Shown here: positions 1 through 36,252 of the stretch, piece by piece
Layout of the letters: every line of letters begins with the position of its first letter
How positions within the stretch are numbered: the stretch's first letter is position 1
Assembly (NCBI GenBank): GCA_024408565.1
Contig: JAKSUW010000009.1
Coordinates: 1 to 36,252, forward strand
DNA from: Bacilli bacterium
GTDB taxonomy: Bacteria; Bacillota_I; Bacilli_A; RFN20; CAG-826
DNA length: 36,252 nucleotides
Reading direction: 5' to 3'
Notes under the pieces: model-generated
What the model was told of the DNA's origin: nothing
The model's database searches: none
The model's input: the letters and a program-made list of their open reading frames with translations, nothing else
Made by a program: the position numbers and the translations under genes

Positions 1-394
1 CGAGGGGAGTTGAACCCCTGTCCAAGAAGGACCACATAAGAACATGTCCAGTTTAACTTACACTTAAGGTCCTAGTAGCTATATATAAGTGTAATCACTA
101 CTAGTAAGGTTATTGAGTTTCGGATCAATTTATAACCATCACTAATCCTACAGAATCTTGTTATGATACCTTGTCTCAGCGTGAGATTCTTTAAACCTGA
201 GGAGGCATGCTCTCCGAACAAAGGTGTTCGGCCTAATAATTAAGGGCTAATTAAGCAAGAGCGAGTTGTGCATTGCTCGTACGAGCATTCACAAAAGAAT
301 AATTTTTGCCAGTTATTTTCTGTTGGTGATTATAGTCCACCGGTACTACTGTATTTCTTATCCGGACTCATCCTGTCGAAACCAGGACGACCCC
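1..394 (-). ncRNA. ssrA: tmRNA (transfer-messenger RNA), 3' end cut by the window edge
   Basis: This RNA rescues stalled ribosomes by acting first as a tRNA-Ala and then as a short message. On the minus strand the 5' end begins GGGGTCG at 394-388, followed by the conserved CCTGGTTTCGACAGG block. At the other end, positions 1-22 read as a T-arm with a 5-bp stem and the loop TTCAACT, followed by CG, which is the start of the 3' acceptor strand that would pair with GGGGTCG. The remaining acceptor bases and CCA lie outside the window. The tag frame runs from the resume codon GGC (310-308) to TAA (253-251) and encodes GKNYSFVNARTSNAQLALA. A Gly resume codon followed by K, and a hydrophobic LALA end, fit tags known from Bacilli. 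It is transcribed from the promoter at 463-489. Confidence 0.95.
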
Positions 395-490
395 ACAATG
401 GTATTACCCCCAAAAAATTTGGCGGTAATCTAAAGAACAATACCCCTTACGAGGTGATATACATTATACACTATGTGAAATAAAAGCAAA
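388..490 (-). promoter_or_regulatory. ssrA promoter and processed leader with GNRA-loop hairpin
   Basis: On the minus strand there is TTGCTT (489-484), a 15-base spacer and TATAAT (468-463). About six bases later comes a hairpin, ACCTC-GTAA-GGGGT within 456-441, whose loop fits GNRA. A second imperfect hairpin, TTACC...GGTAA, spans about 430-405 just before the mature 5' end at 394. The primary transcript would therefore carry a leader of about 60 bases that must be removed, presumably by RNase P. The block resembles the one at 1282-1369. Confidence 0.6.
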
Positions 491-506
491 TTTATAAAAT
501 AAAAAG

Positions 507-562
507 GTTGGTCCCACGTTTACCGTACATCCAGCATCCATCTGCCAGAAGGCCAATCTTTT
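507..562 (-). terminator. long imperfect stem-loop between the DUF3800 gene and ssrA
   Basis: AAAAGGTTGG on the plus strand (about 503-512) faces CCAATCTTTT (about 553-562) in inverted orientation, with G-U or single mismatches and a loop of about 40 bases. On the minus strand the second arm ends in CCTTTTTATTTT, which would terminate the DUF3800 transcript before the ssrA promoter. The plus-strand version folds slightly better, so it may work in both directions or be another structured RNA. Confidence 0.4.
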
Positions 563-588
563 ATTACATTTAATTTAACAAATTAGAA

Positions 589-1212
589 TCATGTTGTCAA
601 ATCGTGTTTTGCCTCTTTAACCATATCTTGAATTATTGGGTAGAAAACCTTAACTTCGCCAGATTCAAATCCATGTGTTTTATATTGTCGAATAACACTA
701 CATATATTATCAATGAATTGTAAACCATGAACCATTTGGGAATCCTTTGAATTAATAGATTTAACATTTTTAATTTTCTTAATACGATCCTTTATATTGT
801 TTTCGAAATCAGATTTATTAAAAGAATCAAAAATAATATCAACATCATTTTTAATGGTTTTAATTATCGATTCTAATAATACTATATAGGTAGATTCCTT
901 AAAGCTTTGACTTGTTTTTAGTCCTTTTTTAATATAACAAGAATATATTATCGCTCCAGGGATACTTGATATTAGTTTTAACATTTTAATTTTGATTTTT
1001 GGATAACTCCGATCCAATATAGAAGATTTAAATTCAGTAAATAATTTTGATTTATTCTTTTCTTTAATTATTGTTTTACTAATTACTTTCTTGAAAGACT
1101 TGTAGGTCTTTTCTATAACCGTATCTGAACTTACTAACAATCCAGCTACAATGAAGTATTTTTCGTTTTCTGTTTCATCAATATATAAAATCATATAGTC
1201 ATTATAAACCAC
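589..1212 (-). CDS. DUF3800 family protein (RNase H-like fold predicted)
   Basis: A soluble protein of 207 residues from a GTG start at 1212; an internal ATG at 1194 would give 201 residues beginning MILYIDE. Neither start has a clear ribosome site. DUF3800 hallmarks are an N-terminal YIDET strand, a central IIFDSFNKSDFENN segment and a C-terminal GLQFIDNICSVIRQY helix, matching the acidic-strand and GLQxxD pattern of the family. Family members are of unknown function and are often found in mobile or defence-related regions; a nuclease-like activity is only inferred from the fold. The gene is more AT-rich than its neighbours and ends in TGA, followed two codons later by TAA. It has its own promoter (1342-1369) and sits between two copies of the ssrA-type promoter, which suggests later insertion. 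Confidence 0.8.
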   Translation of the reverse strand: MVYNDYMILYIDETENEKYFIVAGLLVSSDTVIEKTYKSFKKVISKTIIKEKNKSKLFTEFKSSILDRSYPKIKIKMLKLISSIPGAIIYSCYIKKGLKTSQSFKESTYIVLLESIIKTIKNDVDIIFDSFNKSDFENNIKDRIKKIKNVKSINSKDSQMVHGLQFIDNICSVIRQYKTHGFESGEVKVFYPIIQDMVKEAKHDLTT

Positions 1213-1281
1213 AAAGAAAGAAAAGTGGGTTCACACTAAGAGTTTTTTTAAAATATTTATTGATAAAACTAATTGTTACAA

Positions 1282-1369
1282 AATTTTGAACTCAAATTTG
1301 GGGGTAGGTATACAAAACAACACCCCTTACGGAGTGGAATTATTATATAACATCGATGTTTTAAGGCAA
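1282..1369 (-). promoter_or_regulatory. DUF3800 gene promoter, diverged copy of the ssrA promoter/leader
   Basis: The minus strand shows TTGCCT (1369-1364), a 16-base spacer and TATAAT (1347-1342). Five bases downstream is a 6-bp hairpin, CACTCC-GTAA-GGGGTG (1336-1321), with a GTAA tetraloop. The downstream stretch TACCTACCCCCAAATTT also has a counterpart at 430-405. The leader continues about 110 bases to the DUF3800 start and holds no other feature I can name. Confidence 0.55.
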
Positions 1370-1426
1370 GTGGTATTTTAGTCTAGGGGAAATTTTGGGG
1401 AAAATCTTTTAAATCAGTACTATTTA

Positions 1427-3280
1427 TTAGATGCAAAAAGCGGGCGCAACAGCGAACGCACCACCGTAAACGTCGACGCTGCTGAGGTAGCCACCGCCAC
1501 GGACATTCCACGCGTAATAACTGAAATCAGTACAAGGCGAGCGGAGCCAGTAATATTCTCCACCACCACCAACTTTCGTTTTAATTCTATCTGCTTGATT
1601 TGGATGATCAATATAGTATTGATATTTAGTGCCTTCATCTTGAACGACATAATCATCATGATCTACCATTTCATCATGTGCTAAAGGGAAAAGTTTTGGA
1701 TATTCACCAGTTTTAAAAGATTTTGCCTCATAATATTGTGCGCCTTCCCGTTTGCTTTCATTAACTCCAACTTTCTTATCAGATGGTTTAATGACATCTT
1801 TTAAATCATCAGGAAGTCGATTAATTATACTGTCCACACCACTAGTCTCATCATTTAAAGCTTTATTAAGTACTGAACTACGATAATCAAAGTTATCACC
1901 ACTTGTGTCAGGTATTCCATCCCAAATAGTGGTATATGCATCAGTAGGAGTAGTAGTGCCTTTAGTAATTACATTCTTAAATTCAAAAGTAATGCCTAAA
2001 TTATTTCCGTTTATATCTTTATCATGATTAAAATCAATAATTCTTACCGTGTGGGTAAAGTTTTGCTTAGTACGTGTATTAATATCAGAACTAATATCAA
2101 ATAAATTAACTTCTTTTTCATCTCCTACTTTAAATGCTTCAGGGGCATTACCTGCTTTAGATATTGTTTCTATTTGTGACCAGCTACATTCTTCTAATGT
2201 TTTATACATATCACAAGTACCAGTTACAACTGTATTTTGTTGAAGATTAATGACTAATTCACCTTTATCTTTATTAAATATATAATCAGTGTACGCTCCA
2301 CCATTTAATGTCACATCACTCGGTTTCATATAAACACTATCGCTAACCGTTACTACAAATTTAACGTAATATGGATTAACGCCTTGTGGAACTACAATGT
2401 TAACTCCGGTAGTAGCATCAACCGGATCACCATTATATGTCATAGAACAATTATCAATATTAAATTTCACGTTATAAGTTGTTCCAACCGTCGATTCCCA
2501 TTTAGCGTAAATATAAGTTTCTGCTTTAATTTCGGTTTTAAAGTCAAAAACTGCTGCTCCTGTTTCACTAGGTTTTTTATTATACCAATTAACAAAATTA
2601 TAATCGGCTTTGGTAGGCTTATAATAAGGAGCGTTATTACCATAGGTAACTGCTTCTTGTTTAAGTTCACTAATTCCATCTTCTTCCATATAATGAACAA
2701 TTGGTTTAGCAATTTCTCCCCATTTCGCGTGTAAGAAATAATCTGTAACAACGTCGGTTCCTGTGGGACCAAATTTAAATTCTTGGCCTCCTCCATCTGG
2801 CTCGGTATACCATTTCACTTGCGAAGCATCATATCCATCTCTAGAGATGATAGGAGCGGTAGTGATAGGGTCACCATCGGGCAAATTCTCTAGGATAGTT
2901 TTACCAGTAATTGTCCCGCCAGTAGGATCTAAGTGAATAGTGTGAGTAACGCCTGGTTGAGGAGTATGAGTAGCTTCGACTCTTAGTTCAATATCGTTTT
3001 TCATTTCGCTAATGGTTATTACACCATTGGAAGGATTATATTCAACGCCTTCAACCGTTTCGGGTAGTTCATAACCAGCATAAGGAACAATTGTGTATTG
3101 TATATTTTTATCTTTTTCAAAAATCTCATGCGAATAATCAGTTTCACCGTTAATTGTGCAATTCCTTCCAAAGAAATGAAAAGTATGGGTAACATCTACA
3201 ACTGGAGGAGTCGATCCACCACAACTCGCTAAAAACGATATCGCCATCACTGGCATTAATAATAGACCTAGTTTTTTCAT
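1427..3280 (-). CDS. surface lipoprotein with InlB-type repeats and a C-terminal DUF6273 domain
   Basis: A 617-residue exported lipoprotein. The signal peptide MKKLGLLLMPVMAISFLASC has a canonical LASC lipobox with Cys20. Residues of roughly 30-110 form beta-rich sequence. Two InlB-B/Listeria-Bacteroides repeats follow at about 115-270, each ending in a HAKW or YAKW motif. From about 365 to the end the pattern WSQIETISKAG...FKVGD...VRIIDFNHD...YYWLRSP...AFCI is that of DUF6273, which I recognise from surface proteins of gut Firmicutes; its ligand is unknown. The start is fixed by AGAGGT nine bases upstream. The last 41 codons (1552-1430) contain none ending in A and are about 57 percent GC, far above the rest of the gene. 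It shares its promoter and signal-peptide cassette with the genes at 3447 and 7026. Confidence 0.85.
   Translation of the reverse strand: MKKLGLLLMPVMAISFLASCGGSTPPVVDVTHTFHFFGRNCTINGETDYSHEIFEKDKNIQYTIVPYAGYELPETVEGVEYNPSNGVITISEMKNDIELRVEATHTPQPGVTHTIHLDPTGGTITGKTILENLPDGDPITTAPIISRDGYDASQVKWYTEPDGGGQEFKFGPTGTDVVTDYFLHAKWGEIAKPIVHYMEEDGISELKQEAVTYGNNAPYYKPTKADYNFVNWYNKKPSETGAAVFDFKTEIKAETYIYAKWESTVGTTYNVKFNIDNCSMTYNGDPVDATTGVNIVVPQGVNPYYVKFVVTVSDSVYMKPSDVTLNGGAYTDYIFNKDKGELVINLQQNTVVTGTCDMYKTLEECSWSQIETISKAGNAPEAFKVGDEKEVNLFDISSDINTRTKQNFTHTVRIIDFNHDKDINGNNLGITFEFKNVITKGTTTPTDAYTTIWDGIPDTSGDNFDYRSSVLNKALNDETSGVDSIINRLPDDLKDVIKPSDKKVGVNESKREGAQYYEAKSFKTGEYPKLFPLAHDEMVDHDDYVVQDEGTKYQYYIDHPNQADRIKTKVGGGGEYYWLRSPCTDFSYYAWNVRGGGYLSSVDVYGGAFAVAPAFCI
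1430..1552 (-). other. GC-rich, adenine-poor C-terminal segment of the first DUF6273 gene (possible variable region)
   Basis: Forty-one consecutive codons, from TAC (Y) to ATC (I), end in C, T or G, never A. By hand count 70 of 123 bases are G or C. The run GGC TAC CTC AGC AGC GTC GAC consists entirely of NNC codons. This is the kind of composition seen where AAC codons of a template have been diversified. No template or reverse transcriptase lies in the window, so this is a hypothesis. Confidence 0.35.
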
Positions 3281-3298
3281 AGATGTAACCTCTATCTA

Positions 3299-3430
3299 TT
3301 TTTATTATACATTATTGTAGTTAAAAAATACCCTAGACTAAGGCTTGGGGAAAAGTTTTGGGGAAAATCTTTTAAACCACTACTATTTATTGATTAATAG
3401 TACTCTATTTAGTAAGCGTATGAATTTATT
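3299..3430 (-). repeat. intergenic repeat copy A: 3' tail, weak terminator and promoter
   Basis: About 130 bases nearly identical to 6869-7000. On the minus strand the order is an AAATTC..TACGCTTACTAAATAG block, an ACTATT/AATAGT inverted repeat, two TTTTCCCC runs, a CCTTAGTCTAGGGTATTTTTT terminator-like element (one stem pair lost compared with the other copies), and a TATAAT -10 box at 3309-3304 serving the gene that starts at 3280. Confidence 0.8.
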
Positions 3431-3446
3431 AATACTTAGATATTAA

Positions 3447-6400
3447 TTAGATACAGAAAGCCGCCGCGCAACCATTAAAATCAATATAAGTAACACCAGA
3501 ATGGAAACTGCCATTGCTGCGAACACCATAAACGTAATGGTCATTTTTACTATATTGATTGTATGTTCTAGTGTAATAGAATTCACAGGCACTACTACCA
3601 ACTGGATGTCGTGGACGCTCCGCATCAGTAGGATGAGCAACATAATAAGGATATGGATATCCTTCCTGTATTTTGTCGCATTTTGATAGTTTTCCATAAT
3701 ATTCTCCGACCGATAACGCCCATATTTTGCGATCAATTTGCACTTCAGACCTATCAATGCCGGTAGCATCATGAACGCATTCTTTTTTTACCTCTTTAAT
3801 AATGTTCCGCAAATCAGAAGAAATTTTCCCGTAAAAAACCTCGTTAAGATAGATATCACAATTATCAACACCGAAGTCTTTACTATCTGTATCATACGAG
3901 GTCTTCCCCATCCGTACTTTGTGAGCAACACCTTTTTTATCCGATATTAATTCTACGAATTCAATCGTTAAACCAGCCATTTTTTTAGAATCCGATGTTA
4001 ACGGATCGTGATAAGTACCAATAACGCGGCGTGTGTAGGGTAAATCACCCATCGAAGCATTTCTTTCATCACCGGGTTTAAAAATTTTATCAGCATAACC
4101 TGAAGTAGCGAGTTCGCCTATCTGTTGCCACGTGGAGTTGTCTTCAGCAAAAACATTCACACCTGGATGAAAAATATCAACTTCAATCGTATCGATGTCA
4201 GAATGAGATTTAATCGTAATCGTCATATTCGATGAATCATATTCAAGAATGCCAGGATACGCTGCAACAAATGTAGTGTAATCGCACCATGCTAGACCGT
4301 TCGGTTTGATAAGTAAATTATCGTTTCTCACAGCAATATCATCAATGGCAAATGATAACGGATCGGCGCTTCTAGCGACATCACCTTCTTTTGTTTTTGC
4401 GCCATCAACCTTAACACCAAAACCATTGATTTTATAATGGTAACTACTTAACGATAAAGCCTTGGCTGTCACTTTTAAATTATCAGTGACATAGGAAGAG
4501 AAAATAGTTACTTCGGCCGTACTAGCTTGCGACTCACCGCCTTCATTAACAACTTGATAAGCATCGGAGGGAAGAGGTTCAGTCGAATCATTACCGACGT
4601 AAATATTTAAATTAGTCGGAACATAATAGTCGTCATCAGCTGTTAAAGTAAATATAAAATCATCACCCATCAGTGGTTTAGGCATCGTAGGAGAATATGT
4701 TGCTGTTAAATGTTCGCCCACAAATTCAAATTCAAATTCCGGATGATAATCATTGACCGTGATAGTGATTGCTCCATCCGGGAGCGAGGAGGCACTAATC
4801 AATAAAGAATGATTATCATACGAATATATAAGCGACGTGATTTTCTCACCATCACCATTAGTGACAGTAAAATATTTTTCAACTTCACTATAAGTACAAC
4901 TTGGGGGATATTCAAATCGTTTTTCATCAAGTAAGTTAAAATAGACAGTCACTTGTTGAATTTTGCTCTCAACGATAGTGAAATTAGTTGACTCGATGGC
5001 TAATGACTCGCTATTTAACATTATTTTGTGAGTGAAATAAACAGCGTAAACATCGGTCAAAGTGTCTTCCCCAATGGTAATTTCGCTCGGATCAATTATT
5101 GCACTTCCGTCTTCTTTAAACGACCAACCAATAAAAGAGTATTCATTGCTGGTAGCAATTTGTGTCGCCTCATCAACGTAATAATTCCATTTATGGCCGT
5201 AAGCCATTTCAATTGTTTCTTTAGCATCAGGCCCTAATTTTTCCCCTATTTGATTAACATGGAATGTAATTTGTTTTGTTAATATCTGTTCAGTCGTAAT
5301 GGAAATACTTTCGATATCGTCACTTACAACTTCGATGTTAAGTAGGCCATCACTTTTATTTCTAATTATTGCCGCTTCAGTTGGTGTCGCTACCATTGAT
5401 TTAATTTGATATCCACTATCTAGGTGATAATTGATATCAAACTCTTTGCTTGAATTTGTTGCGTAGAGAAAACTTGAAACTGACGGCGTAATATGATCAT
5501 CGGCATAGATTGGAACTGATTTAGCGTTAGGCACAAGACCAATAACTGGTGTGATATTAATATCGTCATTCACCAAAGGCGTAATTTTGATTGTGCCTTC
5601 ATCAATTTCGTAGCTAACGCTATTTTCTGGCTCAACGGTAAAGCTTTTAACTTCGTATAAGTTATCGATGTCATATTGGAAAGTCTGTTGAGTAAAATCA
5701 TCCTTGCTAAATGATAGGACAATAGTTTTGGTGTCAAAATGATCCGCTCTTCTAACACGAACGACATAATCGGTGTTCTTTTTGATTATAGGAGTAATTG
5801 AAAAATTAGTATTTTCTTTAGGAGTAATGGCGATTTCTTTATCGGTAAAAGTGCAAGTAGCGGCATCAGAAGGAGAAACAGTAATACTATCAATTAAGTA
5901 GTTATTATCGATAGTATAGCCAAGATTTAATTGATCAAATTGGCCTTCGTTGAATGATAAGTATGATGCGCTGGCGTGGAAATGGCGATTTTCGGAAGCA
6001 ACATTGACAATATAACTAGATAACTCAATCATCGAGGGTTTAATCGTAAAATTAGCATTAACTTTTGGAGTAACAATAATTTGGTTGTCGTTATGAATAC
6101 AAGTTGCGCTACCAATAGGAGTAACTGCAATATCGGCAATTTTATAATCAGCAGTAGCTACATAGGCAAACTTAATCGGACTATACACATTTTCTATAAA
6201 AGTTAAAGATGCTGTTTCGGTATCAAAGTGTTCATCGCTCGCATCAATAGTAATTGTGTACTTGCGCGGAATTCTTTTTGTTATTGGTGTAATCGTAAAA
6301 TCGGCATTTTGTTTCGGCGTAATGGTTACTTTATCATCGGTAAAAGCGCAAGTGGCAACATTAAATTGACTAACGCTGAATCTATCAATTACATAGTCAT

Positions 6401-6854
6401 CTTCAATCGTATAATCAAAGGTTATTGGGTCAAAGTTGTCTTTCTTAAAAGATAACGATGTCGTCTCAGTATGAAAATGCTGGTCGCTTGTATCAATAGT
6501 AATTGTGTAATTATGAATAGTTGGTTCTAATGTCGGTATAATTGTAAAATCAGCGTTAACTTTCGGGGTAATCGTTATCTTTTTCTCCTCTTCATCATGC
6601 ACACAATCAGCACTCCCGGTTGGATCGGTATCAATATGAGTAATGATATAATCAGGGTCAGTTGTATACGCAAAAGTAATGGGACTAAAATCGTCTTCTT
6701 CAAAAGTTAATGAAGTTTCAGCAGGATGAAAATGTTGGTCGCTTGTGTTAACCGTAATTGTGTATGTCTTTTTAGGAATCGGACCATCTTTAGCACAACT
6801 CGATAAAAGCGGCATGATTATCAATGACATTACTAGTAACCCTAGTTTTTTCAT
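3447..6854 (-). CDS. large lipoprotein with about six beta-repeats, an InlB-like segment and a C-terminal DUF6273 domain
   Basis: The likely start is the ATG at 6854 (MKKLGLLVM..., 1135 residues), preceded by GAGG nine bases upstream, as in its two paralogues; the in-frame ATG at 6869 lies upstream of that ribosome site. Signal peptide with lipobox LSSC, Cys20. Residues of about 30-510 hold about six copies of an 80-residue unit with the pattern HFxxxxxSLSF..F.PITFxY...Y.I......P...A.......I.ITPK.N..F.ITP; the first three are the most alike. A single InlB-like segment (YSFIGWSF...DVYAVYF) follows at about 515-600, then further beta-rich domains, and DUF6273 from about 900 to the AFCI end. The final 32 codons (3545-3450) contain none ending in A. 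This is probably a surface-anchored binding protein; the ligand is unknown. Confidence 0.85.
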   Translation of the reverse strand: MKKLGLLVMSLIIMPLLSSCAKDGPIPKKTYTITVNTSDQHFHPAETSLTFEEDDFSPITFAYTTDPDYIITHIDTDPTGSADCVHDEEEKKITITPKVNADFTIIPTLEPTIHNYTITIDTSDQHFHTETTSLSFKKDNFDPITFDYTIEDDYVIDRFSVSQFNVATCAFTDDKVTITPKQNADFTITPITKRIPRKYTITIDASDEHFDTETASLTFIENVYSPIKFAYVATADYKIADIAVTPIGSATCIHNDNQIIVTPKVNANFTIKPSMIELSSYIVNVASENRHFHASASYLSFNEGQFDQLNLGYTIDNNYLIDSITVSPSDAATCTFTDKEIAITPKENTNFSITPIIKKNTDYVVRVRRADHFDTKTIVLSFSKDDFTQQTFQYDIDNLYEVKSFTVEPENSVSYEIDEGTIKITPLVNDDINITPVIGLVPNAKSVPIYADDHITPSVSSFLYATNSSKEFDINYHLDSGYQIKSMVATPTEAAIIRNKSDGLLNIEVVSDDIESISITTEQILTKQITFHVNQIGEKLGPDAKETIEMAYGHKWNYYVDEATQIATSNEYSFIGWSFKEDGSAIIDPSEITIGEDTLTDVYAVYFTHKIMLNSESLAIESTNFTIVESKIQQVTVYFNLLDEKRFEYPPSCTYSEVEKYFTVTNGDGEKITSLIYSYDNHSLLISASSLPDGAITITVNDYHPEFEFEFVGEHLTATYSPTMPKPLMGDDFIFTLTADDDYYVPTNLNIYVGNDSTEPLPSDAYQVVNEGGESQASTAEVTIFSSYVTDNLKVTAKALSLSSYHYKINGFGVKVDGAKTKEGDVARSADPLSFAIDDIAVRNDNLLIKPNGLAWCDYTTFVAAYPGILEYDSSNMTITIKSHSDIDTIEVDIFHPGVNVFAEDNSTWQQIGELATSGYADKIFKPGDERNASMGDLPYTRRVIGTYHDPLTSDSKKMAGLTIEFVELISDKKGVAHKVRMGKTSYDTDSKDFGVDNCDIYLNEVFYGKISSDLRNIIKEVKKECVHDATGIDRSEVQIDRKIWALSVGEYYGKLSKCDKIQEGYPYPYYVAHPTDAERPRHPVGSSACEFYYTRTYNQYSKNDHYVYGVRSNGSFHSGVTYIDFNGCAAAFCI
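3450..3545 (-). other. adenine-poor C-terminal segment of the second DUF6273 gene (possible variable region)
   Basis: The last 32 sense codons run from AAT to ATC; thirty end in T or C and two are GCG. Aligned from the stop with the tail of the neighbouring paralogue, V-R, G and the final AFCI are kept, while most residues between them differ. Its GC content is lower than that of the first tail. Confidence 0.35.
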
Positions 6855-6868
6855 AGATTTTAACCTCA

Positions 6869-7000
6869 TTTTTATTATACATCATTGTAGTTAAAAAATA
6901 CCCTAGACTAGGGCTTGGGGGAAAATTTGGGGAAAAATCTTTTAAACCGCTACTATTTATCGATTAATAGTACTCTATTTAGTAAGCGTAGGAATTTATT
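6869..7000 (-). repeat. intergenic repeat copy B: 3' tail, terminator and promoter
   Basis: Second copy of the repeat at 3299-3430. The terminator CCCTA-GTC-TAGGG followed by TATTTTTT lies at 6913-6893 and ends the transcript of the leucine-rich-repeat lipoprotein gene. TATAAT at 6879-6874 begins the next one. The cassette continues into the signal-peptide coding sequence of the gene starting at 6854. Confidence 0.8.
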
Positions 7001-7025
7001 AGAAGGCAAATAATAGCGAACTCTT

Positions 7026-8411
7026 TTAGTCTTTAAATAGAATTTTCTGTTTCCCTGGCCAATGATATTTATCAAGGCTATTTGGCCAACCTTTACTGCT
7101 ATTTTTAAACTTATTTGCCACCTCTTCACTAGCAACTTCAAATGTAACTGGGCAATTAAAAAAAGCGCTAGTGGCACAAGTAGGTATTTCATCTTGAGTA
7201 GTAAAATTAGTTAAATCTACATTAGTAAGAGCATTACAAGGATAGAAAGCGTCATCACCGATTGAAGTAACGCTATTAGGGATAGTGACAGAGTTAAGAG
7301 AACTACAAGAAGAGAAGGCGCAACTGGCAATTGAAGTAATGCTACTAGGAATGATGATGGAAGTAAGGGAAGAACAACCATTGAAAGCAAAATTGCCCAT
7401 AGAAGTAACGCTATTAGGGATAATAATAGACGCAAGAGAGGAACAATTATAGAAAGCGGAGCCACCGATGGAAGTAACGCTATTAGGGATAATAATAGAC
7501 GCAAGAGAATAGCAATTAAAGAAAGCTTTATCGCTAATTGAAGTAATATAATTGCCTAAATATATACTTGTAACATAGTTATTACAATCATAACCAAGCA
7601 AAAGTTTTAAATTGACAATATTATCAATTATTATTTTATAATCGCCTGGATTATCATAAGTATGAGAAGCATATGCATTAGCGGTTTTGCCATCTCCCCA
7701 ATCGACTTTAATAGTCTTTGTTGCTTTTGCAGTATAATCAAATTCAAATTTATAGTCATCGGCTTTCTCAGGAATTGAAATATCAATGGTTGTATAACTA
7801 GGGATATAGACTGCTTCATAAGTCGTTGATTCGCTCGCTGGCACAATTTCAGGAGACCAACCACCAAAAGTGTATACGTGTTCGCCTTCATTAGGTCTAG
7901 TAGGAGTTTTTCCATCATAATGAGGCATATCACCTTTCTGAACATTTTCATCAACTTCTAAGACATCGTCATTATAATTTACCCAAGTAATGGTATAAGT
8001 AGGAACTACTGGTAATTTAACACCAATATTTTCGATTTTTGCCTCGCCTTCTTTCTTAGCGATTTTATCGTTGTAATGAAATTTTAAATCGCCAATATCA
8101 TCTTTGCTTAAAGGGCTAGCGAAGGTAACAGTTAAATTGAAAGGGGGAAAGCCGACCTCTTCTATAGGAGTTACGGTGGCGCTAATGCTTTGACTACGAA
8201 GAGCAAAAGTAAAAGCACGGCATTCAATCGAACGGTCGATTGGTGTCCAATCTAAAGTAATATTCGCTATTGTTTTAGATTCATCTAGCGTAACCGAAGT
8301 ATCTGCACTAAATTTAACATCTTCGGTTGGTTCAGGTTTATTACCGCCACCACAACTCGCTAAAAGAGAGATCGCCATTAATGGCATTACTAATAAACCT
8401 AGTTTTTTCAT
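7026..8411 (-). CDS. lipoprotein with PKD-like segment and BspA-type leucine-rich repeats
   Basis: The start is taken as ATG 8411 (461 residues), because GAGG lies nine bases before it; the in-frame ATG at 8426 precedes that site. Signal peptide MKKLGLLVMPLMAISLLASC with lipobox LASC, Cys20. It continues with a beta-rich region, an InlB-like stretch (TFGGWSPEIV, YEAVYI) at about 145-205, and a PKD-like motif VDWGDGKTANAYASHTYDNPGDY at about 230-252. About five LRR_5 units of 23 residues (SLASIIIPNSVTSIGGSAFYNCS type) follow to about 405, with a short tail without DUF6273. BspA-like repeats are known in surface adhesins. Downstream of the stop, TTCGCTATTATTTGCCTTCTAATAAAT resembles the 3' end of the DUF6273 paralogues, so the gene may be a recombinant that lost that tail. 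Confidence 0.85.
   Translation of the reverse strand: MKKLGLLVMPLMAISLLASCGGGNKPEPTEDVKFSADTSVTLDESKTIANITLDWTPIDRSIECRAFTFALRSQSISATVTPIEEVGFPPFNLTVTFASPLSKDDIGDLKFHYNDKIAKKEGEAKIENIGVKLPVVPTYTITWVNYNDDVLEVDENVQKGDMPHYDGKTPTRPNEGEHVYTFGGWSPEIVPASESTTYEAVYIPSYTTIDISIPEKADDYKFEFDYTAKATKTIKVDWGDGKTANAYASHTYDNPGDYKIIIDNIVNLKLLLGYDCNNYVTSIYLGNYITSISDKAFFNCYSLASIIIPNSVTSIGGSAFYNCSSLASIIIPNSVTSMGNFAFNGCSSLTSIIIPSSITSIASCAFSSCSSLNSVTIPNSVTSIGDDAFYPCNALTNVDLTNFTTQDEIPTCATSAFFNCPVTFEVASEEVANKFKNSSKGWPNSLDKYHWPGKQKILFKD
7213..7515 (-). repeat. 69-bp tandem coding repeats encoding BspA-type LRRs
   Basis: The plus-strand string GTAACGCTATTAGGGATA recurs at 7405 and 7474, exactly 69 bases apart, with further diverged copies towards 7213. 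Each unit encodes 23 residues. Copies are close enough at DNA level to allow slippage changes in repeat number. Confidence 0.85.
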
Positions 8412-8430
8412 AAATGAAAACCTCATTTTT

Positions 8431-8471
8431 ATTATACATCATTATAGTTAAAAAATACCCTAGACTAGGGT
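8431..8471 (-). terminator. terminator of the lipase-like gene joined to the promoter of the LRR lipoprotein gene
   Basis: On the minus strand ACCCTA-GTC-TAGGGT (8471-8457) is followed by A and six T residues, a short intrinsic terminator eleven bases after the stop at 8483. The same AT-rich stretch leads into TATAAT at 8436-8431 for the gene starting at 8411. This is the third copy of the shared upstream cassette. Confidence 0.65.
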
Positions 8472-8482
8472 TTACTTAAAAA

Positions 8483-10018
8483 CTACTTGTTCGCTTGCGC
8501 TAACATGTAAGCCATAAAGCAGGAAGTAGCTTGGATATGGGCATCGACAATACCATCAGGATCAAAACCATAGAAGAGTATAACTAATAATGAAGTGGTA
8601 ATATCGCTTATCAAAGTCGTGACAAACGGTTTATAAGATTCGATAAGTCCAAGAATAGTTTCTAATGATATTTCAGGTAAATCCATAACCTGCCCTATTA
8701 TTGGCATCAATATTGATGGACGGAGAGTATATTGCACGTACCACTTAGAAGTGGAACTATCTTGTTTAACCTCATCAACATAAAAAACGTTTTGCATGGG
8801 TGATGGATATGAGTGTATTTGTTGTAGTAAGTCTGTACGACAAGCTTCCGCGCTATCTTGACTATCAAAATACTCAGCATCTAGATTCGTGCCGTCTTCA
8901 TCATAATGGTAATCACGGTATTCGTAAATAGTGTTACGATTACAAGCCTTGTCCTTAGTGCAAATAGAATTTAGACAGTCAATTAATGCGTTAATTACCG
9001 CATCTTCACAATAATGATATTCTTTGCCAAAAAAAGTTTTGTATTGTGTTGCGTAAGTCTTCGCCACAGAAAGGGAAACATCTTGTCCAAAACGATGAAA
9101 ACCCATTTCGGTAGTGGGCACCGCTGAAATAAGATCGTCATCATTAAGAATATTAAAAATAGTTTTGTATTGGTCATTAACGGTAGATTTAATTATGGCA
9201 GTGTTATTCGGTGTGTTATATGCATAGGCCCGCACTGTATAACTCTTATCAATTAGGCTACGCGCCATAAGATTAGCAACGGCAGCGCCTCGAGAATGAC
9301 CGGTGATAAAGAAGATTGGTTTTGTGTCTTCTATTTTATGTTCGTCATAATATTGGAGAACGGCTTCTAAAATACGATTAGTCGTTACATCGAAGCCCTT
9401 ATGATTATTTTTGTCTTTCCAATCAGAATGTTCTCCAGGTGAAAATTCTTGATAAGCCTCTGTCTCCGCACCAACATCAAAATCGGACATAAAACCTTTA
9501 CTTGGACCATTCACATAAGAATGATTGTTAACAAAAAACACTTGGTAAGTATTATTTTCATTGATAAAAGTGTTATGCCCCATAATGACATTATCAACGT
9601 CATAAGGATCATCAGAACTAGACTGATATTTACTAGCAACATCAATATATGTAATATCTTGGCAACCAACTTGGGCCATAACTTTGGAAGCAGGGTCAGC
9701 GATAGGAGAATAGGCAGGCGTAAAATCAGGTTTTGTAGCGGAAAATTCGTTAATTAAATACGCACCTAATAAACCTAAATTAGGGTCATACTTTTCTTTT
9801 AAGAAGTTACGATAGTCCATCGCAAAAGACATTGTTTGCGAATAACCACCATCTTGAGTCAATCGAACTTTATATGTATTGTCATCTGGTGCCGGATCTA
9901 GTTCGTTGATAATGCCATCATAATCACGGTCAGGACCGTTAGCTGGTGCTTTGCACCCTAAAAGTGAAGAAATCGAAAAGCAAGCTAGAATAGTGATGGG
10001 AATAATCGACTTCTTCAT
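8483..10018 (-). CDS. lipase-like alpha/beta hydrolase lipoprotein with an N-terminal calcium-binding-like motif
   Basis: A 511-residue exported protein with signal peptide and lipobox LLGC (Cys22). DRDYDGIINELDPAPDDN at about 30-47 is a thrombospondin type-3-like calcium-binding motif. The main domain resembles class 3 lipases: PIFFITGHSRGAAVANLMA places the nucleophile elbow at G240-H-S242-R-G, and NILNDDDLISAVP at about 289-301 carries the likely catalytic Asp. It probably hydrolyses an ester outside the membrane; the substrate cannot be read. It starts seven bases after the lysS stop and may be the last gene of that operon. The stop is TAG, followed by a terminator. Confidence 0.8.
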   Translation of the reverse strand: MKKSIIPITILACFSISSLLGCKAPANGPDRDYDGIINELDPAPDDNTYKVRLTQDGGYSQTMSFAMDYRNFLKEKYDPNLGLLGAYLINEFSATKPDFTPAYSPIADPASKVMAQVGCQDITYIDVASKYQSSSDDPYDVDNVIMGHNTFINENNTYQVFFVNNHSYVNGPSKGFMSDFDVGAETEAYQEFSPGEHSDWKDKNNHKGFDVTTNRILEAVLQYYDEHKIEDTKPIFFITGHSRGAAVANLMARSLIDKSYTVRAYAYNTPNNTAIIKSTVNDQYKTIFNILNDDDLISAVPTTEMGFHRFGQDVSLSVAKTYATQYKTFFGKEYHYCEDAVINALIDCLNSICTKDKACNRNTIYEYRDYHYDEDGTNLDAEYFDSQDSAEACRTDLLQQIHSYPSPMQNVFYVDEVKQDSSTSKWYVQYTLRPSILMPIIGQVMDLPEISLETILGLIESYKPFVTTLISDITTSLLVILFYGFDPDGIVDAHIQATSCFMAYMLAQANK

Positions 10019-10024
10019 AAATAT

Positions 10025-11527
10025 TTATTTCCGGTCCTTCATTGTCGGGAAGAGAATGACTTCGCGAATACTCTTCTCGTTACACATCAGCATGACCAAG
10101 CGGTCAATACCGATACCGATACCACCAGCGGGCGGCATACCATACTCTAAGGCTTCTAAGAAATCGTGGTCCATTTCGTTAGCTTCTTCATCGCCTCTTT
10201 CTTTCGCTTTTAATTGTTCAACGAATCTTTCTTTTTGATCAATTGGATCATTAAGTTCAGTGTAAGCATTGGCCATTTCGTGACCATCAATATAAAGTTC
10301 AAAGCGTTCGACAAACCGTGGATCGGGGCTCTTTTTGGTAAGTGGGGAAACTTCAATTGGATAGGTATGAACAAAAGTTGGTTGAATAAGTTTAGCTTCA
10401 CAGAATTGTTCAAAGAACGCATTCATAATTTGACCCGTTGAAGTGACCAGTTTTGCATCGTATTCAACTTTATGTTCCTTGGCAAGTTTAACCGCCTCGT
10501 CAAACTTAATGTCTTTCGTAAAATCAACGCCAGTGGCCTCTTTAATTAGTTCCGCCATTGAAACCCATTTAAAGGGTTTACCCACATCAATTTCTTTATC
10601 ATCATATTTTAATAAAGTTGAACCAGTCACGTTCTTAGCAACTGTCCGGAATAAGCCCTCCGCAAAAGCGCGCATATCACTTAAATCGCCATAGGCTTGA
10701 TATAGTTCAATCGTCGTAAATTCTGGGTTATGAGTGGTGTCCATCCCTTCGTTACGGAAGAGTCGACCAATCTCATAAACTCTTTCTAAACCACCGACTA
10801 ATAATTTCTTTAATGGTAATTCGGTAGCAATCCGTAAATAGAAATCTTTATCTAAAGTATTATGATGCGTTACAAAAGGACGCGCGTTAGCCCCACCAAG
10901 AATTGGCGAAAGGACGCTTGTCTCTACTTCAATAAAACCTAAATCATCACAATATTTTTGAATCGCACGAATTATCTTGGGTCTCATGATGGCGTTTTGT
11001 TTCGCCTTTTCGTTCACGATTAAATCAACATAACGGTGACGATATCTTTCTTCCACATCGGTTAAACCGTGGTATTTCTCTGGGAATGGTTTTAAGGATT
11101 TAGTTAAATGAGTGTATTCAGTTACTCGCACGGTTAATTCACCAGTCCGCGTTAACATTAAACGGCCCTTAATCCCAACAATATCACCAATATCCGCTAA
11201 TTTAAATAAGGCGTATGGCTTTTCACCAATAATATCAATTCCGACATAGGCTTGAATCTTCCCGGTCTTATCTTGGATATTCATAAATGAGGCTTTGCCC
11301 ATCCGTCTTAACGCATTAATTCGACCTGCTAAAGTTACAATGATATTCGCTTGTTCAAGCGCGGCGTTATCTTTACCTTGGGCAAGGCTTCTTGCTTCAC
11401 TAATCAAATGAGTGCGAACAAACCGATGACCAAACGGATCAACACCTAATTCGTGATACTTGGGTAATTTTTCCCGCCGAACTTTTTCTTGATCGGTGAG
11501 ACTAGTTTCGACTTTCTTTTCTTCCAT
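10025..11527 (-). CDS. lysS: lysyl-tRNA synthetase, class II
   Basis: Charges tRNA-Lys with lysine in the cytoplasm. Five hundred residues, the usual length. The OB-fold anticodon-binding domain covers about 60-145 (ITVLAGRI-like strands, GKASFMNIQD). The class II core shows motif 2, GRLFRNEGMDTTHNPEFTT, at about 254-272, and motif 3, GGIGIGIDRLVML, near 470. The start ATG at 11527 lies 26 bases inside the end of dusB, with AGGAAC upstream, so translation is likely coupled. The dusB-lysS order is a conserved Firmicutes pairing. Confidence 0.97.
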   Translation of the reverse strand: MEEKKVETSLTDQEKVRREKLPKYHELGVDPFGHRFVRTHLISEARSLAQGKDNAALEQANIIVTLAGRINALRRMGKASFMNIQDKTGKIQAYVGIDIIGEKPYALFKLADIGDIVGIKGRLMLTRTGELTVRVTEYTHLTKSLKPFPEKYHGLTDVEERYRHRYVDLIVNEKAKQNAIMRPKIIRAIQKYCDDLGFIEVETSVLSPILGGANARPFVTHHNTLDKDFYLRIATELPLKKLLVGGLERVYEIGRLFRNEGMDTTHNPEFTTIELYQAYGDLSDMRAFAEGLFRTVAKNVTGSTLLKYDDKEIDVGKPFKWVSMAELIKEATGVDFTKDIKFDEAVKLAKEHKVEYDAKLVTSTGQIMNAFFEQFCEAKLIQPTFVHTYPIEVSPLTKKSPDPRFVERFELYIDGHEMANAYTELNDPIDQKERFVEQLKAKERGDEEANEMDHDFLEALEYGMPPAGGIGIGIDRLVMLMCNEKSIREVILFPTMKDRK

Positions 11528-12512
11528 ATTGTTTTAGTTCCTTCTCAATTTGTGTGAGTATTGTTTCTAAGTCTTCTTGGCTCTTAATGGTTTGAGCAAT
11601 CTTATTCCGCCAAGTCTTCGCCCCTTTAAATCCGTCAATGAATTTAGGAGCGATACTCCGTAAGATACTTACCCCAGTCTTCTCACCCTTTTCTTGGATA
11701 AGTTGACGCGAGAGCTTACGACAATATTTTATATTTTCTCGTGGTGAGATGTCACTTAATTTTATCTTTTTTGATAAATACTTATCAATTTGAGTGATTA
11801 AATAAGGGTTTCCTAACGCACCACGCGCTACCATCACCGCTTGTGCTTTAGTAATTTTTAACGCCTTAATTGCATCATCTAACGAGAAGATATTGCCGCT
11901 AATAATTAACGGAACATGCATTTTCTTTTGTAAGTCTTTTAATAAATCGTAGTGCGGTTCTCCACTATATAACTCTTCCCTTGTCCGGGCGTGAATCGCA
12001 ATGGCTTTAACGCCCGCTTTTTCTAAAGCCGCAATATTTTTCTTAAACGCTAAAATATGTTTTTGATCATAACCTAAACGAATTTTGGCGGTGACAGGTT
12101 TTGGTGAATGCTCCACCACACTCTTAACATATTGATAAAGTTTCTTACTATCTTTAAGCCATGCGCTACCAGCGCCATTACTAGTAACTTTATGAACAGG
12201 GCACCCAAAGTTTAAATCCAAGATGTCGTAATCAATCTTTAGTTCATCATTAATAATCGATAACGCTTTTAAAGTTCTTTTAATATCACTACCAAAGAGT
12301 TGTAACGCCACCGGGCGGTCTAGTTTAGAAGTAGCAAGATATTCCAAGGTCTTGTCGTTATGATAAGAAATACCCGCATCCGAAATCATCTCACTCACTG
12401 AATAGCCAACCCCAAAAGGTTTCATGAATTCACGGTAGCTTAAAGAAGTAATGCCCGCCATCGGGGCGAGCACTACTTGGGAAGAGATTTTAATGTTGCC
12501 GATTTTCCACAT
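11502..12512 (-). CDS. dusB: tRNA-dihydrouridine synthase
   Basis: A flavoenzyme that reduces uridines of the tRNA D-loop. 336 residues in a TIM barrel followed by a helical tRNA-binding domain. APMAGITSLSYREFM at about 16-30 is the FMN-binding start, and LDLNFGCPVHKV at about 99-110 contains the catalytic Cys104. The start ATG shares one base with the ftsH stop (TAATG), and the 3' end overlaps lysS by 26 bases, so the three genes are one transcript. I assign DusB rather than another Dus because of the lysS neighbour and general similarity. Confidence 0.95.
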   Translation of the reverse strand: MWKIGNIKISSQVVLAPMAGITSLSYREFMKPFGVGYSVSEMISDAGISYHNDKTLEYLATSKLDRPVALQLFGSDIKRTLKALSIINDELKIDYDILDLNFGCPVHKVTSNGAGSAWLKDSKKLYQYVKSVVEHSPKPVTAKIRLGYDQKHILAFKKNIAALEKAGVKAIAIHARTREELYSGEPHYDLLKDLQKKMHVPLIISGNIFSLDDAIKALKITKAQAVMVARGALGNPYLITQIDKYLSKKIKLSDISPRENIKYCRKLSRQLIQEKGEKTGVSILRSIAPKFIDGFKGAKTWRNKIAQTIKSQEDLETILTQIEKELKQYGRKESRN

Positions 12513-14623
12513 TACTTCTTTTTCGCTTTGACTACTTTCTTCACGGGTTTTGTCACCGGTTGTTCGCCGGGTAATTTACCAGTCTTTAATAAAGAGTCAA
12601 TTTGTTCAGAAGTAATTGATTCATGTTCAAGAAGAGTGTTAGCGATTAATGTCACATCGTCTTTACGTTTACTAATAATGCGTTTAGCTTCTTCGTGCGC
12701 TTCATCAATAATTTCTCGCACCGCCTTATCAATTTCGTTAGCAACTTGCGATGAGAAGTTCTTTTGGCTATTGGTGTAGTCACGGCCAAGGAAGACGCTA
12801 CTAGTGTCGCGTTCATATTGGATTGGACCAAGTTTACTCATACCGTATTCAGTCACCATTAAGCGCGCGATACGGGTGGCAACTTCAATATCGTTATGCG
12901 CACCCGTTGAGATATCGTTAAAGAAAACTTCTTCGCTACTCCGACCACCAAGATAACCAACAATTCGCGCGAAGAGTTCTTTCTTCGTGAGAATAAAGCG
13001 GTCGTTTTCTGGTGTCATTAAGACGTGACCACCGGTTTGTCCACGTGGGATAATCGTAATCTTTTGGACTTTATCGGAATCCGGTAAAGTAAGACCAATA
13101 ATCGCGTGACCCGCTTCGTGATAGGCCACGGTCTTTCTTTCCTTTGCGGTCATCGAACGTGACTTCTTGGCTGGACCCGCAATCCGGCGATCAATCGCTT
13201 CATCAATATCTTTAATTGTGATTTCTTCGCGCTTAGCCCGGACGGCTAAAATCGCCGCTTCGTTCATGATATTTTCAATATCGGCACCCGAGAAACCAAC
13301 AGTCCGTTTCGCTAATGCGGCAAAGTCAACTGATGGGCCAATCTTCTTGTTCCGTGAGTGAACTTTAAAGATCGCTTCACGGCCTTTCTTATCTGGTAAA
13401 CTCACCGTAATTTGCCGGTCAAAACGACCCGCTCTTAATAAGGCTGGATCAAGGACGTCATCACGGTTAGTGGCCGCAATCACAATGATGCCAGAATTAT
13501 CTTCAAAGCCATCCATTTCAACTAGTAATTGGTTGAGGGTTTGTTCACGTTCATCGTTACCACCACCTAAACCAGCACCCCGTTGACGACCAACGGCATC
13601 AATTTCATCAATAAACACTAAGCATGGTGCGGTTTGTTTAGCTTTTCTAAACATATCACGGACACGTCCCGCGCCAACACCAACAAACATTTCCACAAAG
13701 TCCGAACCCGAGATACTATAGAAAGGTACACCTGCTTCACCAGCACACGCTTTCGCTAATAAGGTTTTACCAGTTCCTGGTGGACCAACAAGTAAGATAC
13801 CTTTTGGTAATTTCGCACCAAGTTTAGAGAACTTACTTGGTTCTTTTAAGTATTCAACTACTTCTTGCATTTCGGCTTTTTCTTCATCGCAACCGGCGAC
13901 ATCATCAAAGCGTACTTTCGCGTTGTCTTGTCTACGCGCCCGGCTTTGGTTAAAGCTTAAAGCTTGTGAGTTAACACCACCAATTGATTTTGATAAGCGC
14001 GAGAATAAGAAGATGGCAATAATCGCAGTGACCACTAACATAATAATTGTTGGTCCCCAAACATCCCACCAAGACACCGCGAAGGCGTCATTAGTTAAAA
14101 AATAGCATTCACCAGCTTCTTCTGGACGAATGCTGGTGCTATAAATAAGCATGCTGCTTCCAAACACATCGTGATAACTGTGGTGATAATATCTAGTATT
14201 CCCATCAATCGTTTCTTTATATCCTAATCCTTTGGCTTCTAAGTCAGCATTCACAAAATAAGATTTACTAACTTCGAATCTACCATTATCGTTATCAAAG
14301 CGATTATTAGTTACATTGACAGAAAAAGTATAGAACTTGTTTTCTTTCTTAATATACATAGTGCCAGAAATCGTGGTCATTTGGTTGCCTGAGGCACTTG
14401 AACCACATTTGAAATATTGTGGGGCATCATTATTAATAGCTAGTTGTGTATCAATTTCGTATTCATCCCACACGGTCACACGATTCATTAATCTTGTGGT
14501 GATTAAAGCGATTAAACCACCAACGGCTAAAGCAATGAGAATATAAGGAAGAAGGGTGGCGAAAACGCTGCGCTTTGGCGGTTGTGGTTGTTGCTGTGGT
14601 TGTTGCTTGTTATTTTCTTCCAT
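12512..14623 (-). CDS. ftsH: ATP-dependent zinc metalloprotease FtsH
   Basis: A membrane-anchored AAA+ protease that degrades unneeded membrane and regulatory proteins. 703 residues: a Gln/Pro-rich start, membrane segment at about 21-43, an extracytoplasmic domain of about 145 residues, second membrane segment at about 188-208, AAA module with Walker A GPPGTGKT (280-287) and Walker B LVFIDE (335-340), and a zinc site HEAGH at 502-506. The C-terminus is Lys-rich. GGAGA precedes the ATG. It overlaps the tilS end by 14 bases, the classical tilS-ftsH linkage; the hpt gene usual between them in Bacillus is absent. Confidence 0.97.
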
Positions 14624-15878
14624 TTTTAATCTCCTTTGTATTTGTAAACTTAATCACAAATTTGGATTGATGGTTATCGACAAATGTTTTGCGGTAACGT
14701 GGGACATAGATGACTTTCCCATTCTTATCACAGAACACTGGCCAGACACTCCGGTACTTGGTTGGCACTTTCCAATCAATGAAGACTCGTCTTAGCTCAC
14801 AAATGTGATGACCAATCTCGACTTGATCATCGGGTTGTGGTGAACGAATCGTGAGTGGATAATGCCGGTCATAAATTTTCCGTTCGGGAGCGCCGCGCGA
14901 AAAATCTAAGTCAAATTCCGGGGTATTTAGTTTACCCGGTTTTTTAAGAATATAGCAATAAGATTTGAATTTATTCTCTTCGTCGACCCCTAAAGTGAGG
15001 ATATCGTATTCCTTCACTAAATTGATTCCTTTGCCTAGGGGCATAGTGATATTAGGTGTTGGTGATAAGCAAAGCTTACGGATCTCTTTAATCCGCCCTG
15101 CGGAGAGGTCTATATGCCGTGGCGCAGTATGGATAAATTCGATTAAAACTTCCGCAAATTCGTCTTGCTCTAACGCAATGAGTTCGCGGATTTCGAGTTC
15201 TTTCGCAATGGTAATTTTCTTCTCTACGTTCCGTACGAAGTCGGCTTGTTCCATATTAAGATCACGAATTTCGCGCAAGATATTCTCGCGGTCAATTTCG
15301 CTTAAATGGGCGATAACGTTTTTCCGAATCCGGTTGCGAAGATACTTCGTTTCAAAGTTAGACATATCAATGGAATAGGGAACTTGATGTTCACGGCAAT
15401 AGTTCAGTAAATCTTCTTTGGTGTACATAAGAAGTGGCCGCACCACAATCATGTCGCGGAGAACCGAAATCTCGTTTAAGCCATATTCTTTCACATGACC
15501 CTTTCGCATCTTTTGCATTAAATAAGTTTCAATTAAATCATCTTGTTGGTGTGCGACAAAGACGGCGGAGGCGTGAATCTTCTTATAAACTTTCGAAAAG
15601 AAATCATAACGGACTTCACGCGCCCATTCTTGGAAATTACCCACTACTTTTAAGCGATTCGTATCAAGGATTTCTAGTGGGACATGAAGTTTCTTACAAT
15701 ACGCGGTGATCGCTTTTTGTTCTTCATCCGCTTCTTTCCGTTTATGGTAATTCACAAAACACACCGTAAAGTGACACTTCGCTTGATAGAGCATATCAAA
15801 AAGCGCCATCGAGTCGGGGCCAAATGAGCACGCTAAGAGATAGCGTTTTTTCGGTGAGAATTGATAAGTGATTTCCAT
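14610..15878 (-). CDS. tilS: tRNA(Ile)-lysidine synthetase
   Basis: Uses ATP and lysine to convert C34 of the CAU-anticodon tRNA-Ile to lysidine, so that it reads AUA. 422 residues: N-terminal PP-loop ATPase (1-210), then the TilS substrate-binding and C-terminal domains (KIYDRHYPLTIRSPQPDD... near 340-360). The PP-loop reads CSFGPDSMAL, so the usual SGGxDS signature is SFGPDS (18-23), with Phe in place of the first Gly; the Asp and second Ser remain. HQQDDLIETYLMQ (about 112-124) matches the family HHxDDxxET motif. Its start shares one base with the preceding hydrolase stop, and its end overlaps ftsH. Confidence 0.93.
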   Translation of the reverse strand: MEITYQFSPKKRYLLACSFGPDSMALFDMLYQAKCHFTVCFVNYHKRKEADEEQKAITAYCKKLHVPLEILDTNRLKVVGNFQEWAREVRYDFFSKVYKKIHASAVFVAHQQDDLIETYLMQKMRKGHVKEYGLNEISVLRDMIVVRPLLMYTKEDLLNYCREHQVPYSIDMSNFETKYLRNRIRKNVIAHLSEIDRENILREIRDLNMEQADFVRNVEKKITIAKELEIRELIALEQDEFAEVLIEFIHTAPRHIDLSAGRIKEIRKLCLSPTPNITMPLGKGINLVKEYDILTLGVDEENKFKSYCYILKKPGKLNTPEFDLDFSRGAPERKIYDRHYPLTIRSPQPDDQVEIGHHICELRRVFIDWKVPTKYRSVWPVFCDKNGKVIYVPRYRKTFVDNHQSKFVIKFTNTKEIKNGRK

Positions 15879-16786
15879 TATTTTTTGTTCAAGAACTCCA
15901 CCACATCTTTATAAACTTGGAGGTGGTCATCTTCGTTTAAGATTTCATGACGCATCTTTGGATAAATCTTTAAATTAACATCGCGGATACCGAATTCTTT
16001 ATAAGTGTTCGCTAACTTGGTAGGACCTTTACCCATATGGCCAACGGGGTCTTCTGCTCCAGCGATAATGAGTAAGTGAATCGTCTTATGGACTTTTCTT
16101 AAGAATTTTTTCCGACCAATTCGACGCATCCCTTTTAAGAACTCAGTGTAGAATCCAGCGGTCGCTGTAAAACCACATAAAGGATCAGCGATATATTTAT
16201 CAACATTCGCTTTGTTATAGCTTAACCAATCAAAGTCAGTCCGACGGTTAGGCACCGCTTTGGCAAATGGACCAGTCACTAAACCGGCTAAAAATTTACT
16301 CGTAAAATCATACCGCCACTTGGGAGTAATAATTCGGGCAAAGCGATAAGCACAGCCCATTAAAACTGGATTTGCGCAATCACTACCGCAGATGATGGCT
16401 TTACCAACATAGCGGTTATAACGTTGAATATATTCTTGCACCATGAAGGAACCCATTGAGTGACCAAAGACATAGTTATCTAAGCCAGTCGCACTTAATT
16501 GGTTCGCTAATTCACCAAAACTTTGCACCATCTTGGAGAAGCCACTCGCGGGCCAGATACCATAGTTCTCGCCCTTATTGATGTTTAAGCCTTGACCATA
16601 GTGATCCAAACAATAAACATCGTAATGGTGTTCGTTTAGATAATTAGCAAAACTATCATAACGGATAGCGGTTTCTTGCATTCCGGTAAAAATCAAAACA
16701 TTGGCTTTTGGTTTACTACAAGTCCAAGCGTATCCATAGAGAGTATCCCCAAATGGATTTTTCACTTTAATCACGTTTCTCGGCAT
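15878..16786 (-). CDS. alpha/beta hydrolase, monoacylglycerol lipase/lysophospholipase-like
   Basis: A 302-residue cytoplasmic protein. The start chosen is ATG 16786, with GAGGAGA eight bases upstream; an upstream in-frame TTG at 16801 overlaps that site and is unlikely. An early strand and oxyanion region LIFTGMQETAIRYDSFANYL is followed by CLDHYGQG and the nucleophile elbow GHSMGSF. AGAEDPVGHMGKG and the final MRHEILNEDD place the Asp and His of the triad. Family members (Hydrolase_4, YtpA/PldB-like) act on lysophospholipids or monoglycerides; the true substrate is unknown. It is joined to tilS by a TAATG overlap, which puts it in the housekeeping operon. Confidence 0.87.
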   Translation of the reverse strand: MPRNVIKVKNPFGDTLYGYAWTCSKPKANVLIFTGMQETAIRYDSFANYLNEHHYDVYCLDHYGQGLNINKGENYGIWPASGFSKMVQSFGELANQLSATGLDNYVFGHSMGSFMVQEYIQRYNRYVGKAIICGSDCANPVLMGCAYRFARIITPKWRYDFTSKFLAGLVTGPFAKAVPNRRTDFDWLSYNKANVDKYIADPLCGFTATAGFYTEFLKGMRRIGRKKFLRKVHKTIHLLIIAGAEDPVGHMGKGPTKLANTYKEFGIRDVNLKIYPKMRHEILNEDDHLQVYKDVVEFLNKK

Positions 16787-16912
16787 AAAAAATCTCCTCA
16801 AATGTGGTAATGATAGTATATCATTATTTTCTTAACCCTAAATATTTTTTCTTTTTAAAGAAAATTAATAGTGAAATTAATATTCGTTAATTTTTAACTA
16901 CTTTTTAATAAT

Positions 16913-17176
16913 TTATTCTAATGTAGTTAGTTCATCTTTGATGATTGTATATAGCGAGGCAGCATTTTCCTTACCATACACCTCTTTAACTACATTAATT
17001 TTGATGATTAAAATCCGCCGACCGAGTTTTAAACGAATTTGGTCATTTGGTTTCACTTCGTAGGCGGGTTTTACCACCTTATCATTGACGCGAATGGAAC
17101 CTTCGTTAATTAAAACTTTGGCGACTCCTCTTCGCTTAACTAGCCGAGTTAATTTTAAATATTTATCTAATCGCAT
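16913..17176 (-). CDS. rqcP: S4-domain RNA-binding protein RqcP (YabO/Hsp15 family)
   Basis: An 87-residue protein beginning MRLDKYLKLTRLVKRRGVA, which is the S4 RNA-binding alpha-L fold. RqcP works with RqcH in C-terminal alanine tailing of peptides on split 50S subunits. I chose ATG 17176, which begins one base after the mfd stop and matches the family N-terminus; an ATG at 17188 would add MNGN and overlap mfd by 11 bases. Neither has a strong ribosome site, so translation may be coupled to mfd. Position directly after mfd is as in other Firmicutes. With ssrA also in the window, two ribosome-rescue routes are represented. Confidence 0.9.
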   Translation of the reverse strand: MRLDKYLKLTRLVKRRGVAKVLINEGSIRVNDKVVKPAYEVKPNDQIRLKLGRRILIIKINVVKEVYGKENAASLYTIIKDELTTLE

Positions 17177-17177
17177 A

Positions 17178-20100
17178 TTACCGTTCATTTAAGTATAGCT
17201 TATGAATATGTTGAGTGATAGCCTCAAGTGCATTTAGCCATAACCCTTCCTTCGCTAATTCCACTTTGAGTTCCTTTTTAATATAAGAAATTTTTAAGCG
17301 ATCCATATAATCGTATAAGATATCGAACAATTTAATCGCGATGCCGTTTTTGGCGCAGAAACTACTAGAAAGAACCATAATGATTTTATCGCTTGCCTCG
17401 CGAACACTTTTAAATTCTTCGGACGCAGTGATTAAATCAATCTTCCGTTTCAAGATGAGGTTATTCACTTCATAAGGAATTCGTCCATAAATATCACGCA
17501 GCTTCTTCTTAATCTTATTAACTTCGGTTAGATTACGCGCGTTTTCAATCTCTTGATAGACACCAACTTTTTCACCTTTATTCATATATTCATTGGGGAT
17601 ATAGGCATCAAGAGAAAATAAGCGAGTCGGCGCGTGATCAGTGATTAATGTTGCGTCTTCTTTATGCGCCGCTTCGTTTAATAATTTGATGTATAAATCA
17701 ATCCCAATGTTATCAATAAAGCCAGCTTGCTCGCGCCCTAACATATCACCCGCACCACGAATCATTAAATCGCGTTGCGCAATCTTATAGCCACTTCCTA
17801 ATTCTGCAAATTCTTGAATCGCGCGTAGCCGTTTACTCGCATCTTCGTTCATAACCTTGCGTTCGTTATAAAGCAAATATGCATAAGCAATGCGGTCACC
17901 CCGACCAACACGTCCTTTAATTTGGTATAACTGCGATAGACCAAATAAATCAGCGTTTTCAACAATCATTAAGTTAGCATTAGGAACATCTAAGCCGTTT
18001 TCAATAATTGAGGTCGCCACTAACAAATTAATATCGCCCGCGTAGAAATGAAGCATTACATCTTCAATCTCTTCACGGCTCATTTGTCCATGGACTACAC
18101 CAATATTGGCAAGTGGGGCCATCTGTTTTAAATGCGCTGCAGTTGTATGAATCGAATAAACATTGTTATGAACATAGAACACTTGTCCATCGCGCGATAA
18201 TTCGCGCTCAATAAGTTCTTTAATCACGCCATCGTTTTGTGGAGTGACATAAGTTTGAATGGCGGTTCGAGTATTTGGGGCGGTGTTAATTTGGCTTAAT
18301 TGGCGAACCCCCACTAACGACATTTGTAAGGTTCGAGGAATTGGGGTGGCGCTTAAGCTTAAAACATCAACATCTTGTTTGATTTCTTTAATGCGTTCTT
18401 TTTGCTCAACCCCAAAACGTTGTTCTTCATCCACCACCAATAAACCTAAGTTATTAAAGGTAATATCTTTACTTAAAAGACGATGGGTCCCAATGACTAA
18501 ATGGATTTTTCCTTCTTGAATATCTTTGATATATTGTCGTTGTTCGCGCATTGGAATAAGTCTAGAGAAGACCGCGATACGAATACCAAAACTCATGAAG
18601 CGAGCCTTCGCTAATTCGTAATGTTGACGGCAAAGGAGAGTGGTTGGGCAAAGGAGTGCGGCTTGTTTCCCAGCGTTAATACATTTAAAGATGGCGCGGA
18701 AGGCAACTTCCGTTTTTCCAAACCCAACATCACCGCATAAAAGACGATCCATCGGATAACTCTTTTCCATATCGTCACGAATTTCGCGATACGCTTGGGC
18801 TTGATCATCAGTTAATTGATGAGCAAACTCCTGGTTAAATTTTTCTTGGTATTCATCATCTTTGGGGAAGGCATACCCAACGATTTTCGCCCGGGCTTGG
18901 TATAAAGAAGTAAGGCGTTCAGTTAATTCATTAATTCGTTCACGAATCTTTTCCTTGGTCTTACTCCATGTCTTACTATTAAGACTTGATAGCTTCGGTA
19001 CAACACCTTCGCGACCGGCGTATTTTCTCACTAAACGGAATTGATTTAACGGGACATATAATTTATCGCCGCCCTGGTATTCAAGATGAAGGAAATCACG
19101 GTGAACACCATCGACTAATAAAGTTTCGACATCAATAAATTTACCAATCCCGTTATATTCATGAACAACATAATCGCCTGGCTTTAAATCTTCGTAAGAA
19201 TGAAGAATTTGCGCTTCTTTAAACCGCGCCATAAAGCGGGCGTTACTCGCCCGGTAATTAAATAGTTCCCGTGCGGTTAAGACGGCAATCTGCTCATCAC
19301 AAATTTCAAAGCCTTCGTATAAAGAAAAGATGGTAATCCCCACTTGACCTTTTGGTAAATTTAAACCATCCGTTTCTTCATAGGTGATGTGTGCATCAGT
19401 TAAAAGACTTTCAATATTTTCTTTCTGCGCTAAATTACTTAAAGCGATAATGACTTTTTGGTTAGTTTTTAAGTATGAAGTGATTGTGCTCATGACACTA
19501 TTCACACTTGTGCCTTCACTCACAATCGGACGAACATTAAAAACAATGTCACTACGATGTTCCTGATATTTTTTAGTGTGAATAACGTGTTGTTTTGGTA
19601 GTACGCGTTCAATTTTTTGGAAGAGTTCTAAATGAGTTAGACCTAATCCTTTCATCACTAGTTCATTAAGATAATCCATTGCTTCTTTATTAAGTAAATC
19701 AGCGTTAGTGCGGAATTGTTCACTAGAAGAAAAGAAGATTAAATCGGCTTTAAAATAATCAAAGAATGAATAGTGATGATTTTGCAAATAGCCGTAATAT
19801 TTATAAAGATTTTCCGCGTAAGTAAAATGCTCTAAACGTTCGATGTCTTCATGGATTTTATCCGCTAAGAGGTCTTGTTGATGAAGATGCATGTCTTCCT
19901 TAAGCCGCGCTTCTAATTTTTCTTTAATCGCACTTCGTTCTTCTTCGCTAAATAAGATGTCACTCGCGGGAATGATCGTAACTTCTTTTATCTTCGTTTC
20001 GCTTTCTTGTGTCCCAACATTAAAGAAAGCTAGTGACTCGATTTCGTTATCGAATAGCGATATCCGAATCGGTAATTCATAATTAATCGAATAGATATCA

Positions 20101-20627
20101 AGAATGTCACCTCGTTTCGCAAATTCAAGTGAACGATCAATCTTATTAACGCGAAGATAACCGCTGCGCGTTAATAAATAAATAAGATGCTCTACATCAA
20201 TCTTCTCGCCCACTTTTAATTTGATAGTTAATGATTTAAATAAATCGGGTGCAGGTAGATAACGAAGCGCACTACTAGGATGAGCAATGACAATCTTTTG
20301 ATTCGATGTAGTAATATTAGATAAGGCAAACAAACGTTGGGCTAAAAGTTCTTTACTACTCGCAAGATTCTCCGCACGGAATAATTCATCACTTGGATAT
20401 AGGATTACTTCTTCACTACTAACTAAAGAAGATAAAAGACTATGTAAGCGTTGGGCGTTATATAGATTACTTGCTAAGAGCAAGATATTCTCATGATAGG
20501 CACTAAAATAAGTCGCAAGTAATAAGGCGGTCCCTAAAGTATCATCCACGACAAAAAGCCCCGCTTTCTCTTTTAGGGGGGGTATCGCTTTACTCTTTTT
20601 TAGTAATGCTAGTAAGTTAGTTTCCGT
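17178..20627 (-). CDS. mfd: transcription-repair coupling factor Mfd, probable non-AUG start
   Basis: Removes RNA polymerase stalled at DNA damage and recruits UvrA. From ACG 20627 the protein has 1149 residues, a normal Mfd length. It shows a UvrB-like N-terminal module, the RNAP-interaction domain (GDYVVHEYNGIGKF...YVPLNQF), a helicase core with Walker A GDVGFGKT (Lys638), the DEEQ box in VVDEEQRFGVEQKE, SATPIPRT, and the GRVGRGDR motif. The first canonical start is GTG 20549, giving 1123 residues, but no good ribosome site precedes it. AGGAGG at 20639-20634 is followed six bases later by in-frame ACG. The 26 residues between (NLLALLKKSK...LFVV) look like a genuine Mfd beginning. A run of seven C residues lies at 20582-20576. 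Confidence 0.95.
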   Translation of the reverse strand, partial: TETNLLALLKKSKAIPPLKEKAGLFVVDDTLGTALLLATYFSAYHENILLLASNLYNAQRLHSLLSSLVSSEEVILYPSDELFRAENLASSKELLAQRLFALSNITTSNQKIVIAHPSSALRYLPAPDLFKSLTIKLKVGEKIDVEHLIYLLTRSGYLRVNKIDRSLEFAKRGDILDIYSINYELPIRISLFDNEIESLAFFNVGTQESETKIKEVTIIPASDILFSEEERSAIKEKLEARLKEDMHLHQQDLLADKIHEDIERLEHFTYAENLYKYYGYLQNHHYSFFDYFKADLIFFSSSEQFRTNADLLNKEAMDYLNELVMKGLGLTHLELFQKIERVLPKQHVIHTKKYQEHRSDIVFNVRPIVSEGTSVNSVMSTITSYLKTNQKVIIALSNLAQKENIESLLTDAHITYEETDGLNLPKGQVGITIFSLYEGFEICDEQIAVLTARELFNYRASNARFMARFKEAQILHSYEDLKPGDYVVHEYNGIGKFIDVETLLVDGVHRDFLHLEYQGGDKLYVPLNQFRLVRKYAGREGVVPKLSSLNSKTWSKTKEKIRERINELTERLTSLYQARAKIVGYAFPKDDEYQEKFNQEFAHQLTDDQAQAYREIRDDMEKSYPMDRLLCGDVGFGKTEVAFRAIFKCINAGKQAALLCPTTLLCRQHYELAKARFMSFGIRIAVFSRLIPMREQRQYIKDIQEGKIHLVIGTHRLLSKDITFNNLGLLVVDEEQRFGVEQKERIKEIKQDVDVLSLSATPIPRTLQMSLVGVRQLSQINTAPNTRTAIQTYVTPQNDGVIKELIERELSRDGQVFYVHNNVYSIHTTAAHLKQMAPLANIGVVHGQMSREEIEDVMLHFYAGDINLLVATSIIENGLDVPNANLMIVENADLFGLSQLYQIKGRVGRGDRIAYAYLLYNERKVMNEDASKRLRAIQEFAELGSGYKIAQRDLMIRGAGDMLGREQAGFIDNIGIDLYIKLLNEAAHKEDATLITDHAPTRLFSLDAYIPNEYMNKGEKVGVYQEIENARNLTEVNKIKKKLRDIYGRIPYEVNNLILKRKIDLITASEEFKSVREASDKIIMVLSSSFCAKNGIAIKLFDILYDYMDRLKISYIKKELKVELAKEGLWLNALEAITQHIHKLYLNER

Positions 20628-20667
20628 AAGAATCCTCCTTACTTAGCAAGTACTATAGCATAGTCTT

Positions 20668-20687
20668 AAAAAATCCGCTACGCGATA
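20668..20687 (-). terminator. probable terminator between prs and mfd
   Basis: On the minus strand ATCGC-GTA-GCGGAT, with one bulged G, is followed by six T residues, about 20 bases after the prs stop. It would end the prs transcript ahead of the mfd ribosome site; a TATAGT box just downstream (about 20657-20652) could restart transcription for mfd. Confidence 0.55.
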
Positions 20688-20707
20688 TTACTATCAAAAT
20701 CAATTAA

Positions 20708-21685
20708 TTAGTTCTTTTTACCGTGGACAGTGCGGGAGAAATCATGAAGAGTAAAGGATAAGCTTGTACCTTCGCTAATGGCTTTAATAACATCAGAAAG
20801 TAAGGTGGCCACAGATAAGACTTTGATTTTCTTGCACGCTTTCGCTTTCTCTTTTGATAATGGAATGGTATCAGTGATTACCATTTGGTCTAAGCCAGAA
20901 TTATTAATGTTATTAATCGCATTGCCTGAAAGGATACCATGGGTAATAACAGCGAAGACTTTCTTCGCCCCTAATTCTTTTAATTTATCTGCCGCATGGC
21001 ATAAGGTACCAGCGGTATCAGCAATATCATCCACAATAATGCAGTTCTTGCCACGAACATTACCAACGATAGCGACAATTTCCGAGACATTGGGTCTAGT
21101 CCGCCGCTTATCGATAATGACTAATGAGGCATTTAGTTTTTCCGCTAAACGGGATGCTCTTAACACGCCACCATGGTCAGGTGAGACGCAAGCAATTTTC
21201 TTAAGTTTCATTTTCTCAAAATAAGAAGAGAAGATGTTAATTGCACTAATATCATCCACCGGAATATCAAAGAAACCTTGAATAGCGGCGGCGTGAAGAT
21301 CCATACAAATCACCCGATCTGCACCAGCGGTCATAATTAAGTTTGCCACTAACTTAGCGGTAATGGGTTGCCGTGGTTTTGCCTTTCTTTCTTGCCGGGC
21401 ATAACCAAAGTAAGGAATAACAACGTTGACACTTTTTGCGCTTGCTCTTTTTAGCGCATCAATACAAATCAGGAGTTCCATTAAGCGCTCAGTGACTGGG
21501 CAGCAAGTTGATTGAATAATATAGACATCATCGCCCCGGAAAGTTTCATTACATTCAAAGAGAATCTCTCCGTCAGCGAAATGTGACACTTTTGTATCAA
21601 GAATTGGTACATTTAAACGACGGGAAATACTTTTCGCTAATTCCAAATTAGCGGTTAAACTAATAATCTTCACTCTTCGTTTCAT
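20708..21685 (-). CDS. prs: ribose-phosphate pyrophosphokinase (PRPP synthetase)
   Basis: Makes PRPP from ribose 5-phosphate and ATP for nucleotide, histidine and NAD synthesis. 325 residues, normal for class I. FADGEILFECNETFRGDDVYIIQST at about 36-60, the ATP-site segment YFGYARQERKAKPRQPITAK at about 95-114, DLHAAAIQGFFDIPVD at about 128-143, and the PRPP-binding loop IVDDIADTAGTL near 215-226. AAGGAGTG precedes the ATG, and TATAAT at 21716-21711 is a likely -10 box. In Bacillus prs lies close to pth and mfd, as here except for three inserted genes on the pth side. Confidence 0.97.
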   Translation of the reverse strand: MKRRVKIISLTANLELAKSISRRLNVPILDTKVSHFADGEILFECNETFRGDDVYIIQSTCCPVTERLMELLICIDALKRASAKSVNVVIPYFGYARQERKAKPRQPITAKLVANLIMTAGADRVICMDLHAAAIQGFFDIPVDDISAINIFSSYFEKMKLKKIACVSPDHGGVLRASRLAEKLNASLVIIDKRRTRPNVSEIVAIVGNVRGKNCIIVDDIADTAGTLCHAADKLKELGAKKVFAVITHGILSGNAINNINNSGLDQMVITDTIPLSKEKAKACKKIKVLSVATLLSDVIKAISEGTSLSFTLHDFSRTVHGKKN

Positions 21686-21733
21686 AGAAACACTCCTTAG
21701 CAGTAGTTTTATTATATTATTTATTCATAGAAT

Positions 21734-21765
21734 AAAAAACTGATTTTGTATGAAAGCGGTTTTTT
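21734..21765. terminator. A/T-flanked stem-loop between the S41 lipoprotein gene and prs
   Basis: AAAAAACTG (21734-21742) and CGGTTTTTT (21757-21765) pair over 9 bases with one G-U pair and a 14-base loop. On the minus strand one pair becomes a mismatch but a run of six T remains. It follows the S41 gene stop at 21770 by four bases and is its most likely terminator. Confidence 0.5.
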
Positions 21766-21769
21766 AATC

Positions 21770-23623
21770 TTATTGGGCTGTTATTTCCTCGATAATCGTT
21801 GGTATATCAAAGAATTGGCTTGGGCTCGTAAACTCATGACCTGCGTCGGGAAGTACACCGCTTTCAACTGTTTCACTGCTATTCTTCCGACATAAAGTGT
21901 AAAGACTCGACAAAACGAAATTGTTTCCTAAGGCGTCACAGTTAACACTACTCACTGCACAACAACCACCACCAGTTTGCGCCCCCATAAAATGAACATT
22001 AGTAGGATTGGGATAGTAATCTTTTATTAGACACGGCAATAAATTACCACAAGAGAAAGAGCCATTTGAGATAATGAAGTAAACATTATATTTACTACTG
22101 TCTAAATGATCCTCATCATCAATTCCGCCATTTAGGTTAACATCCGCTGTTCTTGTTAGTGTTCGCGTTGACTGATCATGACGATTGTATAAGGTCAATG
22201 TGGAAGAACCACATAACCAAGAAGTAATAAATTCACCAACATAAACCGCTCCACCACCGTTACATGATAAGTTAATTAATATGTCGTGCACTTTTTGGTC
22301 ATTGCGAATATGTTGATCGGCCCAATAAATAAGCGAAATTGTATTTTTATAATAATTCTTCTTTGTAATATCGCCAGGTACAACCGTGCCTCCGCTTTCC
22401 GCAGGATCAAAACCGTCGAAAGTAATATATGCAACATGCTTTGATGTTGTTTTATTCGCATAAATATCAAACGCTGCATCAGCAGTCATATCACCAGTCA
22501 TTTTTGTTGGATCATATTTAGTCTTCGCTCTTTCTTCCGTCAGATTAGTCAGTGTGGTAAGCGTATGTGAATATTCATCTGTGCCTTCAGGATGTTTGGA
22601 AGAAATGCCTCTATGTTCTCGATCACGCATTGCATCAGATTGAGCATAAGATGTAAACACATTAGCGGCGCGATAAAAACTATGTCCACCGTCATCTAAG
22701 AAATTAATTTTAAAATCAGTTAAAGCTTCAGCAGAAACACCAGGTTCCTTAGAACAAATTTGCTTTTTGTATTCCGCTAACACATCGTAAGCCTTACTAA
22801 AGAAATGATGTTGCTTACTACCTTCTTCATAAGTGTTAGGATTACGGCAATCACGTACACCACCCGCTAAGCCAAACTGGCAATCTAGCATCAACGCTAA
22901 AACGTTATAATTGTATTCCATAAATTCATCATCGAAAATCACCGCTTCATCGGCAATTGTTTTCATTGCGCGATAAAAGCCTTCTTTAGCACCGCTACCA
23001 GGCGTTAAATAACATCCTTTGCCATTATAAATAATACCTAAATACGGATAGGGAGCTAATGCATTCATCATAACCGCTTCTGGTAGATAGCCTTCGCCAT
23101 CAAGTAAATAACCACGCAAATTATAATCATTCAAATAAATTTTATGCTGAGAATGGGAACTACGTTCTGAAGAGGTACCTTTTGGTGGGAAAAATTGATT
23201 TCCACCCATATCGCATCCGGCCGGTATGTCCGGATTACTAGAATCACAAAAGTATTCAGTCGCATCATCGTAAGTTATAGTTTGCTTATTGTAATCCATA
23301 ACAGCAGTCGCGCCAGTAGTTGTATTAGTAAAAGTTGACCTATGCTTATTAGCATCGGTTACAACCGATATAGAAGCAATACCAGGGTCCTCTTCATATG
23401 TTGAAAAATCAAGAAATTCAGCTACAAAGCGTGACACACTTTTATAAGGAACGGAAGAACCATCAAAAAAGTTATAAGAAGTGCGTTCATCGTACGATAC
23501 TATCCCATCATCAGTTATTTCATACACCCAGGGATTAGTTACCAATCGATTATTATTACAATTCGATAACAAAGGAATGGCTATAAAAGTGAAGGCAACA
23601 CTAGCTAAAACACGCTTTTTCAT
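21770..23623 (-). CDS. lipoprotein with S41 (C-terminal processing) peptidase-like domain
   Basis: 617 residues from ATG 23623; an in-frame TTG one codon upstream is not preferred. The signal peptide ends LLSNC with Cys22; Asn just before Cys is unusual for a lipobox. The C-terminal half has S41 features: HVAYITFDGFDPAE, DILINLSCNGGGAVY (near 450) and IISNGSFSCGN, where Ser524 is the candidate nucleophile. The long N-terminal half is unrecognised and Cys-rich for a lipoprotein of this group. Family members cleave exposed protein tails or damaged proteins; here it would act outside the membrane. No ribosome site is seen: TATACT at 23636-23631 ends seven bases before ATG, so the message may be leaderless. 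Confidence 0.78.
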   Translation of the reverse strand: MKKRVLASVAFTFIAIPLLSNCNNNRLVTNPWVYEITDDGIVSYDERTSYNFFDGSSVPYKSVSRFVAEFLDFSTYEEDPGIASISVVTDANKHRSTFTNTTTGATAVMDYNKQTITYDDATEYFCDSSNPDIPAGCDMGGNQFFPPKGTSSERSSHSQHKIYLNDYNLRGYLLDGEGYLPEAVMMNALAPYPYLGIIYNGKGCYLTPGSGAKEGFYRAMKTIADEAVIFDDEFMEYNYNVLALMLDCQFGLAGGVRDCRNPNTYEEGSKQHHFFSKAYDVLAEYKKQICSKEPGVSAEALTDFKINFLDDGGHSFYRAANVFTSYAQSDAMRDREHRGISSKHPEGTDEYSHTLTTLTNLTEERAKTKYDPTKMTGDMTADAAFDIYANKTTSKHVAYITFDGFDPAESGGTVVPGDITKKNYYKNTISLIYWADQHIRNDQKVHDILINLSCNGGGAVYVGEFITSWLCGSSTLTLYNRHDQSTRTLTRTADVNLNGGIDDEDHLDSSKYNVYFIISNGSFSCGNLLPCLIKDYYPNPTNVHFMGAQTGGGCCAVSSVNCDALGNNFVLSSLYTLCRKNSSETVESGVLPDAGHEFTSPSQFFDIPTIIEEITAQ

Positions 23624-23630
23624 CAATAAA

Positions 23631-23636
23631 AGTATA
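23631..23636 (-). promoter_or_regulatory. -10 box predicting a leaderless transcript for the S41 lipoprotein gene
   Basis: TATACT on the minus strand is followed by TTTATTG and then ATG. The usual start of transcription would fall on the G just before the start codon. No convincing -35 box is visible. Confidence 0.45.
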
Positions 23637-23662
23637 ACGCATTTTAATAAATTAAAAAATAA

Positions 23663-24814
23663 TTATTTTTTATCGAGTTCCGCGAACTTCTGTTTCATCG
23701 TTGGATTATTATGAGTAAGTTTCCGAATGGTGATATCTTGCGCTTTATCGTTAGCTAAACGAAGATTCCGCTCTGAACTAATTAAACCTTCCTTCACTTT
23801 TTGGAGGTGATCAATAGTTTTATCGATTTCTTCAATCGCTTTCGCAAATTTTTCACCGGCGCGTTGATAATTTGAAGAGAATTTTTCTTGGAAATCTAAG
23901 AGGCGATCTTCAAAATTAGCGATATCAATATTTTGGTTTTTGATTTCCACTAATTGACGTTGATATTCTAAGGAGTTCTTCGCGGCATTTGCGAGTAAGG
24001 TAATCATTGCAATGAAACATTGGGGACGAATCACATACATCTTTGGATAGCGGTAAGAGACATCAGTAATTCCTGCGTTATATAATTCGCTATCGGGTTC
24101 TAGCATTGATACTAAAACAGCGTATTCACAATGTTTTTCTTTCCGGTCTTTATCAAGCTCCTTAAAGAAGTCTTCGTTTTTATGCTTAGTAGCGGTCGTA
24201 TCACTTTCGTTTTTCATTTCAAACATAATTGAAATATATTCTTGACCATCAACTGAATCACGGAAAATAAAATCACCTTTCGATCCACTAGTTTTACTCA
24301 CATCATTATCTTTTTCAAAATAAGCGTGAGGGAACGCGCTCGTACGAAGTTTGTTAAATTCATTCATGCAATGTTGTTCTAAGGTTTCACCAACTAGTTT
24401 CGTTGACATACGGGCTTTAAAATCCTTAAAGAAAGCAATTTCAGCGTCCTTCCCTTTTAATTCGTTTTGATACTGTTCTTTAATGGTTTTAATATTTAAC
24501 GCTGCTTCTTGCGATTTAAGTTTTAAATCATTGTTGAGTTTAAGAATTTCCTCATCGCGCTTTTGGGTAGCTTGTTGAACCGCCAATCGATGATCTTTTT
24601 CTTTATTCATTAGTTCGGTTGATAACTTAGCAATCTCCTCGTGTAATTCAGTTACTCGTCTCTCAAATTTTTGTTGCATGAGTAACTCCGTGTTCTTTTC
24701 AATCATCTTGCTCCGTTCAGTCACCGCTTGATTCACTGCATCTTGGAATTGTTTTAAATCTACTGCGTTTTCTTCCCAGACATGGCCACATTTGGGACAT
24801 TTAATTTTTGCCAT
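23663..24814 (-). CDS. DUF2130 family protein: zinc-ribbon start, coiled coil and nuclease-like core
   Basis: 383 residues. It starts [13 protein letters not shown], one half of a zinc-ribbon (Cys6, Cys9), followed by a long charged coiled coil at about 20-130. The DUF2130 core follows: [12 protein letters not shown] at about 142-153, KGD181FIFRD, and IMFE199MK201. The D...ExK spacing fits a PD-(D/E)xK nuclease site, which is my inference. A second helical region runs from about 280 to the end. The function of the family is not established. Start: AGGAGG nine bases upstream of ATG 24814. A possible promoter TTGGAC...TATAGG lies at about 24870-24842. Neighbours are unrelated lipoproteins. Confidence 0.85.
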
Positions 24815-24895
24815 AATTTGTTCCTCCTAATTTCTTCACCTATATCATAAACCCATTTATGTCCAAAAAAGCGAACTTTCTTTTATTTATTTTCT

Positions 24896-24948
24896 TTGCC
24901 TGTTTTTACTTAAAGAATTTCATTAGTATAGATATTAAAAACAGGCAA
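24896..24948. repeat. perfect 13-bp inverted repeat between the DUF2130 and beta-helix genes
   Basis: TTGCCTGTTTTTA (24896-24908) and TAAAAACAGGCAA (24936-24948) are exact complements around a 27-base AT-rich loop. On the plus strand it is followed by CTTTTT; on the minus strand, the direction of both flanking genes, there is no T run. The rest of 24815-25003 contains only the DUF2130 promoter region and AT-rich sequence. Confidence 0.75.
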
Positions 24949-25003
24949 CTTTTTACAGTAACCGCTTGACAATATGCTTTAATTCAATCTTTAACGATTT
25001 TAA

Positions 25004-26161
25004 TTATTTATAGTCGTGCACTACTTCACCATCGGTAAGATACTCCGATAGTAGACCAGACGGCTTGAAGGATTCATCAATATCGGTAATCAATTCTCGA
25101 TTGCGAGCGTGAACATTATGAATTATTCCTTCATCATTACCCGTGGACGATTTGCCTTCCATAATCTTAGCAGTGGTAACGGGTTTATCCTCTTCGGCTT
25201 TTTTAACTCCCACGACAAAATTATTCACGGTTGCATTAAATTGATCATCCGCCTTTTCAATTGCGATTTGATCGCGTTTAGATCCCTGTGGATTAAACCA
25301 CCATGCAATGCAATCGGTTAAGAAAGCGTGCGAGTCGCCTAACTTGTAGGCGGTCCTAAAGTTATCGCTGTAGCAATTATTTAACTGTGTATAATTATCA
25401 ATTTCAAAGCCGACCGACTCATCGTAGTTTTCTGTTAAGCAATTACCATTATGTAGTGGATGAACATAACTTAATAGATTACTTCCACCATTCGTGTATA
25501 CCCCGTGAGTAACATGGCCAATTCGAATATTTGTGGCGGTGTTATCACTACCTTGAAGAATTAAACCATATGATTCTTTATCATCATTACAAATAATACT
25601 TATATCACGAATGTCAGCGTCACTAGAACCGCTATTAACTCCTTTCGCAATCCTTAAACCAACTTGGACGCCCTTCATCGAAACGTTTTGGACACGCGTT
25701 TCGCGCCCACCGGCGATTTCAACTCCAGCTGCTCTTCCACTGCCATCAATAATTCCGCCCGTTAATGAATAAACACTGCCGGGAGTAAGTACATCATTGT
25801 CACGGTCCAAACCACCTAATGATACCATATATAAATATTGGTCTTGCCATTCTTCCCAATCACCAGTACGCTCCACTTGATATTTATCACTCGCTTTCAA
25901 AATTGCATAATTAGATAATTGTAAATCCACCGATTTAGCGGGATTTCCTGGTGTTAAAATTTGATGATCAAGTAAATAGATACCGTCTTTAAAATATAAA
26001 GTACGGTGCGGATTATTATTGATTAATTCTTGGATTTTATCACTACAATCATGTTGGCCAGAGGTATCTACATAACTTGCAACATCAATGACATCAACAT
26101 TTTTGTTACAACCGATTAACGGCATTGCTAATGCAAAGATAATTAAATGTTTAAGTTTCAT
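25004..26161 (-). CDS. lipoprotein with right-handed beta-helix (pectate lyase 3-like)
   Basis: 385 residues, signal peptide with lipobox LIGC (Cys18). DCSDKIQELINNNPHRTLYFKDGIYLL at about 38-64 is the standard opening of pectate_lyase_3/GH28-like beta-helices, and repeated short strands ending in I, N or G follow (GGIIDGSGRAAGVEIAGG, VQNVSMKGVQVG, IRDISIICND, ATNIRIGHVTHGVYTNGG). It probably acts on or binds an extracellular polysaccharide, but no catalytic pair can be assigned with certainty. AGGAGG lies seven bases before ATG, and a TATAAT box at 26230-26225 is a likely promoter. Confidence 0.8.
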   Translation of the reverse strand: MKLKHLIIFALAMPLIGCNKNVDVIDVASYVDTSGQHDCSDKIQELINNNPHRTLYFKDGIYLLDHQILTPGNPAKSVDLQLSNYAILKASDKYQVERTGDWEEWQDQYLYMVSLGGLDRDNDVLTPGSVYSLTGGIIDGSGRAAGVEIAGGRETRVQNVSMKGVQVGLRIAKGVNSGSSDADIRDISIICNDDKESYGLILQGSDNTATNIRIGHVTHGVYTNGGSNLLSYVHPLHNGNCLTENYDESVGFEIDNYTQLNNCYSDNFRTAYKLGDSHAFLTDCIAWWFNPQGSKRDQIAIEKADDQFNATVNNFVVGVKKAEEDKPVTTAKIMEGKSSTGNDEGIIHNVHARNRELITDIDESFKPSGLLSEYLTDGEVVHDYK

Positions 26162-26290
26162 ATCTACCTCCTAAAGTGGCATCAACCTACCATAGTCATA
26201 GGCTGTACATAATCATTTTACCTTATTATAGAAACAAAAAACTACAACCTTCGTGGAGTAAATAAGCGCTTTTGCTTGATAGGTATTAGG

Positions 26291-26842
26291 TTAATTAAAT
26301 TTGCTCATCGCGTGATGGAAATTATGATCTAAATAATCAAGGATGGCTTCACTCGCTTTTTGAATCGCCCCTTGAATTAGTTTTAATTCCTCACCCGTCG
26401 GACGAGATAAAACAAAATTAACTGAATTAAATTTTGGTTCACCAATGCCGATTCTTAAACGTTTAAATTCGTTACTACTAAGATTATCGATAATGTTTTG
26501 AATACCTTTATGGCCACCACTACTGCCGTTTTCTCTTAAACGAATTTTACCAGGCGGTAACGCCATATCATCACTAATCACTAATAAATCATCTTGTTTA
26601 ATTTTAAAGAATGCCATTAACGCTTGTACCGCTTCACCACTTAGATTCATTAAAGTTAATGGTTTTAATAACACAATATCTTCGTCGTGATATTTACCTT
26701 TACCATATAAGCCTTTAAAGCCCTCTTTATTTAGATCAATCTTTAAAGTCTTATTTAATAAATCTAGCGTATCAAAACCCATGTTATGACGTGTATGCTC
26801 ATATTCTTTACCTGGGTTACCTAATCCAACAATTAATTTCAT
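26291..26842 (-). CDS. pth: peptidyl-tRNA hydrolase
   Basis: Cleaves peptidyl-tRNA released during abortive translation. 183 residues, standard length. LIVGLGNPGKEYEHTRHNMGF includes Asn9 and the catalytic His19. KPLTLMNLSG, VISDDMALPPGKIRLRENGSSGGHKG and RLRIGIGEP are the usual motifs. The start overlaps the flavodoxin stop as ATGA, so the two are translationally coupled. In Bacillus pth lies between prs and mfd; here it is upstream of both. Confidence 0.96.
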   Translation of the reverse strand: MKLIVGLGNPGKEYEHTRHNMGFDTLDLLNKTLKIDLNKEGFKGLYGKGKYHDEDIVLLKPLTLMNLSGEAVQALMAFFKIKQDDLLVISDDMALPPGKIRLRENGSSGGHKGIQNIIDNLSSNEFKRLRIGIGEPKFNSVNFVLSRPTGEELKLIQGAIQKASEAILDYLDHNFHHAMSKFN

Positions 26843-27384
26843 ATCATTTTACTCGCTCGATCTAATTCATGAAGCTTATCTAATAAGCGTTCAATTCCAC
26901 TAATATCATTATACTCGAAAGGGAATTTGAGGAAGCTATTAACTTGGTCTTGTTGCGCTTTTAAAGTTTCATCTTTACCCATTGCCGCCTTAAGACCAAT
27001 CTTCATTAATTTCCGCAGAATCCATGGTAATTTATTAATATCAAATCCACCCATTAATTCATAAAGACGAATATGATATTCATCTAATAAATTCACGGTA
27101 ATTAAGGTTTCGCGTCTTTCACTAGTAGCGGGTTGCATTCCCACCGCAACAATAAACAAATTCTTCTCTTTAATTTTGGGGTAATGTTTCAAAAACTTTT
27201 CGACATATTTAATCCGGTTCCCGTGTACTGGCGACATAAAAATAATCGTGTCATATTGTTTCATCACTCTTCGTCTCATTTGTTTCGCTTTAAACACATC
27301 AACATTTTCTAATCGTTGCGATAAAGAGAAGGCATAGGCTTTCGTATGACCGGTCTTTGAATAGTAGTAAATTACCGTTTTCAT
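26839..27384 (-). CDS. flavodoxin-domain protein
   Basis: 181 residues from ATG 27384 (MKTVIYYYSKTGHTKAYA); a TTG at 27393 would add three residues. YYSKTGHT is the phosphate-binding loop of flavodoxin-fold proteins, and IIFMSPVHGNRIKYVEKFLKHY and FIVAVGMQP are later FMN-contact regions. It resembles the protoporphyrinogen-oxidase-like or short flavodoxin (Flavodoxin_5) group; the redox partner is unknown. No ribosome site precedes it: TATACT at 27403-27398 ends 13 bases before the start, predicting a leader of about seven bases. Co-transcribed with pth. Confidence 0.82.
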   Translation of the reverse strand: MKTVIYYYSKTGHTKAYAFSLSQRLENVDVFKAKQMRRRVMKQYDTIIFMSPVHGNRIKYVEKFLKHYPKIKEKNLFIVAVGMQPATSERRETLITVNLLDEYHIRLYELMGGFDINKLPWILRKLMKIGLKAAMGKDETLKAQQDQVNSFLKFPFEYNDISGIERLLDKLHELDRASKMI

Positions 27385-27414
27385 AATGCTCAAAAATAGT
27401 ATATTATTTTTGTA
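27385..27414. promoter_or_regulatory. overlapping divergent promoters of the flavodoxin-pth and DUF368 transcripts
   Basis: Only 30 bases separate the two start codons. TATACT for the minus strand (27403-27398) and TATATT for the plus strand (27400-27405) share the same bases. Predicted leaders are about seven and three bases, neither with a Shine-Dalgarno. The two promoters should exclude one another. Confidence 0.5.
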
Positions 27415-28314
27415 ATGAAATTTAAAGATACACTGATTGATGCCCTGAAGGGATTCTTAATTGGGACCGCACTTTTAATTCCTGGTGTGAGTGCCGCGAC
27501 GATTGCTTTTGTCACCAAAGTTTACGATAAACTTATTACGAATGTTTCTTCGTTAGCGAAAAAGTTTTGGCCCTCTTTTAAAGCGCTTATTCCGATTGGC
27601 ATTGGCGTTGCCATCGCGATTGTCGCCATGTGGGTTCCCCTTAAATTAGCAACACAACATGTTCTCTTTGCAATCGTTTGTCTTTTCGCTGGAAGTATGA
27701 TTGGTAGTCTTCCTGAAGTCACTGATAATGTCCGCCATCAACCCTTAAAAAAGCGTTACATCATTTATTTATTACTCGCCATTTTAGGTGGTATGAGCTT
27801 TGGCTTACTCTCTTATCATTGTGGTTTAGATGTTAGTTCACTCTTTAACCCCACAATCAAATGGCCGGTTTATTTAATTATTATTCCAATTGGCTTTTTA
27901 GCCTCGGCTGGTATTGTTGTGCCCGGCATCTCTGGTTCAATGATGCTACTCGTCTTAGGTTTCTATACCCAAATCCTTGGGATGTTTGGTGAAGGCAAAG
28001 CGTTTGGCCCAGCATTAGGCGTTTTAGTGTGCATGGCCATCGGTGTTATTCTGGGGATGATTTGTTTTTCCCGTTTGATGAAATATTTATTCTCGAAAGT
28101 GCCCACCCAAACTTACATTTGGCTCATTGGTTTAGTTGCCGGCTCAATCTTCTCGCTCTTCTATAACCACGATATGATGGCCTATTACGACAAAGGCATT
28201 GCGATGTGGGAATGGATACTTGGCTTTGTTTTATTAATCCTTGCCTTTGTTGGTAGCTACTATTTAGCAATTTACCAAAGACGCGCTAAGGGTGCTCAAA
28301 CAAAAAATAAATAA
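27415..28314 (+). CDS. popT: DUF368 membrane protein, PopT-type undecaprenyl phosphate translocase
   Basis: 299 residues, about eight membrane segments. The two family signatures are present: FLIGTALLIPGVSAATIAFVTKVYDKLI at about 14-41 and SAGIVVPGISGSMMLLVLGFYTQIL at about 163-187, an internal repeat typical of the family. DUF368 proteins (PopT) have been shown in other Gram-positives to return undecaprenyl phosphate across the membrane for envelope polymer synthesis. That role is transferred from family knowledge. It implies that this organism uses a polyprenyl carrier, whether for a cell wall or another glycan. The stop directly abuts the end of the convergent toxin gene with no spacer. 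There is no ribosome site; the start is set by the near-leaderless promoter. Confidence 0.88.
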   Translation: MKFKDTLIDALKGFLIGTALLIPGVSAATIAFVTKVYDKLITNVSSLAKKFWPSFKALIPIGIGVAIAIVAMWVPLKLATQHVLFAIVCLFAGSMIGSLPEVTDNVRHQPLKKRYIIYLLLAILGGMSFGLLSYHCGLDVSSLFNPTIKWPVYLIIIPIGFLASAGIVVPGISGSMMLLVLGFYTQILGMFGEGKAFGPALGVLVCMAIGVILGMICFSRLMKYLFSKVPTQTYIWLIGLVAGSIFSLFYNHDMMAYYDKGIAMWEWILGFVLLILAFVGSYYLAIYQRRAKGAQTKNK

Positions 28315-28596
28315 TTATTTCTTATATAAATCAGAATGCGTCCCGGTACGAAATAAATACAACTCTAGTACCTTGTTATCCACTCGATAAATTAACAACC
28401 AATCGGGTTTAATATGACATTCGCGAAACTCTTTTAAATTACTTTTAAGCGGATGATCATGATAGGAAACAGGCAAGGTTTCACCGCGTGCAATCGCGCT
28501 AACGGTAGCGTCAAGCAAATCGAGATTAAATCCTCTTTTCTTAGCTAATTTTAAGTCTTTTTTAAAATGCGTCGATTGAACAATTTTTAACATCAT
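28315..28596 (-). CDS. YafQ-type mRNA interferase toxin (RelE superfamily)
   Basis: 93 residues from the first of two tandem ATG codons (28596; the second at 28593 gives 92). Numbered from the second Met, His47, His60, Asp64, Trp65, Arg82 and His86 line up with the catalytic residues known in E. coli YafQ; Tyr90 replaces Phe91. YafQ toxins cut mRNA in the translating ribosome. The start shares one base with the antitoxin stop (TAATG), and AGGAGG lies within the last antitoxin codons. The site looks intact, so the toxin is probably active. Confidence 0.92.
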   Translation of the reverse strand: MMLKIVQSTHFKKDLKLAKKRGFNLDLLDATVSAIARGETLPVSYHDHPLKSNLKEFRECHIKPDWLLIYRVDNKVLELYLFRTGTHSDLYKK

Positions 28597-28865
28597 TAAA
28601 CCTCCTTTAATATTTCTTTAAAGGAACCATATCGTTTGTATTTCTTTTTATTGGTTTTCATTTCAGGATACTCGCGTAATGCGGCCATCGTTTCCTTGTT
28701 CGGAACATCCATTTTAATTTCAAACGGGATACGCTTTTCGCGGACCGATTGCGCTAAAAACAAAGAAATAGCCGTCGAAAAATCTAAACCAAAGCCACTA
28801 AATAGTTTAGTTGCATCTTTTTTAAGATTAGGGTCAAGGCTAATATTGGTATTTATTTTTCTCAT
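28596..28865 (-). CDS. DinJ/RelB-type antitoxin
   Basis: 89 residues. MRKINTNISLDPNLKKDATKLFSGFGLDFSTAISLFLAQSV is the ribbon-helix-helix DNA-binding start of the RelB/DinJ family, and the C-terminal part is charged and would wrap the toxin. GAGGAA precedes the ATG. The gene is directly followed by its toxin with a one-base overlap, the normal order. Autoregulation is likely through the repeats at 28883-28911. Confidence 0.92.
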   Translation of the reverse strand: MRKINTNISLDPNLKKDATKLFSGFGLDFSTAISLFLAQSVREKRIPFEIKMDVPNKETMAALREYPEMKTNKKKYKRYGSFKEILKEV

Positions 28866-28882
28866 AAATAATTCCTCTGTTT

Positions 28883-28911
28883 ATATTATACACATATTAT
28901 ACACATATACA
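28883..28911 (-). promoter_or_regulatory. tandem 11-bp repeats at the toxin-antitoxin promoter
   Basis: ATATTATACAC occurs twice back to back (28883-28893, 28894-28904), followed by a partial third copy. Each full copy contains TATAAT on the minus strand. The 11-base spacing is about one helical turn, suiting cooperative ribbon-helix-helix binding; operator function is inferred. Confidence 0.5.
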
Positions 28912-28923
28912 AATTATACTGAG

Positions 28924-28952
28924 TTGCCCCTACTTCTCGTGTATTTTATAAT
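28924..28952 (+). promoter_or_regulatory. rsuA promoter giving a leaderless transcript
   Basis: TTGCCC (28924-28929), a 17-base spacer and TATAAT (28947-28952) form a good housekeeping promoter. Six bases later is ATG 28959, so the expected first transcribed base is the A of the start codon. Confidence 0.65.
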
Positions 28953-28958
28953 GTGTTT

Positions 28959-29660
28959 ATGCGTATTGATAAATATCTAAGTAATGCCGGTTTAGCGTCT
29001 CGTAGCGAGATTAAGTGTTTCTTTAAGGATAAACGTGTTACCGTCAATGACCAATTAGTGATACAAGCTAAAAGACAAATTGATCCTAACAAAGACATTA
29101 TTAAAGTTGACAACATAGTTATTCAATATAAACCTTATCATTATTTCGTCTTAAACAAGCCCAAAGGTTATGTATCGGCAAACGATGATGATAAGTACCC
29201 AACCGTAATGAAATTCTTCGCTTCATTAAATATTAAAGGCCTCACCCATGTTGGTCGCTTAGATAAAGACACAACTGGCGTGCTATTAATTACTAATAAT
29301 GGTAAACTTGCGCACTTTCTTATTAGCCCAAAATCAAATGTGAAAAAAGTTTATTCACTTACCGTTGATAAAGATCTAGATGCCTCATTAGTGGAAGCCT
29401 TTAAGCAAGGTGTCAAACTCGAAAATAACGAAGTTTGTCGTCCCGCTAAATTGACTATTAAAAATGCGCGAGAGGCAACGCTTGAATTAACCGAAGGCAA
29501 ATACCATCAAGTGAAAAGAATGATGCGCGCTTTTCATTATGAAGTTATCGCTTTACACCGGGATGAGTTCGCTAGTCTAACAATTCAAAACTGTGAGCCG
29601 GGCGAATATTATGAACTCGATGAAAAACAGATTAAAATGCTTGAACAATATCTCCGTTAA
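28959..29660 (+). CDS. rsuA: 16S rRNA pseudouridine synthase, RsuA/RluB family
   Basis: 233 residues from ATG 28959 (MRIDKYLSNAGLASRSE); an in-frame GTG at 28953 is the other option, but the promoter places the transcript start at 28959. N-terminal S4 domain at about 1-55, then the synthase domain with VLNKPKGYVSAN and GRLDKDTTGVLL, where Asp102 is the catalytic residue. YHQVKRMMRAFHYEVIALHR is the conserved C-terminal motif. RsuA forms pseudouridine 516 of 16S rRNA; RluB/RluF relatives act on 23S, and sequence alone does not exclude them. Its stop is five bases from the end of the convergent kinase gene. Confidence 0.9.
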   Translation: MRIDKYLSNAGLASRSEIKCFFKDKRVTVNDQLVIQAKRQIDPNKDIIKVDNIVIQYKPYHYFVLNKPKGYVSANDDDKYPTVMKFFASLNIKGLTHVGRLDKDTTGVLLITNNGKLAHFLISPKSNVKKVYSLTVDKDLDASLVEAFKQGVKLENNEVCRPAKLTIKNAREATLELTEGKYHQVKRMMRAFHYEVIALHRDEFASLTIQNCEPGEYYELDEKQIKMLEQYLR

Positions 29661-29665
29661 AGAGT

Positions 29666-31225
29666 TTATTTTTTTGAATCGTGATCAATAAATTTATCCG
29701 AATTACGATGAATCGGTTTTAAGCGTGGATAGATTTTTAAATAACCATTATAAAAGATTGAGTCATAGATTTTATGTTCGTGAACGCGTGGCTTAAATAC
29801 CGTGGATTTATGCACCATCGCGGCGACCGCCTCTTTTGGATTCGCGAATTCTTTAATCGCTAAGAAACCAACAATGCCTGCGCCTAATAAACTTGTTTCA
29901 AATGTTTGAACACGTGCGACTGGCACACCAAACATATCCGCAGTAATTTGGCAAATTTCATCCGATTGAGAACCACCACCTGAAATCCGAATTTCTTTCA
30001 CTTTGCGGTGATTACGTCTTTCAAAAGATTCAAGCGCTTCCCGTAAGGCAAACGCAATGCCTTCAATAATCGCGCGATAGAAATGGACACTCGTATGTAA
30101 ATCCGAGAAACCAATAATCGCTCCACGCGCAAACGGACGATCTAAGCCGGGTTGCCAATAGGCTTGTAAGATTAAGCCATCACTACCGGCTGGAATCTTC
30201 ATCATTTGTTTATTGAATGAATCAAGGATTTCTAATAGTTGCTCATCCGTCTTAATATCAAAGCGACAGAAGTATTCAACAAACCAATTAAGCATCCAAT
30301 AACCGCGATATATCTGGACATCCATATTAAAGTAGTCTTTAATCGCGAACGGATAAGCCGGTAAAAATGGCTGAGATTCTTTATAGCGAGGTACGGTTAC
30401 TTCGACTGTTGATGCTGTTCCACAAGAAATCGCGGCGATATCTTTTGTTAAAGCGCCGACACCTAATGTTTCGCATGCTTTATCCGAAGCGCAAGAGAAC
30501 AATGGTAAACCTAATGGTAAACCGACTTCTTTTGCTAAAGCATCGGTGATTTTGCCTATCACTTCGCCTTGGGGGACTAAACGGGGCAGAGCCCATAGCG
30601 GAATTCCAAAGAAATTCTTAATCGCTTTATCATTTTTATAATAAGCACAGTGTGGGAAATCAAGTGGGTAGTGGCCGATAATGCTTGCAGGCGAATCTGC
30701 CCACTCACCCGTTAATTTATAAGTTAAATAAGAAGAAATGTTGCCATAGTGTTTCATTTTGGCCCATAGATCAGGACAATTTTCACGGTACCAAAGCGAC
30801 ATGCTCTTCCGTAAATTTAGTTTCATCGTTGGCATCATGCCTAAAAGACGAAAGATAGTAGCATGCCATTTCGGACGATGGTCCATAGAACCGCTTCCTA
30901 AACGTTGATCCATCCAAAGAATCGTTTTATGAAGTGGTCGATAGTGTTCATCTAAAATTACCGAGGTATCACGAACTGTATCTAGCGTAACACCAGCGAT
31001 ATGTTTAAAAAGCGAACCTTTATGCTGATGTAAACGTGTTAATACTTTCTTAATACAAGCAAAATAATAATCTGGGTCTTGCACCGCTTCGCCTTTATGT
31101 TCAGAGATATATGGCGGATCGTATTTTTCTTTTTCTAAGCCGACAATTTCGCCTCGTGCGTTCACTAAGCCCGCGCGAGCCGATTGCGAACCAATATCAA
31201 TCGCGAGAATTAATTTTTCACTCAT
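29666..31225 (-). CDS. FGGY-family carbohydrate kinase (xylulokinase-like)
   Basis: 519 residues. AIDIGSQSARAGLV at about 8-21 is the phosphate-1 motif of the actin-like ATPase fold. GVTLDTVRDTSVIL and ILWMDQR (Asp near 109) contact the sugar in this family, CGTASTVEV is phosphate-2, and RISGGGSQSDEICQITADMFGVPV is the FGGY signature. It phosphorylates a pentose, pentulose or polyol; the particular sugar cannot be assigned, and no transporter or isomerase is nearby. No Shine-Dalgarno is seen before ATG 31225. A TATAAT box lies inside the palindrome at 31252-31268. Confidence 0.87.
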   Translation of the reverse strand: MSEKLILAIDIGSQSARAGLVNARGEIVGLEKEKYDPPYISEHKGEAVQDPDYYFACIKKVLTRLHQHKGSLFKHIAGVTLDTVRDTSVILDEHYRPLHKTILWMDQRLGSGSMDHRPKWHATIFRLLGMMPTMKLNLRKSMSLWYRENCPDLWAKMKHYGNISSYLTYKLTGEWADSPASIIGHYPLDFPHCAYYKNDKAIKNFFGIPLWALPRLVPQGEVIGKITDALAKEVGLPLGLPLFSCASDKACETLGVGALTKDIAAISCGTASTVEVTVPRYKESQPFLPAYPFAIKDYFNMDVQIYRGYWMLNWFVEYFCRFDIKTDEQLLEILDSFNKQMMKIPAGSDGLILQAYWQPGLDRPFARGAIIGFSDLHTSVHFYRAIIEGIAFALREALESFERRNHRKVKEIRISGGGSQSDEICQITADMFGVPVARVQTFETSLLGAGIVGFLAIKEFANPKEAVAAMVHKSTVFKPRVHEHKIYDSIFYNGYLKIYPRLKPIHRNSDKFIDHDSKK

Positions 31226-31251
31226 AAATAGTTTAGCAATAATAGTTGTCT

Positions 31252-31268
31252 CTTATATATTATATAAG
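31252..31268. promoter_or_regulatory. 17-bp perfect palindrome over the FGGY kinase -10 box
   Basis: CTTATATATTATATAAG is symmetric around its central T. On the minus strand it contains TATAAT at 31264-31259, the likely -10 box of the kinase gene. It could be an operator, though AT-only palindromes also arise by chance in such DNA. Confidence 0.35.
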
Positions 31269-31320
31269 AAATCGAAAAAACATTTTTAATTATCGCTAAG
31301 TTATGTTATCCTAATAACAC

Positions 31321-31347
31321 GGTGACTGATGTCACAAATATTTTTTT
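31321..31347 (+). promoter_or_regulatory. hairpin plus T run in the ppdK leader
   Basis: GTGAC-TGAT-GTCAC (31322-31335) is followed by AAATATTTTTTT and then the ribosome site AAGGAG (31348-31353). It resembles a weak intrinsic terminator placed between the promoter region and ppdK, or a symmetric protein-binding site. Confidence 0.4.
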
Positions 31348-31361
31348 AAGGAGAAAAAAGT

Positions 31362-34013
31362 ATGGCTAACAAACGTTATGTCTATAACTTCAAAGAAGCC
31401 TATGGTTTAGGTAAAGAACTTTTAGGCGGCAAAGGTGCGGGTCTTGCGGAAATGACCCACGTTGGTATTCCTATCCCACAAGGATTTACGATTACCACTG
31501 AAGCGTGCACCCTTTATTATGATTCAAAGAAAAAGATTCCTGAATTCTTAGTCAAAGATATTTTTGCGAATATCGAACGGCTCGAAAAAGAAACCGGAAA
31601 ACAATTCGGTGGCGACCATAACCCACTACTTGTGAGTGTTCGGAGTGGCGCGCGGCAAAGTATGCCTGGGATGATGGATACCATTTTAAACTTAGGTTTA
31701 AATGATAATACCGTTTCGGCATTAGCCGATGAAACTGGTAATGACCGTTTCGCTTATGACTGCTATCGTCGGTTCATCTTAATGTTTACTAACATCGCCA
31801 AAGGTCATCCAAGAACCGAAATGGACAAGATGCTTGATGAATTAAAAGAAAAAAGAGGCTATCGTTTAGATACTGAAGTTACCGCTGAAGAACTTCGTCA
31901 ATTAATTGTCCAATATAAACTTTATTATAAAGAAGTCTTCCACGAGAGTTTCCCTGCTGATCCAAAAGTTCAACTTATTGAAGCCATCGCGGCGGTCTTT
32001 AGAAGTTGGGATAATCCAAGAGCGAATGTCTACCGCAAGATGAATAATATTCCTTATGAATGGGGCACTGCGGTTAACGTTCAATCCATGGCCTTTGGTA
32101 ACAAAGGTGATACTTCTGGTACCGGCGTTGCTTTCTCCCGTTCTCCCTCTACTGGTGAAAAGAAAGTGTTCGCGGAATATTTACCAAACGCTCAAGGTGA
32201 AGACGTAGTGGCTGGTATTCGTACCCCACTTCACATTGAAGAATTAAAAGCGAGAATGCCTGGCGTCTATAAACAATTCATGGACACCATCAAGAAGATG
32301 GAAGCCCACTATAAAGATATGCAAGATATGGAATTTACCGTCGAAGATGGTAAACTCTACTTCTTACAAACCCGGAATGGTAAGAGAACTGCTGGTGCAG
32401 CCTTAAAGATTGCTTGTGACTTAGTCGACGAAGGTGTTATCTCTAAAGAAGAAGCGGTGTTACGTGTTGAACCTAACGCACTTAATACCTTATTACACCC
32501 TGGCTTTGATCAAGCCGCGTTAAAGAAATTAACACCAGCTGTAGTTGGTTTACCTGCTTCTCCTGGCGCTGGTACTGGTAAGATTTGTTTTACCGCTGAA
32601 GAAGCTGAAGCCCGTCATAAGAAAGGCGAGAAAGTCGTCCTTTGCCGTGCAGAAACTTCACCTGAAGATATCGTCGGTATGGTGAGTTCAGAAGCGATTC
32701 TTACCATGCGCGGTGGCATGACAAGCCACGCGGCGGTTGTTGCTCGTGGTATGGGCAAATGCTGCGTTGCTGGTTGTAGCGGTGCGAAGATTGATGAAGA
32801 AAAACGGACCGTTACCATTAATGGCCAAAAATATACCGATAAGGATACTATCTCCGTTGATGGCTCCACTGGTAACGTCTATATCGGTGCGATTAAGACC
32901 GTCGAACCAAGTTTAAGTGGCTACTTTGGTCGCTTAATGGAATGGGCGGATAAAGCGCGGACTTTAAAAGTTAGAGCGAACGCGGATACACCACGTGACG
33001 CGATCCAAGCCGCGAAGTTTGGCGCCGAAGGTATTGGTCTATGCCGGACTGAACACATGTTCTTCGCTGAAGATCGAATCTTCCATATGCGGAAAATGAT
33101 TTTAAGTGACAATCATAGTGCTCGTAGCGAAGCGCTCGCGAGTTTATTACCTTTCCAAAAGAAAGACTTCTATGAACTCTATCTCGCGATGGATGGTAAA
33201 AACGTTAATATCCGTCTTTTAGATCCACCACTTCATGAATTCTTACCGCAAGAAGAAGAAAAGATTGAAGAGTTAGCGAAAGCTCTTAATTTATCGGTTG
33301 GTCAAATTAAATCCCGTATCGATGCCCTTCACGAATTTAACCCCATGATGGGTCACCGTGGTTGTCGGTTAGACGTCTCTTATCCTGAAATTGGTAAGAT
33401 GCAAGCCACCGCGATTATTGAAGCGGCTTTAGAAGCACAAAAGAAGTTAAAGAAACCATTAACTTGCGAAATCATGATTCCATTAATCTTAGACGTGAAG
33501 GAATTTAGATTAGTCCGGGATATCATTAAATCCACTGCCGACGAAATCATCAAAAAGAGCGGACAAAAGCTCAATGTCCAAATCGGTAACATGATTGAAA
33601 TTCCGCGGGCAGCCTTACTCGCTGATGAAATTGCAAAAGAAAGTAAATTCTTCAGCTTTGGCACCAACGACTTAACCCAAATGACTTATGGCTTTAGCCG
33701 TGATGACGCTGGTAAGTTCTTACCTGATTATTACGACGCGAAGATCTTTGAACAAGATCCATTCGCAAGTGTCGACCAACATGGTGTTGGTAAACTCATC
33801 GATATGGCGGTTAAAGCTGGCAAGAAAGTTAATAAGACTATGCACTTCGGTGTATGTGGCGAACATGGTGGCGATCCAGTGAGTATCGAGTTCTTCCATA
33901 ATGTTAGACTTGATTATGTGAGCTGCTCACCATTCCGTGTCCCCGTTGCTAGACTAGCCGCTGCGCAAGCCGCCATTAAGGCGAAACGCGCTCAAGCGAA
34001 AAAGAAAAAGTAA
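31362..34013 (+). CDS. ppdK: pyruvate, phosphate dikinase
   Basis: Interconverts pyruvate, ATP and phosphate with phosphoenolpyruvate, AMP and pyrophosphate; in anaerobes it often works in glycolysis. 883 residues, usual for the family. N-terminal ATP-grasp region (KGAGLAEM...SVRSGARQSMPGMMDTILNLG), phosphohistidine domain GGMTSHAAVVARGMGK with His456, and a C-terminal TIM barrel with FGVCGEHGGDP where Cys832 is catalytic. The end is Lys-rich (KAKRAQAKKKK). AAGGAG precedes the ATG. It heads an apparent two-gene transcript with the membrane protein sixteen bases downstream. Confidence 0.97.
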   Translation: MANKRYVYNFKEAYGLGKELLGGKGAGLAEMTHVGIPIPQGFTITTEACTLYYDSKKKIPEFLVKDIFANIERLEKETGKQFGGDHNPLLVSVRSGARQSMPGMMDTILNLGLNDNTVSALADETGNDRFAYDCYRRFILMFTNIAKGHPRTEMDKMLDELKEKRGYRLDTEVTAEELRQLIVQYKLYYKEVFHESFPADPKVQLIEAIAAVFRSWDNPRANVYRKMNNIPYEWGTAVNVQSMAFGNKGDTSGTGVAFSRSPSTGEKKVFAEYLPNAQGEDVVAGIRTPLHIEELKARMPGVYKQFMDTIKKMEAHYKDMQDMEFTVEDGKLYFLQTRNGKRTAGAALKIACDLVDEGVISKEEAVLRVEPNALNTLLHPGFDQAALKKLTPAVVGLPASPGAGTGKICFTAEEAEARHKKGEKVVLCRAETSPEDIVGMVSSEAILTMRGGMTSHAAVVARGMGKCCVAGCSGAKIDEEKRTVTINGQKYTDKDTISVDGSTGNVYIGAIKTVEPSLSGYFGRLMEWADKARTLKVRANADTPRDAIQAAKFGAEGIGLCRTEHMFFAEDRIFHMRKMILSDNHSARSEALASLLPFQKKDFYELYLAMDGKNVNIRLLDPPLHEFLPQEEEKIEELAKALNLSVGQIKSRIDALHEFNPMMGHRGCRLDVSYPEIGKMQATAIIEAALEAQKKLKKPLTCEIMIPLILDVKEFRLVRDIIKSTADEIIKKSGQKLNVQIGNMIEIPRAALLADEIAKESKFFSFGTNDLTQMTYGFSRDDAGKFLPDYYDAKIFEQDPFASVDQHGVGKLIDMAVKAGKKVNKTMHFGVCGEHGGDPVSIEFFHNVRLDYVSCSPFRVPVARLAAAQAAIKAKRAQAKKKK

Positions 34014-34029
34014 TTAAAGGAGAAAAACA

Positions 34030-34710
34030 ATGAAACTAATAAAATCGATTCTTGTTGACTTAATCAACTTAGTGATTCTAGGAGCGGCCGGCTATGGCTT
34101 ATACATATATGGTTCAGATCTAGACCCAACTAGCAAGGGTTTTACCAAAGATCTTATCACTACTATTGCAGTAGCGGCGCTTTTAATCCTCGTTCTTGTT
34201 GAGGCCATTATCTTTATTGTAAAAGCCCATCGGACCCACAATTACAAAGCTCGCCATCTTGTGTTCAGCTTAATTTTATCTGTTGTCATTATAGGTGCTT
34301 GCACCTTCATTCTCTTCTATAGCGGGGCATACGAACATTTAGAAAAATTCTATAATAATATCCTTTTATTCCCTATTGCTCTCTCCTTAATCAAAATTCT
34401 TTTAGTCTGCTTAGTTTACCGCGATGGCAAAACCCTTCACATCGTTGCTAAGAAACAACCAGTTATAATGAAATCCGCGGCAGTAGTAGTTGCTGCACCG
34501 AGTGCCCCTGTAGTGAAGAAAGCAACTACTGCCAGTAAAGTAGTAGTGAAAAAACAAGTAGCAAAGAAACCGGCTTCCAAGAAACCTGCGGCTAAAAAGC
34601 CAACAGCAAAGAAAGCTCCTGTAAAGAAAGCCGCTACGAAGAAGGCTCCTACGAAAAAGAAACCTGCGCCTAAGAAAGCCCCAGCCAAAAAGAAAGGCAA
34701 AAAGAAGTAA
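34030..34710 (+). CDS. four-segment membrane protein with Lys/Ala/Pro-rich basic tail
   Basis: 226 residues, not assigned to a named family. Hydrophobic segments lie at about 4-28, 44-65, 76-99 and 110-127. From about 150 to the end the protein is almost only K, A, P, T and V in KKPA/KKAP repeats, like the tail of bacterial histone H1-like proteins. Such a tail should lie in the cytoplasm and could bind nucleic acid or ribosomes; that is inference. AAAGGAG precedes the ATG. The Lys-rich end of the preceding ppdK product is a mild parallel. The insertion sequence begins 17 bases after its stop. Confidence 0.7.
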   Translation: MKLIKSILVDLINLVILGAAGYGLYIYGSDLDPTSKGFTKDLITTIAVAALLILVLVEAIIFIVKAHRTHNYKARHLVFSLILSVVIIGACTFILFYSGAYEHLEKFYNNILLFPIALSLIKILLVCLVYRDGKTLHIVAKKQPVIMKSAAVVVAAPSAPVVKKATTASKVVVKKQVAKKPASKKPAAKKPTAKKAPVKKAATKKAPTKKKPAPKKAPAKKKGKKK

Positions 34711-34762
34711 TTAAATTTACAAAATAAGGTTCTGTTCACTCTTATATGGGGTAATTTATTCA

Positions 34763-34783
34763 ATCCCATAAAATAGTTTACAG
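34763..34783 (+). repeat. subterminal repeat, left copy, in the ISL3 element
   Basis: ATCCCATAAAATAGTTTACA(G) is a direct repeat of 36175-36195 and 36227-36247, differing at two or three positions. The last copy merges into the right terminal repeat. These are candidate transposase-binding sites. Confidence 0.7.
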
Positions 34784-34803
34784 TTTTCTTAAGTTTTCCT
34801 AAA

Positions 34804-34858
34804 GAAAAGACCTCCTATATAATGTTTTTACTTGTAATCCATTTAAGGAGGTATTTTC
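34804..34858 (+). promoter_or_regulatory. transposase promoter inside a ribosome-site-sequestering inverted repeat
   Basis: GAAAAGACCTCCT (34804-34816) and AGGAGGTATTTTC (34846-34858) are complementary at 12 of 13 positions, and the right arm is the transposase ribosome site. TATAAT (34818-34823) lies between the arms, so the element's own transcript should start near 34830 and lack the left arm. Transcripts entering from ppdK would contain both arms and hide the ribosome site. Confidence 0.6.
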
Positions 34859-34860
34859 AT

Positions 34861-36138
34861 ATGGATTTTAACACAATTTTATTAAGATTTGGATTAGATT
34901 CTTCTAACTTCAAAAACAAACTAGTTGAACCTATTCCTTTTGATGGGGGATTTATTTACGAAGTAGAACAAGAAATTAATGACAGAACATGCCCGATATG
35001 CGGAAATGTTCAAACACATATCCAAGGACATTATTTTACAAAAATAAATAGTTCATCAAATAACCACATTATGGATCAATTACGGATAAGAAGGACAGAA
35101 CTTTATTGTCCGAAATGTAAAAAGACATTTACACCGCCTATATTTGGAATAGATAAGAAAAACAAAACATCTAATTTCACTAAAGAATTAATCATGAAAG
35201 ACTTTACCGATAAGCTTACGTTCTCACAAATTGCTGATAAGTATCATTTAAGTAAAACGGGAGTAATTAAGTTATTTGATACTAAGGTTCCTTATGTTCC
35301 TAGAAGGAATATGCCTGAGGTTCTTTGTATTGATGAAATTAAATTTGAAGAAGACTGTTTAAATGAAAATAAATATATCGCTGTTTTAGTCGATTTTAAC
35401 GCGCGAGAGATAGTTGATATTATTCGAAGTAGAAGAATGCCATACCTAAGAGAATACTTCTCTAATATATCCTTTAAAGAACGCGAAAAGACGAAAGTAT
35501 TTATCTCGGATATGTATGATGCATACGCTGATATAAGAAGGATTTATTTTCCAAATGCGATTCATGTAGTTGACTTATTCCATGTGATTACCCAATTAAC
35601 TAATGCGGTTAATCGAATTAGAACTAGAGTTATGAATAATTATTGTTTAAAAGGAACCGTTGAATATAACTTTATGAAAAAGAATTGGAGATATTTCTTA
35701 TGCCGCAAGAGTCGAGTTCCTGATAAGTTTTATACCTATAAAAAGACAGGAGAGATGATTCATTATGATGAAATAATTAGAAGATGCTTAAAGACTGATC
35801 TTAATCTAGATGATGCTTATATGTGTTTACAAGAATTATTTCGTTATTCTGAATATGGAAGTTATGAAGATGCTTTAGATTTTGTTGAACGTATATCTAA
35901 GAAATTAATCTTCTTACCTAATCCATTACTTAAAGCAGTAGGAAGAACGTATCATAAATGGAGATACGAGATCGCTAATGGGTTTGATAAAAAGAGTAGA
36001 GATTTTCATTACACGAACGCAATCGCTGAAGGATTAAATAACCAACTAAAAACTATTACTAAATCAGCTTATGGTTATCATAACTTTGAAAGATTTAGAA
36101 AACGCGCTATGTTAATCCTTACTTATAGTAAAAAATAG
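34861..36138 (+). CDS. ISL3-family transposase
   Basis: 425 residues from ATG 34861, with AGGAGG nine bases upstream; an in-frame ATG at 34822 lies inside the -10 box and is not a start. N-terminal zinc finger with CPICG (about 44-48) and CPKCKKTF (about 81-88), a helix-turn-helix stretch LTFSQIADKYHLSKTGVIKLF, and the DDE domain: LCIDEIKFE, FISDMYDAY and HVVDLFHV, with the final Glu in YTNAIAEGLNNQLKTITKSAYG. The frame is intact. Codon use is more AT-rich than ppdK, consistent with recent arrival. Confidence 0.95.
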   Translation: MDFNTILLRFGLDSSNFKNKLVEPIPFDGGFIYEVEQEINDRTCPICGNVQTHIQGHYFTKINSSSNNHIMDQLRIRRTELYCPKCKKTFTPPIFGIDKKNKTSNFTKELIMKDFTDKLTFSQIADKYHLSKTGVIKLFDTKVPYVPRRNMPEVLCIDEIKFEEDCLNENKYIAVLVDFNAREIVDIIRSRRMPYLREYFSNISFKEREKTKVFISDMYDAYADIRRIYFPNAIHVVDLFHVITQLTNAVNRIRTRVMNNYCLKGTVEYNFMKKNWRYFLCRKSRVPDKFYTYKKTGEMIHYDEIIRRCLKTDLNLDDAYMCLQELFRYSEYGSYEDALDFVERISKKLIFLPNPLLKAVGRTYHKWRYEIANGFDKKSRDFHYTNAIAEGLNNQLKTITKSAYGYHNFERFRKRAMLILTYSKK

Positions 36139-36150
36139 TCTATATAAAAA

Positions 36151-36179
36151 GGGATGTCTTTTGGATATTATGACATCCC
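36151..36179 (+). terminator. stem-loop after the transposase gene
   Basis: GGGATGTC (36151-36158) and GACATCCC (36172-36179) pair over eight bases around a 13-base loop, twelve bases after the stop. There is no T run, so it may end transcription weakly or protect the message end. Its right arm overlaps a subterminal repeat. Confidence 0.45.
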
Positions 36180-36195
36180 ATAATAGAGTTTACAG
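36175..36195 (+). repeat. subterminal repeat, inner right copy, in the ISL3 element
   Basis: ATCCCATAATAGAGTTTACA(G), same orientation as 34763-34783 and 36227-36247. Confidence 0.7.
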
Positions 36196-36226
36196 TTTAA
36201 GGGAGTTACTCAGTAAATCCCATAAA

Positions 36227-36247
36227 ATCCCATAACAGAGTTTACAG
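36227..36247 (+). repeat. subterminal repeat, terminal right copy, in the ISL3 element
   Basis: ATCCCATAACAGAGTTTACA(G), which runs into the terminal GAACC and so forms part of the right inverted repeat. Confidence 0.7.
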
Positions 36248-36252
36248 AACCC

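Follow-up and report, generated by a model that had tools for sequence, protein, structure and literature searches.

A probable orphan variable region of a diversity-generating retroelement at the 3' end of a DUF6273 lipoprotein gene in a gut Bacilli genome

The tail of a DUF6273 lipoprotein gene, which we call gene 1, is probably an orphan variable region of a diversity-generating retroelement (DGR), a system whose purpose is to randomize binding sites. It would be either left over from a lost DGR or targeted by one that is missing or mobile, and we give this reading a probability of about 0.72. The original prediction was that the tails of both gene 1 and its neighboring paralogue (gene 2) are diversified by a DGR. 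For gene 1 this gained support from silence at third codon positions, a mask of template adenines, the standing of DUF6273 as a known DGR target, and a complete DGR with a similar target in a related genome (L113). For gene 2 the idea was not supported: the tail has no such signature.

The lipoprotein locus and the composition of its tails

The DNA analysed (the window) comprises contig C26 in full, 36,252 bp, from a genome of 929,526 bp in 26 contigs that is 91% complete. The contig begins inside a tmRNA gene, and four consecutive lipoprotein-like genes occupy the minus strand (Table 1). The protein encoded by gene 1 contains Listeria-Bacteroides repeats (Pfam Flg_new, 6.9e-9) and a C-terminal DUF6273 domain (1.1e-11). 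In the proteins of both gene 1 and gene 2, DUF6273 (PF19789) extends to the C-terminus. Lipoprotein genes are separated by the 134-nt repeat D3, which stands between them. Rfam matches on the searched loci were limited to tmRNA and tRNA. The inferred variable region of gene 1 runs from TGG-CTC-CGC-TCG-CCT through the final codon of the gene. Judging from sequence, the GC-rich block within it may occupy the IMH (initiation of mutagenic homing) position of a DGR, which would be its putative function.

Table 1. Features of the lipoprotein locus in the window.
Feature	Coordinates	Strand	Description
Gene 1	1427..3280	-	617-aa lipoprotein, ORF; MKKLGLLLMPVMAISFLASCGG signal with lipobox
DUF6273 domain, gene 1 (aa 462-617)	1430..1897	-	Pfam PF19789 positions 29-170 of 172
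Inferred DGR variable region, gene 1	1430..1552	-	Composition, third-position silence versus L066, adenine masks
GC-rich block GCGTTCGCTGTTGCGCCCGCT	1439..1459	-	Read from the sequence; 3' end of gene 1 variable region
Gene 2	3447..6869	-	1140-aa DUF6273 lipoprotein paralogue; ORF, Pfam DUF6273 1.9e-8
Gene 2 tail	3450..3545	-	32 codons without A at the third position
BspA-type LRR lipoprotein	7026-8426	-	Third of four lipoprotein-like genes
Lipase-like lipoprotein	8483-10018	-	Name read from the sequence, no search match behind it
3'-flank repeat	1390..1428		Copies at 3353-3391 and 6923-6961; direct repeat D7
134-nt intergenic repeat	3298..3431		93% identical to 6868-7001; direct repeat D3

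Both tails had been described as free of codons ending in A (A3). We found such runs in gene 1 (42 codons before the stop, where 41 had been counted) and in gene 2 (32 codons). As claimed, A-ending codons are common elsewhere in the two genes (30% in gene 1 and 25% in gene 2), and the longest A3-free runs outside the tails are 16 and 18 codons, respectively. The high GC content reported for one tail, about 57%, was also recovered, with 56.9% in the final 41 codons of gene 1 compared to 36% for gene 1 overall and 37.6% for the window.

The probability of these patterns arising by chance was calculated conditional on the amino acids and on the codon usage of the DUF6273 gene bodies of the same genome. 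The gene 1 tail has 0 A3 codons versus 7.0 expected (P = 1.3e-4), and 25 of its last 41 codons end in G or C (GC3) versus 12.8 expected (z = 4.4). The last 41 codons of gene 2 contain 4 A3 codons versus 6.5 expected and 12 GC3 codons versus 11.1 expected; its A3-free run of 32 codons has a P of 0.015 for a run length picked post hoc. The compositional anomaly is real in the gene 1 tail and not convincing in the gene 2 tail. One alternative is ordinary diversifying selection, with strong positive selection on point mutations at a C-type-lectin-like ligand-binding tip and no retroelement. On this account, which we consider unlikely, the residues R-S-P, A-W, V, G, V-Y, and A-P-A-F-C-I are kept constant by the fold. 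The amino acids of the gene 1 tail do not explain its A3 depletion and GC3 excess, and this counts against such selection.

Third codon positions in gene 1, its closest relative, and the genus

Within the aligned set, gene 1 is closest to a 439-aa gene from a congeneric species (L066, genome G004). The two are 59% identical, and this closest relative is the natural, a priori comparison. Over 30 aligned tail codons, the first, second, and third positions differ by 47, 33, and 7%; upstream of the tail the same positions differ by 38, 33, and 44%. Sixteen of 38 residues are changed, mostly via the first position and with many double changes. Among the 16-17 changed tail codons only 2 differ at the third position, versus 58% upstream. 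With gene-body codon usage 10.1 third-position changes are expected (P = 5e-5), and with the tails' own Y-rich codon usage 9.4 are expected (P = 2e-4). Third-position silence is a sign specific to the DGR mechanism, and 2 such changes where 10 are expected argue against ordinary diversifying selection.

To place this pair in context, we used the 53 DUF6273 genes of the genus that end in a C-terminal AFCI or its variant AFCV. Between YWLRSP and APAFCI these tails are extremely variable, and roughly 10-18 of them show A3 depletion together with GC3 excess. Across all tail pairs the mean difference per codon position is 0.68/0.67/0.66, and the near equality of the three positions in most tails is what diversifying selection would produce. 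Crisp third-position silence occurs in 1 of the 1378 pairs, that of gene 1 and L066, which has strongly different tails and stands at 0.46/0.36/0.07 in this all-pairs comparison, so that differences confined to positions 1 and 2 are seen for the gene 1 tail in one pair only. The third-position P would be about 0.07 if corrected over all 1378 pairs, for a pair that was an a priori choice. Two paralogues in one genome, L066 and L067, do not have a third-position skeleton in common, with a value of 43% between them.

For gene 2 we found no relative with a common third-position skeleton and no adenine-directed signature. Nor are third positions common to the gene 1 and gene 2 tails, which had been noted before. 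Present evidence does not justify naming the gene 2 tail a variable region.

The search table lists 4, 10, 1, 16, and 28 DUF6273 matches in the five genus genomes. Within the genus these lipoproteins, at 1-28 copies per genome, are partly arranged in cassette-like arrays with repeats in the same orientation. Paralogues in the sister species have conserved 3' modules that are possible recombination sites; conservation among them covers the final 18 nt and the 3' flank. We rejected a reading of the sister-species repeats as integron attC sites: RYYYAAC...GTTRRRY core sites were absent by eye and no integrase was seen. It is very improbable that the tail or 3' end of gene 1 was acquired by recombination from a GC-richer source (a phage, other Bacillota, or another cassette) and that its composition reflects that origin. 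The conserved 3' modules are compatible with such exchange, as are the tails of L046 and L070 from two species, which are nearly identical with upstream residues that are 80% identical. Transfer alone, however, does not restrict the differences between homologous tails of two species to codon positions 1 and 2.

An inferred template and its match to known DGRs

We inferred a template by hand, taking each difference between the gene 1 and L066 tails as an A in a common template. The result was CGC TCG CCT AAT AMT AAT AAY ART TAT AAC GCG TGG AAT GTC ART AAC GAT GGC AAC CTC ARC AAC AAC AAY GTT TAC ART AAT GCG TTC GCT GTT GC. The search pattern was its middle third in generic form, TGGAAYGTNARYARYRAYGGYAAYNTNARY, which matched 10 viral contigs and 13 Bacillota MAG stretches. 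The thirteenth MAG match (L139) was rejected as a template, being a chance match inside a long ORF. The 10 viral and 12 other MAG matches are AAC/AAT runs in short N-rich frames, such as MRSPNTNNTNNAWNVNNNGNVNNNNVYNNANGVSP (L130) and VRSPNRNNSYNAWNVNNNGNVNNNNAYNTYAVLP (L133). Reverse transcriptase (RT) genes that carry the DGR motif [IL]GxxxSQ adjoin L124, L126-L129, L131, L134-L137, and L141-L143. A template deduced from the tails of two RT-less genomes has thus retrieved real DGR templates in gut phages and gut Bacillota.

When the L130 template was laid as a mask over the comparison of gene 1 with L066, 24 of 35 A positions and 2 of 52 other positions differed (5e-11), a value that is partly circular. 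Outside the 30 search bases the figures were 16 of 23 A versus 2 of 34 non-A positions (4.5e-7). The L113 template is independent of the pattern since it was located through its RT. With this mask, 21 of 35 A and 6 of 67 non-A positions differed (7e-8). At codon positions 1 and 2 only, the L113 mask gave 9e-6, and other family pairs reached 3e-5. We therefore rejected the mask at these positions as proof of a DGR; the signal in other pairs indicates that it partly reflects fold constraint on variable surface positions. That variable columns fall on template adenines at positions 1 and 2 even without third-position silence is also in keeping with ordinary diversifying selection.

The same GTDB family includes a genome (G053) with a complete chromosomal DGR of the Avd/TR/RT type, L113. 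Its order is lipoprotein, bAvd (2.8e-16), template, and an RT with MGNQSSQ and YMDD. The target lipoprotein, 736 aa long, has four Flg_new repeats along with DUF6273 (3.8e-22), and 19 of 20 template-to-target mismatches in its variable region are at A. Listeria-Bacteroides repeats and a C-terminal DUF6273 domain are features that this target shares with the gene 1 lipoprotein. The two variable regions are equal in length and register, and the L113 template has a similar mask of N codons. By contrast, bAvd, template, and RT lie within 4 kb of the L113 target, whereas RT and template were not found in the genome of gene 1. Within this GTDB family, RVT_1 matches occur in 40 of 224 genomes; of the 15 RT loci inspected, 8 contain template/variable-region pairs. 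Related gut Bacilli with such templates are rich in DUF6273 genes, with 29 in one genome (G244). The target of L181 is on a different contig than its template and mismatches it at 17 of 29 A and 2 of 71 non-A positions, showing that targets remote from the template exist in related gut Bacilli.

DUF6273 has been linked to DGRs in phages. In Faecalibacterium prophage DGRs the variable region is at the DUF6273 C-terminus and two of the DGRs are active (PMC11792537), and DUF6273 has been modelled as a C-type-lectin-like fold (PMC10743442). These prophage and gut phage targets share with gene 1 a C-terminal, adenine-directed variable region. They differ in being encoded by phages together with a dedicated RT and template, whereas gene 1 encodes a bacterial lipoprotein with neither. 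A single-sequence AlphaFold model of the gene 1 DUF6273 domain had a mean pLDDT of 31 and a profile search of solved structures gave chance matches only; a lectin fold for this domain is suggested by the published model (PMC10743442). A GC-rich hairpin 3' of the target is required in BPP-1 (PMC3240598). Gene 1 differs from phage DGR targets of this kind in that an inverted-repeat scan 3' of its stop detected no GC-rich hairpin or cruciform, only AT-rich palindromes.

A precedent for a target separated from its machinery is Treponema denticola. Some of its strains retain target lipoproteins but have neither RT nor template, and one such abandoned target continues to fit the other template type at the adenines (PMC4891356). 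The proteins are surface lipoproteins with a C-type-lectin variable region, as the gene 1 protein would be, and there are both remote targets and RT-less remnants, either of which gene 1 may represent. That system differs in its domain and phylum and in that conspecific strains carry the DGR (PMC4891356).

Remnant or target of a DGR elsewhere

The original prediction noted that the window has no RT. We confirmed this and extended it to the assembled genome, where no RVT_1 match was obtained at E up to 10. The same search was negative in four congeners (the five genus genomes are 66-91% complete), and this model detects DGR RTs elsewhere in the GTDB family. Nor did a tail-derived pattern identify a template in the genome of gene 1, allowing up to 3 mismatches beyond A changes; in the five genus genomes, neither the inferred nor the generic template pattern found a match when as many as 3 mismatches were permitted. 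With neither RT nor template in the assembly, gene 1 is not part of a complete DGR there. Their absence from the complete genome had been named as evidence against diversification by a DGR. The assembly does lack both, but it is 91% complete and the genus has no closed genome. Ordinary diversifying selection is in line with this absence. With the RT lacking from five incomplete genomes, simple loss in assembly is unlikely if the gene is resident, though a mobile gene could have been missed in this way.

We propose that adenine-directed mutagenic retrohoming wrote the last ~123 bases of gene 1 at some point in the lineage, using a template that would have been roughly RSPNTNNSYNAWNVNNDGNLNNNNVYNNAFAVAP, of the form CGCTCGCCTAAYAMTAAYAAYARTTATAACGCGTGGAAYGTC. 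The DGR may then have been lost, leaving the tail a frozen and presumably inactive remnant, or it may act in trans, encoded either on a mobile element such as a phage or in sequence absent from the assembly. We lean toward the frozen remnant, to which we assign about two thirds of the weight. In either case the DUF6273 loop, if displayed on the cell surface, presumably varies ligand binding.

A special case of an orphan variable region, which we regard as possible but doubtful, is an active DGR that was missed. Its RT and template would sit in the unassembled ~9% of this genome, or else on a phage or plasmid left unbinned, and gene 1 would be one of several DUF6273 lipoproteins in the genus that it reaches in trans. 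The 10-18 tails with skewed composition, the dispersed targets in related gut Bacilli, and the templates of the same type on viral contigs would fit an active DGR. Viral contigs searched with the genus alignment yielded no relative, and phage records contained two DUF6273 matches only, both weak. Against an active DGR are the absence of an RT from all five genus genomes and the third-position skeletons of L066 and L067, which are too different for a single active template to serve both. We consider it rather improbable that the genus as a whole diversifies its large DUF6273 lipoprotein repertoire, whether through a trans-acting or mobile DGR or through an RT-less successor working on old variable regions.

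As an orphan variable region, gene 1 would be a clear case of a DGR target without its machinery, and the range of DGR-diversified surface lipoproteins would come to include a genus of gut Bacilli with small genomes. Because the inferred template retrieved DGR templates, inference from two orphan tails is usable for other orphans and could locate similar ones elsewhere. If an RT is found on a phage or plasmid, diversification of host surface proteins by a mobile element becomes testable. If no RT exists, such tails would be datable fossils of DGRs.

Conserved 3' ends of DUF6273 paralogues

In the sister species, G004, we compared the DUF6273 paralogues L066 (the closest aligned relative of gene 1), L067 and L076 and found that their final 18 nt are 83-100% alike and the 123 nt directly past the stop 88-95% alike. 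In the tails (C-terminal ends) and in the upstream bodies, likeness among the paralogues is just 52-68%, with a random baseline of 56-60%. A short hairpin, AGTGCTA-ATT-TAGCACT, lies 3' of the stop in these paralogues.

Repeat-separated gene arrays

Arrays in G004 and G003 contain genes for DUF6273 and BspA-LRR lipoproteins, a GH43 protein, Fic proteins and AAA_14/DUF4143 ATPases, separated by a conserved ~95-bp repeat at a spacing of roughly 1-4 kb. The copies, mostly 88-95% identical, keep a single orientation throughout despite genes on both strands, and end in GGTGCC-TTTCCGTTAGTC-GGCACC. The repeat had no match in an Rfam search, inspection by eye found no integron core sites in it, and no integrase was seen at the three array loci. 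The arrays are cassette-like. The intergenic repeats of the window show 93% identity across 134 nt and differ in sequence from the sister-species array repeat. Judging from its sequence, a transposase-like gene at the contig end is seemingly of the ISL3 kind.

Positions of repeats, arrays and the contig-end gene
Feature	Location	Placement
Near-identical intergenic repeats	window 3298-3431, 6868-7001, 1390-1428	between lipoprotein genes
Repeat-bearing array L185	G004:C5:1-19000	
Repeat-bearing array L186	G004:C50	
Repeat-bearing array L187	G003:C6	
Transposase-like gene	window 34822-36138	contig end

Shared tails and DUF6273 repertoires

The DUF6273 tails of L046 (G001) and L070 (G004), from two species, have the same residue at 29/30 positions, whereas the domain upstream is only 80% identical, suggesting that the tail was either transferred recently or has stayed frozen.

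In MAGs of gut Bacilli that hold DGR templates (L134, L136, L138, L141-L146), 1-29 DUF6273 genes per genome are dispersed across contigs, some encoding proteins with type IV prepilin-like N-termini (GFTLIELLAVIVILAVIALIAVP). These scattered genes are predicted to form large remote DGR target repertoires.
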